The notes under the pieces: model-generated | Seen by the model: the letters and a program-made list of their open reading frames with translations, nothing else | Database searches by the model: none | Told to the model about the DNA's origin: nothing | Translations under genes and position numbers: made by a program | Part shown: positions 1 to 64,000 of the stretch, piece after piece | How the letters are laid out: every line of letters starts with the position of its first letter | Numbering within the stretch: the stretch's first letter is position 1 | Assembly (NCBI RefSeq): GCF_002090135.1 | Contig: NZ_BBRL01000004.1 | Location: 496,001 to 560,000 of the forward strand | DNA: 64,000 bases | Direction: 5' to 3' | Source of the DNA: Demequina sp. NBRC 110055 | GTDB taxonomy: Bacteria; Actinomycetota; Actinomycetes; Actinomycetales; Demequinaceae

Positions 1-3000
1 AACTCGCCCAATCACGACGGTACGGATGCGTTCGAGTACGTCGAGGTGCTCAACGTGTCCGACGGGCCGCTGGCATGGGACGACTTCCGCATCCGCTACA
101 TCTATCCGATCGCGGACCTCAACCCCGTCTCGACGGTGGAATGGCCCACCACCACGACGGGGGCCATCGTCCAGCCCGGCGAGACCCTCGTGCTGTGGAT
201 CCGATCGGAGGCGACGGCTGGGCTCACCGCCGCCGACTTCAACAGCGCCTACGGGAGCGACCTCGTCGAGGGTGAGACGCTCGCCATGGTGGATGGCGGT
301 GGGCTCTCGAACTCCGTCCTGCGCGGCATCGAGGTGCTGACCGACGCGGGCATTCAACTCTCACGCGCCTACTACAACCGCCCCGGTGACGCCGATGCCG
401 AAGTCAAGGGTGGCGTCCACTACGGGGTGGTGGCCGATGCCGACGAGATCCAACCCCGGCTCACGGTCGCTGCCGCCTCGCCTGGCGACACGTCCGCCCA
501 GGGCGACTGGAGCGCCATCGCCACCGCGCCGCCGGGACGTGAGCCCCGCCTTCGCGACGAAACCCGCTCCCAGTTCTCTCCCGGAATGCCCTTAAATATC
601 GAGGCGTGGGCCAACGACGACGGTCTGCTTCACTCGGTGAACGTCGAGGTCGAGACGGACCTGGACGAGCCGCGCACCGTCGCTCTGACGCGCGACGCGA
701 TCGGAAAGTTCGTGATGCATCTGGGTGGCGCGGACACCGTCGGGCGCGCATGGGTGAGGTATCGCTTCGTCGTGAAGGCCGGCGACCACGTGCTCGAGGG
801 CCCGCAGACCACCGTCACCGCCGCGGGTGAACCGGCCGCGCTGCGCATCGGTGGGGGCCACCGGGGCGAGCCGCTCGGCGCGGACCTGGTGGTCCCGACG
901 GTTCAGGTGCCCCTGACCCGGGGTACCGGGGCGTACGTGTCCGGCGAGCAGCGCCTCGTGGTGGGTGGCGACGCCTACCCGCCCACCCACACCTTGCTGA
1001 TGGATGGCGTGGAGGTGCCCGGTGAGCCGGAGCTTGAACATGAGCCACTGCTCGCGTTCGAGGCCACCCTGACCGACCCCTACTTCCGCAACGGCGTCAT
1101 CGTCGACGGCGACGTCCTCACCGTCTTCGACGAGGGCTTCCTCGGCGATACGGAGACGGTCGAGGTGGCGCTGCCGCTCGACGAGGTCAACCCGGGTGAG
1201 CCCGTCGTCGCCCGCATCTACTCTGGCACCAAGGCCGCTCCCGCCATCGACCCCAATGAGGTGAACGATGACTTCGTCGCCCGCAACGTTCGCCTGGGGC
1301 TGCCCGATGGCCGGATGCTGCGCCCGCGGGAGATCACAGATCCCGAGCGGTGGATCGACATCGGTGACAACGCGGGTTCGATCGACTACCTCGAGGTGAC
1401 GTTCGACGTCCCCGACGACGCCTTCACGGCCCTCGGCTACACGTGGGACACCACCACGGCGACGGACGGACGGCACACCTTCGAGGCGCGCGACGGGTCC
1501 CAGACCGCCTCCCTCGAACTGAGGGCGGACAACACGGCACCCGCGCTGGTGCCGAGTATCGGAGCCGGTGCGGAGGTGCGCGGCGACGTCACGCTGGACG
1601 TGGATGCCCAGGACGCGGGCTCCGGTGTCGCGGAGGTGACCGCGACGCTGGACGGCCGGAGCGTTCGCCTTCCTCACGCCCTCTCGTCTCTCACCGATGA
1701 TCCGGGGGATCACGTCGCGCAGATGGTGGCCACGGATCGTGAGGGCAACACCGCGACAACGACCGTACCGTTCACGATTCCACGCGAGCGGCCGGTGCTC
1801 ACCTCAGCGAGCGCGTCCGGCGCTTCGGCGGGCCAGGCCACTGTCCTCACCGCGACACTCGATGACGCCTCCGGCGACCTTCTCGACGTCGCCTTCGCCG
1901 AGGGACGCCGACTCGACCTCGGCACAGACGTGACCGTGGCGAGCGGAACGGTGGCCGATGCCGCGACGACCGACCGCGCCGACGCCACCCCCGTCTCGCC
2001 CGGCGACCTGAGGCTACTCGCGGCGGCCGATGGCGACGCGGTGGTCACCACAGCCGACAGCGGTCTTCCATATGTGGTGCTCGAGGCCGACGTTCCCCCG
2101 GGAGCCGAGCAGGTACGGGTGGTGTGGTCGGGCGGCGCCGAGGCAGACGCGCGACTGACGCTCAGCGCCCACGACCCACGCGAGGACCGCTGGGTCGAGG
2201 TCGACTCACTGGTGACACGCGAGGACGACGGAACGGTCGAGCTCGAGGCAGTGGTCGACGCTGGGCTGGCCGACGCCGACGGGACGCTAACCGCGGTGGT
2301 GCAGCACGGCATCGGCTGGGCGGGACCGGACCTGACCACCCGGGCATCGGCCGTCGACCAGCACCACCCTGACGACACCGAGCGTGCCGACTACGACTTC
2401 ACGCTCGCGTGGGAGTCCGACACGCAGTACTACAACGCCCAGCCAGAGATCTACGACCGGCAGACGTCCATCCACGACTATCTTCTCGCGCGGCGCGACG
2501 AGCTCAACCTGAAGTACCTGATTCACACAGGCGACGTGGTCGACTGGTCCGGCCAGCCCGAGCAGTGGCTGCGAGCCGACCCCGCCTACGCCGAGCTCGA
2601 CGAGGCCGGATTGCCGTATGGGCTGCTCGCGGGCAACCACGACGTCAACCAGACGACGAACGACTACACACAGTTCTCCCAGTGGTTCGGCGCCGAGCGC
2701 TACGAGCAGAACCCCTGGTGGGGAGGGGACCACCTCGACAATCGTGGACACTACGACCTGCTCAGCGCCGGGGGCATCGACTTCCTGTTCGTGTACATGG
2801 GCTGGGGCGCCGAGAATGAGCAGATCGACTGGATGAACGAGGTGCTCGCCGCGTATCCGGAACGCCTCGCCTTCGTGAACCTCCACGAGTACATGCTCAC
2901 GACCGGTGGCCTGGGTCCGCTCCCCCAACGCATCCACGATGAGGTGGTGGCGATTAACCCCAACGTCCGCTTCGTCCTGTCGGGCCACTATCACGACGCC

Positions 3001-3531
3001 TATACGCGCCTCGACTCCTTCGACGACGACGGTGACGGCAGCGACGACCGCACCGTGACGTCCATGCTGTTCGACTACCAGGACCTCCCCCACGGAGGCG
3101 ACGGGTACCTGCGCCTGCTGCACTTCGACAACGAGTCACAGCAGATCCAGGTAAGGACATATTCGGACTACCAGTACGACTACGACGCCGTCCACAAGGC
3201 GCTGGACGACGAGCACCAGGAATTCACGATCCCCTACGCCCAGGCGGGCATCGTCGCCGAGCAGGCGTGCCTACGCACCGACGCCGTGCGGGTGGACGCC
3301 CTCATGGGAGACACCATTGCTTCCTACACGGACGTGCCTGCAGGTGAGGCCGTGAGCGCCTCGTGGGAACCCACCAGCCCGGGCGTGGGCTGGTTCGTGA
3401 CGGCGACGGACCCGTACGGCGGGACGGTGGTGACCGACGTGCTGGAGTCGCGCGCTCCTGCCGCCTACCTCACGGCACTGGGGGCAGTGGCGCCGACGAT
3501 CGCGCCGCGTTTATCGGGGTTTGCTTCCTGA
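1..3531 (+). CDS. Lamin-tail / Ig-like / calcineurin-type metallophosphoesterase, 5' end missing
   Basis: Reading frame 1 is open from the first base, so the gene starts upstream of the window. The visible N-terminal ~110 residues (YVEVLNVSDGPLAW, YIYPIADL, QPGETLVLWI) look like a lamin-tail domain. Ig-like/beta-sandwich segments follow, for example near 1540-1790 with NTAPALVPSIGAGAEV. The C-terminal third is a calcineurin-like phosphoesterase: SDTQYY near 2416, GDVVDW near 2530, GNHDV near 2632, NLHEYM near 2878 and GHYHDAY near 2983 give the usual Asp/His/Asn metal ligands. The first motif is DTQ rather than the usual DxH. The domain set suggests a secreted or surface enzyme; the signal peptide would lie outside the window. 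No LPxTG/LAxTG-type tail is visible. The substrate is unknown. A short GC hairpin follows the stop. Confidence 0.85.
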   Translation, partial: NSPNHDGTDAFEYVEVLNVSDGPLAWDDFRIRYIYPIADLNPVSTVEWPTTTTGAIVQPGETLVLWIRSEATAGLTAADFNSAYGSDLVEGETLAMVDGGGLSNSVLRGIEVLTDAGIQLSRAYYNRPGDADAEVKGGVHYGVVADADEIQPRLTVAAASPGDTSAQGDWSAIATAPPGREPRLRDETRSQFSPGMPLNIEAWANDDGLLHSVNVEVETDLDEPRTVALTRDAIGKFVMHLGGADTVGRAWVRYRFVVKAGDHVLEGPQTTVTAAGEPAALRIGGGHRGEPLGADLVVPTVQVPLTRGTGAYVSGEQRLVVGGDAYPPTHTLLMDGVEVPGEPELEHEPLLAFEATLTDPYFRNGVIVDGDVLTVFDEGFLGDTETVEVALPLDEVNPGEPVVARIYSGTKAAPAIDPNEVNDDFVARNVRLGLPDGRMLRPREITDPERWIDIGDNAGSIDYLEVTFDVPDDAFTALGYTWDTTTATDGRHTFEARDGSQTASLELRADNTAPALVPSIGAGAEVRGDVTLDVDAQDAGSGVAEVTATLDGRSVRLPHALSSLTDDPGDHVAQMVATDREGNTATTTVPFTIPRERPVLTSASASGASAGQATVLTATLDDASGDLLDVAFAEGRRLDLGTDVTVASGTVADAATTDRADATPVSPGDLRLLAAADGDAVVTTADSGLPYVVLEADVPPGAEQVRVVWSGGAEADARLTLSAHDPREDRWVEVDSLVTREDDGTVELEAVVDAGLADADGTLTAVVQHGIGWAGPDLTTRASAVDQHHPDDTERADYDFTLAWESDTQYYNAQPEIYDRQTSIHDYLLARRDELNLKYLIHTGDVVDWSGQPEQWLRADPAYAELDEAGLPYGLLAGNHDVNQTTNDYTQFSQWFGAERYEQNPWWGGDHLDNRGHYDLLSAGGIDFLFVYMGWGAENEQIDWMNEVLAAYPERLAFVNLHEYMLTTGGLGPLPQRIHDEVVAINPNVRFVLSGHYHDAYTRLDSFDDDGDGSDDRTVTSMLFDYQDLPHGGDGYLRLLHFDNESQQIQVRTYSDYQYDYDAVHKALDDEHQEFTIPYAQAGIVAEQACLRTDAVRVDALMGDTIASYTDVPAGEAVSASWEPTSPGVGWFVTATDPYGGTVVTDVLESRAPAAYLTALGAVAPTIAPRLSGFAS

Positions 3532-3544
3532 AATGCCTGGTGAG

Positions 3545-3559
3545 GGTGGCGCGGCCACC
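3545..3559 (+). terminator. Possible terminator hairpin after the phosphoesterase gene
   Basis: A 6-bp inverted repeat GGTGGC/GCCACC with a 3-nt loop lies 14 bases after the stop codon, followed by only two T residues. A second small hairpin (TCGCA-aaga-TGCGA) lies at 3569-3582. Neither has a strong U tract, so termination is inferred. Confidence 0.35.
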
Positions 3560-3619
3560 TTCCCAGAATCGCAAAGATGCGAGAAGATGAACGCGGCCGT
3601 CGACCGGCGGTCACCACTT

Positions 3620-3722
3620 CCGTGGGCGATGGCACCGTCACGGGAGCCGGGCACGTCCGGCCCCTGCGGCACCGCACGAGTGGCGCAAGCTACGCGCATC
3701 GTCCGTGGCCAAGCAGGGGAGA
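3620..3722 (+). promoter_or_regulatory. Structured 5' leader that can sequester the microprotein ribosome binding site
   Basis: CCCCTGC (3661-3667) is perfectly complementary to GCAGGGG (3713-3719), which contains the Shine-Dalgarno sequence of the gene at 3728. GCCGG (3646-3650) pairs with CCGGC (3657-3661). GGCGATG (3625-3631) can pair with CATCG-T-CC (3697-3704) with one bulged base. If that last helix forms, the SD pairing becomes a pseudoknot. I compared it by eye with c-di-GMP-I, cobalamin and ZTP riboswitch consensus features and it matched none. The pairing is seen in the sequence; regulation is inferred. Confidence 0.35.
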
Positions 3723-3727
3723 CAGTT

Positions 3728-3838
3728 ATGAAGAAGTGGAACGTTCTCAACAACTCCACGGTCGTTCGCGCGACTGCTAGCGCGAGCACCATCGTCGCCG
3801 TTGCCGTCATCGTCGGCGCCGGCTTCAAGTGGAGCTAA
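3728..3838 (+). CDS. 36-residue membrane microprotein, coupled to the c-di-GMP gene
   Basis: ATG at 3728 is preceded by a good SD (AGGGGAGA ending at 3722). The product begins MKKWNVLNNSTVVRA, continues as a Ser/Ala/Val/Ile-rich hydrophobic stretch and ends GAGFKWS. Positive charge and Trp residues sit at both ends, as in a single short membrane-spanning or membrane-associated peptide. Its last codons overlap the GTG start of the GGDEF-EAL gene by 10 bases. No separate SD is visible for that downstream gene, so its translation likely depends on this ORF. I recognise no characterised family. It could be a leader peptide, a regulatory partner of the membrane domain next door, or a secreted signal; the sequence does not decide among these. 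Confidence 0.7.
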   Translation: MKKWNVLNNSTVVRATASASTIVAVAVIVGAGFKWS

Positions 3839-5886
3839 GTCCCAACGAAGCGGAAGGCGGCACCGGCACCTCTCAGCCGTCGGTGCCGTCTTTCGCGCTC
3901 CGCGCCTATGTGACGGCTGTGACCGCTGTCGGCGCACTTGCAGTTCTGTTTGTCCTCGGCTTCTCGCCTTGGCCAGACGTGATGTCGGACCTCATGGTTG
4001 GTCCGGTGATCTTTCTGGCGATCGCCGCCATTATCGGAGAGGCCAAGCCGATCCAGCTGGTGCTTGGCGACTCCGAGTCACGCACGCTCTCGACATCATC
4101 ACCGTTCGTGCTCGCGTTGATTCCCGTTGCGGGGGTGGGCGTCGCAGTCCTGGTTCAGGTTCTCGCGAGCTTGACAGACGACGTGCTTCAACGTCGGCAA
4201 GTGACGAAGTCGCTGTTCAACGTCGCACAGTATTCGGTCAGTGTCCTCGCGGGCGGGTTGGTCTATACCAGCCTGACGAGCACGCCCCTGCTGAGTGCAC
4301 CTACGGACTCTCATGATGCGGCCCTCGGCCCGCTACTCCTCGCCGGCATCACCATGGTGGTCGTCAACTGGATCCTGGTTGCCATCGTTGTGACGCTAGC
4401 GTCGCGCGAGAAGTTCTTGTGGGTCCTGCGCACGGACGCGCAGTTTCTCATCATCACCCATCTCGTGCTTCTGAGCGTGGGTGCGATCGCGGCCGATGTC
4501 GCGTCAGACGGTGTCTGGGTTATCGCTCTCCTGGCCGGACCCGTGATCGCGGCGCATCTGTTTGCGGCCAGCGGCGCGCGCCACGCGCACGAAGCCTCGC
4601 ACGACATGTTGACCGGACTGGGCAACCGCGGCTCAGCGAACCACCGGCTGGCGCAGACACTTGCCGACGCCCGCAACCGAGGAGCGGATGGTCCCGGTCT
4701 GGTGCTGATCGACCTCGACCACTTCAAGGACGTCAACGACACGCTGGGCCACCCGGTGGGCGACATCATCTTGCGCGAGGTGGGCGCGCGCATCGTGAAG
4801 GCCGCCCCCGAGGACGCTTCCGTGCACCGCCTCGGCGGCGACGAGTTCGCGATCATCGTCGAGGGTGACCACTCGCGCTCGCGCGCGGCCGCCGCCGCGC
4901 TGCTCGAAGCGCTCGAGGACCCGGTCAAGGTTGACGGCCTTGAACTCTTGGTGCGCGCGAGCATCGGCATCGCCGTCGCACCGTTCCACGGCTCCGATTC
5001 GGAATCGCTCATGAAGCATGCCGACATCGCGCTGTATCACGCCAAGGTCGAGCGCGACCGGGTGAGCGTCTACTCCCCCGAGTTCGATGTCAACACGGTG
5101 GAGCGGCTTCAGCTGCTCGCCGACCTGCGTAGCGCCCTCGGCGCTGGCGACCTGCACGTGGTCTACCAGCCTCAGGTCGACCTGCAGTCTGGCCGCGTGG
5201 TGGCGCTCGAGGCACTGGTGCGGTGGAACCACCCGCGCCGCGGGAACGTATCGCCCGAGGAGTTCATCCCGGTGGCAGAGAATTCCGGCCTCATCTTCAC
5301 CGTGACGTCCTTTGTGCTTGACTCGGCGATCTCGCACGTGGCGCGCTGGCGTGACGGCGGCCATGACGTGCGCGTCGCGGTGAATCTCTCCGCACGCCAC
5401 CTCTCGGACCTCGGCCTCCCCCACCAGGTGTCCGAGGTTCTGGAGCGCCACGGCGTACCCCCCGAGGCCCTCGTCTTGGAGGTCACGGAGACGGGGATTA
5501 TGGCCGATGCGGTGCGCGCCGACCTGGTCATCAAGGCGCTGCGCGAACTAGGAGTCGCGGTCGCGATCGACGACTACGGCACAGGCAACGCGTCCCTGAC
5601 CTATCTGCGTCGACTCGAGATTGACGAGCTCAAGGTGGACCGCACGTTCGTGTCCAACATCAATGCCGACAACCACGACCTGATCATTGTGCGCTCGACG
5701 ATCGAGTTGGCCCTGGCGCTCGGACTCAGAGTGGTGGCCGAGGGCGTCGAGGACGAGCGCACCGCGCAGGCGCTGGCAACGTTCGGTGCAGTGATCGGCC
5801 AGGGCTACCACCTGGGCCACCCGGTGCCCGCAGAGCAGATTGACGCCCTTCTCACCTTTGCCCATCACACTGCACGAGGCGACTGA
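3829..5886 (+). CDS. Membrane GGDEF-EAL protein (diguanylate cyclase/phosphodiesterase)
   Basis: 685 residues. The first ~245 residues contain about six hydrophobic segments resembling the membrane sensor domain found in actinobacterial GGDEF and HD-GYP proteins. A GGDEF domain follows with an intact RLGGDEFAI signature (near 4830). The EAL domain has VALEALVRW (near 5204), EVTETG, DDYGTGNASL and KVDRTFV. Both catalytic signatures look intact, so the protein could make and/or degrade cyclic di-GMP at the membrane. The GTG start lies inside the preceding microprotein ORF, which implies translational coupling. The DUF5317-like gene starts 2 bases after the stop, so the three genes probably form one transcript. 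No PAS or other cytoplasmic sensor domain is present, so any signal is probably read by the membrane part. Confidence 0.93.
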   Translation: MELSPNEAEGGTGTSQPSVPSFALRAYVTAVTAVGALAVLFVLGFSPWPDVMSDLMVGPVIFLAIAAIIGEAKPIQLVLGDSESRTLSTSSPFVLALIPVAGVGVAVLVQVLASLTDDVLQRRQVTKSLFNVAQYSVSVLAGGLVYTSLTSTPLLSAPTDSHDAALGPLLLAGITMVVVNWILVAIVVTLASREKFLWVLRTDAQFLIITHLVLLSVGAIAADVASDGVWVIALLAGPVIAAHLFAASGARHAHEASHDMLTGLGNRGSANHRLAQTLADARNRGADGPGLVLIDLDHFKDVNDTLGHPVGDIILREVGARIVKAAPEDASVHRLGGDEFAIIVEGDHSRSRAAAAALLEALEDPVKVDGLELLVRASIGIAVAPFHGSDSESLMKHADIALYHAKVERDRVSVYSPEFDVNTVERLQLLADLRSALGAGDLHVVYQPQVDLQSGRVVALEALVRWNHPRRGNVSPEEFIPVAENSGLIFTVTSFVLDSAISHVARWRDGGHDVRVAVNLSARHLSDLGLPHQVSEVLERHGVPPEALVLEVTETGIMADAVRADLVIKALRELGVAVAIDDYGTGNASLTYLRRLEIDELKVDRTFVSNINADNHDLIIVRSTIELALALGLRVVAEGVEDERTAQALATFGAVIGQGYHLGHPVPAEQIDALLTFAHHTARGD

Positions 5887-5888
5887 AA

Positions 5889-6476
5889 ATGTTGATTCTT
5901 GCGCTCGGCATCATCGCTGTCGCGTCCCCCCTCGTCGCTGGGCGCTGGCCCGCAGGACTGCTGCTGCACCGCTTTCGTTGGCCGCTGCTGATCTGGGGCG
6001 CGCTCGCGGCCCAGATCGTGATCATCGAGTTCGATGCGCTCCACGACCTCGCTCCCGTGCTACACATCCTCACCTACGTCGCCGCCCTGCTGTTCCTGTG
6101 GCTCAACCGTGAGGTGCGCGGCGCGCTCGTCGTGGGTGCGGGTGCGCTGATGAACGGCGTCGCGATCGCGCTGAACGGCGGCACCCTCCCGGCCCGCGCC
6201 GCCGCTGTCGAGGCGGCCGGCATTGATGCTGGCGACGACTTTGCCAATTCCGCGGTCGTCGACGACGCGGTGCTGCCGTGGCTGGGTGACGTGTTCGCGT
6301 GGCCCGAGCCGCTGCCCCTGGCGAACACGTTCTCGGTGGGAGACATCCTCATCGTCGCGGGTGTCGCCATCGCGGCGTGGAGCGGATCGCGACGCATCGG
6401 CGCCCCGGTGACCGAAGCGGCCGGCGAGCCGACTGACCAGGCCCGTGAAGTATCGGACTCGCCCGAGGGCCGTTAA
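5889..6476 (+). CDS. DUF5317-like integral membrane protein
   Basis: 195 residues. Hydrophobic segments occur at the N terminus (MLILALGIIAVASPLVAGRW), around PLLIWGALAAQIVII, in the middle (LTYVAALLFLWLNREVRGAL, MNGVAIALNGGTLP) and near the C terminus (VGDILIVAGVAIAAW). The layout and the NGGxLP segment match the DUF5317 family of actinobacterial membrane proteins, whose function is not established. It lies 2 bases after the GGDEF-EAL gene, so it is probably part of the same signalling unit. Family assignment is from memory of the family's features. Confidence 0.7.
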   Translation: MLILALGIIAVASPLVAGRWPAGLLLHRFRWPLLIWGALAAQIVIIEFDALHDLAPVLHILTYVAALLFLWLNREVRGALVVGAGALMNGVAIALNGGTLPARAAAVEAAGIDAGDDFANSAVVDDAVLPWLGDVFAWPEPLPLANTFSVGDILIVAGVAIAAWSGSRRIGAPVTEAAGEPTDQAREVSDSPEGR

Positions 6477-6490
6477 TTCCGTCCACGCAG

Positions 6491-6530
6491 ACGACGAGGG
6501 CCGCGACCTGGTGGTCGCGGCCCTCGTCGT
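6491..6530. terminator. Strong bidirectional terminator hairpin
   Basis: A perfect 18-bp inverted repeat (ACGACGAGGGCCGCGACC and its complement) surrounds a TGGT loop. It lies between the stop codons of two convergent genes, so it can serve both strands. Confidence 0.8.
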
Positions 6531-6539
6531 GACAGCGCG

Positions 6540-7433
6540 TTACTTGTCGGACGTCGTGGGGGTCTCGCCGGTGGCGCCCTCGTCCTCCCACACATCTTCG
6601 GCGTCGTCGATGGCGTCGACAGCAGCGGACGTCGCACGGGAACGAGCTTCGTCAAACTCGGACTTGACCTTCTCGGCCTCCGACGTCGCGGTCGACTTCA
6701 CCTTTTCGAGCGTCTCTTCCGCCTGGGACTTGGCCTTGTCGTAGGCGTCCTGTGCCTGCCCGGTCACCTTGTCGATGGTCGGGCCCGCCTTGTCATAGGC
6801 GTCCTTGCCGGCGGCGGTCGCGGCGTCGGCGCCCTTCTTCGCGGCTGCGGCCACCTGGTCGACGGCCTTGTTCACATTGTCGCGCAGCTGCTGCTTGAGG
6901 TCGCCGTCGGTGTCGAACTGCCACTCGTCGTCGCCGGCCCACTCGTCGCGGCCGGGGTCGCGACGCGCCCACACGACGAGGGCAGCGGTGCCTGCGGCGA
7001 CCAGCGCGCCCGCGATGACGACCTTGCCCAGGCCGCCGCTCTTCTTCGCCTTCGGCTCCACGGCGGCCGCCTCGACGGCACTGATGACGGCCGGGATCGC
7101 GGCGCCGACGATGGCGGCGTGAGCGATGTCGGTCCACTCGGTCGCCTTATCGCCGGCACGGCGGACGTAGGGAGAGGCCTTGCGAGCGCCCGAGTGATAG
7201 GCGTGCTCGGCCTTGGGGGCACCCCAGGCGACGGCCTTGCCCACCTGAGGGCCGGCCCATTCCTGAGCCTTCTTCACCTGCGGAGCGGCCCAGTCCTGGG
7301 CCCGCTTGGCAGCGTCCTTGGCCGATGCGGTGGCCTGGTCAGCAGCGTCCTTCGCCTTAGCGGCGGCCTTCTCGGCCTGTGCGCGGTACTTCTCGACGTC
7401 CTTGGCCGTGTGCTTCTTGCGTCCCACTGTCAT
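6540..7433 (-). CDS. Lys/Ala/Asp-rich helical membrane-anchored protein
   Basis: 297 residues, starting MTVGRKKHTAKDVEKY. Long stretches of Ala/Lys/Asp/Glu heptads (AEKAAAKAKDAADQATASAKDAAKR in pieces; KSQAEETLEKVKSTATSEAEK) predict extended amphipathic helices or coiled coils, like LEA/apolipoprotein-type proteins. One hydrophobic segment in the middle (GKVVIAGALVAAGTAALVVW, near 6960-7020) probably spans the membrane. A second weakly hydrophobic patch (AHAAIVGAAIPAVISAVEAAA) precedes it. I do not recognise a defined function. It is divergent from ppiA with an 86-bp gap. Confidence 0.75.
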   Translation of the reverse strand: MTVGRKKHTAKDVEKYRAQAEKAAAKAKDAADQATASAKDAAKRAQDWAAPQVKKAQEWAGPQVGKAVAWGAPKAEHAYHSGARKASPYVRRAGDKATEWTDIAHAAIVGAAIPAVISAVEAAAVEPKAKKSGGLGKVVIAGALVAAGTAALVVWARRDPGRDEWAGDDEWQFDTDGDLKQQLRDNVNKAVDQVAAAAKKGADAATAAGKDAYDKAGPTIDKVTGQAQDAYDKAKSQAEETLEKVKSTATSEAEKVKSEFDEARSRATSAAVDAIDDAEDVWEDEGATGETPTTSDK

Positions 7434-7519
7434 GCCTTTCGTCCGTGTGCAGGCTGTCCTGATCTCTCATCTTTGCATCTACCCAGTGCCAACGCGAGAG
7501 CCGTGGAAGAATGTTCCGC

Positions 7520-8059
7520 ATGATCGCAACTATCGAGACCACGGCCGGCGCTATCCGCATCGAATTGATGCCGAATGACGCCCCGGCCACCGTGAAGAAC
7601 TTCGTCGGCCTCGCCACCGGCGAGAAGGAGTGGACCAACCCCAAGACGGGCGAGAAGAGCAACGAGCCCTTCTACAACGGCATCGTCTTCCACCGCGTCA
7701 TCGAGGGCTTCATGATCCAGGGCGGCTGCCCGCTCGGCACCGGCACCGGCGGCCCGGGCTTCACGTTCGACGACGAGATCCACCCCAACAACCAGTTCTC
7801 CGAGCCGTACATGCTCGCCATGGCCAACGCCGGCAAGCGCCTCAACCCCATCACCGGCCAGCCGGCCGGCACCAACGGCTCGCAGTTCTTCATCACGGTC
7901 GGCGCCACGCCTCACCTGAACCAGGGCCACACGATCTTCGGCAAGGTGGCAGACGACGAGTCGAAGGCTGTGGTCGACGCCATCGCCACGACGCCCACCG
8001 ACGGTCGTGACCGTCCGCTCGACGACGTCACGATCACCTCGGTGACGATCTCCGAGTAA
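7520..8059 (+). CDS. ppiA: Peptidyl-prolyl cis-trans isomerase (cyclophilin)
   Basis: About 179 residues of cyclophilin sequence: FHRVIEGFMIQGG, FDDEIHP, LAMANAG, GTNGSQFFITVG and LNQGHTIFGKV hold the conserved active-site Arg, Phe, Gln and His residues. The enzyme catalyses proline isomerisation during folding; no signal peptide is visible, so it is cytoplasmic. Two in-frame ATGs exist. The SD-like GGAAGA (7505-7510) touches the first ATG (7511) but lies 9 bases from the second (7520), so 7520 is preferred. In mycobacteria ppiA sits in the same origin-proximal neighbourhood. Confidence 0.92.
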   Translation: MIATIETTAGAIRIELMPNDAPATVKNFVGLATGEKEWTNPKTGEKSNEPFYNGIVFHRVIEGFMIQGGCPLGTGTGGPGFTFDDEIHPNNQFSEPYMLAMANAGKRLNPITGQPAGTNGSQFFITVGATPHLNQGHTIFGKVADDESKAVVDAIATTPTDGRDRPLDDVTITSVTISE

Positions 8060-8063
8060 CTCG

Positions 8064-8828
8064 TTGAGCACACCCGCGGGCGCCGGTGCGCCGACCTGCC
8101 CTCGCCACCCCGACCGCGTCGCCTACGTGCGATGCCAACGGTGCGACAGGCCGGCATGCCCGGAATGTCAGCGCCCGGCGCCCGTGGGCGTGCTCTGTGT
8201 CGACTGCCTCAACGAGGCCCGCGCCCAGGCGCGGCCCGTGAGGTCTCGCCTGGGATTCACCATGACGGCGGGACCGCCACTCGCGACCTATGTGCTGATC
8301 GGGCTTAATGTGGTCGCCTATGTACTCGGCCCCGTGCTCTACGGCAGTGCTGGAGCATGGCGCAACGCCTGGGCGGTCTACCCGGGTAGCGGCTGGGAGG
8401 ATTGGATCCTCTCGGGATTCGCGCACGGCAGCCTGTGGCATATCGGCTTCAACATGCTCGCGTTGTTCCAGCTCGGCTCGGTCCTCGAGCCCGCGCTGGG
8501 ACGGTACCGATTCCTCGCGCTTTACGGATTGTCGCTTCTGGGCGGGTCACTGTCCGTGGTGATCCTAGGCTCGGCCGCAATCGGCGCCTCCGGGGCAATT
8601 TTCGGCCTCATCGCCGCGTACGGAATCGTGCTCAAGCGACTGAACCTGCCGTACACGCAGGTGGTGGTGATCGCCGCCATCTTCATCGGAGGCCCCTTCA
8701 TCGGCCTGCTGCCCGGCGTCTCGTGGCAGGGGCACCTGGGTGGCGCCATCGTGGGCGCACTCACCATGCTCGCCATGTTCCGCGGCGTTGATCGCCGGGA
8801 GGCTGCGGCGCGCGGCGCCCGCTCGTAG
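8064..8828 (+). CDS. Rhomboid family intramembrane serine protease with N-terminal zinc-binding motif
   Basis: 254 residues from a TTG start, 4 bases after the ppiA stop. The N terminus carries a compact Cys/His cluster (CPRHPDRVAYVRCQRC, CPECQRP, LCVDC) like a B-box-type zinc finger. The rest has about six membrane segments with the rhomboid features: HIGFNM in an early helix, the catalytic-Ser motif GASGAIFGL (near 8590) and a late-helix His in QGHLGGAIVG. Rhomboids cleave substrates within the membrane; the substrate here is unknown. The start is uncertain because no strong SD precedes TTG. Confidence 0.88.
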   Translation: MSTPAGAGAPTCPRHPDRVAYVRCQRCDRPACPECQRPAPVGVLCVDCLNEARAQARPVRSRLGFTMTAGPPLATYVLIGLNVVAYVLGPVLYGSAGAWRNAWAVYPGSGWEDWILSGFAHGSLWHIGFNMLALFQLGSVLEPALGRYRFLALYGLSLLGGSLSVVILGSAAIGASGAIFGLIAAYGIVLKRLNLPYTQVVVIAAIFIGGPFIGLLPGVSWQGHLGGAIVGALTMLAMFRGVDRREAAARGARS

Positions 8829-8841
8829 CGCTCGCCCCGGG

Positions 8842-9068
8842 TTATCCCCGGCGGTTGCGCCTGTCCCCAGGACGACGGTTGAGCCCACAGATGTGAACTC
8901 TGTGGACAGTTGTCACCCTGAGTCCTTTCACATCTGTCACTTCCGTCACATGCGCACCGCCTGTGGAGAGAAGCGGTGGACAACTGGGGACAGTGTGCAC
9001 CGCGAGGTGTGGATAACTCTGTGGAGATGTGAATAACAACCGTGTAGTTATCCCCACCGTTGTCCCCA
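8842..9068. promoter_or_regulatory. Cluster of DnaA-box-like 9-mers in non-coding DNA
   Basis: Two exact TTATNCACA boxes lie on the minus strand: TGTGGATAA at 9008-9016 and TGTGAATAA at 9028-9036. One- or two-base variants surround them: TTATCCCCG 8842, CTGTCCCCA 8861, TGTGGACAG 8901, TGTGGAGAG 8962, GGTGGACAA 8975, TGGGGACAG 8985, TGTGGAGAT 9020, TTATCCCCA 9048 and TTGTCCCCA 9060. An 11-bp inverted repeat ACAGATGTGAA / TTCACATCTGT spans 8887-8937. dnaA and dnaN are not in the window, so this is not the usual dnaA-dnaN origin. DnaA binding is inferred. Confidence 0.5.
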
Positions 9069-9073
9069 TCTGG

Positions 9074-9099
9074 GGAGAACTACACCGGTGTAGTTCTCC
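9074..9099. repeat. 26-bp perfect palindrome upstream of the crgA stop
   Basis: The half-site GGAGAACTACACC is followed directly by its reverse complement, centred on ACCGGT at 9084-9089, with no spacer. A near-identical inverted partner, GTGTAGTTATCCCC, lies at 9042-9055. It sits 10 bases beyond the 3' end of crgA and next to the DnaA-box-like cluster. It could be a terminator or a dimeric protein binding site; the lack of a loop favours the latter. Confidence 0.7.
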
Positions 9100-9108
9100 T
9101 GGCAGGCG

Positions 9109-9354
9109 TCACTTCCAGCGTGTGAACAGCGCCATTGCGGCGGCCATGAAGGCGAAGCCCACCACCAGGTTCCAGTCGCCGATGGGCAACGGGTAGTTCG
9201 CACGCGTGATGTAGTAGACAACGATCCAGGCGGGGCCGAGGACCAGCAGGGTGACCGCGGTGGGGATGAGCCACTTGGGGTTCTCGCCCTCGGCCTTGCC
9301 CAGGTTCCTGGGAGCCTTATAGACGTTCTTGTCGCGCTTCTTCGAGACGGCCAC
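9109..9354 (-). CDS. crgA: Cell division protein CrgA
   Basis: 81 residues, GTG start with SD CGGAGAA just upstream. The short basic N terminus (MAVSKKRDKNVYKAPR) is followed by two membrane segments (LIPTAVTLLVLGPAWIVVYY and LVVGFAFMAAAMALF), the CrgA layout. In mycobacteria and Streptomyces, CrgA is a small septal membrane protein that recruits or coordinates division and peptidoglycan proteins. Its position between ppiA/rhomboid and trpG/pknB matches the conserved actinobacterial order. Confidence 0.93.
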   Translation of the reverse strand: MAVSKKRDKNVYKAPRNLGKAEGENPKWLIPTAVTLLVLGPAWIVVYYITRANYPLPIGDWNLVVGFAFMAAAMALFTRWK

Positions 9355-9474
9355 GCTGGTTCTCCGTTAGTCGTGTGAGCCCGGCTACCCGGGCGGTGCT
9401 GACCACTAGGGTACCCAGCGCCTGGCTCTTACCCCTTCTGGGCCCACGGGCACGTCCCGTAGTCTGGGCTCATC

Positions 9475-10290
9475 ATGAGCGCACCACCCGGAGTCGCATC
9501 CGACGAGTCAACGCCCTCGGGCCAGCCTGGGCCCTCGCCCGCGCATGCCGCGCCGCGCCGTGGCCTTTCCGTTGTCGGGGTTCTGGGGGAGTTGCTGATC
9601 CTTGCCGGGGCGTTGCTGGGCCTCTATGTCGTGTGGGAGTTGTTCTACACCGACGTCCAGGGGGACCGTGCGCAGCGGGAGATCGTCGAGGAACTCGCGT
9701 GGGCGGAGCCAGATGTCGTCGAGGGGGACGTCGTCACGACGGACATCGAGACCATTCCCGACGACCTCAAGGTCACCGACGAGGATCCGCCCGAGATGGC
9801 GTATCCGTCGTACACCGAGACCTTCGCGACAATGATGGTCCCTCGGTGGGGCGATGATTACGTGCGACCGATCTCCGAGGGCGATAGCCGCCGGGACGTG
9901 CTCGATCCCTTGGGTATCGGCCACTACCCGGACACGGCGCTCCCGGGCGAGCTGGGCAACTTCGCCATCTCGGGTCACCGCACCACATACGGGAAGCCCT
10001 TCAAGAGGGTGGACGAGTTGCAGGAGGGCGACGCGCTCGTCGTCCAGACCGAGGGCATCTGGGCGGTCTATGAGGTGACGGGTTGGGAGATCGTCGACCC
10101 CAGCGCCGTCGAGGTGGTGGCTCCGACGCCGAACCAGCCGGGGGCGGGCGCCACGGGGCGGTTCATGACGCTGACTACATGTCACCCGCTGTATTCGGCG
10201 GCTGAGCGGTGGATCGTCTACAGCGAGCTCAAGTACTGGGCGCCGACGGGACACGGCATTCCCAGCGAGTTGACGGAGGTGCCCGCATGA
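9475..10290 (+). CDS. Class E sortase
   Basis: 271 residues. A Pro/Ser-rich N terminus precedes one membrane anchor (GELLILAGALLGLYVVWELF). The extracellular catalytic domain shows SGHRTTYGKPF with the catalytic His (near 9976), LTTCHP with the catalytic Cys (near 10177) and ERWIVYSEL with the transition-state Arg. The TTC signature and position next to crgA and pabA/trpG fit class E sortases, which join surface proteins to peptidoglycan and often recognise LAxTG-type motifs. I found no obvious sorting signal at the ends of the large proteins in this window. A -10-like TAGTCT lies about 10 bases before the ATG, so the transcript may be nearly leaderless. Confidence 0.9.
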   Translation: MSAPPGVASDESTPSGQPGPSPAHAAPRRGLSVVGVLGELLILAGALLGLYVVWELFYTDVQGDRAQREIVEELAWAEPDVVEGDVVTTDIETIPDDLKVTDEDPPEMAYPSYTETFATMMVPRWGDDYVRPISEGDSRRDVLDPLGIGHYPDTALPGELGNFAISGHRTTYGKPFKRVDELQEGDALVVQTEGIWAVYEVTGWEIVDPSAVEVVAPTPNQPGAGATGRFMTLTTCHPLYSAAERWIVYSELKYWAPTGHGIPSELTEVPA

Positions 10291-10457
10291 TCTCGACATG
10301 GGTATGGGATCGCATCCCTGGACCCGCCTTCCTGAAAGCCATCCTGGTCGCGCTGGTCCTTGTCGCCGTTGTCCTCGTCCTGTTCGAGTGGGTCTTCCCG
10401 TGGGTGTCGACGATGATTCCGGTCCAGGATCCGACCGTAGGGGACGGTGGCTCATGA
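10287..10457 (+). CDS. Small membrane protein between sortase and pabA
   Basis: 56 residues starting MISTWVWDRIPG, with a single hydrophobic segment (LKAILVALVLVAVVLVLFEW) and a short polar tail. Its ATG overlaps the sortase TGA (ATGA), and its own TGA overlaps the next ATG in the same way, so it is translationally linked on both sides. It is a small single-pass protein typical of this locus in actinobacteria; function unknown. Confidence 0.8.
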   Translation: MISTWVWDRIPGPAFLKAILVALVLVAVVLVLFEWVFPWVSTMIPVQDPTVGDGGS

Positions 10458-11080
10458 CTCGTATTTTGGTGGTCGACAACTACGACTCGTTTGTGTACAC
10501 GATCGTGGGTTACCTGCGTCAGATGGGCGCCGAGACCGTCGTGGTGCGCAACGATGCGGTGGCCGATGCCGGTCCCTTGGAGGAGTACGACGGCGTCCTC
10601 GTCTCCCCCGGTCCTGGCACCCCGGCCGAGGCCGGCGCCTCGAATGACGTGATCCGCGACTGCGCGCGCACGGGCACGCCGATGCTCGGCATCTGCCTGG
10701 GCCATCAGGCGCTCGCTGAGGTTTACGGGGGCGTGGTGAGCCACGCGCCGGAACTGATGCACGGCAAGACCTCCGCGGTGACTCACGCGGGTGAGTCCGT
10801 CTTGGTGGGACTGCCGTCGCCCTTCACGGCGACGCGCTATCACTCGTTGGCGGTCGAGGTGGACACGGTGCCCGGCGAGCTCGAGGTCACCGCCCGCACC
10901 GACAACGGCATCATCATGGGCCTTAAGCACCGTGACCTGCCGCTGCACGGCGTGCAGTTTCACCCCGAGTCGGTGCTGACCGAGGGCGGCCACCGCCTGC
11001 TCGCGAACTGGCTCGAGGTCTGCGGGCTACCCGACGCCGAGGCACGCTCGGCGGGCCTGTCACCGCTCGTTAATAAGTAG
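10454..11080 (+). CDS. pabA: Glutamine amidotransferase, PabA/TrpG type
   Basis: 208 residues starting MTRILVVDNYDSFVYTIVGY, a class I glutamine amidotransferase. LGICLGHQAL holds the nucleophile Cys, and HSLAVE and HPESVLTEGG supply the conserved His/Glu. It releases ammonia from glutamine for aminodeoxychorismate (folate) or anthranilate (tryptophan) synthase. The catalytic partner is not in the window, so PabA and TrpG cannot be separated; mycobacterial homologues in this position are named trpG. It ends 8 bases from the convergent crtEb stop, with no visible terminator. Confidence 0.92.
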   Translation: MTRILVVDNYDSFVYTIVGYLRQMGAETVVVRNDAVADAGPLEEYDGVLVSPGPGTPAEAGASNDVIRDCARTGTPMLGICLGHQALAEVYGGVVSHAPELMHGKTSAVTHAGESVLVGLPSPFTATRYHSLAVEVDTVPGELEVTARTDNGIIMGLKHRDLPLHGVQFHPESVLTEGGHRLLANWLEVCGLPDAEARSAGLSPLVNK

Positions 11081-11088
11081 CGGAATGA

Positions 11089-11967
11089 CTATGACCAGCC
11101 GTTCCAGGCGACGATCAGCAGCACGGTCACGAAGAATCCCACGGGCTGATTGAGCCACAGGAACGTGCGCCACCCGCGGTTGGCGTCCTCGCACGCGGCA
11201 TCGGTGACGTTCCAGAAGCGTGCGGTCGAGGCCACGTAGGCCAACGGCAAAGCGGCGGCGAGCAGCGAGGGCCAGGGCAGGAACAGCAGCAGCACGGCGG
11301 CGGCGGCGTACAGGGCGACCGCGAGGCGCACCGTTGCCCGTGCGCCGATGACGGTGGCGACGGAGCCGATGCCGCCCTCGCGGTCGGCGCGCACGTCCTG
11401 CACCGCTCCGAACGCGTGGCTCGCCATACCCCACAGCACGAACGCGAGCCAGACGGGCCACACCGTCGCACCGGTGAGCGGGACATCGGCGAGGACGAGC
11501 GCATAGAGCAGCGGCCCGGCGAAGTGCAGCGCCGACGTGAGCGAATCCAGGAACGGCCGCTCCTTGAAGCGCAGTCCCGGAGCGGAGTACGCAATCACGC
11601 CGAAGACGACCAGGATGAGGGTGAGGGCCGCCCAGCCGTCGCCCACCCAGAGCAGCAATGCCATGAACGGGACGACCGTGATGACGCAGGCCCACAGGAT
11701 GGCACGGTGAACTCGCGCGGCCTGCGCGCGGTCGCGCACCACGTCTCCCTCCACGCCTCCCTTGCGAGGGTTGGCGAGGTCGGACTCGTAGTCGAAGACG
11801 TCGTTGATCCCATACATCAGCAGGTTGTAGGGGACCAGGAAGAACAGGGTGCCGACGATGAGGACGGCATCGATCTCGCGCGTGGCCATGAGATAGCCCG
11901 CCGCGAAGGGGTACGCGGTGTTGATCCAGCTGATGGGGCGCGAGGCCCGCACGATGGCGCCGATCAC
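11089..11967 (-). CDS. crtEb: Lycopene elongase, UbiA-type prenyltransferase
   Basis: 292 residues from the GTG at 11967. That start overlaps the crtYf stop (GTGA) and has an AGGGGAGG SD about 6 bases upstream, so it is preferred to the longer ATG-started frame. The protein is a polytopic UbiA-family prenyltransferase: the Asp-rich motif NDVFDYESD is followed by NPRKGG, and a second Asp motif, QDVRADREGG, comes later. By analogy with corynebacterial CrtEb it adds C5 units to both ends of lycopene to give a C50 carotenoid (flavuxanthin). It is the last gene of the crt operon. Confidence 0.9.
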   Translation of the reverse strand: MIGAIVRASRPISWINTAYPFAAGYLMATREIDAVLIVGTLFFLVPYNLLMYGINDVFDYESDLANPRKGGVEGDVVRDRAQAARVHRAILWACVITVVPFMALLLWVGDGWAALTLILVVFGVIAYSAPGLRFKERPFLDSLTSALHFAGPLLYALVLADVPLTGATVWPVWLAFVLWGMASHAFGAVQDVRADREGGIGSVATVIGARATVRLAVALYAAAAVLLLFLPWPSLLAAALPLAYVASTARFWNVTDAACEDANRGWRTFLWLNQPVGFFVTVLLIVAWNGWS

Positions 11968-12260
11968 GAGGCGCCTCCCCTGCGTCCCAACAGTTCCCAC
12001 AGCGTGGGGACCAGCAGGACGGCGCCGATGGCGTAGGCGAGGTCCTCAACGGGAGCGATGGGCATCCGCACGCCGGAGATGAGATCCTCGTCGTAGCCGA
12101 CAATCTCCAGCCCCACGATGACGTTGTCGAAGACCACCGTGAGCGCCATCAGGACGACGGCCGTGAGAAACAACGGCCGATGCGGCAGTCGCCTGAGCAC
12201 GGGCAGGCACGCGACCGCGAGGACCGCGAGCACGGCGACGGACAGGATCACGTAGGTCAT
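11964..12260 (-). CDS. crtYf: C50 carotenoid epsilon-cyclase subunit (lycopene cyclase domain)
   Basis: 98 residues, starting MTYVILSVAVLAVLAV, with three membrane segments. The FDNVIVGLEIVGYDEDLISG and PVEDLAYAIGAVLL segments are typical of the small heterodimeric carotenoid cyclases. In corynebacteria CrtYe and CrtYf together cyclise both ends of flavuxanthin to decaprenoxanthin-type products. The ATG overlaps the crtYe stop by 4 bases. The e/f labels follow gene order and are partly inferred. Confidence 0.85.
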   Translation of the reverse strand: MTYVILSVAVLAVLAVACLPVLRRLPHRPLFLTAVVLMALTVVFDNVIVGLEIVGYDEDLISGVRMPIAPVEDLAYAIGAVLLVPTLWELLGRRGGAS

Positions 12261-12574
12261 GCGACCGCCCTACGCCGCGAGAAGGCGCGCCACAACAGCA
12301 ACGTCTGATAGGCGAGGAGGATCAGGAAGAAGACCTCCTCAAGCGGCACCTCGGGCGCGATGACGAGGCCGGACTGGTACGGCCCGTCGCCGATGAAGAA
12401 GATCCCCAGGCCGGTGCCGATGAGGTCCCATACGAGGAAGAAGGCGACCGCGATGGCGAGCGTGAGGACGGTGCGTCGGGTCTCGACAAACAGCGCCAGA
12501 CGGTAGCGCCAGTCCAGCGTCGCGAGCCCCCCGATACTGATGAGCAGCGCCGTGAGGTACAGCCAAGAGGTCAC
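12257..12574 (-). CDS. crtYe: C50 carotenoid epsilon-cyclase subunit (lycopene cyclase domain)
   Basis: 105 residues from the GTG at 12574, which overlaps the crtI stop (GTGA); the longer open frame upstream is a shadow of crtI. Membrane segments include WLYLTALLISIGGLATLDW and VLTLAIAVAFFLVWDLIG. The IAPEVPLEEVFFLILLAYQT segment carries the conserved PxEE motif of these cyclases. It is expected to act with crtYf as a heterodimer on the elongated lycopene. Confidence 0.87.
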   Translation of the reverse strand: MTSWLYLTALLISIGGLATLDWRYRLALFVETRRTVLTLAIAVAFFLVWDLIGTGLGIFFIGDGPYQSGLVIAPEVPLEEVFFLILLAYQTLLLWRAFSRRRAVA

Positions 12575-14202
12575 CGCGCGCGCTCCTGGTGCGCGGGGGC
12601 GGAGGCGAGGGATCGGGAGAGGCGCCCCAGCGCATCGGCCCTGCGCGAGCGTGACAGGTAGCCCGCGGGCAGTGGCGCGGGCAGCGGGGCGACGCCGGTG
12701 TCGCCCAGCAGCCGCTTGGCGACCAGCTCGGCAGAGATGAGGCAGATGGGCACGCCGATGCCCGGCGCGGTCGAGGCGCCCGCATACAACAGGTTCTCGA
12801 CCTTGCCGGAGATGTTGGAGGGGCGGAACATCGCGGATTGGGTCAGCGAGTGCTCGAGGCCCAGCGCACCGCCGCGCCACGCGTGCAGCTCGGTCGCGAA
12901 GTGGTGCGGGGTGAGGACCTTCTTGACAGAGGTGCGTTGGCGCAGGTCAGGGATCGAGGCCCACGTCCCGACCTGGTCGAGGTAGCGGTCGACATGGCCG
13001 TCGAGAGCCGCGCGGGAGGCCGCGGACGCGCCAAGCGCAGGATCTGCGGGGAACGGCACGAGCATGACGAGGTTCTCGTGACCGTCGGGGGCGGTCGAGG
13101 GGTCGGTGGCCGACGTGCGCGAGACGTAGATGGATGCGGGATGCGGCACCGTGAGGTCATCCATGATGGCCCGGAAGTTGGCGTCCCAGTCTCGCGTGAA
13201 CAACAGCGTGTGATGCTCGAGCTCCGGCAGGTCGCCCTCGACGCCGGCCAACACCAACAACGCGCTGACCCCCGGCCGCATGCGCTTCCAGGAGGACTCC
13301 GGGCGACTCTGGAACGGCCGCTCGAGGAGGCGTGTCTCGGTGTGGTGCATGTCCGCGCCGGAGACGACGGCATCGGCCAGGATCGTCTCCCCCGTCGCGA
13401 GCACTACCCCGGTGGCGCGGCCGCGCTCCACCATGATGCGGGTGACGTCGGTGTGGGTACGGATGCGCACACCCTCGGCCTCCGCGGCGCCCGCGAGGGC
13501 CTGGATGACGGCGTAGAGGCCGCCCCGGGGGTAGCGCACGCCCTCCACGAGGTCCAGGTGGCTCATCAGGGAAAACAGTGACGGCAGCCGGTCGGGGGCC
13601 GAGCCGAGAAATACCGCATGGAACCCCAGCAGCTGGCGTAGGCGTTGGTCTGCCACCTTGGATCCGATCGCGGATCCCAGCGACCTCGTCAGCAGGCCAG
13701 CGAGCTCAGGCAGACGCTTCAGGGTCGCGGCGTCGATGGCGCGGTCGGGGCGCTCATAGGTCGTGTAGAGGAAGCGGTCGAGCGCCAGGCGGTAGCGGTC
13801 CCCTGCCGTGGCGGCGTAGTCGCGGATCGCGTCGCCGTCACCGGCGCTCATGGCGTTGAACGCAGCCCAGTTCGCCTCGGGGTCCGCGGTGACGTCCAGG
13901 CGGCGGGCGGGCCCGGCGCCGTTGTCGAAGTAGACGCGATAGCGAGGGTCGAGGTCGATGAGATCGAGCTCCTCGTCGACATTTCGCCCCAGGAGCGCGA
14001 AGTAGTGCTCGAAGGCCTCCTGCATCAGGTACCACGACGGGCCCGTGTCGAAGGTGAAGCCGTCGATCTCGAGACGACCGGCGCGCCCTCCGACCTGGTC
14101 GTGGCGCTCGAGAAGCGTGACCTCCGCGCCGCCGCGGGCGAGCAGCGCCGCGGTCGCGAGGCCGGCGACACCGCCGCCGATGACGACGACGTGGCCGCTC
14201 AT
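12571..14202 (-). CDS. crtI: Phytoene desaturase
   Basis: 543 residues. The N-terminal dinucleotide-binding motif VVVIGGGVAGLATAALLARGG is followed by the desaturase signatures RAGRLEIDGFTFDTGPSWYLM. The C-terminal LYAGASTAPGIGVPICLISAELVA is the standard CrtI FAD/carotenoid signature. It converts phytoene to lycopene in successive desaturations. ATG at 14202 overlaps the crtB stop (ATGA). Full length for the bacterial CrtI family, and no missing motif is apparent. Confidence 0.95.
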   Translation of the reverse strand: MSGHVVVIGGGVAGLATAALLARGGAEVTLLERHDQVGGRAGRLEIDGFTFDTGPSWYLMQEAFEHYFALLGRNVDEELDLIDLDPRYRVYFDNGAGPARRLDVTADPEANWAAFNAMSAGDGDAIRDYAATAGDRYRLALDRFLYTTYERPDRAIDAATLKRLPELAGLLTRSLGSAIGSKVADQRLRQLLGFHAVFLGSAPDRLPSLFSLMSHLDLVEGVRYPRGGLYAVIQALAGAAEAEGVRIRTHTDVTRIMVERGRATGVVLATGETILADAVVSGADMHHTETRLLERPFQSRPESSWKRMRPGVSALLVLAGVEGDLPELEHHTLLFTRDWDANFRAIMDDLTVPHPASIYVSRTSATDPSTAPDGHENLVMLVPFPADPALGASAASRAALDGHVDRYLDQVGTWASIPDLRQRTSVKKVLTPHHFATELHAWRGGALGLEHSLTQSAMFRPSNISGKVENLLYAGASTAPGIGVPICLISAELVAKRLLGDTGVAPLPAPLPAGYLSRSRRADALGRLSRSLASAPAHQERAR

Positions 14203-15107
14203 GGGGTCTCCTCGGCGGCGGGTGTCGCCGAGCCGGCATGTCCTGTCAGGCGACGCAGCGCGATCTGTGCCTTCCGTGGGCCGGGAACCCGTACCCGGGT
14301 GGTGGTCAGGCGGGTCGCCGGCGTCTGTTCGATGCGCGTCAGCAGGTCGTCGTAGATGTCAGCGGTGGTCTCGACGGCTCGCCTCGCTCCGCGGGGGAGC
14401 CGGGGCATGGTCACCCGCGCCGCTGCGAGGTCGGCGCGGCAGTCAGCGACGAGGGCGGCGACCTGCGCGTCGGTCAGGGTGTCGAGCGTGAGGCCGGGAA
14501 AGTAGATGCGTCCGCGCTCGTCGGCGTCGGAGGCCAGATCGCGCAGGAAGTTGACCTTCTGGTACGCCGCCCCCAGGCGGCGCGCGCCGGCGCGCAGAAC
14601 GTCGTCCACAGGAGCGGGCCCCGTGGTGATGTTCATGAAGACGGCCAGGCACATCTCGCCGACGACCTCGGCCGAGCCATGGACATAGGTCGCAAACGAG
14701 GCGTCATCGTGCTCCGTGCGCGTGAGGTCCATGCGCATCGACGCGAAGAACGGGTCGGTGAGGTCGCGGCCGATTCCCACCGCACGGGCGGTCACGCCGA
14801 ACGCGTGCGCGACGACATCGGCGGAGAACCGACCCGCCATGGCGCGGTGGACCTGGCGTTCGAAGTCATCGAGGACCACGCCCGCGTCGTCGCCCCGGTA
14901 CGTGTCGACGATCTCGTCCGCAATCCGGACCATCGCGTAGATCGACGCGATGGCGGAGCGCATGGCGCGCGGCAGCAGCCGGGCACCGAGCCCGAAGCTC
15001 GTGGAGTAGCGCGAGATGACCTGGGCCGCGGCCGCGGCTGCCGCCTCGTCGTACAGGGCCAGCGACGTCTCGTTATCGTGATGGACCGCCCGCCGGGCGG
15101 CACTCAC
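14199..15107 (-). CDS. crtB: Phytoene synthase
   Basis: 302 residues. Squalene/phytoene synthase features: YSTSFGLGARLLP, the first Asp-rich motif ADEIVDTYRGD and the second NFLRDLASDADERGRIYFP. It condenses two geranylgeranyl diphosphates to phytoene. The ATG overlaps the crtE stop by 4 bases, placing it second in the operon. Confidence 0.95.
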   Translation of the reverse strand: MSAARRAVHHDNETSLALYDEAAAAAAAQVISRYSTSFGLGARLLPRAMRSAIASIYAMVRIADEIVDTYRGDDAGVVLDDFERQVHRAMAGRFSADVVAHAFGVTARAVGIGRDLTDPFFASMRMDLTRTEHDDASFATYVHGSAEVVGEMCLAVFMNITTGPAPVDDVLRAGARRLGAAYQKVNFLRDLASDADERGRIYFPGLTLDTLTDAQVAALVADCRADLAAARVTMPRLPRGARRAVETTADIYDDLLTRIEQTPATRLTTTRVRVPGPRKAQIALRRLTGHAGSATPAAEETP

Positions 15108-16186
15108 GACGCCCGCTCCTGAAGCGAGGCGATCAGGCCCACCAGGTGTCCGCTGAGCGGCGCCGGGATGCGCTCCGCGGCAATGCGGGAGGCTTCTCGC
15201 GCACGAAGGCGGGCGAGGCGCAGAGCGGCCTCGCGGGCGCCGGAGGATTCGATGACGTCGCGCACGGCCGCCGCACCCTCCTCCGTGAGGCGGGGATCAC
15301 CCAGGTGACGGGCGAGCGTCGCCCTTCGCGGCGCATCGGCCTTCTCCCATGCCAGCCGCATCATCTCGGTGCGTTTGCCGGCGCGCAGGTCGGTCAAGCG
15401 AGACTTGCCCGTGACGGCAGGGTTGCCGAACACGCCCAGGTCGTCATCGATGAGTTGAAACGACACCCCCAGGGCGAGTCCCAATCGTTCCAAGTGCGTC
15501 AGCATGGTCGGGTCGGCGCCCGCGAGACGTGCCCCCGCGAGCAGGGGCACGACGCACGAGTACCACGCTGTCTTCAGTGCGGAGACGAGCAACGGATCCG
15601 CCTGCTCGAGGGGCTCGAGGTCACCGTAGACGTCGAGCAGCTCCCCCGCGATGGTCGAGCGGATGGCGCGGGTCACGAGGTCGAGGCAGGCGATGCGGTG
15701 ATGCGCGGGGAGCGACGAGGAGATGATGAGGTCGTAGGCGCTCGACAGCGCCAGGTCACCGCCCAGCAGCGCCGCGGCGAGAACTTGGTCGTCGATCTTG
15801 TCCGGCGGGGCGCCCGTGGCCTGCAGCTCCGCGCGACGCAATCCGGCGATGTTGGGCCGGCCGCGGCGAACCTCGTCGTGATCGAGGACGTCGTCGTGCA
15901 CCAGCATCGCCGTATGCAGCATCTCCATCGCCGCAGCGACGGGCACGACCGCGTCGGGATCGTCGCCGCCGAGGCCCAGGTACGCCGCGAGGGTGAGGGC
16001 GGGACGGAGGTTCTTGCCACCATGAAACTGCGCGCCCAGGTGATCCCAGAGGCGGGCATAGTCGGGAGCCACCACGGGCATGCCGGAGCGCGCGCCGCGC
16101 ACATGCGCATCAAGGGCCGCATGGACGCGGGGCAGCAACTCGTCGACGGACGAGCCGAGGGCCTCAGCGGTGAGCGATGTCGTCAT
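15104..16186 (-). CDS. crtE: Geranylgeranyl diphosphate synthase (polyprenyl synthetase)
   Basis: 360 residues. Both Asp-rich motifs of trans-prenyltransferases are present: VHDDVLDHDEVRRGRPN and FQLIDDDLGVFG, with KTAWYS and GKSRLTDLRAGKRT between and after. It supplies the C20 precursor for crtB, and may also supply the prenyl groups used by crtEb. It is the first gene of the crt operon, so the operon promoter should lie in the 92-bp gap 16187-16278. I see no MarR-type regulator gene or idi gene beside it. Confidence 0.93.
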   Translation of the reverse strand: MTTSLTAEALGSSVDELLPRVHAALDAHVRGARSGMPVVAPDYARLWDHLGAQFHGGKNLRPALTLAAYLGLGGDDPDAVVPVAAAMEMLHTAMLVHDDVLDHDEVRRGRPNIAGLRRAELQATGAPPDKIDDQVLAAALLGGDLALSSAYDLIISSSLPAHHRIACLDLVTRAIRSTIAGELLDVYGDLEPLEQADPLLVSALKTAWYSCVVPLLAGARLAGADPTMLTHLERLGLALGVSFQLIDDDLGVFGNPAVTGKSRLTDLRAGKRTEMMRLAWEKADAPRRATLARHLGDPRLTEEGAAAVRDVIESSGAREAALRLARLRAREASRIAAERIPAPLSGHLVGLIASLQERAS

Positions 16187-16278
16187 GGTGCCGGGTCAAA
16201 CGGCGGTCAAGGGACGGTTATTCCCCCTGGTGGCGAGTGCACTTGTGCGGCCAGGCGACGGATCGCCCGCAGCTGTTG

Positions 16279-18477
16279 TCACTGCGCGCCCGGCGGCGTG
16301 ACGGCGGGTCCCGGGGTGGGGGTCTCCGTGGTGGGTTCGGGCTCCGGCTCGGGCTCGGGTCCCTGCGACAGCACCAGCGTGACCGTCGTGTCGGGAGCCA
16401 CCTGGGTGCCCGGGTTGGGGTTCTGCGAGATGACCGATCCGGCGGGGATGTCGTCCGAGTACTGCGGGCTGCCGTAGGTGAAGCTCAGGCCGGCCGTGCC
16501 GAGTTCGCGCTCCGCCTCGCCCTGGCCGCGGCCCGTGACATCGGGCACCGCAACCGTGGAAGGCGCGGTCGCGACGTCGATCTCGACCGTCGAGCCGCGC
16601 TCGACCTTGCCGGGGCTCGGGTCCTGGCCCACGACGGTGCCCTCTTCGGTCTCCTCGTCGTCGACCTCGACCTCGCTGACGGACGCGAACAGTCCCAGTT
16701 CCTGGATGGCGGCGCGGGCCTCGTCCTCGGTCATGCCGGTGAGGTCTTGAAGCTCCACCTCGCCTGAGGCCACGTACAGCGTCACTTCGGTGCCCGCGGC
16801 AACCTCCTCGCCGTCGGCGGGTTCCGTCTCGATGACACGGTCCTCGTCGAGGTCGGGGTCGTCCTTGATGACGACGTCGCCCACCTCGAGACCCACCTCT
16901 TGGAGCGCAAGCCTGGCATCGGCCTGCGTCATGGAGCGCACGGACGGCACGGTGACGGCATCGGGCCCCGAGGACACCACCACTGTGACGGTCGTCGCCT
17001 CCTCGACCTCCTCCTCGGGTCCCGGCGTGGTCGAGATGACCTCGCCCTCGTCGACGTCCTCACTGGCCTCGTAGGTGACGTCGGGGACCAGCGCCACCTC
17101 TTCGAGGGCAGCAACGGCCTCGTTCTCGGTCATGCCGACCACGTTGGGGACGGCGACCGTGACGACCTCGGGCTCGTCCTCACCGCTAGACATCAGCAGC
17201 CAGATGACCAGGATGACGGCGAGCAGGGCGGCGCCGCCCAGCGACCACCACAGGATTTTCTTGCGGCGGGCCTCGTCCTCGCGCGCGATGTCGGTCTCAC
17301 CCGTGACGGTCGCGACACCTCCGGACTGGGGCGGGGGAATCGAGCCGTAGGAGCCGGCCGCGGCGCCGGCGGCACCGCCTGCCATGACGGCGTCCCAGTT
17401 CTGGGCCGGTGACGCCATCACCTCGGTCGCGCCGGTCTCGGGTCCGGCCGGGGTGGCGGGCATGGCCTGCGTGGGCTGGTCGGCGATCTCCTCGTCCGTC
17501 ATGTCCGCTGCGGCTGCACCCGCAGCCGCGCCCGCCGCACCTGCGGCTGCGACGCCGGCGGCTCCAGCGCCGAAGCCGGCGGAGCCCAGCGGAATGGAGC
17601 CCGTGGCCGCGCTGACAGCGCCGCCACCCATGACGGCGCGCAGGTCGCCGAGGAACTCTTGTGCGGTCGCGTAGCGCTGATCGCGGTTCTTGGCCAGTGC
17701 CCGCAGCACCACCTGGTCGAGTTCCTTGGGAACGTCGGCCGCGAAGGCCGACGGCGCGGGCGCCTCCTCGCGCACGTGCTGGTACGCGACGGACACGGGC
17801 GAGTCGCCCACGAACGGGGGGCGACCGGTGAGCAGCTCGAACAGCAGGCAGCCCACGGAGTACAGGTCGGAGCGGGCGTCGACGGTCTCGCCACGCGCCT
17901 GCTCGGGCGAGAGGTACTGGGCCGTACCGACGACGGCCTGCGTCTGCGTCATGGTGTTGCCGGCATCGGCCAACGCCCTGGCGATGCCGAAGTCCATCAC
18001 CTTGACCGCGCCCGTGGGGGTGAGCATGACGTTGGCGGGCTTGATGTCGCGGTGGACCAACCCAGCGTGGTGCGCGTAGTCGAGCGCGGTGAGCACGCCC
18101 GACGAGATCTCGACGGCCTCGTCGATGGGTGCGGCGACGTCACCCTTGAGGATGTCGCGCACGGTGTGGCCCTCGACGTACTCCATGACGATGTACGGCA
18201 CGGCCTGCGGGTTGCCGTCGGCGCCCGTGGTGTGGTCCTCGCCCGTGTCGTAGACGGCGACGATCGCGGGGTGGTTCAGGCCGGCCGCGGCCTGGGCCTC
18301 ACGACGGAAGCGGGTCTGGAACGACGGGTCGCGCGCGAGGTCGGCGCGCAGGATCTTGATGGCGACGGTGCGTCCCAGCCGGGTGTCGTAGCCGATGTGT
18401 ACCTCGGCCATGCCGCCACGACCGATGAGGTCGCCGATCTCGTAGCGTCCGCCGAGGATCTTCGCTTCGTCGTTCAT
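16279..18477 (-). CDS. pknB: Ser/Thr protein kinase PknB with four PASTA repeats
   Basis: 732 residues, ATG preceded by AAGGA. The kinase domain spans about residues 11-275: GRGGMAEVHIGYD P-loop, VAIKIL Lys, HRDIKPANVM catalytic loop and VMDFGIAR. An Ala/Gly-rich juxtamembrane region follows, then one membrane segment (WWSLGGAALLAVILVIWLLM, about residues 406-428). Four extracellular PASTA repeats follow (VAVPNVVGMTENEAVAAL, VTVPSVRSMTQADARLAL, VELQDLTGMTEDEARAAI, VAVPDVTGRGQGEAEREL), then a Pro/Glu/Thr tail. PASTA domains bind muropeptides or lipid II, so PknB couples cell-wall state to growth. It is last in the pstP-rodA-pbpA-pknA-pknB order, 88 bp after pknA. Confidence 0.96.
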   Translation of the reverse strand: MNDEAKILGGRYEIGDLIGRGGMAEVHIGYDTRLGRTVAIKILRADLARDPSFQTRFRREAQAAAGLNHPAIVAVYDTGEDHTTGADGNPQAVPYIVMEYVEGHTVRDILKGDVAAPIDEAVEISSGVLTALDYAHHAGLVHRDIKPANVMLTPTGAVKVMDFGIARALADAGNTMTQTQAVVGTAQYLSPEQARGETVDARSDLYSVGCLLFELLTGRPPFVGDSPVSVAYQHVREEAPAPSAFAADVPKELDQVVLRALAKNRDQRYATAQEFLGDLRAVMGGGAVSAATGSIPLGSAGFGAGAAGVAAAGAAGAAAGAAAADMTDEEIADQPTQAMPATPAGPETGATEVMASPAQNWDAVMAGGAAGAAAGSYGSIPPPQSGGVATVTGETDIAREDEARRKKILWWSLGGAALLAVILVIWLLMSSGEDEPEVVTVAVPNVVGMTENEAVAALEEVALVPDVTYEASEDVDEGEVISTTPGPEEEVEEATTVTVVVSSGPDAVTVPSVRSMTQADARLALQEVGLEVGDVVIKDDPDLDEDRVIETEPADGEEVAAGTEVTLYVASGEVELQDLTGMTEDEARAAIQELGLFASVSEVEVDDEETEEGTVVGQDPSPGKVERGSTVEIDVATAPSTVAVPDVTGRGQGEAERELGTAGLSFTYGSPQYSDDIPAGSVISQNPNPGTQVAPDTTVTLVLSQGPEPEPEPEPTTETPTPGPAVTPPGAQ

Positions 18478-18565
18478 GGTGTCCTTCAGTCTTCCACGTG
18501 CCGTGTCGTGTCGTGGGTCATTGTTCCAGGTCGCACGCGACCGTTAGCGTTCCGTGATGTGGCGC

Positions 18566-19543
18566 TCATCGGCGCCGCGGGGTGTCGGGGCGCGGCCGGT
18601 ACGAGCGCGGCGCGATGGAGGGGGGCATGGCGCGGCGCGTCGAGCCCGAGCGTGTGCGGCCCGTCTCGGGGGCCGATGCCGTGGCTGGGCTGGCGCCCTC
18701 CGCGGTGGTCGCGTGGGGGGCGCTGTCGCTGAAGTCCAGCGTGCGAATGCGCTCGATGAGCGCGCGGGCGTCCCGCGGGCGCTTCTTCGGGTTCTTCTCG
18801 AGGAGGTCCATGATGAGCGCGTTCATGGGATCCGACACCGTGGCCGGCAGCGGCGGGACGGCCTCGTTGACGTGAGCGATGGCGATGTCGACGGCCGCGG
18901 GCGCGGTGAACGGGCGCTTCCCGTTGACGGACTCGTACGCGATGATGCCCAGGGCGTACAGGTCGGAGGCGGGGGTGGCGGGCTTGCCCAGTGCCATCTC
19001 CGGCGCCAGGTACTGCGCGGTGCCCATCACCATGCCGGTCTGGGTCAGCGTGGTCTGGTCCATCGAACGCGAGACGCCGAAGTCGGTGATTTTCACGCGG
19101 TCACCCTCGCGCACCAGCAGATTGCCCGGCTTGATGTCGCGGTGCATGATGCCGGCGTCGTGGGCGACCGCGAGGCCGCGAGCGGTCTCGACCATGAGGT
19201 GGGCCAGACGCGGCTCGGCGAGGGTGCGCTCCCGCTCGAGGATGGTCGCGAGCGACTCGCCCTCGACGAGCTCCATCACCAGGTAGGCGGTGTCGTCGTG
19301 GTCGCCGTAGTCGTAGACCTGCGCGATGTTGTCGTGAAGCAACCCCGCGGCGTTGCGCGCCTCGTTGTGGAAGCGCTTGAGGAAGGTCTCGTTGGCGGCG
19401 GCGTGCTCCTTGAGGACCTTGATCGCGACGGGACGGTCCAGTTCGCTGTCCTCGCCTCGCCACACCTCGCCCATCCCGCCCACGGCAAGCAGGGAGCGCA
19501 GCACATAGCGGCCGCCAAGAGTGGTGCCGGCATGAAGTGTCAC
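18566..19543 (-). CDS. pknA: Ser/Thr protein kinase PknA, without a membrane segment
   Basis: 325 residues from the GTG at 19543, overlapping the pbpA stop (GTGA). The kinase motifs are complete: AVGGMGEVWRGED, VAIKVLKEH, HRDIKPGNLL, ITDFGVSR and YLAPEMALG. After the kinase domain (about residue 265) a short basic, Pro/Ser-rich tail ends in RRR, and no transmembrane helix is seen. Mycobacterial PknA has a membrane anchor and short exterior part, so this version appears cytosolic. It probably acts with PknB on division and wall-synthesis targets. Confidence 0.93.
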   Translation of the reverse strand: MTLHAGTTLGGRYVLRSLLAVGGMGEVWRGEDSELDRPVAIKVLKEHAAANETFLKRFHNEARNAAGLLHDNIAQVYDYGDHDDTAYLVMELVEGESLATILERERTLAEPRLAHLMVETARGLAVAHDAGIMHRDIKPGNLLVREGDRVKITDFGVSRSMDQTTLTQTGMVMGTAQYLAPEMALGKPATPASDLYALGIIAYESVNGKRPFTAPAAVDIAIAHVNEAVPPLPATVSDPMNALIMDLLEKNPKKRPRDARALIERIRTLDFSDSAPHATTAEGASPATASAPETGRTRSGSTRRAMPPSIAPRSYRPRPDTPRRR

Positions 19544-21009
19544 AGGTCACCCTCCCCGTCGAGGCGGATGGCTTCTTGCATGACGGCCTTCGCGATGGGG
19601 GCCGCGATGCGCCCGCCGGTCGCCTCCGAGCCCATCGAGCCGCCGTTCTCGACGACGACGGCGACGGCGACCACGGGGTCGTCCGCAGGGGCAAAGGACA
19701 CGAACCACGCGTGCGGAGGCGTGTCCTGGCCCGTTTCGGCCGTGCCGGTCTTGCCTGCCACCTCGACGCCGTCGATGCGCGCCGCGCTGCCCGTGCCGTC
19801 GTCGACGACGGTGACCATCATGTCGGTGAGCTTGTTGGCGTCGGAGCGGGTCATCGGAGTCGAGTAGACCTCGGGCTCGGTCACGTCGATGACCTGCAGG
19901 TCGGGGGCGCGCACCGAGTCGACGAGGTACGGCTTCATGAGGGTGCCGTCATTGGCGATCGCCGCGGCCACCATGGCCATCTGCAGCGGCGTGGAGCGCA
20001 CGTCGTACTGGCCGATGGCGCTCATGGCGGTCTGCGCCTCGTCGGGGTCCTCGGGGAGGCGTGAGGCGGTCACCGAGAGCGGCACGTCGATCTTGTCGGT
20101 CCACCCGAAGGATTCGGCCTTGCGTTGGATCACCTGCCACTGCAGCGTCATCCCCAGGTCGGCGAACGCGGTGTTGCAGCTGATGCGCAGGGCGTCCTCG
20201 AGCGTCATCGAGTCGTCGGAGGAACAGGCCTCCCCGCCGTAGTTGCCGATGGTGTTCGAGCTTTGGGGAAGGTCCAGTTCCGTGGGGGCATACAACTCGG
20301 TGTCCGGCTCGTAGCCCGCCTCGAGTGCCGCAGCGGCGTCGATGAGCTTGAACGTCGACCCGGGCGGGTAGGTGTCGCCGGCGATCGCCCGGTTGATGAG
20401 GGGGCCGTCGTCCTGGTTCAGGAGCGACTGGTAGTTCTCGTTGACGACCGACGAGTCGTGGCCGGCCAGCAGCGCGGGGTCGTACGTGGGGCTCGTCACC
20501 ATCGCGAGGATCTCGCCGGTCTCTGGCGCGAGCGCGATGACGGCGCCGCGTTGGTCGCCGAGTTGCTCGGCGGCCACCTGCTGGAGGCTGGACTTGAGCG
20601 TGAGCTCGACGGAGGCGCCCTGCTGTTGCTCGCCCGAAAACAGATTGCCCAGGCGGGTCCAGAACAGGGAGTCGGCGCTGCCGTTGAGGAGCTCGTTCTC
20701 GGTCTGTTCCAGGCCGGAGCGTCCATAGACGATGGAGTAGAACCCGGTCGCGGCGGCATAGAGGGAGCCGTCGGTGTACGTGCGCTGGTAGTTGAACGAA
20801 TCGTTGGACGGTTCCGACCAGACCACCGACTCGCCGTCGACGACGAGCGGACCACGGAAGTTGCCGTACTCGCGGTACAGCGTGCGGACGTTGCGCGGGT
20901 CCTGGCTGAGGGTCTCCTCGTTGACGACCTGGATCCACGAGGCGGCCGCCATGAGGGCGAGGAAAAGGATCAGGACCACGACGGATACGCGGCGGGCGGG
21001 CTCGTTCAT
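19540..21009 (-). CDS. pbpA: Class B penicillin-binding protein PbpA
   Basis: 489 residues starting MNEPARRVSVVVLILFLALM at 21009. That ATG overlaps the rodA stop, so the longer frame upstream is a shadow. One N-terminal membrane anchor precedes a pedestal domain and the transpeptidase domain. SxxK is in PGSTFKLIDA, SxN in ISCNTAFADLG and KTG in VAGKTGTAETGQ. The enzyme cross-links peptidoglycan, and the adjacent RodA is its expected glycosyltransferase partner. Confidence 0.95.
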   Translation of the reverse strand: MNEPARRVSVVVLILFLALMAAASWIQVVNEETLSQDPRNVRTLYREYGNFRGPLVVDGESVVWSEPSNDSFNYQRTYTDGSLYAAATGFYSIVYGRSGLEQTENELLNGSADSLFWTRLGNLFSGEQQQGASVELTLKSSLQQVAAEQLGDQRGAVIALAPETGEILAMVTSPTYDPALLAGHDSSVVNENYQSLLNQDDGPLINRAIAGDTYPPGSTFKLIDAAAALEAGYEPDTELYAPTELDLPQSSNTIGNYGGEACSSDDSMTLEDALRISCNTAFADLGMTLQWQVIQRKAESFGWTDKIDVPLSVTASRLPEDPDEAQTAMSAIGQYDVRSTPLQMAMVAAAIANDGTLMKPYLVDSVRAPDLQVIDVTEPEVYSTPMTRSDANKLTDMMVTVVDDGTGSAARIDGVEVAGKTGTAETGQDTPPHAWFVSFAPADDPVVAVAVVVENGGSMGSEATGGRIAAPIAKAVMQEAIRLDGEGDL

Positions 21010-22337
21010 GCGCTCACCGCCTCCGATGATCGCCTGGCCTGGTCGGAGACGCGCAGGAGGAGCGCGACCACGAGCCAGTTCGCCAACAACGAGGATCCGC
21101 CATAGGCGAGGAACGGAGCCGTGAGGCCGGTCAGTGGGATGACGCGCGTGACACCGCCCACCACGATGAAGACCTGGACCGCGATGGTGACGCCGAGTCC
21201 GGCGGCCAGCAGCTTGCCGAAGCCATCGCGCACACCGATGGAGGTGCGGAAGGCCCGCTGCACAATGATGATGTACAGCGTGAGGATGGCCATGAGGCCG
21301 GTGAGCCCCAGCTCCTCGCCCAGCGACGCGATGATGAAGTCGGACTCCGCGTAAGGCACGAGGTCGGGTCGCCCCTCCCCCAGGCCGGTGCCGAACAGGC
21401 CGCCCGAGGCCATGCCGAACAGGCCGCGCACCAGCTGCTCCGAGGTGCCCGACGAGTACACGTTGGCATCCAGCGCGTTCAGCCACGCCTCGAAGCGGCT
21501 GCGCACGTGAGGCACCGTGAGCGCCGCGAAGGCGCCGCCCACGAAGAACAGGCTCATGCCGATGGCGACCCAACTGAACCGCTCCGTAGCGACGTAGAGC
21601 ATCCCCAGGAAGATCGAGAAGAACAGCAGCGATGCGCCCAGATCACGCTCGTAGACCATGATCAGCATCGCGGCGAGCCACACGATGAGCAGTGGTCCCA
21701 TGTCGCGGATGCGCGGGAAGCGCATGCCGAGCACCTTGGGGCCCGCAAGCGCCAGCGTGTCGCGGTTGGTCACGAGGTAGCCGGCGAAGAAGATGACCAG
21801 CGCGATCTTCGCGAACTCGCCGGGCTGCACGGAGTTGCCCGCGATAGAGATCCAGATTCGCGCGCCGTTCACGGTGATGCCCAGGCCCGGCACCAGGGGC
21901 AACAGGTACAGGACCAGGCCCACGACCCCGGCGGTGTAGGTGTAGCGGCGGAGCTTCCGGTGGTCGCGGACCACCAGGAGGACACCGATCATGATCGCGA
22001 CGCCCAAGACGGCCCAGATCATCTGCTGCGTGCCGAAGCTGGTGTCCTCGGCGTAGTCGATGCGGCGAATCTCCGCGATGCCCACGCCGTTGAGCGCAAA
22101 CACGGCGGGCAGCAACACCGGGTCGGCGGACGGGGCCACGCGGCGCAGCGTGATGTGGGCGGCCAGCATCAGGCCGGCGACCGCGCCGCCGTAGATGGCG
22201 ATATCCACCAGCTCGAGGTAGGCCGCGTGATAGTCCACCAGGGCAAGCGCGAGCACGATGATCACCCACGCGAGCGCCATGAGCGTCAGCTCGCTGCGCC
22301 TGCCGGAGCGGACGGAGACCTCGGAGACGGTCGCCAC
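21006..22337 (-). CDS. rodA: SEDS family peptidoglycan glycosyltransferase RodA/FtsW
   Basis: 443 residues from a GTG at 22337, directly after the pstP frame on the other side. About ten membrane segments. SEDS signatures include VQPGEFAKIALVIFFAGYL, YERDLGASLLFFSIFLGMLYVA, and near the C terminus IPLTGLTAPFLAYGGSSLLANW. It polymerises lipid II into glycan strands together with the PbpA transpeptidase encoded next. Confidence 0.95.
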   Translation of the reverse strand: MATVSEVSVRSGRRSELTLMALAWVIIVLALALVDYHAAYLELVDIAIYGGAVAGLMLAAHITLRRVAPSADPVLLPAVFALNGVGIAEIRRIDYAEDTSFGTQQMIWAVLGVAIMIGVLLVVRDHRKLRRYTYTAGVVGLVLYLLPLVPGLGITVNGARIWISIAGNSVQPGEFAKIALVIFFAGYLVTNRDTLALAGPKVLGMRFPRIRDMGPLLIVWLAAMLIMVYERDLGASLLFFSIFLGMLYVATERFSWVAIGMSLFFVGGAFAALTVPHVRSRFEAWLNALDANVYSSGTSEQLVRGLFGMASGGLFGTGLGEGRPDLVPYAESDFIIASLGEELGLTGLMAILTLYIIIVQRAFRTSIGVRDGFGKLLAAGLGVTIAVQVFIVVGGVTRVIPLTGLTAPFLAYGGSSLLANWLVVALLLRVSDQARRSSEAVSA

Positions 22338-23684
22338 TTAGGCGTCTCCGGCGTCCGTGGAGGCGGCCGATGCCGTGGCGGGGGTGGGCGCGTCAGTGGC
22401 CGTGGGCGCGGGGCCGGGTGTGGCGGAGGCGCTCGCGGACGGGCTCGGGCTCGGCGTGGGGCTGGGCGTCGTGACCGGTTCGACGACGTCGAGGGACGCG
22501 ACGATGCCGCGGGCCTCCTCGAGGCTGCCCGCGCGGATGGTGGCCTCGATGCGCTGCTGCTGATAGGGCTCAAGGGTCGCGACCGGAATGCCGGTGTCCT
22601 CGACCAAGGTCTCAAGCTCGACAATCGGGAGGTCCTGCGGTATTCCCTGGTAAATCGCGACATTGAGGCCGTCGGAGCCCACAAAATACTGCGTCTGGGT
22701 CCACAGGTAGGCACCCCACGCTCCGCCGATGACGACGACGAGGGCGATGAGGGGCAGGACCCAGGGGCGCGCCTTCGCCCAGGCCTGGGAGCGGCGGCTG
22801 GGCCGCTCGTCCTCGTCCGGCTCGGGAGTGCGTGCCTGCAGACGGGCGGCGCGCCCGGCGGCGCCCGTGCCACCCGCGGTGGGGCGGTGCCGATCGGTCG
22901 CGGCGGCACCCACGATCTGAGTGGAGGACGGCGGCCCGACGCCGTCGGGCTGCGCGTCAATGTCGACGACGTCGGCGACGATGCAGGTGACGTTGTCCGG
23001 CGCTCCCGCGGACAGCGCGAGGCTCACCAGGGCGTCGGCACAGTCGCCGGGATCGTCGACCTCGGCGAGGGTCTTCGCGATGGTGTCGCGGCTGACGACA
23101 CCGGAAAGTCCGTCGGAGCACAGCATCCACCGGTCGCCCGCGCGGGTCTCACGCACCGAGATGTCCACGGGCACGTTCGCGTCCACGTCGCCCAGGACCC
23201 GCAGCAGCATCGAGCGCTTGGGGTGATTCTCGGCATCGGCCGCACTGAGCCGACCAGTGTCGACGAGGTGTTGCACAAAGCTGTGGTCGGTCGTGACCTG
23301 GTCCAGTGCGCCATCGCGGAGGAGGTAGGCGCGCGAGTCGCCGATATGCGCCATGGACAGCGAACTGCCGGCGCGCAGCAACGCCGTCACGGTGGTGCCC
23401 AGGCCGGACAGCTCGGGATCGTTGGCGGCGCGCTGCAGGATCTCGGCGTGTGCCTCCGCGATCGCCTGCTTGAGCTCGTCGAGCGCCTCGTCCGGTCCGT
23501 GGGATTCCCCGTCGAGCGCCGCGAGGCGGCCGACCGCGATCGAGGAGGCGATGTCGCCGCCCGCCGCGCCGCCCATGCCGTCGGCGACGACCAACAGGTG
23601 GGGTCCGGCAAAGGCGGAGTCCTGGTTGTTGGCGCGCACGAGGCCCACGTCGGAGCGTGCTGCGAAGTGAAGGGTGAGGAACAC
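22338..23684 (-). CDS. pstP: PP2C-type Ser/Thr phosphatase PstP
   Basis: 448 residues from the GTG at 23684, which has GAGGAG upstream; the longer frame overlaps fhaB and is rejected. PP2C motifs: RANNQDSAF, VVADGMGGAAGGD, GLGTTVTALL, HIGDSRAYLLRDG and CSDGLSGVVS. A linker leads to one membrane segment (PWVLPLIALVVVIGGAWGAYLW), an extracellular domain, and a low-complexity Pro/Ser/Thr/Ala tail. It reverses phosphorylation by PknA/PknB. The long PT-rich outer tail is more marked than I would expect from the mycobacterial protein. Confidence 0.94.
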   Translation of the reverse strand: MFLTLHFAARSDVGLVRANNQDSAFAGPHLLVVADGMGGAAGGDIASSIAVGRLAALDGESHGPDEALDELKQAIAEAHAEILQRAANDPELSGLGTTVTALLRAGSSLSMAHIGDSRAYLLRDGALDQVTTDHSFVQHLVDTGRLSAADAENHPKRSMLLRVLGDVDANVPVDISVRETRAGDRWMLCSDGLSGVVSRDTIAKTLAEVDDPGDCADALVSLALSAGAPDNVTCIVADVVDIDAQPDGVGPPSSTQIVGAAATDRHRPTAGGTGAAGRAARLQARTPEPDEDERPSRRSQAWAKARPWVLPLIALVVVIGGAWGAYLWTQTQYFVGSDGLNVAIYQGIPQDLPIVELETLVEDTGIPVATLEPYQQQRIEATIRAGSLEEARGIVASLDVVEPVTTPSPTPSPSPSASASATPGPAPTATDAPTPATASAASTDAGDA

Positions 23685-23686
23685 TG

Positions 23687-24208
23687 TTAGCTCCTCAGCT
23701 CCAGCGTGGTCGCCCCGAGTCGCAGGTGGTCGCCTCGCTTGAAGGGCATCGGGTCGCCCACCCGCTGGTTGTCGAGGTAGGTGCCGTTGGTGGAGCCCAG
23801 GTCCTCGACCCTCCACGCGTCGCCCTCGGGGTACACGCGGCAGTGCTTCGCCGAGCAGTAGTCGTCGTCGATGACCAGCGTGCAGGTGGGGGAGCGGCCG
23901 ATGAGCACGGGAGCCGAGCCGAGCGGAATGACCGTGCCCTTGAGGGGGCCGGAGGTGACGGCGAGGTGGCCCACCGCGGAGGCCTGCGTGTTGATCGCTC
24001 CCGCGCGCACGCCGGTGCCCGCGCGAGACGGTGCGGCGGTCTTGTTGGTGCGTGCGTCAGGACGGGACCGTGCATTGCGGCCGCGCCCGCGAGAGGTCAC
24101 GCGCGTGCCATAGAGGTCGGCACGGAGGACTCCGATCGCCGCCAGCACGAGGGCCCACAGCAGGATGAGGAACCCGAAGCGCAGGAGGGTGATCGAGATT
24201 TCGCTCAT
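23687..24208 (-). CDS. fhaB: FHA-domain protein FhaB (FipA-like)
   Basis: 173 residues starting MSEISITLLRFGFLILLWAL. One N-terminal membrane helix, a basic linker and a C-terminal FHA domain: VLIGRSPTCTLVIDDDYCSAKHCRVYP and DLGSTNGTYLDNQRV hold the phosphothreonine-binding Arg, Ser, and Asn residues. In mycobacteria this protein binds phosphorylated PknA/PknB targets at the division and growth zone. It ends 2 bases before the pstP start. Confidence 0.93.
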   Translation of the reverse strand: MSEISITLLRFGFLILLWALVLAAIGVLRADLYGTRVTSRGRGRNARSRPDARTNKTAAPSRAGTGVRAGAINTQASAVGHLAVTSGPLKGTVIPLGSAPVLIGRSPTCTLVIDDDYCSAKHCRVYPEGDAWRVEDLGSTNGTYLDNQRVGDPMPFKRGDHLRLGATTLELRS

Positions 24209-24212
24209 CGAA

Positions 24213-24920
24213 TCAACTGTCCTCTTCGGCAGGGACCGCGTCCCAGTACATGATCGTGGTGCGGCCCACGGTGATCGCGTTGCCGTCGAGCAACGTGACC
24301 TCGCTGACGCGCTGGTCCTCGACCATCGTGCCATTGGTCGAGCCCAAATCGGTGAGGATCGTGCCGTGCTCGGTGATCTCGAACCTGCAGTGCTGACGCG
24401 ACACCCCCGTGTCGTCGAGCACAATGTCCGATTCGGAGCCGCGGCCAATCACCGTCATCTCGCCCGTGAGGTGATAGCGCTGCCCGTCGACGTCGATGAG
24501 CGGGTAGCGCGAGCGGTCGTCGCGCTCCGTGGCGGGCGCCACGGGGCCGCGGGTGGAACGACTCGTCACGGCCAGACGCCCGGTCGCGAGCGACTCGTCC
24601 TCCTCGAAGGTGACCTTCACCGAACCCACAAAGGAGTAGCGCTGCTGGCGCGCATGGTCGCGCAGCGCCTCCTCGATCTCGTGCGCGAGCGCCTCGTCCC
24701 CCCACTGGCTGATGGCCTCGTGATCGGTGGCGCTCAACGCAATCGAGTACTCGTTCGGTGCGACAGTACGGTTGCGGTCGACGGCTGCCGAGCGCGCGTC
24801 GCATTCACGCCGCACGGCTGAAGCGATCTCGACCGGCTTGACCCCCGACTTGAAGGTCCGCGCGAAGGCTCCTTGCACGGCGTTCTCGACGCGCTTCTCG
24901 AAGCGATCCAGGACTCCCAT
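24213..24920 (-). CDS. fhaA: FHA-domain protein FhaA (DUF3662 + FHA)
   Basis: 235 residues starting MGVLDRFEKRVENAVQGAFA, the DUF3662 N-terminal domain, then a short linker and a C-terminal FHA domain (TVIGRGSESDIVLDDTGVSRQH, LGSTNGTMVEDQRV). In mycobacteria FhaA binds the phosphorylated pseudokinase domain of MviN/MurJ and limits wall synthesis. It is shorter than the ~500-residue mycobacterial FhaA, which has a long Pro/Gly-rich linker. No SD is well placed. A -10-like TATACG lies 10 bases upstream of the ATG on the minus strand, so a nearly leaderless transcript is possible. Confidence 0.93.
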   Translation of the reverse strand: MGVLDRFEKRVENAVQGAFARTFKSGVKPVEIASAVRRECDARSAAVDRNRTVAPNEYSIALSATDHEAISQWGDEALAHEIEEALRDHARQQRYSFVGSVKVTFEEDESLATGRLAVTSRSTRGPVAPATERDDRSRYPLIDVDGQRYHLTGEMTVIGRGSESDIVLDDTGVSRQHCRFEITEHGTILTDLGSTNGTMVEDQRVSEVTLLDGNAITVGRTTIMYWDAVPAEEDS

Positions 24921-24929
24921 ATGGGGAAT

Positions 24930-24935
24930 CGTATA
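24930..24935 (-). promoter_or_regulatory. Probable -10 element of a nearly leaderless fhaA transcript
   Basis: TATACG on the minus strand ends 9 bases before the fhaA ATG (24920); the usual 6-7 base offset puts transcription start within a few bases of the start codon. The only GGAGG (about 20 bases upstream) is too far away to act as an SD. A good -35 is not visible. The whole divergent region to tRNA-Leu is 48 bp. Confidence 0.4.
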
Positions 24936-24968
24936 GTGCCTCCGAGTCGTGCTAAAGTTGCCCGGCAC

Positions 24969-25052
24969 GCGCGAGTGGCGGAATAGGCAGACGCGCACGG
25001 TTCAGGTCCGTGTGCCCGAAAGGGCGTGGGGGTTCAACTCCCCCCTCGCGCA
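24969..25052 (+). tRNA. leuT: tRNA-Leu (anticodon CAG)
   Basis: 84 nt without CCA. The acceptor stem GCGCGAG (24969-24975) pairs with CTCGCGC (25045-25051), with discriminator A at 25052. The anticodon loop TTCAGGT is closed by CACGG/CCGTG and reads CAG. A long variable arm (TGCCCGAAAGGGCG) and a GGTTCAA T-loop identify a class II leucine tRNA. The 3' CCA is not encoded. tRNA-Leu next to fhaA is conserved in mycobacteria. Confidence 0.97.
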
Positions 25053-25059
25053 CGTGAAG

Positions 25060-25089
25060 AAAGGCCCCCGGGACATCCGGGGGCCTTTT
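25060..25089 (+). terminator. Rho-independent terminator of tRNA-Leu
   Basis: AAGGCCCCCGG and CCGGGGGCCTT form an 11-bp stem around a GACAT loop, followed by TTGCTTTTC. It starts 8 bases after the tRNA. Confidence 0.9.
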
Positions 25090-25202
25090 GCTTTTCCCGC
25101 CCGATAGTGCGCCTCCCAGGAGTCACCGAGTGCCCGGAACCGGCCAGAACCGAGCACCAGAGGGCTCGCAGGACGCAACGCCCGCGTCACACCACCCCCG
25201 CG

Positions 25203-26216
25203 TCACGCCACCGCCGAGACCACCACGAGCACCGGCCCGCACAGCGCCGTCGTCGCCACGCACGCCCGCGAGGCCACATCAACCGAGCAGCGGTACCTGT
25301 TCGCGTAGACCACCACGTTTTGCGCCGTGGGCAGCGCAGCCATCGCGACCACCATCGTGAGCGCGGTCCCCTCGAGCCCGGCGAGCGATCCCACCAGCCA
25401 CGTGAGGGCGGGGTGCACCACGGCGCGGGCAGCGATCGCCAGCCCCAGCGGCGCGGCCAACCCCCTCGATCCGGCCAACCCCGCACCCATGCCGCCATCT
25501 TCGCCCGGGCCTACGGGCGCATCGGCCATCCGCACGTCCTTGGCGAGCGACATGCCGAGCGTCAGCAGTGCGAGCGGGGGAGCGGCGGCTCCTACCAGGG
25601 AGAACGGCTCGAGCGCGGCCTCGGGGATCGACCACGGTAGCAGCGCGAGCACCAGGCCCGCGAGCGTCGCGAGGGTGAGGGGATTGAGGATGGCCGATGC
25701 GACGGCCCCCTTGCGTACGGGCGCATCCCCGTCGTCCCTGACCCGGGAGGCGGCGATGGGAAGGGGCGTGGCATCGGCCGCGCGCCCCAGTACCCCGAAC
25801 GCGACCGGCGCCATGACGAGCAGCTGCACCAGCATCGTGGGCACCACGGCGAGGGCGTCGCCAAAGAGATAGACGGCGAGCGGCAGCCCGAGGTTCCCGG
25901 CGTTGACGTACGAGCCCGACAGCGCCGTGATGGTGGCGCGGCCGGCCGGCAGTCGCATGCCCCAGCGAGCGATGACGACGAGCACCCCGGCGAGCGCGAG
26001 GCTCGTGCCCCAGGTCACGGCCGCCCCCCGCGAGGCGAGCGTCCCGAGGTCCGCATGGGCGACGGTCGCGAGCAGGAGGCAAGGGCTCGCGATGGAGAAG
26101 CAGACGGTCGCGAGGATCTCGCGTGAGCCGTGGGGGAGCCACCCGCGCGCCTGGATCAGCCAGCCGGCCGCAACGACCAGGCCCATCGTCACCAGGGCGG
26201 TGACGACCTCGCTCAC
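25203..26216 (-). CDS. AEC family (auxin efflux carrier-type) transporter
   Basis: 337 residues from the GTG at 26216, which overlaps the oxidoreductase stop (GTGA). About ten membrane segments in two halves: LVTMGLVVAAGWLIQARGWLP at the start, SYVNAGNLGLPLAVYLFGD in the middle and MVVAMAALPTAQNVVVYANRY near the end are typical AEC/BASS-like helices. Family members move organic anions; the substrate here is unknown. It is the last gene of the minus-strand operon that begins with the LacI-DUF6807 regulator, so its cargo may be a product of that pathway. Confidence 0.88.
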   Translation of the reverse strand: MSEVVTALVTMGLVVAAGWLIQARGWLPHGSREILATVCFSIASPCLLLATVAHADLGTLASRGAAVTWGTSLALAGVLVVIARWGMRLPAGRATITALSGSYVNAGNLGLPLAVYLFGDALAVVPTMLVQLLVMAPVAFGVLGRAADATPLPIAASRVRDDGDAPVRKGAVASAILNPLTLATLAGLVLALLPWSIPEAALEPFSLVGAAAPPLALLTLGMSLAKDVRMADAPVGPGEDGGMGAGLAGSRGLAAPLGLAIAARAVVHPALTWLVGSLAGLEGTALTMVVAMAALPTAQNVVVYANRYRCSVDVASRACVATTALCGPVLVVVSAVA

Positions 26217-27412
26217 GCGTGGGTCCAGGGAGCCCCGAGTTCGGCGAAGGTGCGGCCCTGCGCCGCCACCTCCTCGCACCACGCGGCGACGTCGCGCACC
26301 ACGGGGTGACGTTCATCGCCCTCTCCCGCCCAGTCGACGTGCGCCGGGTCGATGGAGCGCGGGTCGGGGGCGGTGCGGACGGCTTCCATGACTCGCATGA
26401 AAGCACCGGTGTCTCGCACGTCGCAAGCAAGCGGGCGACCGGGAGTCGACCTCGCGGCGACGAGATTCTCGAGGAGGTCGTCCCGCGAGTACTGCTTTTC
26501 GAGGTCGACGGAGTCAGTAACGAGGCGTACCCGGTCCGTCTCGTATGCGAGCTCGATGCGCCCGCGGGTGCCGTGAATGAGGATGCGGGCGGGGGTGCGC
26601 TCGGGCGCGCACAGGGTGAGGCCGAACCCGCAGCGCATGCCGTCCGCGGTCGTGACCCGCACCGACGAGGTGTCGTCGGCCTCGATGGGATTGGCGCGGT
26701 ACAGGTCGACATCGACGCCTGCGACGTCCGCGGAACGGGTCGCGCCCGCGATCCTCAGGCCCGTCGCGACGGCGTGTGCCAGGGGATTCGTGACGACCCC
26801 GTCAACCACGTCACGGCCGTCCAGTTGACGCTTGCCCGCCCACGGCGCGCGCGCCCAGTAGGCGGTGGTGCGCACCCAAAGCCCCACCGCGCCCACGCCG
26901 GTGACGTCGCCGATCTCGCCGTCGGCGATCAGCCTGTCGACTGCCGTCAGCGCGTGCGAGCCGAAGGTCTGGAACCCCACCTGACACAGGCGCCCTGTCT
27001 CCTCGGCGACGGCCACGAGCGCGGTGTGCTCGGCAAGCGACGCCGCGGTGGGCTTCTCGAGCAGCACGTCGAGCCCGGCGCGCATGGCCGCGCTGGCGAG
27101 CGGCACGTGGGTGGGGATGGGGGTCGACAGGACCACGATGTCGGGGCGGACCTCGGGCTCGGGCGCGGAGAGCAGATCACCCAGGGTGGGGAACCACGGC
27201 GCGCCGTCGCCTGCCGCGGCCGACCCGTGGCGAGGACCGCCGGGCCCGCCCGTGGCGGGGACCTCGTCGGTCTCGAGCGGGCGTGGGTCGACGAGGGCGC
27301 TGAGGCGCACCACACCGCGCGCCTCAAGGTCCCGGATGCGTCTGAGGTGGGCGCCGCCGTGGCCGTGGATGCCGACCAGGGCGACGGCCGGTGCCGCCCC
27401 TGCCGTCGTCAT
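26213..27412 (-). CDS. Gfo/Idh/MocA family oxidoreductase
   Basis: 399 residues starting MTTAGAAPAVALVGIHGHGG, an N-terminal NAD(P)-binding fold whose glycine motif (GIHGHGGAH) is a variant of GxGxxG. VLLEKPTAASLAEHTALV is the family's conserved EKP motif, and the C-terminal sheet domain contains DVVDGVVTNPLAHAVATGLR. Such enzymes oxidise or reduce sugars and derivatives. The ATG overlaps the LacI-DUF6807 stop. A DUF6807 (PmoA-like) domain beside a Gfo/Idh/MocA enzyme is a recurring pairing in sugar loci. Confidence 0.9.
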   Translation of the reverse strand: MTTAGAAPAVALVGIHGHGGAHLRRIRDLEARGVVRLSALVDPRPLETDEVPATGGPGGPRHGSAAAGDGAPWFPTLGDLLSAPEPEVRPDIVVLSTPIPTHVPLASAAMRAGLDVLLEKPTAASLAEHTALVAVAEETGRLCQVGFQTFGSHALTAVDRLIADGEIGDVTGVGAVGLWVRTTAYWARAPWAGKRQLDGRDVVDGVVTNPLAHAVATGLRIAGATRSADVAGVDVDLYRANPIEADDTSSVRVTTADGMRCGFGLTLCAPERTPARILIHGTRGRIELAYETDRVRLVTDSVDLEKQYSRDDLLENLVAARSTPGRPLACDVRDTGAFMRVMEAVRTAPDPRSIDPAHVDWAGEGDERHPVVRDVAAWCEEVAAQGRTFAELGAPWTHA

Positions 27413-29451
27413 CGCACGTCCGCGGCGTCGCTCGCGAGTCTCGCGGCCTCCTCGAGGCTCACGGCGCGGTCGAGCAGGACGGTGGTGAGGCCGATCTCGA
27501 CCGTGCCGCCGTCGGGGATGGTGAGCGGGCGGTCCCACGCGAGCGCCGGGCCGGCGCCGGGGTACTCGGCTGCGCGGACGAACCAGGGCCTCGCGGCGCC
27601 GTGCTGGACCGCAAGCCAGGTGGTCGCATCGGCCCCCTCGCCCTGCACAAACGCGAGCCAGGGGGAACGCGAGCCGTGCGCGGTCTGCTCGCCCTCGCCG
27701 CCCTCGCTCAGCACCGTGGTGGTGGCGGCGAGCGGTAGGCGCCAGAACCATCCGCCATAGCCCGCGCCGCGCCGCCCGTTGGTAGCAGGGGAGCCGATGG
27801 TCACGCCGCCATGCTCGGCGCGCAGCACCGAGCGCCACGTGAGCGCCCATGCCTCGTCCCCCGCGAGCAGGTGGGCGCCCAGCCGGCGCGACTCCTCCAG
27901 TTGAGCGTCGTCGTTCTCGTCGTACCAGCGCACCGCGTCGCGCAGGATGTGCGGATCGGTGCCGTCGACGACGGGGCCCGCGCTGACCTGTTGCCCGTGG
28001 TTTTCGAGCAGGGTGGGGCCCACGTCGCGCACAAAGGTCCGCCCGCCCCAATAGCTGGTGCCGTTGACGTCTGGCACCGCGAGGGACACGCCGTAGTGGT
28101 GGCGGTGGTCCACCGGCGCGGCGTCGGTGAGGACGCGGCCCGCAAGCGTGTGGACGGGGTGCAGGTACGGGCGTCGTGCATGCACTTGCGGCAGGCGCGC
28201 GCCCGATTCGTACCGGGCCAGCGGCTCGCCGCGCCACTCGAGCACGGTCACGTCCCCGTCCGGGTGCCACGCTGGTCCGCCGTCACGCGTGACGCCAGCC
28301 TGGGCGGCCGATGCCGGGGAGGCGGCCGATGCGCCACGGCCCTCCGTACGCGTCACCGGGCTGGCAGCCGCTTGCGTACCGGCGCTCGCGGGCTGGGCGG
28401 CGGGGCTGGGGGCGAGGCCACCCTCGGCCACCGACCGGGGCACGGGGCCTGTGCTGGAGCGCACCTCGAGGCGGGGCTCGAACCTGGTGTGAGGGGAGGC
28501 GGTGGTGCCTTGGTTCTCGATCACGGTGAACAGCTCCTGCCAGGCGTGACGACCCAACTCGTGCTGGGGCACGGCCACGGTGGTGAGGGACGGGGTGGAG
28601 TACTGCGCGAGCTCGATGTCGTCGAAGCCGGTGACGGAGATGTCTCCCGGCACCGCCACGCCCGCCTGGTTCAGTGCCGCGAGCAGGCCGAATGCCGCCA
28701 GGTCGTTGAAGGCCACCACGGCGGTGGCGCGGGCCGCGAGCACACCGTCGCGCGCGCCGTAGCCCGCGGCGACCGTCGCCCCGGCGGGGACCTCGACGAT
28801 GTCGAGCCCGGGGTGGATCCGTGCGGCCTCGGCGAGGCCCTCGCGCCTGCGCGCGTCGGCGTAGCTGGGCGGGGGGCCGGCGAGGTAGACGATGCGCGTG
28901 TGGCCCAGGTCCACGAGGTGCCGGATTACCGCGAGGGTGCCCGCGCGGTAGTTCACCGTGAGGCTCGGCACGGACGGCTCGGGGCTTTCGCGGTTGACGA
29001 GCACCATGGGGCTCGCCTGGCGCACGAGCGTGGCGAGCTGCTCTTGGGGCATGCGCGGCGAGACCAGCACGAGCGCGTCGCAGCGCATGCGGGCCTCGAG
29101 CGCGATGGCGGCCTCGTCCTGCGGGTTCTCCGCGGTGTCCGCGACGAGCACGCGGTAGCCCCGAGTCGCGGCCGCATCGGTGATGCCGCTGAGCACGTGC
29201 TGAAACATCGGGTTGGTGAGATCGGGGACCACGAGCGCGACCGTCTCGGTGCGCCCCAGTGACAGGCTTCGCGCCACGTTCGAGGGGCGGTACTGGAGCT
29301 CCTCGGCGACGGCCAGGACGCGCGCGGCGATGTCCTCAGCCACCGTGGCGCGCCCGTTCATGACCCGCGACACCGTGGCGCGCGACACCCCGGCGGCGTC
29401 GGCCACATCGCCAATCGTCGCAGCCGTGCGGGGCCGGCTGACCTTAGGCAT
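27409..29451 (-). CDS. LacI-type regulator fused to a DUF6807 (PmoA-like) domain
   Basis: 680 residues in one uninterrupted frame. ATG 29451 is chosen because GGAG lies 6 bases upstream; ATG 29463 is the alternative. Residues 1-60 form the LacI helix-turn-helix (ATIGDVADAAGVSRATVSRVMNG), and residues 65-345 a periplasmic-binding-protein-like sensor (VALVVPDLTNPMFQHVL, VTGFDDIELAQYSTPSLTTV). A ~50-residue Ala/Pro/Ser linker then leads, from about residue 395, into a DUF6807 domain (WRGEPLARYESGARLPQ, RPYLHPVHT, PVDHRHHYGVSLAVPDVNG, SYWGGRTFV, YGGWFWRLP). DUF6807 is normally a separate protein beside oxidoreductases. The linker contains two of the window's GCATCGGC octamers. It probably represses the divergent ABC operon. 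Confidence 0.9.
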   Translation of the reverse strand: MPKVSRPRTAATIGDVADAAGVSRATVSRVMNGRATVAEDIAARVLAVAEELQYRPSNVARSLSLGRTETVALVVPDLTNPMFQHVLSGITDAAATRGYRVLVADTAENPQDEAAIALEARMRCDALVLVSPRMPQEQLATLVRQASPMVLVNRESPEPSVPSLTVNYRAGTLAVIRHLVDLGHTRIVYLAGPPPSYADARRREGLAEAARIHPGLDIVEVPAGATVAAGYGARDGVLAARATAVVAFNDLAAFGLLAALNQAGVAVPGDISVTGFDDIELAQYSTPSLTTVAVPQHELGRHAWQELFTVIENQGTTASPHTRFEPRLEVRSSTGPVPRSVAEGGLAPSPAAQPASAGTQAAASPVTRTEGRGASAASPASAAQAGVTRDGGPAWHPDGDVTVLEWRGEPLARYESGARLPQVHARRPYLHPVHTLAGRVLTDAAPVDHRHHYGVSLAVPDVNGTSYWGGRTFVRDVGPTLLENHGQQVSAGPVVDGTDPHILRDAVRWYDENDDAQLEESRRLGAHLLAGDEAWALTWRSVLRAEHGGVTIGSPATNGRRGAGYGGWFWRLPLAATTTVLSEGGEGEQTAHGSRSPWLAFVQGEGADATTWLAVQHGAARPWFVRAAEYPGAGPALAWDRPLTIPDGGTVEIGLTTVLLDRAVSLEEAARLASDAADVR

Positions 29452-29509
29452 ACGTTTCTCCATCGTGAATCGCGTCCGGTGCACCCTCGTCGTTGAGGAT
29501 GTGCGGGCG

Positions 29510-29592
29510 GGAAACCTGTTTCCTAGTTGTGACCGTACACCATTGGAAACCGGTTCCACGTGTGATACGTTCTGAATCGGAAAGCGGTTTCA
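29510..29592. promoter_or_regulatory. Three LacI-type operators with a probable promoter
   Basis: Three similar palindromes lie between the divergent genes: GGAAACCTGTTTCC (29510-29523), GGAAACCGGTTCC (29545-29557) and GGAAAGCGGTTTCA (29579-29592). They share a GGAAAC-GTTTCC design typical of LacI-family operators with a central CG-type step. The second overlaps a possible -35 (TTGGAA 29543-29548), 17 bases from a weak -10 (TACGTT 29566-29571). The third would lie at about +1. Binding by the adjacent regulator is inferred. Confidence 0.7.
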
Positions 29593-29645
29593 CGACGATG
29601 TGAGTCCCGTGAAGCCACCTGATCAATGACGATCCGGAGGATTCG

Positions 29646-29717
29646 ATGCTTGTGCCGATGAGCCGACGCCAGGGGGGCGTCCTTGCAGCGGGGGTGACGC
29701 ATGTCCGTCGTCTCTGA
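29646..29717 (+). CDS. Possible 23-codon leader ORF overlapping the permease start
   Basis: ATG 29646 has a perfect GGAGG SD 5 bases upstream (29636-29640). It encodes MLVPMSRRQGGVLAAGVTHV and three more residues before TGA, in a different frame from the permease. It overlaps the first 17 bases of the permease gene, whose own SD is only GGGGGTG. The strongest ribosome site of the transcript therefore serves this short ORF, suggesting coupling or attenuation. It shows no known motif. Confidence 0.45.
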   Translation: MLVPMSRRQGGVLAAGVTHVRRL

Positions 29718-30639
29718 GCTGCGTTCCGTCCGCCGCCCCAAGGGCAAGCGGCGCCCGTCCGCGCTTCACAAAGGCGACGGCAAGGCCGCGATCTTCTTTC
29801 TGGGGCCGTGGTTCCTGGGGTTGATCCTCATCACTGCTGGCCCCATGGCCGCATCGGCCTACCTGTCGTTCACGGACTACAGCCTGCTCGAGGCCCCCAA
29901 CTGGATTGGCCTCGACAACTACACCCGCATGTTCGAGGACCCGCGACTGATCAACTCGCTCAAGGTCACGTTCATGTATGTGCTGATCTCGGTGCCGCTG
30001 CAGCTGGCCGCGGCGCTCGCGCTCGCGCTGGTGCTCGACCGGGGCCTTCGGGGCCTCGCGATCTACCGCTCGGTGTATTACCTGCCGTCGTTGCTCGGCG
30101 GATCGGTCGCGATCGCGCTGCTGTGGCGTCAGGTGTTCGGCGCGGACGGCCTGGTCAACGCGGTGCTTGCATGGTTTGGCATCGAGGGCGAGGGGTGGGT
30201 CTCGCACCCCGACTACGCGCTCGGCACTCTGATGATCCTGAACATCTGGACCTTCGGCGCCCCCATGATCATCTTCCTCGCGGGCCTGCGTCAGATCCCG
30301 CAGATGTACTACGAGGCCGCGTCGATCGACGGCGCTAGCAAGTGGCGGCAGTTCACGTCGATCACCATCCCGCTGCTCACGCCCATCATCTTCTTCAATC
30401 TGGTGCTGCAGCTCATCAACGCCTTCCAGACGTTCACCCAGGCCTACGTGGTCAGTGGAGGAACGGGCGGCCCGGCGGATTCGACGATGTTCTACACGCT
30501 CTACCTCTACCAAAAGGGCTTCGCGTCCCTCGACATGGGCTACGCGTCCGCGATGGCGTGGCTGCTTCTCGCGATCGTCGCCGGCATGACGGCCGTCAAC
30601 TTCCTCGTCTCCAAGTATTGGGTTTTCTACAATGACTGA
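29701..30639 (+). CDS. Sugar ABC transporter permease (MalF-type)
   Basis: 312 residues with six membrane segments. ABC-importer permease features: FFLGPWFLGLILITAGPM, DYSLLEAPNWIGLDNY near the N terminus, and the cytoplasmic EAA loop YYEAASIDGASKWRQFTSITIPLLTPII, which docks on the ATPase. It belongs to the carbohydrate uptake (CUT1) type. First main gene of the plus-strand operon, downstream of three LacI-type operators. Confidence 0.94.
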   Translation: MSVVSELRSVRRPKGKRRPSALHKGDGKAAIFFLGPWFLGLILITAGPMAASAYLSFTDYSLLEAPNWIGLDNYTRMFEDPRLINSLKVTFMYVLISVPLQLAAALALALVLDRGLRGLAIYRSVYYLPSLLGGSVAIALLWRQVFGADGLVNAVLAWFGIEGEGWVSHPDYALGTLMILNIWTFGAPMIIFLAGLRQIPQMYYEAASIDGASKWRQFTSITIPLLTPIIFFNLVLQLINAFQTFTQAYVVSGGTGGPADSTMFYTLYLYQKGFASLDMGYASAMAWLLLAIVAGMTAVNFLVSKYWVFYND

Positions 30640-31561
30640 GTCATCCGTGCGTGACAAGGCACCCGCGACCACCCCCGACATCGTCGCGATGGCGGAGCGC
30701 TACCCCGAGCCCCAGGAGAAGCCCACCTACTGGCGCTCGCGGACGCGCTCGCTCCTCAAGCACGCGGGCCTCATCGCCTTCGGCCTGGTGATGCTCTACC
30801 CGCTGCTGTGGATGATCGCGAGCTCGTTCAAGCCCGACGCGATCATCTTCCGCGAGCCGGGGCTGTGGCCCACCGACGTGACCCTCGAGAACTACACGGA
30901 GGGCTGGAACGCGCTCCTGCACCCGTTCAGCCACTACCTCCTGAATTCCGCGATCATCGTGGCCGGCTCGCTGGTGGGCAACCTGGTGGCCTGCTCGATG
31001 GCGGCCTACGCGTTCGCGCGGCTCGAGTTCCGTGGCCGCGGGCTGTGGTTCGCGATCATGCTGATGTCGATCATGCTGCCGATCCACGTGATCATCGTGC
31101 CGCAGTACATCCTGTTCTCCGAGCTCAACTGGATCAACACGTTCCTGCCGTTGATCGTGCCCAAGCTGCTCGCGACCGATGCGTTCTTCATCTTCCTCAT
31201 GGTGCAGTTCTTCCGCGGCATCCCGCGCGAGCTCGACGAGGCGGCCAGGCTCGACGGCTGTGGCCACTTCCGCATCTATTTCCGCATCATGCTGCCGCTG
31301 TCGCTGCCGGCCCTGGCGACGACCGCGATCTTCACGTTCATCTGGACGTGGAACGACTTCTTCAGCCAGCTGATCTTCCTGACCCGACCGGACATGTACA
31401 CCGTTCCGGTCGCGCTGCGCACGTTCATCGACGCGACCTCGGAGAGCTCATGGGGTTCCCTGTTCGCCATGTCGATCGTGTCGCTCATCCCCATCTTCCT
31501 GGTCTTCCTGTTTGGCCAGAAGTACCTCGTCAAGGGCATCGCCACGACGGGAATCAAGTAG
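30632..31561 (+). CDS. Sugar ABC transporter permease (MalG-type)
   Basis: 309 residues, overlapping the previous gene by 8 bases. The N-terminal ~45 residues are cytoplasmic and polar. Six membrane segments follow, with the EAA loop ELDEAARLDGCGHFRIYFRIMLPLSLPAL. FTFIWTWNDFFSQLIFL and the final GQKYLVKGIATTGIK are typical of MalG-type permeases. It forms the channel with the preceding permease. No ATPase gene is in the operon; a shared MsiK-type ATPase elsewhere is the usual actinobacterial arrangement. Confidence 0.94.
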   Translation: MTESSVRDKAPATTPDIVAMAERYPEPQEKPTYWRSRTRSLLKHAGLIAFGLVMLYPLLWMIASSFKPDAIIFREPGLWPTDVTLENYTEGWNALLHPFSHYLLNSAIIVAGSLVGNLVACSMAAYAFARLEFRGRGLWFAIMLMSIMLPIHVIIVPQYILFSELNWINTFLPLIVPKLLATDAFFIFLMVQFFRGIPRELDEAARLDGCGHFRIYFRIMLPLSLPALATTAIFTFIWTWNDFFSQLIFLTRPDMYTVPVALRTFIDATSESSWGSLFAMSIVSLIPIFLVFLFGQKYLVKGIATTGIK

Positions 31562-31624
31562 CACGGCGCCTTCCCCGGTGCATCCGACCGAAGAACAACG
31601 AAGTTCCACGTGAAGGAGAAGAAC

Positions 31625-32995
31625 ATGACCATCAAGATCACCAGCCGCGCGGGGGCGCGCACGATGGCATGGCGCTCGAGTGCGGTGCTCGCCGCAGGCG
31701 TCCTCACCCTCGCCGCGTGCAGCGGTGACAACGGCGCCGCCCCCGAGGAGGAGCCAGAGGCAACCGGCAGTGCCACCGCCGACGGCAGCTCGGAGGCCGC
31801 GGAGGACCAGGCCGAGATCCGCTTCTCATGGTGGGGCTCCGATGAGCGTCACACGCTGACCCAGGAGGTCATCGACCTCTTCATGGAGAAGAACCCCGAC
31901 ATCACCGTGGTGCCTGACTACACCGACTGGGGCGGCTATTGGGACAAGCTGGCCACGACCGTGGCCGGCGGCGACACCCCCGACGTCATGACGCAGGAGG
32001 AGCGCTACCTCACTGACTACGCCAACCGCGGCGTGGTGGGCGACCTCGCGGCGCTCGGACTCGACACCTCCATGATCGACCCGAGCGTGATCCAGTCCGG
32101 CACCATCGACGGCAAGCTCGCCGGCGTGGCCACCGGCATCAACGCGTACGCGATCGTCGCCGACCCCCAGATCTTCGAGGAGGCGGGCGTCGAGATGCCC
32201 GACGACACGACCTGGACCTGGGACGACTTCGTGTCGATCAGCACCGAGATCTCGGACGCGCTGGGCGACGACGTCTACGGCGTGCAGGACTACGGCGGCA
32301 ACGAGGCGGGCTTCAACATCTACGCCCGCCAGCACGGCGAGTCGCTCTACACCGAGGAGGGCACGCTCGGCTACGAGGACGCGACCCTCGAGGCGTGGTG
32401 GCAGCACCTCGTCGATCTGCGCGAGGCCGGCGCGATGCCCGACGGTGCGCGTAGCGTCGAGATCGCCGAGGGTGGTCCCGAGCAGTCGCTGCTGGGTACC
32501 AACACCGGAGCCATGGGCATGTGGTGGACCAACCAGCTGGGCGCCATCTCCGCCGCAGCGGGCCGCGACCTGGTGCTGCTGCGCCTGCCAGGAGAGAGCG
32601 AGAGCGAGCGCACCGGCATGTACTTCAAGCCTGCCATGTTCTACTCGGTCGCCGCGGACACCGAGTACCCCGAGGCAGCCACGGCGTTCGTCGACTTCCT
32701 CATCAACGACCCCGAGGCCGGCGCGCTGATCCTGTCCGACCGCGGCCTCAACGCCAACACCGACGTGCGTGAAGCAGTGTCGTCGCAGCTCGACCCGCTC
32801 GAGCAGCAGGCCGCCGAGTTCCTCGCGGCACTCGAGTCTGAGATCGTCGACGGTCCGCCGGCCCCGCCCAACGGCGCGGCCGACGTGCCCGAGATCGCCG
32901 GCCGCATCAACGAGCAGGTGCTGTTCGACACGGTCAGCCCCGCGGAGGCGGCCGCTCAGTTCACGTCCGAGGCCTCGTCGGCCATCGGTCAGTGA
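31625..32995 (+). CDS. Sugar-binding lipoprotein of the ABC importer
   Basis: 456 residues. ATG 31625 has AAGGAGAAGAAC directly before it, so the GTG at 31610 is rejected. The signal sequence ends in a lipobox (LTLAAC), giving a lipid-anchored Cys followed by an acidic, Ala/Glu-rich linker. The mature domain begins EIRFSWWGSDERHTLTQEVI and has the extracellular solute-binding family 1 pattern (YTDWGGYWDKLATTVAGGDTP). The GGxTPD-type segment points to a carbohydrate ligand; the specific sugar cannot be read from sequence. Confidence 0.94.
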   Translation: MTIKITSRAGARTMAWRSSAVLAAGVLTLAACSGDNGAAPEEEPEATGSATADGSSEAAEDQAEIRFSWWGSDERHTLTQEVIDLFMEKNPDITVVPDYTDWGGYWDKLATTVAGGDTPDVMTQEERYLTDYANRGVVGDLAALGLDTSMIDPSVIQSGTIDGKLAGVATGINAYAIVADPQIFEEAGVEMPDDTTWTWDDFVSISTEISDALGDDVYGVQDYGGNEAGFNIYARQHGESLYTEEGTLGYEDATLEAWWQHLVDLREAGAMPDGARSVEIAEGGPEQSLLGTNTGAMGMWWTNQLGAISAAAGRDLVLLRLPGESESERTGMYFKPAMFYSVAADTEYPEAATAFVDFLINDPEAGALILSDRGLNANTDVREAVSSQLDPLEQQAAEFLAALESEIVDGPPAPPNGAADVPEIAGRINEQVLFDTVSPAEAAAQFTSEASSAIGQ

Positions 32996-33053
32996 TCCGG
33001 TAGGTCGGCCCCGGGCGTTGTGGATTCCCCCTGGGCCGGCCTGCCACTGACAC

Positions 33054-33110
33054 CACACACGTCGAGACCCCCGCTGCCCGATGGTGGCTGCGGGGGTCTC
33101 GACGTGTGTG
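33054..33110. terminator. Long bidirectional terminator hairpin
   Basis: A perfect 21-bp inverted repeat (starting CACACACGTCGAGACC) encloses a 15-nt loop. It lies between the convergent ends of the sugar ABC operon and the phosphate transporter operon. Confidence 0.85.
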
Positions 33111-33118
33111 CTGAAGCC

Positions 33119-33355
33119 TTAGTGTCCGCCGGCCGCGATGTAGGCGACGGCGCCCAGGATCGCGAGGACGACGACGGCGAAGCAGGCCCACGCGCCGATC
33201 ACACGGCCGCGCGACACGGTGCCGTCGGCGCCCACGGCGCCGGGGCCGGCGAGAAGGCGCACGCCGATAGCGAAGATGGTTGGCAGGCCGGCACCGACGA
33301 GGATGCCGTACAGCAGCACCTGGCCCAGGGCGCTCCACTCGATGTAGTCGCTCAT
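33119..33355 (-). CDS. Small two-helix membrane protein downstream of the phosphate transporter
   Basis: 78 residues starting MSDYIEWSALGQVLLYGILVG. Two hydrophobic segments (LGQVLLYGILVGAGLPTIFAIG and VIGAWACFAVVVLAILGAVAYI) flank a polar loop. It starts 9 bases after the PiT gene, so the two are probably cotranscribed. Small proteins of this shape are often found beside actinobacterial PiT genes; function unknown. Confidence 0.8.
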   Translation of the reverse strand: MSDYIEWSALGQVLLYGILVGAGLPTIFAIGVRLLAGPGAVGADGTVSRGRVIGAWACFAVVVLAILGAVAYIAAGGH

Positions 33356-33364
33356 GGTCGCCTC

Positions 33365-34693
33365 CTAGCGCTCAGACGAGTCGTTGTCACGGGACTCGGC
33401 GGCACGCAGCCGCGCTGTGTCCTCCGCCTCAATGGCGCGGCGCTCCTGCTCGGCCTCGAGCATCTTGCGCTGACGCTTCTTGGCCTTGCGAAGGCGCTTG
33501 CGCTTGACCTTCATGATCTCGGGGTGGTGCACCGACACCGACTCGGCAATGTACGCCTCGGAGTCCTGCGCCGGGTCCCAGTTGTCGTTGACGTTCTTCG
33601 AGCTGATCGGCTTGCGACGCGACCACAGGTAGATCATGAAAGAGATCGCGATGAGCAGCCCGAACACCACGAACGAGCCGAGGGTGCCGCCGCCGATGGA
33701 GATGTCGATCCAGTAAAACAGCGCGCCCACGAATGCGGCGGAGGGCACCGTGATGAGCCACGCGGCAAACATGCGCCCCGCGACGGACCAGCGCACCGAC
33801 GAGCCCTTCATGCCGACGCCGGAGCCCAGGATCGATCCGGTCGCGACGTGCGTGGTGGACAGCGAGTAGCCGAAGTGACTGGACAGCAGGATGACCGCGG
33901 CGGACGACGTCTCGGCCGCCATGCCCTGGCGCGACTCGAGTTCGACGAGCCCCTTGCCGAGGGTGCGGATCACGCGCCAGCCACCCGTGTAGGTGCCCAG
34001 CGCCATCGCGAGCGCACAGCTGACGATGACCCAGAACGGCACCGAAGAGTCCTCCGGGACGGCGCCGGCGGCGATCAAGGCGAGAAGGATGATGCCCATC
34101 GACTTCTGGGCGTCATTGGTGCCGTGCGCGAGGGACACGAGCGAGGCGGAGCCGATCTGGCCCCAGCGGAACAGCTTGTCGTTGGAATCCTGCGGCACGT
34201 CCTGGGTCAGGCGCGCCACGAGCCAGGTGCCGATGGTGCCGACGAGGATCGCGACCACAGGGGCGACCAGCGCGGGGATCAGCACCTTCGACGTGAGGCC
34301 CGCCCACAGGACGCCCTCCGTGCCGGCCGCGGCGAGCACCGCACCCACCACACCGCCGATGAGGGCGTGCGACGAGGATGAGGGCAGCCCAAAGAGCCAG
34401 GTGACGAGGTTCCACACGATGCCTCCTGCGAGGCCGGCGAGCACCACCGGGAGGGTCACGACGCCCGCATCCACGATGCCCGTCGCGATCGTCGCCGCCA
34501 CGGTCAGCGACAAGAAGGCGCCCACCATGTTCAGGGACGCCGAGAGGATCACGGCAGCCTTGGGCTTCAACGCACGGGTCGCGATGGACGTGGCCATGGC
34601 GTTGCCCGTGTCGTGGAATCCATTAGTGAAGTCGAAGGCCAGAGCGGTCGCGACGACGACGGCCAGGAGAATCGGCTCAGTCACGCCCACCAT
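33365..34693 (-). CDS. pit: Low-affinity inorganic phosphate transporter, PiT family
   Basis: 442 residues with about ten membrane segments. The PiT signatures are DFTNGFHDTGNAMATSIATRAL near the N terminus and AHGTNDAQKSMGIILLAL in the second half. They carry the conserved GxHDxxN and GxNDAQ motifs. It imports metal-phosphate driven by the proton gradient. A basic cytoplasmic tail ends the protein. It is preceded by a PHO-box-like repeat, which suggests PhoP control. No good SD precedes ATG 34693. Confidence 0.94.
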   Translation of the reverse strand: MVGVTEPILLAVVVATALAFDFTNGFHDTGNAMATSIATRALKPKAAVILSASLNMVGAFLSLTVAATIATGIVDAGVVTLPVVLAGLAGGIVWNLVTWLFGLPSSSSHALIGGVVGAVLAAAGTEGVLWAGLTSKVLIPALVAPVVAILVGTIGTWLVARLTQDVPQDSNDKLFRWGQIGSASLVSLAHGTNDAQKSMGIILLALIAAGAVPEDSSVPFWVIVSCALAMALGTYTGGWRVIRTLGKGLVELESRQGMAAETSSAAVILLSSHFGYSLSTTHVATGSILGSGVGMKGSSVRWSVAGRMFAAWLITVPSAAFVGALFYWIDISIGGGTLGSFVVFGLLIAISFMIYLWSRRKPISSKNVNDNWDPAQDSEAYIAESVSVHHPEIMKVKRKRLRKAKKRQRKMLEAEQERRAIEAEDTARLRAAESRDNDSSER

Positions 34694-34694
34694 T

Positions 34695-34722
34695 GTGACG
34701 GATCAGTGAACAAAAAGTGAAC
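34695..34722 (-). promoter_or_regulatory. PHO-box-like direct repeats upstream of pit
   Basis: On the minus strand, GTTCAC occurs at 34722-34717 and again at 34711-34706, exactly 11 bases apart. A third partial unit (CGTCAC, 34700-34695) follows at the same spacing and runs up to the pit ATG. Actinobacterial PhoP boxes are 11-base direct repeats beginning GTTCAC. Regulation by PhoP is inferred. Confidence 0.6.
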
Positions 34723-34761
34723 CGGTAAGGTCCCGGTTGGTGGCCGAAGTTGGCCGTATCG

Positions 34762-35139
34762 CTAGTGATGGACCCCGTCGACATAGACCCACCGGCCCTC
34801 TTCGCGCCGAAAGGTGCTCGTTTCGCGCAAGGTTTGCGGACCCGTCCCCTCGTCACATTGGGCGACGAACGTGACGGTGCCTGACGCATCGGCTGCCCGT
34901 CCGTCCGTCGTGGAGACGACGGCGAGGCCCAGCCAGGTGACCCCGGCGGTCTCGACCGACGCGGGGCGCGTCGACGTCGCCCAGGTGCGCAGCAGGTAGC
35001 CCGCGTCGCGGCGGACGAAGGCCGTATAGCGCGATCTCATGAGGGCCGATGCCGTGGTTGCCTCCCGCTCGCCACGCAGCAGCGGCCGGCAACAGTCCGG
35101 GAACGGTTGCCCACTTCCGCACGGGCACGCGGCGGCCAT
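34762..35139 (-). CDS. YchJ-like SEC-C motif protein
   Basis: 125 residues starting MAAACPCGSGQPFPDCCRPLL. The N-terminal CPCGSG...CC is a SEC-C-type zinc-binding motif, and the following ALMRSRYTAFVRRDAGYLLRTW is typical of the YchJ family, with a C-terminal NTF2-like fold. The biochemical role is not established. The ORF is much longer upstream, but that part overlaps the threonine aldolase gene and is rejected. Confidence 0.88.
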   Translation of the reverse strand: MAAACPCGSGQPFPDCCRPLLRGEREATTASALMRSRYTAFVRRDAGYLLRTWATSTRPASVETAGVTWLGLAVVSTTDGRAADASGTVTFVAQCDEGTGPQTLRETSTFRREEGRWVYVDGVHH

Positions 35140-35155
35140 CAGGCGCCCGCCGTCA

Positions 35156-36235
35156 TCACAGCCCCGCGGCCTTGAGCGCCGCCTGCGTGAACCCGGCGAC
35201 GGCCTCGACGGGCGTGTCCCACGAGCACATGAGGCGCACCTCGACGGTCTCGGGTGTGGAGCCGGGCTTCCAGTCGTAGAAGCGGTAGGACTCGCGCAGG
35301 GTGCCGGCGAGGTCGCGGGGCACCTCGACAAAGACGGCGTTGGCTTCGGTGGCCTGCGTGAAGTGGACGGTGCCGGTCGCCGCGAGCGGCGCGAGTTGGG
35401 CGCGCAAACGTGCCGCCATCTCGTTGGCATGGCGTGCATTGCGCAGCCACAGGGCGTCGCCCGCCGCATCGGTGCTCGTCATGAGTGCCGTGAGCTGGGC
35501 AGAGACGTAGCGCATCTTGGAGCCCAGCTGCATGGTCTGCTTGCGCAGGAACGGCAGGTCGCGGCCCAGGCTCTCGCGCAGGTCCTCGGCGAGGATCACG
35601 ACGGCCTCGCCCAGCATGGCGCCGTTTTTGGTGCCGCCGAAGGAGAGGATGTCCGCACCTGCCGCGGCCTCCTTGAGGCCGATGCCCAGGGCGGCCGCCG
35701 CGTTCGCGATGCGAGCGCCGTCGACGTGGACGCGCATGCCGAGAGCGTGGGCGCGGTCCGTGAGCGCCGCGAGCTGGTCGGGGGAGTAGACCGTGCCGAC
35801 CTCGGTGGACTGGGTGAGCGACAGCACGAGTGGCTGCGCGCGGTGCTCGTCGCCCAGGTCGGGGGAGTAGCGGTTGAGAGAGGCGGGGTCGATGCGGCCG
35901 TCGGGCGCGGGAACCTCGAGAATCTTGAGGCCACCGACGCGCTCGGGGGCGCCGTTCTCGTCGACGTGGATGTGGGCGTGCTCCGAGGCGACCACGCCAC
36001 CCCAGCGCGGGCTGAGGGCCATGAGGGAGACCACGTTCGCGCCGGTGCCGTTGAACACCGGGAAGCCCAGCGCATGCTCGCCGAAGGTGGCCGCGATGGC
36101 CTCGTCGAACGCCGCGGTGGTGGCGTCGGCGCCGTAGGCCGCCTGATGTCCGCCGTCGGCCGCCTGAATCGCGTCGAGGACCTCGGGGTGGATGGAGGCG
36201 TAGTTGTCGGAGGCGAAGTGAATGGCGTGGGTCAC
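35156..36235 (-). CDS. ltaE: Low-specificity threonine aldolase
   Basis: 359 residues starting MTHAIHFASDNYASIHPEVL. A type I PLP fold: FNGTGANVVSL, HIHVDENGAPE, HVDGARIANAAAALG and SFGGTKNGAMLGEA, where the Lys in GGTKNG binds PLP. It cleaves threonine/allo-threonine to glycine and acetaldehyde. This gives a metabolic link to glycine cleavage (gcvP is at 44.4 kb), though the genes are not in one operon. Confidence 0.93.
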   Translation of the reverse strand: MTHAIHFASDNYASIHPEVLDAIQAADGGHQAAYGADATTAAFDEAIAATFGEHALGFPVFNGTGANVVSLMALSPRWGGVVASEHAHIHVDENGAPERVGGLKILEVPAPDGRIDPASLNRYSPDLGDEHRAQPLVLSLTQSTEVGTVYSPDQLAALTDRAHALGMRVHVDGARIANAAAALGIGLKEAAAGADILSFGGTKNGAMLGEAVVILAEDLRESLGRDLPFLRKQTMQLGSKMRYVSAQLTALMTSTDAAGDALWLRNARHANEMAARLRAQLAPLAATGTVHFTQATEANAVFVEVPRDLAGTLRESYRFYDWKPGSTPETVEVRLMCSWDTPVEAVAGFTQAALKAAGL

Positions 36236-36283
36236 GTGATCCAGTTTCGCACTTGAGCCGCCGGGCCCATCACACGGGTGCGG

Positions 36284-36928
36284 CTACGCGGCGACCGGTC
36301 GGGCCCAGCGGTCACCGTGCATGGTGAAGCCCACGCGCCGCAGGTACTCCACGTCGAGTTCCTCTCGCGGAGCGATCTCGAGCCGGTCGAACCCGGCCGT
36401 CCTCAGTACGTCCGACTCGCGATACACGAACTCGCCCGGAGTGAAGTCGCGGAAGCGCTCTTTGACCCAGTCGAGCTCGACCCGGCCCACACCCCCGCCC
36501 GTGTCCGCGACGGCGACCATGCCGACGGCCTCGTCGCCCCTGACCACCAAGAAGGTGTGGCGAGATCCGCCCGCGGCCGTGCCAGCGTCGGCCGTCACGT
36601 CGAACCACGGCGCGTGCTTCGCGATGTCGTCGCGGTGGACCTCGAGGAGGTGCCGCAGGAAGGCGTTGTCGGCGTCGACGGGAAGCACCTGGTAGACGGC
36701 GGCATCGTGGCGCTCACGGTAGAGCCGCGAGAGCCAGTAGATGTCGATGACGGTGATCGCGAGATTCATGAACGCGAACTGCCACACGCCGATGGCGGCG
36801 TTGTAGCCCGTCGCGAGCACGGCGCCGGCCAGGTTCATCCACCTGAAGCGCAGCACGCGCGCCTGCATGAGAGAGGCGACCACGAGGAGGGAGCCGGCCC
36901 AGCCGATGACCTCGAGAACTGTCTGCAT
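36284..36928 (-). CDS. YgjV-like membrane domain fused to a GNAT-like C-terminal domain
   Basis: 214 residues. The N-terminal ~85 residues contain three hydrophobic segments (VLEVIGWAGSLLVVASLMQ, WMNLAGAVLATGYNAAIGVW, FAFMNLAITVIDIYWL) like YgjV-family proteins. The rest is soluble and mixed alpha/beta; HTFLVVRGDEAVGMVAVAD and VEYLRRVGFTMHGDRW recall acetyltransferase (GNAT) folds, but no clear acetyl-CoA loop is visible. Membrane topology is seen; the enzymatic role is not established. Confidence 0.65.
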   Translation of the reverse strand: MQTVLEVIGWAGSLLVVASLMQARVLRFRWMNLAGAVLATGYNAAIGVWQFAFMNLAITVIDIYWLSRLYRERHDAAVYQVLPVDADNAFLRHLLEVHRDDIAKHAPWFDVTADAGTAAGGSRHTFLVVRGDEAVGMVAVADTGGGVGRVELDWVKERFRDFTPGEFVYRESDVLRTAGFDRLEIAPREELDVEYLRRVGFTMHGDRWARPVAA

Positions 36929-37051
36929 GAGGCTCAGGCTACGGCGAGGACGCTCGATAGTGCGTGGCAGCGGGCCATGAGGTCACAGACGGCGCGTCCG
37001 CGACCCTCATGTCCCGCCAGCGTCCGCTGGCGGTCCCTTTACCCTGGTCCG

Positions 37052-37426
37052 ATGGAGAAGACCACCGCGAGGGCCGATGCGTGGGTCTGGGCCGTGCGTC
37101 TGGCCAAGTCGCGCTCGCTCGCCACGGCGGCGTGCAAGGCGGGCCACGTCCGGGTCAACGGCGAGAAGGCCAAGCCGGCAACACCCGTGCGCGTCGGGGA
37201 CCGCGTGGTGGTCCGCGGCGGCGAGCGCGAGCGCATCGTCGTGGTACGCAAGCTTCTCGTCAAGCGAGTGGGCGCCGCGGTTGCCGTGGAGGCGTACGAG
37301 GACCACAGCCCTCCGCCCCCACCCAAGGCCGAGCGGCCCGCGCCCATCGGCGTGCGTGACCGTGGGGCGGGCCGCCCGACCAAGAAGGATCGCCGCCAAA
37401 TCGAGCGGCTGCGGGGGCGGGGTTAA
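37052..37426 (+). CDS. S4-domain RNA-binding protein (Hsp15-like)
   Basis: 124 residues from ATG 37052. The S4 fold (ARADAWVWAVRLAKSRSLATAAC, VRVNGEKAKPATPVRVGDRV) is followed by a basic Pro-rich tail ending RRQIERLRGRG. Hsp15 proteins bind stalled 50S-nascent chain complexes and help recycle them. The stop is 1 base from the convergent DJ-1/PfpI stop. Confidence 0.9.
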   Translation: MEKTTARADAWVWAVRLAKSRSLATAACKAGHVRVNGEKAKPATPVRVGDRVVVRGGERERIVVVRKLLVKRVGAAVAVEAYEDHSPPPPPKAERPAPIGVRDRGAGRPTKKDRRQIERLRGRG

Positions 37427-37960
37427 CTAGCGCGCGGCCTCGACCACTGCGGTGGAGAACGCGTCGAGGTCGTCGGGCGTGCGCGATGTCAGCAGCGTCC
37501 AGCCGTTCGCCTCGCAGCGCTTGAGTTCCTCGTCGACCCAGGTAGCGCCCGCGTTGCGCAGATCCGTGGCAAGCGAGGGGTAGGACGTCGCGGTCTTGCC
37601 ACCGGCGACGTCAGCCTCCGCGAGGAGCCACGGACCGTGACAGATCGCGGCGACGGTCTTGCCGTCCTTAGCGAAGGTCTGCACCAGTGCTACGGCCTCG
37701 TCGTGGGTGCGCAGGGTGTCGGCGTTGATCGTGCCGCCGGGGATGACGAGCACGTCGTAGCCCGCGGGGTCCACGTCGGCCAGCGTCATGTTCGGGGTGA
37801 CGGTCTCGCCGGGGTCCTTGTCGCCCACGAGCGTCTGGATCGCATCGGTGCTGGCCGCCGCCACGGTGACGGGCACGCCCGCCTCCTTGAGCGCGGCGAG
37901 GGGCTTCACGAGCTCGTCCTGCTCGACTCCGTAGTTCGTCGTGATCACGAGCGCGGTCAT
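37427..37960 (-). CDS. DJ-1/PfpI family protein
   Basis: 177 residues from ATG 37960, which has a strong GGAAGGAGATCGAC SD; the longer upstream frame is rejected. Starts MTALVITTNYGVEQDELVKP. The nucleophile elbow is AAICHGPWLLAEADV, with the catalytic Cys followed by His. The family includes proteases, glyoxalases and deglycase-like enzymes; general stress protection is the likely role. Confidence 0.92.
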   Translation of the reverse strand: MTALVITTNYGVEQDELVKPLAALKEAGVPVTVAAASTDAIQTLVGDKDPGETVTPNMTLADVDPAGYDVLVIPGGTINADTLRTHDEAVALVQTFAKDGKTVAAICHGPWLLAEADVAGGKTATSYPSLATDLRNAGATWVDEELKRCEANGWTLLTSRTPDDLDAFSTAVVEAAR

Positions 37961-38023
37961 GTCGATCTCCTTCCGTCGGTGTGTGCGACGGGGGAACCGG
38001 CGCACGTCCTTCGTCAACGGCAG

Positions 38024-38062
38024 GCGACGGCCGATGCATTCCTCACCACGGCATCGGCCGTC
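38024..38062. terminator. Terminator-like hairpin made of two inverted GCCGATGC octamers
   Basis: CGACGGCCGATGC (38024-38036) is perfectly complementary to GCATCGGCCGTCG (38050-38062), with a 13-nt loop. It lies downstream of glgP and upstream of the DJ-1/PfpI gene. There is no U tract. Both arms contain the window's over-represented octamer. Confidence 0.6.
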
Positions 38063-38075
38063 GAAGGGGGAGCTG

Positions 38076-40532
<2,457 letters not shown>

Positions 40533-40655
40533 GGGATCAACCTACGACTCGGGGGACCGCGATGGGGTCCGTTCCTCCCAAAGTTAACGCCGCCGACACA
40601 TGGTCATCGGGGCCCCTGGTCCCGTCGTGACGCACGCCACACTCGCGTGCGAGGA

Positions 40656-40710
40656 GGGCCGATGCCGCGGCGGGGTGGGCGGTTCGCAAACCCGGCCACG
40701 GCATCGGCCC
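40656..40710. terminator. Terminator-like nested hairpin made of two inverted GCCGATGC octamers
   Basis: GGGCCGATGCCG (40656-40667) pairs with CGGCATCGGCCC (40699-40710), a perfect 12-bp stem. A smaller hairpin (GGTT-CGCA-AACC) lies in the loop. It is just downstream of the alcohol dehydrogenase stop, in the gap before glgP. Confidence 0.6.
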
Positions 40711-40717
40711 GTATCGG

Positions 40718-41824
40718 TTAGGCCAGGGCGGCCCGCGCCGTCGCGGGCTCGTCGACCGCGTCGCACGAACGCGCCGAGACCAGGATCTTCGCGCCGTTGC
40801 CGCCGCGCAGACGCTTCATGGCATCCTCGGTCTCGGCGAGGCTCACGGTCTCGACCCAGCCGTCGGTGACGTACGCGCCGGCGCGCATCGCCTCGATGAC
40901 CTCGTCGTACTCGTGTTGCAGGTAGCCCATGGCTCCCACCACGTCGAGCTCGGCGCGCACCAGGCTCAGCCCGCCCACGGCGAAGGGGCGCTCGTGCAAG
41001 GCGACGACCACCAGTCGGCCGGTGGGCGCGAGGGACGCGAGCGCGCCCTCGATCGCGGGGCCCACACCGGCGGCATCGAAGGCGACGGAGACGCCCTCGC
41101 CGTCGGTGAGGAGGTGAACGGCGGCCTCGAGGCTGTCGTTGATGGGGTCGACGACCGTCGCACCAAACGAGGCGATGAGTTCGCGACGCTCCGCGCTCGG
41201 TTCCGAGACCAGCACGCGCGTGACGCCACGGGCCTTGAGCGCGAAATACAGGCCAATGCCGATGGGGCCGGCGCCGACGATCAGCGCGGAGGCGTTCTCG
41301 GGGTACTCCGCACGCGAGACGGCGTGCCAGGCGACCGTCATGGGCTCGACGAGCGCGCCGAGCTTCAGATCGATGCCCTCGGGCAGGACGTGAAGACGGT
41401 GGGCGTCGACCACGGTGTACTCGGCCATGCCGCCGCCGTCGGAGGCGATGCCATGGAAGCTGATGAAGGGGCAAGCGTTCGGGCGCTGAGCGCGGCACGC
41501 CACGCAGTCACCGCACGAGTACTGGCCGAAGACCGCGCAGTCGTCTCCCATATGCACGGAGTCGACGCCCTCGCCGAGTGCGGCGACGGTGCCGGAGAAC
41601 TCGTGTCCGAGGACCTGGGGCAGCGTCGCACCGGTCACGGGGTGGGGCGTGTCGTGGCTGAGGCCCAGCGCCTCGGGCGCCCAGACGGCGTGAAGGTCGG
41701 AGCCGCAGATGCCGGCGTAGCCGTTGCGCAGCAGCACCTGGCCGGGACCGGGGGTCGGGACCGGGACGTCGTCGATACGTAGGTCTTCGCGACCGTGGAG
41801 GACGACGGCTTTCATGGTGGTCAC
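40718..41824 (-). CDS. Zinc-dependent medium-chain alcohol dehydrogenase (butanediol/sorbitol dehydrogenase-like)
   Basis: 368 residues from the GTG at 41824, which has GGAGG 7 bases upstream; the internal ATG at 41815 lacks an SD. Starts MTTMKAVVLHGREDLRIDDV. GICGSDLHAVW and LGHEFSGTV carry the catalytic zinc ligands; GQYSCGDCVACRAQRPNAC is the structural zinc lobe; LIVGAGPIGIGLYFALKARG is the NAD-binding motif. It resembles 2,3-butanediol and polyol dehydrogenases; the exact substrate is not assignable. Confidence 0.9.
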   Translation of the reverse strand: MTTMKAVVLHGREDLRIDDVPVPTPGPGQVLLRNGYAGICGSDLHAVWAPEALGLSHDTPHPVTGATLPQVLGHEFSGTVAALGEGVDSVHMGDDCAVFGQYSCGDCVACRAQRPNACPFISFHGIASDGGGMAEYTVVDAHRLHVLPEGIDLKLGALVEPMTVAWHAVSRAEYPENASALIVGAGPIGIGLYFALKARGVTRVLVSEPSAERRELIASFGATVVDPINDSLEAAVHLLTDGEGVSVAFDAAGVGPAIEGALASLAPTGRLVVVALHERPFAVGGLSLVRAELDVVGAMGYLQHEYDEVIEAMRAGAYVTDGWVETVSLAETEDAMKRLRGGNGAKILVSARSCDAVDEPATARAALA

Positions 41825-41969
41825 GGGTGAGCCTCCTTGCTCGTGCGGCCGGGGTGGTGGCCGCGTGGGGATCCAGGGTGGGGACGTTCCCAAGATTAAA
41901 AGGATCTTCGTCCTAGGCCGCGCTCGCCCCCGTGTGCAGTGTGAGTCACCTCACACGACACGCCGATGC

Positions 41970-43085
41970 CTACGGGTGACGGAGCACGGCGACGACGGCG
42001 TCGGCATAGCCGTCCCAGCCCGTGTCGTGGTGGCCGATGCGGCGGCGCAGGTTCGCATCCCACCTCGCCAGCTCGGCCGGGGTGCCGGCGCGGGTGAGGG
42101 CCGCCGCGAGGGTCGCCGGGTCCTCGGGGGGGACCGACAGCCCGTACGCGTCCCCCTCGACGAGGCCGGGCAACCCGCCCACGTCGCTCACCACGATGGG
42201 CACGCCGCAGTCGAGAGCGACGAGCGCGGCTCCCGAGGCGGTGGCGGAGCGGTAGGGGTACACGGCCACATCGGCCGCGTGGAAGATCGCGGGGACGGCG
42301 GCGGCGTCGACGTAGCCGGGCTCGAGGCTCACTCGCTCCCCGAGGCCGAGTCGCGCCACCTGGCGTTCGTACGGCTCAACCCCGCCCCAAAATTCGCCCA
42401 CGACCCGCAGCCGGGTATGGGGTGCGAGGGCGACCGCCTCGAGTAGGACATCGAGTCCCTTGTAGGGCCTCACCAGGCCAAACGCGAGCAGCTCAAGCGG
42501 GGTGTGGGGATCGGTGCGGACGACTCGGTCCGGGTCGGGCCACGCGTCGAGTGAGGACGGCAGCGCCGCCACGGTGACCTCCGTGGCGCCCAGGTCCCGC
42601 GCCGCCCGGGCCTCGTCGGCGGTGTGGACGACCACGGCATCGGCCCTGCCGATCACGCGCCGCGTGATGGCGCGGTCGAGCCGGCCCGCCTCGTGGGGAA
42701 CCACGTTATGGAACAGCGCGACGACGCGCACGCCCTCGCGCCGTAGCGTGCGCATCATGGCGAGGTACGCGAGCGCCTGGAGCGGCGTGACGACGGTGAC
42801 GATGACGGTGCGGGTCGCGCGCAGCCGGCGGGCCTCGCGCCACCACGTCCACGGTGCGAACCACGACAGGGTGCGGCGGGTGCGGGCAAACGGCAGCGTC
42901 TCGGGCTCGTCCAGCGGCACGGTGAGGCGGCCGGGGTAGAGCAGGCGCGGGTACTGGTGGCGCCACGACACCAGGTCCACCGTCAGGCCGCGGTCGGCGA
43001 GCCGGTGCGCGAGCCGCGTGGTGTGCTGGGCGATCCCGCCCTTGAACGGGTGGGTGGGGCCGATCAGCGTGACGTCGAGTGTCAC
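41970..43085 (-). CDS. GT-B glycosyltransferase (GT4-like)
   Basis: 371 residues from the GTG at 43085, overlapping the GT2 gene stop (GTGA). N terminus TLDVTLIGPTHPFKGGIAQHTTRLA and the C-terminal donor-binding motifs FGLVRPYKGLDVLLEAVA, YRSATASGAALVALDCGVPIVVSDVGG and EGDAYGLSV fit retaining GT4-type enzymes. It probably adds a sugar during exopolysaccharide or cell-wall polymer synthesis, together with the adjacent GT2 enzyme. Confidence 0.9.
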   Translation of the reverse strand: MTLDVTLIGPTHPFKGGIAQHTTRLAHRLADRGLTVDLVSWRHQYPRLLYPGRLTVPLDEPETLPFARTRRTLSWFAPWTWWREARRLRATRTVIVTVVTPLQALAYLAMMRTLRREGVRVVALFHNVVPHEAGRLDRAITRRVIGRADAVVVHTADEARAARDLGATEVTVAALPSSLDAWPDPDRVVRTDPHTPLELLAFGLVRPYKGLDVLLEAVALAPHTRLRVVGEFWGGVEPYERQVARLGLGERVSLEPGYVDAAAVPAIFHAADVAVYPYRSATASGAALVALDCGVPIVVSDVGGLPGLVEGDAYGLSVPPEDPATLAAALTRAGTPAELARWDANLRRRIGHHDTGWDGYADAVVAVLRHP

Positions 43086-44044
43086 GGGAGCTCGGCGGCG
43101 GGCCGCGCGGGCCCATAGCGCTGCGTCTTGAGGTGCTCGAGCGACTGTTCGGTGAGGATCCGGTTGGACTTCAGCAGGTCGGAGATCACGCCGAGCGCCA
43201 CGGAAAGGGCGGCCGCGACGAGCAGCGTGGTGCCGAGGATGAGCGACTGCAGGTGGTTGCCGCTGTTGCCGATCGCCACCAGGATCGCGTAGCGCACAAA
43301 GGGGATGAGGCCGAGGGTGCCCAGGACCACAGCGAGGCTCGCGAACACGGCCCACGGGCGGTACATCACGGACGAGCGCAGGATCGCCTGCGCGGAGCGC
43401 CACATGTGTTCGCCCATGTTCGCGAATAGGCGGGACTCGCGGGTCTTGGGATTGGTGTCGATCGGTACCGACACGATGGCGAGGCGCTTCTCGCCGGCCT
43501 GAATGATGGTCTCCATCGTGTAGCTGAAGCGCGTGAGGATGTTGAGGCGATACAGCGCATAACGCGAGTAGGCGCGAAAGCCCGACGCGGCATCGGGCAG
43601 CCGCGTGCCCGCCGCCTTGTTGACGACCCACGAGCCGAACCGCTGCATGCGCTTCTTGAACGGCGAGAAGTGCGCGATCTGGTGGGTCTGGCGGTCGCCG
43701 ATGACGATCTCGGCGGAGCCGGCCAGGATGGGGGCGACGAGGTCGCCGATGCGCTCCTGGGGGTACTGGTTGTCGCCGTCCGTATTCACGACGATGTCCG
43801 CGCCGCTCGCGAGCGCGTAATCGACGCCGTCCCTGAACGACTGGGCGAGGCCCATCGTGCGGGTGTGGCGAATGACGTGGGCACCGTGCTCTGCCGCGAT
43901 CCGTGCCGTGGCGTCGGTGGACCCGTCGTCGATGACCACGACCTCGATCTCGTCGACGCCGTCGATGCGGCTCGGGATGGACGCAAGAACGGTGGCGAGG
44001 GAGCCCTCCTCATTGAGGCAGGGCACCTGGACGACGAGCTTCAC
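43082..44044 (-). CDS. GT2 family glycosyltransferase with C-terminal membrane helices
   Basis: 320 residues from the GTG at 44044 (MKLVVQVPCLNEEGSLATVL). GT-A fold motifs: VVVIDDGSTDATARIAAEHG and NTDGDNQYPQERIGDLV. Two membrane segments near the C terminus (WAVFASLAVVLGTLGLIPFV and SLILGTTLLVAAALSVALGV) resemble polyprenyl-phosphate sugar synthases. It likely makes a lipid-linked sugar donor for the neighbouring GT4-type enzyme. Confidence 0.92.
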   Translation of the reverse strand: MKLVVQVPCLNEEGSLATVLASIPSRIDGVDEIEVVVIDDGSTDATARIAAEHGAHVIRHTRTMGLAQSFRDGVDYALASGADIVVNTDGDNQYPQERIGDLVAPILAGSAEIVIGDRQTHQIAHFSPFKKRMQRFGSWVVNKAAGTRLPDAASGFRAYSRYALYRLNILTRFSYTMETIIQAGEKRLAIVSVPIDTNPKTRESRLFANMGEHMWRSAQAILRSSVMYRPWAVFASLAVVLGTLGLIPFVRYAILVAIGNSGNHLQSLILGTTLLVAAALSVALGVISDLLKSNRILTEQSLEHLKTQRYGPARPAAELP

Positions 44045-44054
44045 GCCCGCCAGC

Positions 44055-44324
44055 CTACTGACGCGTCCTGCGCCACACGCCGATGCCGACGCCGACGATG
44101 AGTGCGAGCGCCGCACCACCGATCGCCCCGGCAACGGCGGCGCCGGCATAGGAATGGTCCGCAAACCGCGCGGCGAAGTCGTCGGCCCACCACAGCGAGC
44201 CGAGCCATCCGCCCACCACTCCCGCCACGACGGCGAGGAGGCGCCCGGGATGAATCGCCGGATGCACGCTCACGACGCCCACCCCGGTCATCAGGCCCAG
44301 CACCGTGGCCAGCAGCGTCTCCAT
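44055..44324 (-). CDS. Small three-helix membrane protein
   Basis: 89 residues starting [20 protein letters not shown], with hydrophobic segments at the start, middle ([18 protein letters not shown]) and end ([24 protein letters not shown]), each Gly-rich. The layout resembles transglycosylase-associated-type small membrane proteins, but the match is not firm. It ends 10 bases before the GT2 start and may be cotranscribed with the glycosyltransferases. Confidence 0.75.
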
Positions 44325-44427
44325 CGTGCATCCTCCCGTCGCGAGCCTTCATCGTGGCACAAGGTGTTCCTGCGACGGCCCCGCGCGGCCCCTGTCGCGA
44401 GCAGGGCCGATGCGCCACAATGGGCCG

Positions 44428-47274
<2,847 letters not shown>

Positions 47275-47338
47275 GGCGCCCCGGAGGCGCACCATTCCCG
47301 CCCGCTGCGCCCTGCCGCTGCGCCCTGGGAGCCATGGG

Positions 47339-47381
47339 GTGCCCACTTTTCGCGAAAACCGGGCACTGAGTGCCTCCTAGG
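47339..47381. repeat. REP-like hairpin element, copy A
   Basis: GTGCCC (47339-47344) and GGGCAC (47361-47366) flank a loop rich in TTTTCGCGAAAA. The downstream half ACCGGGCACTGAGTGCCTCC plus TAGG (47358-47381) matches copy C at 49071-49094 in 23 of 24 bases. It sits between the convergent ends of gcvP and the lipoprotein gene and overlaps the latter's stop. Confidence 0.75.
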
Positions 47382-47919
47382 ATTCCGCGTCGATACCCAT
47401 GTCGCAGCCGACCTCGGTGGCCAGCACCATGGTGAGGCCGTTCGTGGCCGTGTAACCCAGACCCTCGCGGTAGGACACACGGGTCTCGGTGACCGCGGCA
47501 TCGTCCGCGGCCGATGCGGGCTCGATGGCGACCAGCATGTTCGCCGTCGACCCCGCCGGAATGACCGCGCCCTCGACCGATACGGTGCGAGCGAGCAGGT
47601 CTTCCTCATACCCCAGGGGGTCGTCGTTGGGCCACCTCATGGTCCCCACCAACTGGTCCAGCGCCTCGCCGGCGAGATCAACCTGGAACCTGGCGTCGTC
47701 GACCATCTCACCCTCCCACTCGACTCCCGTCAACGTGATGGGATCGTCGCCGGAGTTGGTGAGCAACGTGCCGAAGTACGTCGTGCTGTCTGCCATACGA
47801 GGCGAGCACACGGCGCCGCCATCTGCAGCAACAAGCGACCCGCCGCTCGCCGAGCAGCCTGCGAGTACCAAAGCAACGGCGGCGGCTCCGCAGACGCGTG
47901 CGGCAACTGACAATGTCAT
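47377..47919 (-). CDS. Lipoprotein of unknown function
   Basis: 180 residues from ATG 47919, which follows GGGGGTCTCG; the longer open frame upstream is not supported. The signal sequence (MTLSVAARVCGAAAVALVLAGC) ends in a lipobox (LAGC). The exported part looks beta-rich (TYFGTLLTNSGDDPITLTGVEW, VSVEGAVIPAGSTANMLVAIEP), like an Ig-like or copper-chaperone-type fold, but no metal motif is visible. The 3' end is overlapped by a REP-like element. Confidence 0.8.
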   Translation of the reverse strand: MTLSVAARVCGAAAVALVLAGCSASGGSLVAADGGAVCSPRMADSTTYFGTLLTNSGDDPITLTGVEWEGEMVDDARFQVDLAGEALDQLVGTMRWPNDDPLGYEEDLLARTVSVEGAVIPAGSTANMLVAIEPASAADDAAVTETRVSYREGLGYTATNGLTMVLATEVGCDMGIDAES

Positions 47920-48078
47920 CGAGACCCCCGGGAAGCGGCGTCCCCCTGACGCCGGTGACCTCAATGTAGCCGTAGTGATGTGGCGGCGCGTTGTACACAG
48001 CCGCTGCGCGAGGCTGCGTACTCCCCAGGATTGGCAGCGAAGCTCGCCCACACGTGACGTGACTGGTGCGCTGGGACG

Positions 48079-49011
48079 ATGGTTGGCCTTGCGACGCTCC
48101 GGGTGCCCCCTTCAGCGACCCTCGCCTCCGTGCTCGCCGATGCGCCGCGAGCCTTCACTCGCAGTGAGATCCTCACGCGGTGGTCACGACGCCACCTCGA
48201 TCGCGCGGTCTCCCGCGGTGAGGTCGCTCGCATTCTGCCGGGGGTCTACGTCGCGGCCGCGCACCAACACGACCCTGTCGTGATGGCGCGAGCGGCGTCT
48301 CTGTGGGCCCCGCGTGCGCTGGTGACAGGCATGCTCGCCCTGCACCTCCACGCACCCGGCCTACCTACCTCGACCATCGTGGAGTTGGTGACGGCCCATG
48401 GTGATCGGCTGCACCCGCCGCCGTGGATCCGCGTGCACCAGACGGGGCTGCCCGCACATCGGTCGACTGCCCGGGGAATCCCGACGGTGGTGCCGGCGCG
48501 AGCCCTCGTTGACGCCTGGGCGCTCGCGCCTCCGGCATACCGCAACGAGCGTCTGTGGCAGGCGCTGTGGAGCGGAGTGTGCACCTGGAGCGAGCTCGCA
48601 CGCGAGGCTGAGCGCTCGCCGCGCCTGCCCGATCGGCGCCGCCTCACGCGAGTGCTCGGGTGGTTCGCGGCAGGCGCGACGTCTCCGTTGGAGGTTCGCG
48701 CCAAGCACGAGACATTCGTCGGCGCGCCCTTCGCGGACTTCGAGTGGCAGGCTCCGATCCAACTCGGCGCACGCACGGTGCGCGCAGACATGCTGCACCG
48801 TCGCGCCAAGGTGGTGGTCGAGCTCGACGGCGACCGGTACCACGCCACGAAGGAGCAGCGCGATGCCGACAGGGAACGTCAAAACGCGCTCGTCGCGGCA
48901 GGGTTCACGGTGCTGCGCTTTGGCTGGAACGACGTGGTGGACCGTCCCGCAGCATGCCGAGCGTTGGTCACGGCGGCGGTGCGCCGCGCCTCGTTACCTG
49001 CGAGCCGTTGA
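48079..49011 (+). CDS. AbiEi-like N-terminal and DUF559 (Vsr-like nuclease fold) protein
   Basis: 310 residues. The N-terminal part (FTRSEILTRWSRRHLDRAVSRGEVARILPGVYV) resembles the winged-helix/AbiEi-antitoxin-type domain that often precedes DUF559. The C-terminal ~95 residues (SPLEVRAKHETF, RADMLHRRAKVVVELDGDRYH, KEQRDADRERQNALVAAGFTVLRFGWNDVV) match DUF559, a fold related to Vsr endonucleases. VVVELDGDRYH carries the metal-ligand-like acidic residues. Function is not established. The stop codon lies inside a 17-bp hairpin arm (49002-49018). Confidence 0.8.
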   Translation: MVGLATLRVPPSATLASVLADAPRAFTRSEILTRWSRRHLDRAVSRGEVARILPGVYVAAAHQHDPVVMARAASLWAPRALVTGMLALHLHAPGLPTSTIVELVTAHGDRLHPPPWIRVHQTGLPAHRSTARGIPTVVPARALVDAWALAPPAYRNERLWQALWSGVCTWSELAREAERSPRLPDRRRLTRVLGWFAAGATSPLEVRAKHETFVGAPFADFEWQAPIQLGARTVRADMLHRRAKVVVELDGDRYHATKEQRDADRERQNALVAAGFTVLRFGWNDVVDRPAACRALVTAAVRRASLPASR

Positions 49012-49049
49012 GTGCCCGTTTTTCGCCGAAACCGGGCACTCAACGGCTC
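49002..49049. repeat. REP-like hairpin element, copy B (17-bp perfect stem)
   Basis: GAGCCGTTGAGTGCCCG (49002-49018) is perfectly complementary to CGGGCACTCAACGGCTC (49033-49049), with a loop TTTTTCGCCGAAAC. It overlaps the stop of the DUF559 gene. It shares its ACCGGGCACT core, TTTTCGC loop and trailing CTCCYAGG with copies A and C. Confidence 0.85.
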
Positions 49050-49070
49050 CCAGGGCGCACGGCGGTGCAC

Positions 49071-49094
49071 ACCGGGCACTGAGTGGCTCCTAGG
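49071..49094. repeat. REP-like element, copy C (half copy)
   Basis: ACCGGGCACTGAGTGGCTCC plus TAGG lies 12 bases before the corA stop (minus strand). It differs from the equivalent half of copy A at one base. No paired upstream arm was seen, so it may be a half element or a leftover of recombination. Confidence 0.7.
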
Positions 49095-49105
49095 GCGCTC
49101 GGGAC

Positions 49106-50182
49106 CTACATCCACTTGGACTTCTTGAAGATCGCGTACAGCGCGACCGACAGCGTCACCATGAGGCCCAACGCGAACGGGTACCCGAACGCCCAGTGCA
49201 ACTCCGGCATCGAGTCGAAGTTCATGCCGTAGATGCCCGCGACGATCGTGGGTGCGAGCGCGATGGCCGCCCAGCCTGAGATCTTCTGCATCGCGGTGTT
49301 CTGGCGCTGGCCCACGAGGGTCGCATTGACGGACAGGATCTGGGCGAGCGACTCGCGCAGCTCGCTCGCGCGGGCGTCGACTCGAGCGAGGTGATCCGAC
49401 ACGTCCTGCAGGTAGGCCTGCAGTTCCTCCGCGATGCCGTGCTTGCGAAAGCCCCCACGCAGTGACTCGATGACAGCCGTCAGTGGCGTGCAAGCGTGCT
49501 GCACGTCGATGACCTCGCGACTGAGGCGGTAGATGCGCTCGGCCACCGTGGGGTCGCCGGTGAAAACCTGCTTCTCGATCTCCTCGAGGTCGGTGGTGAT
49601 GCCCTCGAGGACGGGACGGTAGCCGTCCACAATCGTGTCGAGGATGCGATACATGACCGCCTCGGGCCCCAGCCGCAGCAGATCGCTGTCGTCCAGCAAC
49701 GCGCGGTCGCGCTCGCTCGGCGCGGTTTCGAGTTCGTCCGCGAAACGCGACGACGGCGTTCCGTCGACCCAGCGCCCGTCCTGGCACAGCACGGCGATCG
49801 CGCCGGGACGCATCAGCAGGTGGAACTCAGCGAGGTCCACCTCCTCGGCCGCATCGTCGTAGTGAGCGGAGCGAGCCACGATGAACAACGTGTCGCCGTA
49901 GCGCTCGATCTTGGGCCGCTGGCTCGCGTTGACCAGGTCCTCCTCGAGCAGCGGGTGCAGGTCCCATGCCTCGGCCAACGCGGCGATCTGGTCGCGGCTG
50001 GGGTTCGCGAACAGCAGCATCGCCATCCGCCCGGGCTCGCGTCCGTACGCGAGGGCCTCCGTGACGCCGGCCGATGCCGGGGCGACCGTGGCATGACCAT
50101 CCGTCACGTACTGGATGGTGGGCGCGGGCGCCTCCGGGCGTGCTGGAGACGGGGCCGACGTTCGGCGGTGCAGGCTAGGCAT
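49106..50182 (-). CDS. corA: CorA-type magnesium/divalent cation transporter
   Basis: 358 residues from ATG 50182, which has GGGAGG 4 bases upstream; the longer frame is rejected. A large N-terminal cytoplasmic domain with long helices (RIYRLSREVIDVQHACTPL) leads to two C-terminal membrane segments. The pore signature YGMNF (in VAGIYGMNFDSMPELHW) is intact, and the last segment ends in KKSKW. It imports Mg2+ and related ions. Divergent from the kinase with a 208-bp gap. Confidence 0.94.
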   Translation of the reverse strand: MPSLHRRTSAPSPARPEAPAPTIQYVTDGHATVAPASAGVTEALAYGREPGRMAMLLFANPSRDQIAALAEAWDLHPLLEEDLVNASQRPKIERYGDTLFIVARSAHYDDAAEEVDLAEFHLLMRPGAIAVLCQDGRWVDGTPSSRFADELETAPSERDRALLDDSDLLRLGPEAVMYRILDTIVDGYRPVLEGITTDLEEIEKQVFTGDPTVAERIYRLSREVIDVQHACTPLTAVIESLRGGFRKHGIAEELQAYLQDVSDHLARVDARASELRESLAQILSVNATLVGQRQNTAMQKISGWAAIALAPTIVAGIYGMNFDSMPELHWAFGYPFALGLMVTLSVALYAIFKKSKWM

Positions 50183-50390
50183 GAATCCTCCCGAGGTAGC
50201 GGGTGGCCCCACTGTAGGCGAGAAGGCCACGCCCTCCACGGCATGGGCCGTCCGGTCTGTCCGGCTTGCGTATGTCGTCACACGGCTGGGGAAGACACCG
50301 GAGCATGCGGCGCCGTCGGTTAGAGTTTCTCCGTTCCCGCGGCCCAGGGCCGCGTCTCGATGGCACGAGCACAAGCGGGAGGGGGTGTGC

Positions 50391-51503
50391 GTGGCCAGGC
50401 GCCAGACACTGCAGCCTCCCGTCCTGCCCGGATACACCTACGTGCGTCCATTGGGGTCGGGTGGATTTGCCGACGTGTTCCTGTTCCAGCAGGACATGCC
50501 GCGCCGTCACGTCGCCGTGAAGGTGCTGCTCAGTCGCATCGAAGACGCGCAGGCGGCCCGGGCGCTCGCGGCCGAGGCGGACGTGATGGCCCGCCTCAGT
50601 GCTCACCCCAGCATCCTCACCGTGTACCACGCGGGAGTGGCGCCCGACGGTCGCCCTTACTTGGTCTCGGAGTACTGCCCGGCGTCGCTGACCAACCGCT
50701 ACCGGCACGAACGCATGCCGGTTCACGAGGTGCTGCAGATCGGCATCCGTATCGCCTGCGCCGTCGAGACCAGTCACCGCGCTGGCTTGCTGCACCGCGA
50801 CATCAAGCCCTCGAACATCCTGGTGACGAGCTTCGGTCACCCCGTGCTGTCCGACTTCGGTGTGGCGGCCGCGCTCGACAAAGGCGAGGACGACGTGATT
50901 GCGATGTCGCCACCGTGGTCGGCCCCGGAGGTGGTCGACCGGCGCACGTCCGGCACGATCGCGTCCGAGGTGTGGGCGCTCGCGGCCACGGTCTATACGT
51001 TGCTCGCTCAGCGCAGCCCCTTCGACACGGGCACCGGCCGGCGGGACGATGCGGAGCTGACGAAGCGGATCATGCGGGCCAAGTACACGCGCATCGACCG
51101 TGCGGACGTGCCCGATAGCCTGCAGGTGGCGCTCGAGGGCGGCATGCGCCGCCTCCCGGGGGACCGGTACCCGACGGCCTTGGCGTTTGCGCAGGCCCTT
51201 CAACAGGTGCAGGCCGAGCTGGGGCTCGCCGCCACGCCTCTCGATGTCCCCACGGACGACTGGGCCGCGGGCGCCGCTGCTGCGGCAACGGAGGAGGAGC
51301 AGCGTCACCAGGCCCGCTCGACCGTGCCGGTGCAGTCTCAGCGCTTGCGGCGTGAGGCGGAATCGCATTCGCGGGCGGGCACGTCGACCCGTCACCAGCG
51401 CCGGGCCGGGCGGCTCGGCCGACGGATCGTGGTCAGCGCCGTCATCGGCGGCGCGGCGCTGATGGGCGCTGCGGCGGCGTTCTTCCTGTTGTGGGGCGCG
51501 TGA
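50391..51503 (+). CDS. Membrane Ser/Thr protein kinase, Pkb2-like, first gene of a PFNA-type cluster
   Basis: 370 residues from a GTG with a GGGAGGGGG SD. The kinase domain has LGSGGFADVFLFQ, VAVKVLLS, HRDIKPSNILV and LSDFGVAAAL, followed by APEVVD in the activation segment. A basic linker leads to one C-terminal membrane segment (VVSAVIGGAALMGAAAAFFLLW) with almost nothing outside. It is followed after 1 base by the giant Ig-like protein, as in the bifidobacterial pkb2-fn3 order. Phosphorylation targets are probably cluster proteins (inferred). Confidence 0.9.
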   Translation: MARRQTLQPPVLPGYTYVRPLGSGGFADVFLFQQDMPRRHVAVKVLLSRIEDAQAARALAAEADVMARLSAHPSILTVYHAGVAPDGRPYLVSEYCPASLTNRYRHERMPVHEVLQIGIRIACAVETSHRAGLLHRDIKPSNILVTSFGHPVLSDFGVAAALDKGEDDVIAMSPPWSAPEVVDRRTSGTIASEVWALAATVYTLLAQRSPFDTGTGRRDDAELTKRIMRAKYTRIDRADVPDSLQVALEGGMRRLPGDRYPTALAFAQALQQVQAELGLAATPLDVPTDDWAAGAAAAATEEEQRHQARSTVPVQSQRLRREAESHSRAGTSTRHQRRAGRLGRRIVVSAVIGGAALMGAAAAFFLLWGA

Positions 51504-51504
51504 C

Positions 51505-54500
51505 GTGAGCGTCGGTCCGGGCAACAACGCGATGGGCGCCAACGGGATGGCGGCCGAACCGGGCGCTAGCCCGGGCTCCGTCGAGGCTGGGCTGGGCCGT
51601 GCCACGGCGGCGCGTCGTCGCCGCATGCGACGCATCGGAGTCGGCGCATTGATCGCCACCGTTGTCGCAGGAGCGGTCCTCGCCCCGGGCTTCGACGAGC
51701 GTGAGGTGGAGGCGGACGACGCGTCGGTGTGGGCGCTGCAGACGGCGACCGGCCAACGCTTCGCGCGCATCAACACGGCGGTGGCGGAGATCGACACGGT
51801 CAAGTCGGCATCGGCCCCCTCCGACCTGGTGCAGGCCGCCTCGACGCTTTTGGTGTACTCCGACAACCTCGGCTCCGTCACCTCCCTCGACACCGCGAGG
51901 CCCCACGACATCGACACGGCCGCGCCCGAGGGCACCGTCTCGACGCCGGTGGGCACGGACGTCGTCGCTCACACGGGCGACGCCGTCGCATACCTCACCG
52001 AAACCGGGGAGGTGTATGCGGGACTCGTCTCCGCGGGCACGGCGATGGAGCCGCGCGCGCTCGACCCGTTTGCGGAGGTCGAGGTGGGCGAGGGTGAGGA
52101 CCGTCCTCGGTTCAGCGCCGATGCGGTGGCGGTGGCCGCCGACGGCAGGGTGGCGGCCTACTCGGCCGAACGTCGGTCGGTCATGACGGCCGATGCTGCG
52201 ACTGGCGACGTGCTCGCGACGACATCGCTGCCCGAGGGCCCTGTGAGCGACGACCTGCAGATCGCCTGGGTGGGCGAGCGCTGGGTGCTGCTCGAGGGCG
52301 ACGACGGGTGGCTGTGGATCGAGGGCCTCGACGAGCCCGTCGCGACCACGGCGGACGAGGATCCGTTGCTGCAAGAGTCGGGCACCTCGAGGACCCAGGC
52401 GATCCTCGCGGATGAGTACGGCGCCATCGCGGTCGAGCTCGACGGGTCCGGAGTGACGCGTGTGTACGGCTCGCTCGACCTGGCGCTGGGAGAGCCCGCC
52501 AGGCCCCTCGAGCGCCCGGACGGTTCCGGGGTCGTGGCCGCTTGGCTGCCCGCGGGCGAGGGGCCGGGAACCATGTGGGCGAGCGACGCGAGCGCCTCGA
52601 GCCTCGACTACGGCGGCCTCACGCTGGGAGATCGGCGCACGCCTGTCCTGCGCTCCAACGGCGCGCGGATGATCCTGAACGAGGCGCGCACCGGGTGGGT
52701 GTGGTCGGTGCCCTCGGGCGCACTGGTCACCTCGTCGCAGCAGTGGGAGCGCGACGACGAGGTGCAGGCTGCCGAGGACGACCGCGAGGTGGCCACGGAG
52801 GTCACCGACCCGCGCGCACCGGTCGCGGTCGACGATGCCCTGGGTGTCCGGGCGGGCCGCCAGGTCGCCCTGCCCGTCTTGCTCAATGACCACGATGCGA
52901 ACGGCGACGTCCTCACCATTGACCCGGGTTCGGTGACCGGTCTCGATGACTCGTTCGGGTCGGTATCGGTCGCCGACGACGCCCAGGCGCTCGTCATCGA
53001 TGTCGCCGACGATGCGAGCGGGTCCGCCTCCTTCACCTATGCGGTCACGGACGGGACCACCGACGACGGCCTGCTGTCTAGCCCTGCGACCGTCACCGTG
53101 ACCGCCAAGGATGCGAGCGAGAACTCGCCTCCCGTGTGGTGTGGCGTCGACGCGTGCCAGCTGGAGTGGCCCACCCCGCAGGTCAACCCTGGGGGCACCG
53201 TCACGACCGACGTCCTGACCGGCTGGGTGGACCCCGAGGGTGACCCCGTGTACCTGGCGTCCGCCCGCACCTCGTCCGACGTCGGCGTGGTGGCCGCCTC
53301 GCCCGAGGGCCAGGTGGTCTTCCAACACACGGATGCCTCCTCGACTGACACCGGAGCGGTGCCCATCGAGGTGGTGGTGGCCGACGCTCACGGCGCGACC
53401 ACCTCGAAGGACCTGTCGATCTCCGTGGTCGGTGAGCCGGAGCTCGCCGTGGCGGACATCGCGGTGACGGTGTCCCAGGACGTCACGACCACCGTCGAGG
53501 TGGGAGACCACGTCACCGGCGCTCGCGGTCCGCTGTCGGTCACCGAGGCGTCCCTGGGGCTGGAGGACGATGCCGTGGTGGCTACGGCGCAGGGCACGGT
53601 CGGATTCTCCTTCACCGCGCCCGAAGCCGGTAGCTATCTGGTCGACTTCACCGTCACCGACGGGGTGGCCGATGCCCGTGGCAAGGTACGCGTCACCGTC
53701 CTGAGTGAGGACGAGGAGCGCCTGACGACGGTGCCGCTGACGGCGTTCGTGCGAGCGAGCGAAGACGTGACGGTCGACGTGCTTGCGGCGGTCACCAACC
53801 CCGCGGGCTCCGTCCTCTTGCTCAGCGACCTCGCGACCGACCCCGAGGACGGCGCGAGGCTGTCGGCCGATGTCGTGGGCCACTCCGCGCTCCGGCTGTC
53901 GGGGGACACGGGCGACGGCCAACCGGGCACCCTGGGCACGGTCGGTTACACGGTGTCTGATGGCACGGGCCGTCCCGAGGGCACCGTACGCGGCGAGGTC
54001 ACCGTCATCCTGCTCGGCACAGAGGTCCCCACCACGCCGCTGGCCGTCGACGACGCGCTCACCGTCCGGGTCGGGACGCAGGCGGACATCTCCGTGCTGG
54101 CAAACGACGTCGGACCGGCGGGTAACGTGATTGCTCTCGACGCCGCATCGGTCGCGTTGTCCGACGGCGGCGGACTCGCGTTCCCGGCCGGCAATGTGAT
54201 CCGCTACCTCGCCCCCGACACCCCCGGCGTGTACACCATCGACTACGCCGCCTACGTGTTGGGTTACCCGACGCAGGCGGACACGGCGAAGGTCGTCGTC
54301 ACGGTGCTCGATTCCGACACCAACCAGCCCCCTGTGCCCCGTCCGCTCGCCGGCCGCGTGGCCGCTGGCCAGGAGGTGCGCCTGCCCTTTGACGGCACCG
54401 GCACGGATCCGGACGGCGATGCGGTCGCGCTGAATCGCATCGAGACGCAGCCCGAGTCCGGCTCGGCCCGCGTGTCCTCCGACGGTCGCTCGTTGGTTTA

Positions 54501-57500
54501 CGCCGCGGAGGCCGGCTACGCGGGCCAGGCCTCCTTCACCTTCTCCGTGATTGACGCCAGGGGAGCAATCGCGACCGCGACCGCGACCGTCGGGGTGCTC
54601 GCCGAGCAGCTCGACCCCCGTCCTGTCACCTACACCGATTACGTCCAGGCCCAGGTAGGCGAGGACCGGCGCGTGATCGTGACCCCCACGGCCAACGACG
54701 TCGACCTCGGCGGCGGCGAACTGGAGCTCACCGCGGTGCGACCGGACGCCGAGCCCGACTCCGCCGAATACGCGGCGCTCGCCTCCCACCTCATCGACGT
54801 CGAGGGTGAGCGCGTCACCCTCGCGGTGGGCGACGAGCCCGGCACCCTGGCCTTCACCTACACGGTCGCCAACGCGTCGGGCTCGACGTCGATAGGCCGC
54901 ATCATCGTCAAGGCGGTGCGCGAGCCGATTGCCGACGTTCCCATCGTCGCCGACACCGTCCTCACCTCCGACACCCGCGAAACGTTCGCGACCGGCGTCG
55001 ACGTCCTCACGGACAAGGTGGCATGGGGCGGCGGAGACGCGGGCGCGTTGTCCCTGTCACTGTGGGGCGAGCAGCCGGATCTCACCGCTACTGGCTGGAG
55101 CATCAGCGGCCCGCTTCCGCAGGAGAGCCGGCTGGTGCCGTTCCAGGTCTCGGGCCAGAACTTCGCGGGCGAGGCGGTGACCTCGTACGGCTTCCTGCGG
55201 GTGCCAGGTGAGGAGGAGCTCCGCATTGCGCTGAGGGACAGTTTCGAGGCGCCCGAGGTCAACGAGGGCGAGAGCGTCGACATCGACCTCGCGAGCCTCA
55301 TCGCGCTGCCGCCGGAGACGGCCTTCACGATCGACGGTGCGGCCGTGCGCTCGGGCGGCGTCCGGCCCGAGGGCAGGTGCGACGCCGTCGCCGGCACGGT
55401 GGTGCGATACACGGCGGGGGAGGGTGAGCCCTACTCCGACACGTGCGAGGTTCCCGTGACCGTCGTCGGTCAGGATCAGGCAACGGTGCTCCCGGTACCC
55501 ATCGTCGTGATCCCGGCCGCGCCGCAACCCACGCTGACCGGTGCCTCGCTGGAGATCGCCCCGGGAGATACGGCGACGTTCGACCTGAACGGCATGGTCT
55601 CGTGGCCCGTCGGTGCGGCCGGTCGCGCCGTCGAGTTTGCGACCACCTACCAGGGAGAACAGTTCACGGTCACGCCGTCGGGCACGAGCCTGCAGATCGC
55701 GGCGGCGGACACCGCCATTCCCGGCTCGCTCGACACCGTCACCGTCACCCTCACCTCCGACCCGGAGACGCCTCCCGTGACCCTCTCGCTCGAGGTGGGA
55801 CCCGCGCCGTCGGCGCTTCCCAAGGGCGGAACAGTGGCGAAGCAGTGTGCACAGGACGAGGGCTCCTCGTGCGAGATCACCGTGATCGGCGCCACCGGAG
55901 AGGTCAACCCGCTGCCGGGCACGCCGCTTGAACTGGTGTCGGTCAGCGCCGACGGCACGTGCCGGGGTGTCTCGTTCGAGATCGCCTCGGAGACCGCAGT
56001 GCGGGCGTCGTGGTCGGATGGCGCTCCCGGCGCGGTTTGCGACGCAACCTTCGTGGTGCGCGACGCCCAGGGGCGACTCAGCTCCGGGGACCGGCTCGGA
56101 CGCGTCAGCCTCGACCTTCAGGGCTACCCGGCCGGGCCCGCCTCGGTGTCGCAGGCGGCGTATGGCGACGGCACCGTGACCCTGGCGGTCTCGCCGGGCG
56201 CCGCGGCGCAGTCGTACCCCAAGATCAGCGGCTTCCACATCACCCGCGATGGCACCGAGGTGGCTACCTGTACCGCCTCCGGCGTGTGTAGCCAGATCAC
56301 CGGTGTGCCGAACGGCGACAAGCGCCAATACACCGCCGTCGCCGTCAACTCCGTGGGCACCTCGGCGAGTTCCGCCTCCACCACGGCGTGGTCGTATGCT
56401 CCGCCGGCCAAGCCCACTCAGGTCACGTGGGAGCCCAGCCAGGCCGGCGCCGACGGCGGCAAGGTCGACATCGCGATGACCATCACCGACGCCTCGACCC
56501 GGTCCGTGAGGCTCGAGGCCGCGAGCGGCGCCACCGCGACCGCGAATGTGTCGCGTGCCGGATCCGTGTCCGTCGACGGCTTCGCGATCGGCTCGAACGA
56601 GCCCACTCAGATCACCATCACGCCCGTGACGCGGTTTGAGTTGCCTCCGGTGGGTTCGTCGAGCGAGCAGGGTGAGTCGGTCACCCTCACCGCGAACGGC
56701 GTGGGTGGGCCCAAGATCTCGAGCCCCACGTGGAAGGCCAACGACGCGGCCACCCGTGTGACCTTCACCGTCGCCGTCGCAAGCGCCGGGGCGGGCAGCA
56801 CCACGTGGGTCGGCGTCGCCGAGGACAACCGGCGCTGCACGCCGACCGTTCAGTCGCAGGGCGGGACCGCGAGCGTCACCGTCGAGGTCACCGAGAACGA
56901 GGTCCGCAATTACGACGTCTGTGCCGAGAGCCGCTGGCAGGGCACGCCTTACGGCACCGCGTCGCTCGACGTGGACGGCGTCTTCGCCTACCAGGACCCG
57001 GGTGCGCCGCGCGTGACGCGTGGCTACGACGTCGACGACACGTGCCGCAGCTCGGGCTTCAACCGCAACTCCTGCGAGACCGGATGGGACCGTCCGGCCG
57101 TCGACAATGCACCGCGCGGGTTTGAACTCCGGTACATCATTAACGGCGGCACGCCCACCACGACGTTCACACTGGAGAACTCGTTCGGCTCGCGCCCCTC
57201 GATCCAGGCGGTGTATTGCCCCACCTTCCTCGGGGCCAATGCGCCGTGCTCGGACTCCCGGACGACAGTGGATCCCGTCAGTGAGCAGCGTGCCTACCCC
57301 ACGAGCGTGTCCTTCACAGGCTGCACGGCGACCGACACCGGTCGCACCGCCCAGGTCGCCGTGGCGGCGCAGGGCGGTCACTACTCGGTTCAGACACGGT
57401 GGTTCGCCAACGCCATCGGCAACCAAGAGGCCACCGAACGGTGGGAAAGCAACTACGCCGAGGTGACCGTCACCTTCACGGGCGCGCTCGCGGACATCGA

Positions 57501-57642
57501 GCCCTTCCAGTCCGGTCGGATGAGGTGCGATGTCACTGCCCAGCCTCCCGTCGAGCCGGATCCTGACCCGACGCCGACACCCACGCCGGAACCCACCACC
57601 CCGTCCCCTGAACCCACCGATACGACGAGCCCGGCGCCGTAA
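51505..57642 (+). CDS. Giant surface protein with Ig-like/Fn3-type repeats
   Basis: 2045 residues from a GTG 1 base after the kinase stop. A basic cytoplasmic N terminus and one membrane segment (RIGVGALIATVVAGAVLAPGF) are followed by a beta-propeller-like region (about residues 90-400). Tandem Ig-like/cadherin-like repeats follow, many starting with a Pro/Val-Asp-Asp-x-hydrophobic pattern (PVAVDDALGVRAGRQVALPVL, PLAVDDALTVRVGTQADISVL, VTYTDYVQAQVGEDRRVIV). A Fn3-like unit (TQVTWEPSQAGADGGKVDI) lies near 56.4 kb. The C-terminal region is Cys-rich (CRSSGFNRNSC, VYCPTFLGANAPC), probably disulfide-bonded, and ends in a Pro/Thr/Glu tail with no sorting signal. It corresponds to the fn3 gene of PFNA clusters. 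Confidence 0.9.
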   Translation: MSVGPGNNAMGANGMAAEPGASPGSVEAGLGRATAARRRRMRRIGVGALIATVVAGAVLAPGFDEREVEADDASVWALQTATGQRFARINTAVAEIDTVKSASAPSDLVQAASTLLVYSDNLGSVTSLDTARPHDIDTAAPEGTVSTPVGTDVVAHTGDAVAYLTETGEVYAGLVSAGTAMEPRALDPFAEVEVGEGEDRPRFSADAVAVAADGRVAAYSAERRSVMTADAATGDVLATTSLPEGPVSDDLQIAWVGERWVLLEGDDGWLWIEGLDEPVATTADEDPLLQESGTSRTQAILADEYGAIAVELDGSGVTRVYGSLDLALGEPARPLERPDGSGVVAAWLPAGEGPGTMWASDASASSLDYGGLTLGDRRTPVLRSNGARMILNEARTGWVWSVPSGALVTSSQQWERDDEVQAAEDDREVATEVTDPRAPVAVDDALGVRAGRQVALPVLLNDHDANGDVLTIDPGSVTGLDDSFGSVSVADDAQALVIDVADDASGSASFTYAVTDGTTDDGLLSSPATVTVTAKDASENSPPVWCGVDACQLEWPTPQVNPGGTVTTDVLTGWVDPEGDPVYLASARTSSDVGVVAASPEGQVVFQHTDASSTDTGAVPIEVVVADAHGATTSKDLSISVVGEPELAVADIAVTVSQDVTTTVEVGDHVTGARGPLSVTEASLGLEDDAVVATAQGTVGFSFTAPEAGSYLVDFTVTDGVADARGKVRVTVLSEDEERLTTVPLTAFVRASEDVTVDVLAAVTNPAGSVLLLSDLATDPEDGARLSADVVGHSALRLSGDTGDGQPGTLGTVGYTVSDGTGRPEGTVRGEVTVILLGTEVPTTPLAVDDALTVRVGTQADISVLANDVGPAGNVIALDAASVALSDGGGLAFPAGNVIRYLAPDTPGVYTIDYAAYVLGYPTQADTAKVVVTVLDSDTNQPPVPRPLAGRVAAGQEVRLPFDGTGTDPDGDAVALNRIETQPESGSARVSSDGRSLVYAAEAGYAGQASFTFSVIDARGAIATATATVGVLAEQLDPRPVTYTDYVQAQVGEDRRVIVTPTANDVDLGGGELELTAVRPDAEPDSAEYAALASHLIDVEGERVTLAVGDEPGTLAFTYTVANASGSTSIGRIIVKAVREPIADVPIVADTVLTSDTRETFATGVDVLTDKVAWGGGDAGALSLSLWGEQPDLTATGWSISGPLPQESRLVPFQVSGQNFAGEAVTSYGFLRVPGEEELRIALRDSFEAPEVNEGESVDIDLASLIALPPETAFTIDGAAVRSGGVRPEGRCDAVAGTVVRYTAGEGEPYSDTCEVPVTVVGQDQATVLPVPIVVIPAAPQPTLTGASLEIAPGDTATFDLNGMVSWPVGAAGRAVEFATTYQGEQFTVTPSGTSLQIAAADTAIPGSLDTVTVTLTSDPETPPVTLSLEVGPAPSALPKGGTVAKQCAQDEGSSCEITVIGATGEVNPLPGTPLELVSVSADGTCRGVSFEIASETAVRASWSDGAPGAVCDATFVVRDAQGRLSSGDRLGRVSLDLQGYPAGPASVSQAAYGDGTVTLAVSPGAAAQSYPKISGFHITRDGTEVATCTASGVCSQITGVPNGDKRQYTAVAVNSVGTSASSASTTAWSYAPPAKPTQVTWEPSQAGADGGKVDIAMTITDASTRSVRLEAASGATATANVSRAGSVSVDGFAIGSNEPTQITITPVTRFELPPVGSSSEQGESVTLTANGVGGPKISSPTWKANDAATRVTFTVAVASAGAGSTTWVGVAEDNRRCTPTVQSQGGTASVTVEVTENEVRNYDVCAESRWQGTPYGTASLDVDGVFAYQDPGAPRVTRGYDVDDTCRSSGFNRNSCETGWDRPAVDNAPRGFELRYIINGGTPTTTFTLENSFGSRPSIQAVYCPTFLGANAPCSDSRTTVDPVSEQRAYPTSVSFTGCTATDTGRTAQVAVAAQGGHYSVQTRWFANAIGNQEATERWESNYAEVTVTFTGALADIEPFQSGRMRCDVTAQPPVEPDPDPTPTPTPEPTTPSPEPTDTTSPAP

Positions 57643-57648
57643 CCGAGC

Positions 57649-57664
57649 GACGGCATCGGCCGTC
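57649..57664 (+). terminator. Small hairpin containing a GCATCGGC octamer
   Basis: GACGGC (57649-57654) pairs with GCCGTC (57659-57664) around ATCG, directly after the giant Ig-like gene. A C-rich stretch with a run of eight or more C residues follows (57669-57679), then the MoxR SD. No U tract, so it is at most a weak terminator or mRNA-stability element. Confidence 0.45.
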
Positions 57665-57697
57665 CCCCGACCCCCCCCACCCAAGGAGCCCCCAAGC

Positions 57698-58663
57698 ATG
57701 AGCGTCACCGACGAGCAGAGCGACTGGTTCGCCGCGACCTTCGCCGCCCTGGCCGACAACGTCGAGCGGGCGGTGCTCGGCAAGCGGCACGTCGTCGAAC
57801 TCGCGTTCACAGCGATGATCTCGCAGGGCCACCTGCTGCTCGAGGACGTGCCCGGCACGGGTAAGACGTCGCTCGCGCGCGCGATCGCGCAGACCATCAA
57901 GGGCACCAGCACCCGCATCCAGTTCACCCCCGACCTGCTGCCGGGCGACGTCACGGGCATCACCGTGTACGACCAGTCCAAGGGCGAGTTCGAGTTCCAC
58001 GCCGGCCCCATCTTCGCGAACGTGGTGCTGGCGGACGAGATCAACCGCGCGAGCCCCAAGACGCAATCGGCGCTGCTCGAGGTGATGGAGGAGGGCTCGG
58101 TCACGGTCGACGGCATCACGCGCCTGGCGGGCTCGCCGTTCATGGTGGTCGCGACGCAGAACCCCGTGGAGCAGGCCGGCACGTATCCGCTGCCAGAGGC
58201 GCAGTTGGACCGCTTCATGATGCGCACCTCGCTGGGCTACCCCGACCATGGCGCGACGCTGCAGATCCTGGACGCGGGCCGGCCCGCCAAGGTGACGGTG
58301 CCGCAGATCGCGGAACTGCAGACCATCGCGGCCATGACCGCGCTCGCTCGCGAGGTGCATACGAGCCCGCTGATCCTTGATTACATCGCCCGCATCGTCG
58401 ACGCGACCCGCCAGGCCACGCAGGTGCGCCTGGGCGTCTCGGTGCGTGGCGCCCTCGCGCTGTCGCGGGGCTGCCGGGTCTGGGCCCTCGCGCACGGCCG
58501 CACCTACGTGACGCCCGACGACGTCAAGACCCTCGCCGAGCCCGTCCTCGCCCACCGCCTCATCCTCGACCCCGAGGCCGAGTTCGACGGCGTCACCGCG
58601 ACGGCGGTCATCGGCCAGGTCCTCCTCGACACCGCACCGCCCAGCCAGCAGGACCTGCGCTAG
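57698..58663 (+). CDS. MoxR-type AAA+ ATPase
   Basis: 321 residues from ATG 57698 (MSVTDEQSDWFAATFAALAD), with AAGGAG 11 bases upstream. AAA+ motifs: EDVPGTGKTSLARAIAQT (Walker A), VVLADEINRASPKTQSALLEVMEE (Walker B), VVATQNPVEQAGTYPLPEAQLDRF (sensor). MoxR proteins act as chaperone-like ATPases, usually with DUF58/VWA proteins; here DUF58 is the next gene. The aaa-atp gene of PFNA clusters occupies this place. Confidence 0.94.
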   Translation: MSVTDEQSDWFAATFAALADNVERAVLGKRHVVELAFTAMISQGHLLLEDVPGTGKTSLARAIAQTIKGTSTRIQFTPDLLPGDVTGITVYDQSKGEFEFHAGPIFANVVLADEINRASPKTQSALLEVMEEGSVTVDGITRLAGSPFMVVATQNPVEQAGTYPLPEAQLDRFMMRTSLGYPDHGATLQILDAGRPAKVTVPQIAELQTIAAMTALAREVHTSPLILDYIARIVDATRQATQVRLGVSVRGALALSRGCRVWALAHGRTYVTPDDVKTLAEPVLAHRLILDPEAEFDGVTATAVIGQVLLDTAPPSQQDLR

Positions 58664-58666
58664 TCG

Positions 58667-60055
58667 ATGGCCACCCGCACCCGCCGCCGCGGCGACACCG
58701 GCACACGCACCCGGGCGGACCACACCCGCACGGGATACACGCGTGCCACGACGCGCACCCACACCCAGGTGGCCGACGAGGGCCGCGGCCGCTGGGTCGC
58801 GCTCGGGCTGTGGGCGCTGGGGGTGTCCCGGGCGGTCAGCGGGTGGACGTCGCGCGCATGGGAGGTGGTGCGGTCCGTCACGACCGCGGCGGGCTGGGCG
58901 GTCATCGTGTGGACGCTCGCCGGCGCGGTCGTGGGTCTCACCCTGGGCTGGGCGGAGTTCCTCATCGGCGCCGCCGTGGGCCTGGTGCTGCTGCTGATCG
59001 CGCTGCCGTTCCTCGTGGGCCGCGAACCCTACGAGGTGGACTTCCGCCTGTTGCACGATGCCGTGGTCGCCGGCCACGCCGCGGAGGCCGAGATCGTGGT
59101 GCGCAATCCCGCGTCTCGGGTGGCGCTGCCCGGTCGTGTGGACGTGCCCGTGGGTGAGGGGCTCATCGACTTTCAGGTCCCGCTGCTGAGGCGCGGCCAC
59201 GAGCACACCGAGCCCATCGTCATTCCCGCGGCACGGCGCGGCATCGTGGACGTGGGCCCGGCCACCACCACGCGCTCCGACCCCTTGCGCCTGCTGCAGC
59301 GCACCTTCCACTGGGCTGACGTCCAGACCCTGTTCATCCACCCCGTCACGATCGCCGTGCCGAGCACCTCGCAGGGCTTCGTGCGGGACCTCGAGGGCCG
59401 TTCCACGCGCACCCTCACCAACGAGGACATCTCCTTCCACGCGGTCCGCGAGTACGCGCGTGGCGATGCTCAGCGCCAGATTCACTGGAAGTCCACCGCC
59501 AAGACCGGCACCCTCATGGTCCGCCAGTTCGAGGAAACCAGGCGCTCCACCCTGTCCATCGTGCTCGACCTCGACGAGCGCTCGTACGCGGACGATGCCG
59601 AGTTTGAGATGGCCGTGTCGGCGGCTGGCTCGCTCGGCGTGCGGGCGGTGCGCGACGGGCGCGACGTGCAGGTGGTCGTCTCGGGTGAGGTACCGGAGTT
59701 TGCGCGCGCAAGTGTGCGCTCGCTCGAGCAGCTCGCGGTGACCACGCCGCGCCGGCTGCTCGACGATCTGTCCGGCGTGGAGCGCGGCCCGAACGTGGTC
59801 GCCATGACGACCCTGACGCGCATGCTCGTCGAGGTCTCGAATGACACCTCGCTCGCGTTCCTCGTGACGGGCTCCCAGGCGGCGCTGCCGGACATTTCCG
59901 CCGCCGCGCTCGCGTTCCCCGCGGACGTCGCGGTCGCCGCCGTCGTATGTGACCCGCACTCCGAGCCGGGCCTGCACGCCGTGGGTCGCACGCGCCTGCT
60001 CAGCCTGGGGATTCTCGACGACCTGCGCCAGCTCCTCGCCAGGGGTGCGGCATGA
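58667..60055 (+). CDS. DUF58 protein (VWA-like, MoxR partner)
   Basis: 462 residues, 3 bases after the MoxR stop. A basic N terminus precedes two membrane segments (VVRSVTTAAGWAVIVWTLAGA, FLIGAAVGLVLLLIALPFLV). The DUF58 signature (REYARGDAQRQIHWKSTAKTGTLMVRQFEE) is near 59450-59530, followed by a VWA-like fold (LSIVLDLDERSY). DUF58 proteins work with MoxR and transglutaminase-type partners in several bacteria; the specific role is unknown. Confidence 0.93.
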   Translation: MATRTRRRGDTGTRTRADHTRTGYTRATTRTHTQVADEGRGRWVALGLWALGVSRAVSGWTSRAWEVVRSVTTAAGWAVIVWTLAGAVVGLTLGWAEFLIGAAVGLVLLLIALPFLVGREPYEVDFRLLHDAVVAGHAAEAEIVVRNPASRVALPGRVDVPVGEGLIDFQVPLLRRGHEHTEPIVIPAARRGIVDVGPATTTRSDPLRLLQRTFHWADVQTLFIHPVTIAVPSTSQGFVRDLEGRSTRTLTNEDISFHAVREYARGDAQRQIHWKSTAKTGTLMVRQFEETRRSTLSIVLDLDERSYADDAEFEMAVSAAGSLGVRAVRDGRDVQVVVSGEVPEFARASVRSLEQLAVTTPRRLLDDLSGVERGPNVVAMTTLTRMLVEVSNDTSLAFLVTGSQAALPDISAAALAFPADVAVAAVVCDPHSEPGLHAVGRTRLLSLGILDDLRQLLARGAA

Positions 60056-62646
60056 GCGCGCGGGACGCCAGGCGGCCCGGGCGGCGCGCGCGGGCCGCGG
60101 CACCGACGACGCTGTCCTTTGCCCTCATCAACGCTGCCTTTGTCGCGGCGGGCGCCGCCGTTGCGGCCTGGACGTTGTACCCCGTCTACGAGTCGAGCAG
60201 GTACGTGGCCGCCGCAGCGCTCGCGGTGGGCGCAGGCGCCGCGATCGCGGTGCTGTGTGATCGGCTGCGCTGGGGCGGGGGCCGGGCGGCGCTCATGGCA
60301 CTCGCCGTCTACGTGGTGGGCGGCCTCACTCTCGTAGTGCCGGGCGCAACGAGCGGCGTCGATTCCGCTCTCGGTGCCGGGTGGGAGCTGCTGCGCGGGC
60401 CGGTGCTGGGCTGGAAGGACATCGTCACGCTCCCGCTGCCGCTCGGCGAGTACCGGGCCACCATCGTGCCGGTGTTCGCAGCGGTGCTGACAGGCACCAC
60501 GCTTGCCGCGTGGTGGGCGCTCAGATCCGAACGTCGGTGGGGCGCCGCCGCGGGTGTGCTCGTCGCGCTCGAAGCCATGGCCATTCTCGTCGGCCCCGTC
60601 ACCCGTGCGGACACCCTCGCGTGGGCGCCGTTGGGAACCTTCATGAGCCGGGAGCTGGTCGTGGGGCTTGCCCAGTTCCTGGTGATCCTGGGGTGGTTCG
60701 CCTGGCGGGCGTCGTATGCGCGCCGCCGCGCGATCGCCGTGACCCGCGCCGCCGGCGGCGTTCACCTGGCCGGGCCACCGCGCCACCGGGTGATGGCCGA
60801 TGCCGGGGCTGGCCTGGCGATGCTCGTTGCCGCCGTCGTCCTCGGCGTGGTCATCGCGGGACCTCTCGCCGCCGCCACGCCCCGCGAGGTCGCACGGAGC
60901 GCCATCGAGCCACGTCTCACGGTGGACTCGACGGTGACGCCGCTGGCATCCTTCCGCGAGAACTTCTCCGACGATGCGTACGACGCCGTGCTGTTCACCG
61001 TCGCCGTCCAGTCGGGCGAGGCGGACCGGGTACGGATCGCGTCGCTGCCGTACTTCGACGGTGACACGTACAGCGCCTCCGCTCCCGAGGGCAGCGCACC
61101 CGCACGCTTCCAGCGTGTGCCGTCGCGCCTGAACGGACCCGACGGCGCGAGCGCCGTGAGCGCCGAGATTGGCATCTCCTCGGGCGGCGGCGTGTGGGTG
61201 CCGGTGGTGGGCGAGTTGGGCGAGATCACCTTCTCCGGCCCGCGCCGTGCACAGCTGGTCGACAACTTCTATTACCTTCCCGAGGCCGATGCGGGGGTGA
61301 TGGCCCTCGAGTCTGGTGTCGCCTCGGGCGACAGCTATGAGGTCACGGGTTATGTGCGCGACGACGCCACGGTCGCGGACCTGGGCGCCTCGCCTGGCGC
61401 GGGTAGCGTGCCTGCGTCGCTCATCCCCGACTCGTTGCGTGACTGGGTCGCCGCGCAGGGCGTCTCGCGTGACGGTGAGGGACTCGCCGAGTTGGTGCGG
61501 CGTCTGCGCGCCCGCGGCTATCTCAGTCACGACCTCGAGCAGCCCGATCCGGGCACGCGATGGGTCAGTGAATTGGGCGACTATGCGTTCGTGTCCTCGG
61601 CCGCCGGACATTCGTATGACCGCATCGACCGACTCTTCACCGCGCTCAACGAGCGCGCCGCGGAGGTGGGAGACGCGGCCTCCGACGCGCAGCTGGTTGC
61701 CGCCGCGGGCGACGACGAGCAGTTCGCGGCCGCCACCGCACTCATCGCTTCCTCCCTGGGCTTCCCGTCACGGGTCGTGCTTGGCGCACGGCTCAGTACC
61801 GAGGACCCGGACGTGGCGCCGGTGTGTGACGGCGGCGAATGCCGTGGCGGCCACATGACGGCCTGGGTCGAGGTGCAGGGTACCCAGGGCACGTGGGTGC
61901 CGATCGACGTCACCCCGCAGCACGCCCAGCCCGTCTCGCCCGACATCTCCTCGCAGCGCGATCCCGAGTTCGCGTCGCCGCTTGACCCGGAGAATGCGGA
62001 GGCGATCGTGCCGCCCGCCACCCAACGCGGCACCTCGGACGACGCGGAGCCTCCCGAGATCGAGGAACCGGTGGAGCCCGCGTGGTGGGTCGGCGTGGTC
62101 CGCATCGTCGCGGTGAGCCTCCTGGGCCTCGCGGTGCTGCTCGCGCCGATCATCGCGATCGTGCTGTGGAAGGTCATCCGGCGGCGTCGCCGCCGTGGGC
62201 GCGCGCCCACCGAGGCCGTGCACGGCGGCTGGGACGAATACCTCGACACCGCCGCGGAGGCGGGCCTCGCTGCTATGCCGCTCGCGACGCGTGCCGAGGT
62301 CGCTGCCGCCTACTCGTCGCCGCACGCGGCGACGCTCGCCACGCTGACGGATCGCGCGACGTTCTCGGGCCGCGACGCCACGGCCGATGACGCCGCACGG
62401 TTCTGGGACCTCGTCGACAGCGACCGCCAGTATTGGTTGGCATCGCGCGGGTGGTGGAAGAGGCAGAGTATGCGGCTGTCGCTACGCTCGCTATGGCGCT
62501 CCTCGGCGAATGAGGCCGAGCGTGGCGGCGCGCCGACGCAGACGGACCGTCAGCACTGGCGCAGCGACCACACTGGGGCGACGGCGCGCCGCCGACGGCG
62601 GTCGCGCACGGTCTCCTCGGGGGCCAGGAAGGACGGAACACGGTGA
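60052..62646 (+). CDS. TgpA-like membrane protein with a degenerate transglutaminase domain
   Basis: 864 residues, overlapping DUF58 by 4 bases (ATGA). Around six N-terminal membrane segments, a large extracellular part (about residues 290-680), one more membrane segment (IVAVSLLGLAVLLAPIIAIV) and a cytoplasmic tail. The transglutaminase-like core spans GDDEQFAAATALIASSLGFPSRVVLG, GGHMTAWVEVQGTQGTWVPIDVTPQ. In active enzymes the first motif is GxCxxFA and the second is HAWVEV. Here the Cys position is Asp and the His position is Thr, while the Asp in IDVTP remains. It is therefore probably non-catalytic. Corresponds to tgm in PFNA clusters. Confidence 0.9.
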   Translation: MSARDARRPGRRARAAAPTTLSFALINAAFVAAGAAVAAWTLYPVYESSRYVAAAALAVGAGAAIAVLCDRLRWGGGRAALMALAVYVVGGLTLVVPGATSGVDSALGAGWELLRGPVLGWKDIVTLPLPLGEYRATIVPVFAAVLTGTTLAAWWALRSERRWGAAAGVLVALEAMAILVGPVTRADTLAWAPLGTFMSRELVVGLAQFLVILGWFAWRASYARRRAIAVTRAAGGVHLAGPPRHRVMADAGAGLAMLVAAVVLGVVIAGPLAAATPREVARSAIEPRLTVDSTVTPLASFRENFSDDAYDAVLFTVAVQSGEADRVRIASLPYFDGDTYSASAPEGSAPARFQRVPSRLNGPDGASAVSAEIGISSGGGVWVPVVGELGEITFSGPRRAQLVDNFYYLPEADAGVMALESGVASGDSYEVTGYVRDDATVADLGASPGAGSVPASLIPDSLRDWVAAQGVSRDGEGLAELVRRLRARGYLSHDLEQPDPGTRWVSELGDYAFVSSAAGHSYDRIDRLFTALNERAAEVGDAASDAQLVAAAGDDEQFAAATALIASSLGFPSRVVLGARLSTEDPDVAPVCDGGECRGGHMTAWVEVQGTQGTWVPIDVTPQHAQPVSPDISSQRDPEFASPLDPENAEAIVPPATQRGTSDDAEPPEIEEPVEPAWWVGVVRIVAVSLLGLAVLLAPIIAIVLWKVIRRRRRRGRAPTEAVHGGWDEYLDTAAEAGLAAMPLATRAEVAAAYSSPHAATLATLTDRATFSGRDATADDAARFWDLVDSDRQYWLASRGWWKRQSMRLSLRSLWRSSANEAERGGAPTQTDRQHWRSDHTGATARRRRRSRTVSSGARKDGTR

Positions 62647-64000
62647 CAGCAGTTGTCTGGTTGACGCTCGCGCCGATGGGTGTCGCGCTCGTGGTGGACC
62701 TGGTGTGGATGGGACTCGCGCTCGGCGCGGTGCTGCGCAAGCTTGGCCAGTCGGGCGCTGTGGCGTTCGTGCCGGTGGTGCGCTGGATGGCGGCGGCCCA
62801 GGCAGCACGCATGTCGCGGGTTGCCGTCGGCCTCGCGCGCGGTGTCGCGGCGCTGGGCCTCGTCGCGATGCTCGTGGGGCTGGCGTGGGTCCTCCAGGAG
62901 GCCGATGCCGCACCTCCGGCCGCTCGCCTCACCCTGCTCGTCGGCGCGGTCGCGTACGGCGTGGGCACCCTCGTGGGCTGGATCCTGTGGATCTACGGTT
63001 CGGGGACCATTCAGTTGCGGTTGCGCGCTCCTTCGGGACTGAGTTGGGTGGCGGCGCTCGTGCCGCACATCTGGGCCTCCATCCTGGGTTGGGGGCGCTA
63101 CTCGATGGCGGGCCGCACCGACGAGGCGGCGCGGCGTGCCTCCGACGCGTCGACGGGACCCATCCGGTCCTCCGCCGTCGCGGCTTCCTCCTTCGCCTTG
63201 CGTGCCGATGACGAGCGCGCGTCCGGCAACCCCGATGCCGCCCGCACCCCCGCACCCCCGCGCGTCGCCAGCCCCTTGTCGCCGTATGCGCCGCCGGTCG
63301 CCGCGTCGGCCGCCGCGCCCGAGGTCGGGGCCGAGGACGCGAACTCCGAGCCGGGCGTCGACGCCCTGCCCCCGGGCTGGGCTGCGGTCTCGCCGAGCGC
63401 GGCGAGTGCGCCCGCCACCGACGACTCGACTCCCGTCGTGTCCGCCCCGAACAAGGCGTGGACCGTGGCGGCCGCCTCAGCAGATAATGAGGCGGCGCCC
63501 GACAGGCCCACCCGAGTGTCGCCCTTCGCCTCCCTCGCTCCGAAGGAGCCCCCAGCGGACATGCGGGCGCTCTCGGCGCCCTCGGCGGACGACGTGCCGA
63601 CGCTGTCGGCTCCCACGCTCGACGCGGCATCAGCTGCGATCCCGGTGGTCGAGGCGACCGCGTCGAGCGCCGCGTCCTCGCCCAGCCTGGCATCGGCCCC
63701 GAGCGCCCCGTCTCCCGCTTCGTCGAGCCCTCCGGCGACCGAGCCCACTCCCGCGGCACCGACCCCGGTCGAAGCCGCCACGGACACGCTCGCGATCTCC
63801 CCGTATCTGACGTCTGCGGCGGAGCCGGTGGCCGAGCCCGAGCTCGAGCCCGAGCCCGCGGCGGATCCCGTTCCTCAGCCACTGCCCGAGCGCGAGCCCG
63901 CCCCCATCGTCGAGGTGCCCGTCGCGCCCGCCGTGTCGCCGTACCTCGCCCCCGCGCCGACGGGCGAGGCTGAGCCCGACTGGCTCGTCGAGGCGCGCCG
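62643..64000 (+). CDS. Membrane protein with a long Pro/Ala/Ser-rich tail, 3' end outside the window
   Basis: Begins at a GTG that overlaps the transglutaminase stop (GTGA) and stays open to the last base. The visible ~450 residues start with four hydrophobic segments (VVWLTLAPMGVALVVDLVWMG; VAFVPVVRWMAAAQ; GVAALGLVAMLVGLAWVL; LLVGAVAYGVGTLVGWILWIYG). A low-complexity cytosolic-type region rich in Ala, Pro and Ser follows. The short motif SPY recurs in PLSPYAPP, AISPYLTS and AVSPYLAP. No known domain is seen. Such tails can carry a C-terminal FHA or zinc-ribbon domain, which would lie past the window end. Confidence 0.7.
   Translation, partial: MTAVVWLTLAPMGVALVVDLVWMGLALGAVLRKLGQSGAVAFVPVVRWMAAAQAARMSRVAVGLARGVAALGLVAMLVGLAWVLQEADAAPPAARLTLLVGAVAYGVGTLVGWILWIYGSGTIQLRLRAPSGLSWVAALVPHIWASILGWGRYSMAGRTDEAARRASDASTGPIRSSAVAASSFALRADDERASGNPDAARTPAPPRVASPLSPYAPPVAASAAAPEVGAEDANSEPGVDALPPGWAAVSPSAASAPATDDSTPVVSAPNKAWTVAAASADNEAAPDRPTRVSPFASLAPKEPPADMRALSAPSADDVPTLSAPTLDAASAAIPVVEATASSAASSPSLASAPSAPSPASSSPPATEPTPAAPTPVEAATDTLAISPYLTSAAEPVAEPELEPEPAADPVPQPLPEREPAPIVEVPVAPAVSPYLAPAPTGEAEPDWLVEAR

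Follow-up and report, generated by a model that had tools for sequence, protein, structure and literature searches.

The systems closest to the gene described here are the LacI/GalR regulators (RbsR, CcpA and PurR types), the trigger enzymes PutA, BirA and NadR, and the regulator BzdR. DUF6807 is a widespread family for which we know of no established function, and no demonstrated activity was found in the literature for any of its members. In BzdR a helix-turn-helix (HTH) is combined with a shikimate-kinase-like domain which lost its activity and became an effector domain (PMC3602430). The DUF6807 profile PF14100, under its old name PmoA, has served as a profile for the methane monooxygenase PmoA (PMC10291797). 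The genomic context described here gives no support for a methane monooxygenase function of DUF6807. Our literature search found DUF6807 or PF14100 mentioned in passing only, and found no paper describing a LacI-DUF6807 fusion. LacI-DUF6807 proteins do occur in public genomes and the architecture is therefore already present in databases; it belongs to a known kind of protein, the one-component regulators to which an enzyme-like domain is attached.

We analysed such a fusion within a 64,000-nucleotide stretch of DNA from Demequina sp. NBRC 110055 (referred to here as the window, Table 1). The gene spans 27409–29451 on the minus strand including its stop, and 27412–29451 translates without a stop into an uninterrupted frame of 680 residues. 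The initial annotation had claimed that a complete LacI repressor continues in the same frame into a complete DUF6807 domain, and had suggested a domain search as a check; Pfam placed the LacI HTH, the effector domain (Peripla_BP_3 match at residues 176–334, E 4e−34) and a complete DUF6807 domain all in this one frame, which bears the claim out. The DUF6807 match is full-length at the level of the family, scoring 204 bits against a curated cut-off of 27. The Ala/Pro/Ser linker which had been described is also present, but is somewhat longer than the roughly 50 residues claimed. The Gfo/Idh/MocA oxidoreductase (Gfo) said to be the next gene is indeed there, and DUF6807 genes do normally lie beside genes of this type, as had been stated. 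A profile search of the PDB found no credible relative of DUF6807 (best E 0.066), and a single-sequence AlphaFold prediction was unusable as a structure (pLDDT 34.6).

Table 1. Features of the fusion gene and its surroundings, in window coordinates.
Feature	Position	Strand	Evidence or remark
Membrane transporter (Mem_trans, AEC-type), third in likely operon	25203–26213	-	PF03547
Gfo/Idh/MocA oxidoreductase, ATGA overlap with fusion	26216–27412	-	PF01408 (5e−14), PF22725
DUF6807 domain, residues 404–673	27433–28242	-	PF14100 E 3.7e−60, profile positions 4–269 of 270
DUF6807 core motif PVDHRHHYG, residues 446–454	28090–28116	-	H449 and H452 kept
Ala/Pro/Ser-rich linker, residues 336–403 (~68 aa), fast evolving	28243–28446	-	
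LacI effector-binding/dimerisation core, residues 69–335	28447–29247	-	PF00532/PF13377
LacI HTH DNA-binding domain, residues 12–57	29281–29418	-	PF00356 E 4e−16
Shine-Dalgarno GGAGA for start codon at 29451	29457–29461	-	Read from sequence
Operator-like palindrome GAAACCTGTTTC	29511–29522	.	1 mismatch to GAAANCGNTTTC
Operator-like site GAAACCGGTTCC	29546–29557	.	1 mismatch
Operator-like site GAAAGCGGTTTC	29580–29591	.	Exact match
ABC sugar-type permease, divergent from fusion	29701–30636	+	PF00528
ABC sugar-type permease	30632–31558	+	PF00528
ABC extracellular solute-binding protein	31610–32992	+	PF01547/PF13416

The order of an N-terminal LacI HTH and then a periplasmic-binding-protein-like domain (PF00356, PF13377 and PF00532) is that of the LacI/GalR family. 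In an alignment of 31 fusions the pocket positions R202, N249, D250 and D277 were invariant; we take these to be the counterparts of the sugar-contacting residues in LacI and PurR, and the conserved pocket suggests that the ligand may be a sugar.

We ruled out a sequencing or assembly error joining two genes, because the full-length fusion is found in independent genomes: four further genomes of Demequina have orthologues (96, 77, 72 and 70% identity), the public record NZ_BBRH01000007.1 (L026) has one, and 45 genomes have the fusion altogether. Frameshifted copies were also seen at L151:6862–9033 (G230) and L062:6650–8646 (G011). The G011 assembly is 50%-complete with several indels and its frameshift resembles an assembly error, so these two copies are no argument against the fusion.

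DUF6807 was present in 88 of the 396 genomes sampled within the order. We fetched 140 regions and counted a DUF6807 domain as fused only if its frame also held a match to the LacI or Gfo profile, a rule adopted because many of the long open frames are high-GC artefacts. This gave 136 DUF6807 domains, including 47 fused to LacI (in 45 genomes from six families), 21 fused to Gfo and 68 fused to neither. Within a phylum-wide sample (296 genomes, with four candidates scored per genome) full LacI-DUF6807 matches occurred inside the order only, and scans of viral contigs found no relatives.

Comparing pairs of Demequina orthologues, we found DUF6807 to be under purifying selection (dN/dS 0.06–0.30), as is the LacI part (0.02–0.31). 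The linker is looser, with values of 0.27–0.56 for the four pairs which could be computed, dS being saturated in the other two. It is conceivable that two proteins arise from the one frame, through an internal start or through proteolysis in the linker, which looks flexible, and in-frame GTG codons lie at residues 337–423. However, no clear Shine-Dalgarno sequence was seen by eye at any of these GTGs and the linker sequence is not conserved, and we consider this explanation very improbable.

In a tree of 101 DUF6807 domains all of the LacI-fused domains fell into one clade with a few non-fused members. This clade is sister to the Gfo-fused clade, with most solo domains on the other side. The tree of all 136 domains requires more changes for the LacI-fused rows, largely because solo copies from family f13 fall among them. 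The LacI halves, in a tree without the Demequina fusions, form one subfamily which includes non-fused members, several of which adjoin Gfo-DUF6807 fusions or solo DUF6807 genes. The LacI-DUF6807 fusion is old, and a single origin followed by later fissions would be the simplest reading of these trees, although not a proven one. The two halves might also be independent functions passively tethered for co-expression, with neither domain affecting the other. This would be in keeping with a variable, weakly constrained linker (5–58 residues between the domain matches, dN/dS up to 0.56), with the fusion of the same DUF6807 to Gfo elsewhere and with the non-fused copies inside the LacI-fused clade. 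Against it stands the retention of the fusion over six families when adjacent genes would be co-expressed anyway, and we regard a purely passive linkage as quite unlikely.

DUF6807 has two alternative fusion partners, LacI in the window clade and Gfo in the sister clade, where DUF6807 forms the C-terminus of the oxidoreductase, an arrangement also found in Nonomuraea (L206). Gfo-DUF6807 fusions were seen at L076, L078, L079, L082–L086, L088, L089, L091, L093–L095, L100, L103, L109, L113, L121 and L206. The Gfo proteins fused in the sister clade come from one subfamily, and the Gfo adjacent to the window fusion is a member of it; the profile of this subfamily gives scores of 301–610 for its members versus ≤ 147 for all other Gfo proteins. 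The same subfamily is adjacent to 22 of the 47 LacI-DUF6807 fusions, and the solo DUF6807 genes of the outer clade are paired with Gfo proteins of other kinds. As read from these gene arrangements, fusion and adjacency tie DUF6807 both to this oxidoreductase subfamily and to the regulator, and partners limited to one regulator and one oxidoreductase subfamily leave fewer candidates to assay. The only other DUF6807 in the window genome is a standalone gene of the outer clade (L063:6753–7622; G000:C5:166752–167612), which adjoins another LacI and other, different Gfo genes.

We also examined which residues of DUF6807 are conserved. In all groups H449, W468–G470, E520, R522, R560, Y565, R571, R626 and D661 show no or almost no variation. 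Every residue which is invariant in solo and Gfo-fused DUF6807 is kept in the window protein (H449, H452, W468-G-G, E520, R560, Y565, R571, R626 and D661) except W451. This is the Trp of the core motif PxDHxWHxG, in which both histidines are present in the window protein and the Trp is replaced by His. Outer-clade solo and Gfo-fused domains have W451, and H451 (DHRHHYG versus DHxWHxG) is found throughout the LacI-fused clade; its non-fused members also carry the change, which alone is therefore no sign of lost function. The initial annotation had raised the possibility of a regulator which also binds or processes a pathway compound; the retention of the invariant residues, W451 apart, is compatible with this. 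An enzymatic role for DUF6807 is suggested by this conservation and by gene context.

Both H449 and H452 are kept in all of the fusions with an adjacent Gfo (22/22), and one histidine is lost in 15 of the 25 fusions without one. The losses, of H452 or H449, were found in families f13 and f14 and in genomes G142 and G241; L108, for instance, naturally carries H452Q, and its genome also has a solo copy. For 13 of these 15 fusions the genome has a separate pair of Gfo and solo DUF6807, the solo copy keeping both histidines; the remaining two (G142 and G241) are from genomes without the Gfo subfamily. Both histidines are kept despite there being no adjacent Gfo in family f11, the second copy in G116, G196, G290 and G301. 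It should be noted that the losses amount to about two independent changes on the tree and that the association with Gfo is not significant after phylogenetic correction, so it is suggestive only. The G142 and G241 fusions (L116 and L170) have H449R, G559S and R560G, and their DUF6807 is probably non-catalytic. A second enzyme copy scored for L059 and L126 was not real and came from a loose Gfo cut-off; the histidine/Gfo counts are unaffected.

These losses bear on another explanation, that DUF6807 is a non-catalytic ligand-binding sensor through which the LacI regulator would respond to a further metabolite such as the product of the Gfo, with BzdR as a precedent (PMC3602430). In genomes of f13 and f14, as in G142/G241, the fused copy lacks H452 or H449, and most of the histidine-loss genomes have an intact Gfo and solo DUF6807 pair elsewhere. 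However, neither histidine is missing from the window lineage or from any fusion that has a Gfo next to it, the window genome has no other DUF6807 from the clade of the fusion, and the LacI pocket is itself conserved, so that an extra sensor is not required. Overall we consider the sensor explanation possible but doubtful. For the window lineage we lean somewhat towards an active DUF6807 over a pure sensor, and in lineages of the f13, f14 and G142 type the sensor reading appears the more likely. The LacI fusions look like a natural series, with the core histidines kept or lost depending on whether there is a separate copy, and this makes the idea of enzymes becoming sensors directly testable.

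All three operator-like sites lie within the divergent promoter common to the fusion operon and the ABC importer. The 2.82-Mb genome has a single exact copy of the core GAAANCGNTTTC, at 29580, and the pair formed by the 29546 and 29580 sites, with its 34-bp spacing, is unique genome-wide even when one mismatch is allowed. Across 38 fusion loci we found 62 operator-like sites per 52.6 kb of intergenic sequence versus 7 per 471 kb of coding sequence, a density ~79 times higher, and the sites are often paired 34 or 46 bp apart. A palindromic operator-like site near the regulator's own gene, conserved at other fusion loci, is a further feature of LacI/GalR regulators. Similar operator cores are common to many LacI regulators, so the sites point to local LacI-type control and not to the identity of the ligand.

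Genes found around other fusions encode GH43, arabinofuranosidase, pectinesterase-GDSL, rhamnogalacturonan lyase, GH95 and altronate dehydratase, and a Streptomyces plasmid has the gene row xylanase-Gfo-'PmoA'-cupin-arabinofuranosidase. Because of these neighbours, plant-cell-wall sugars or sugar acids are the likely substrates of the pathway in general. The window's own cluster contains no plant-cell-wall hydrolase of such types; its Mem_trans gene is conserved across Demequina fusion loci. The pectinesterase-GDSL esterase fusions close to LacI-DUF6807 genes are at L120:6877–8550 and L107:3319–4884. Judged by eye, window positions 19540–25000 hold an ordinary actinobacterial cell-division/peptidoglycan-type cluster, including penicillin-binding protein, FtsW/RodA-like, PP2C-like and FHA-domain genes. 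From operator-like sites and neighbours, the fusion looks like a local regulator of the importer and of a Gfo/DUF6807 pathway whose sugars are probably those of plant cell walls. The fusion, kept in about 45 of the sampled species, suggests a repressor which also has a part in its own target pathway or senses that pathway directly.

We propose that the protein is a local LacI-family repressor whose attached DUF6807 would still be the partner enzyme of the adjacent Gfo, in the manner of a trigger enzyme, and we judge this to have about an even chance of being correct. The LacI half would most likely bind the operator-like sites at 29511–29591 and would repress both divergent transcripts, one encoding the ABC importer and the other fusion-Gfo-Mem_trans; we infer that a pathway sugar in the LacI pocket would lift this repression. 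The DUF6807 half would most likely act together with the Gfo, the substrate probably being a sugar or sugar acid from plant cell walls. LacI-type repressors are usually scarce, which would be odd for an enzyme and counts against a combined repressor and enzyme. The fusion heads the operon which it probably represses, so induction would raise the amount of the single polypeptide, which would suit an enzyme.

A further proposal, which we regard as rather unlikely, is that turnover of a pathway intermediate by an active DUF6807 sets the repression state of LacI, with an order-wide series running from repressor-enzyme to pure sensor once the enzyme function had moved to a separate copy.

Compared with known systems, the window protein shares with LacI/GalR regulators the HTH, the effector domain, the sugar-pocket residues and palindromic operator-like sites adjoining a sugar importer, but adds a 270-residue C-terminal DUF6807. 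Its DUF6807 is a full-length domain with nearly all of the invariant residues of PF14100, but is fused to a regulator and has His in place of the PxDHxWHxG Trp, as across the LacI-fused clade. The Gfo-DUF6807 fusions (for example L078, L079 and, in Nonomuraea, L206) belong to the same DUF6807 superclade and involve the same oxidoreductase subfamily, whereas there the oxidoreductase is the partner and any LacI is separate. As in BzdR, a linker connects the DNA-binding part with an enzyme-derived domain (PMC3602430); BzdR, however, has neither catalysis nor a LacI effector domain, and the loss of catalytic residues seen in BzdR was not found in the window protein, which keeps both conserved core histidines, presumably catalytic. 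Like the trigger enzymes, the window protein would combine DNA binding and a proposed pathway enzyme in one polypeptide; unlike them, it carries a complete, separate effector-binding regulator and its catalysis is putative. The status of a trigger enzyme would be compatible with these features.
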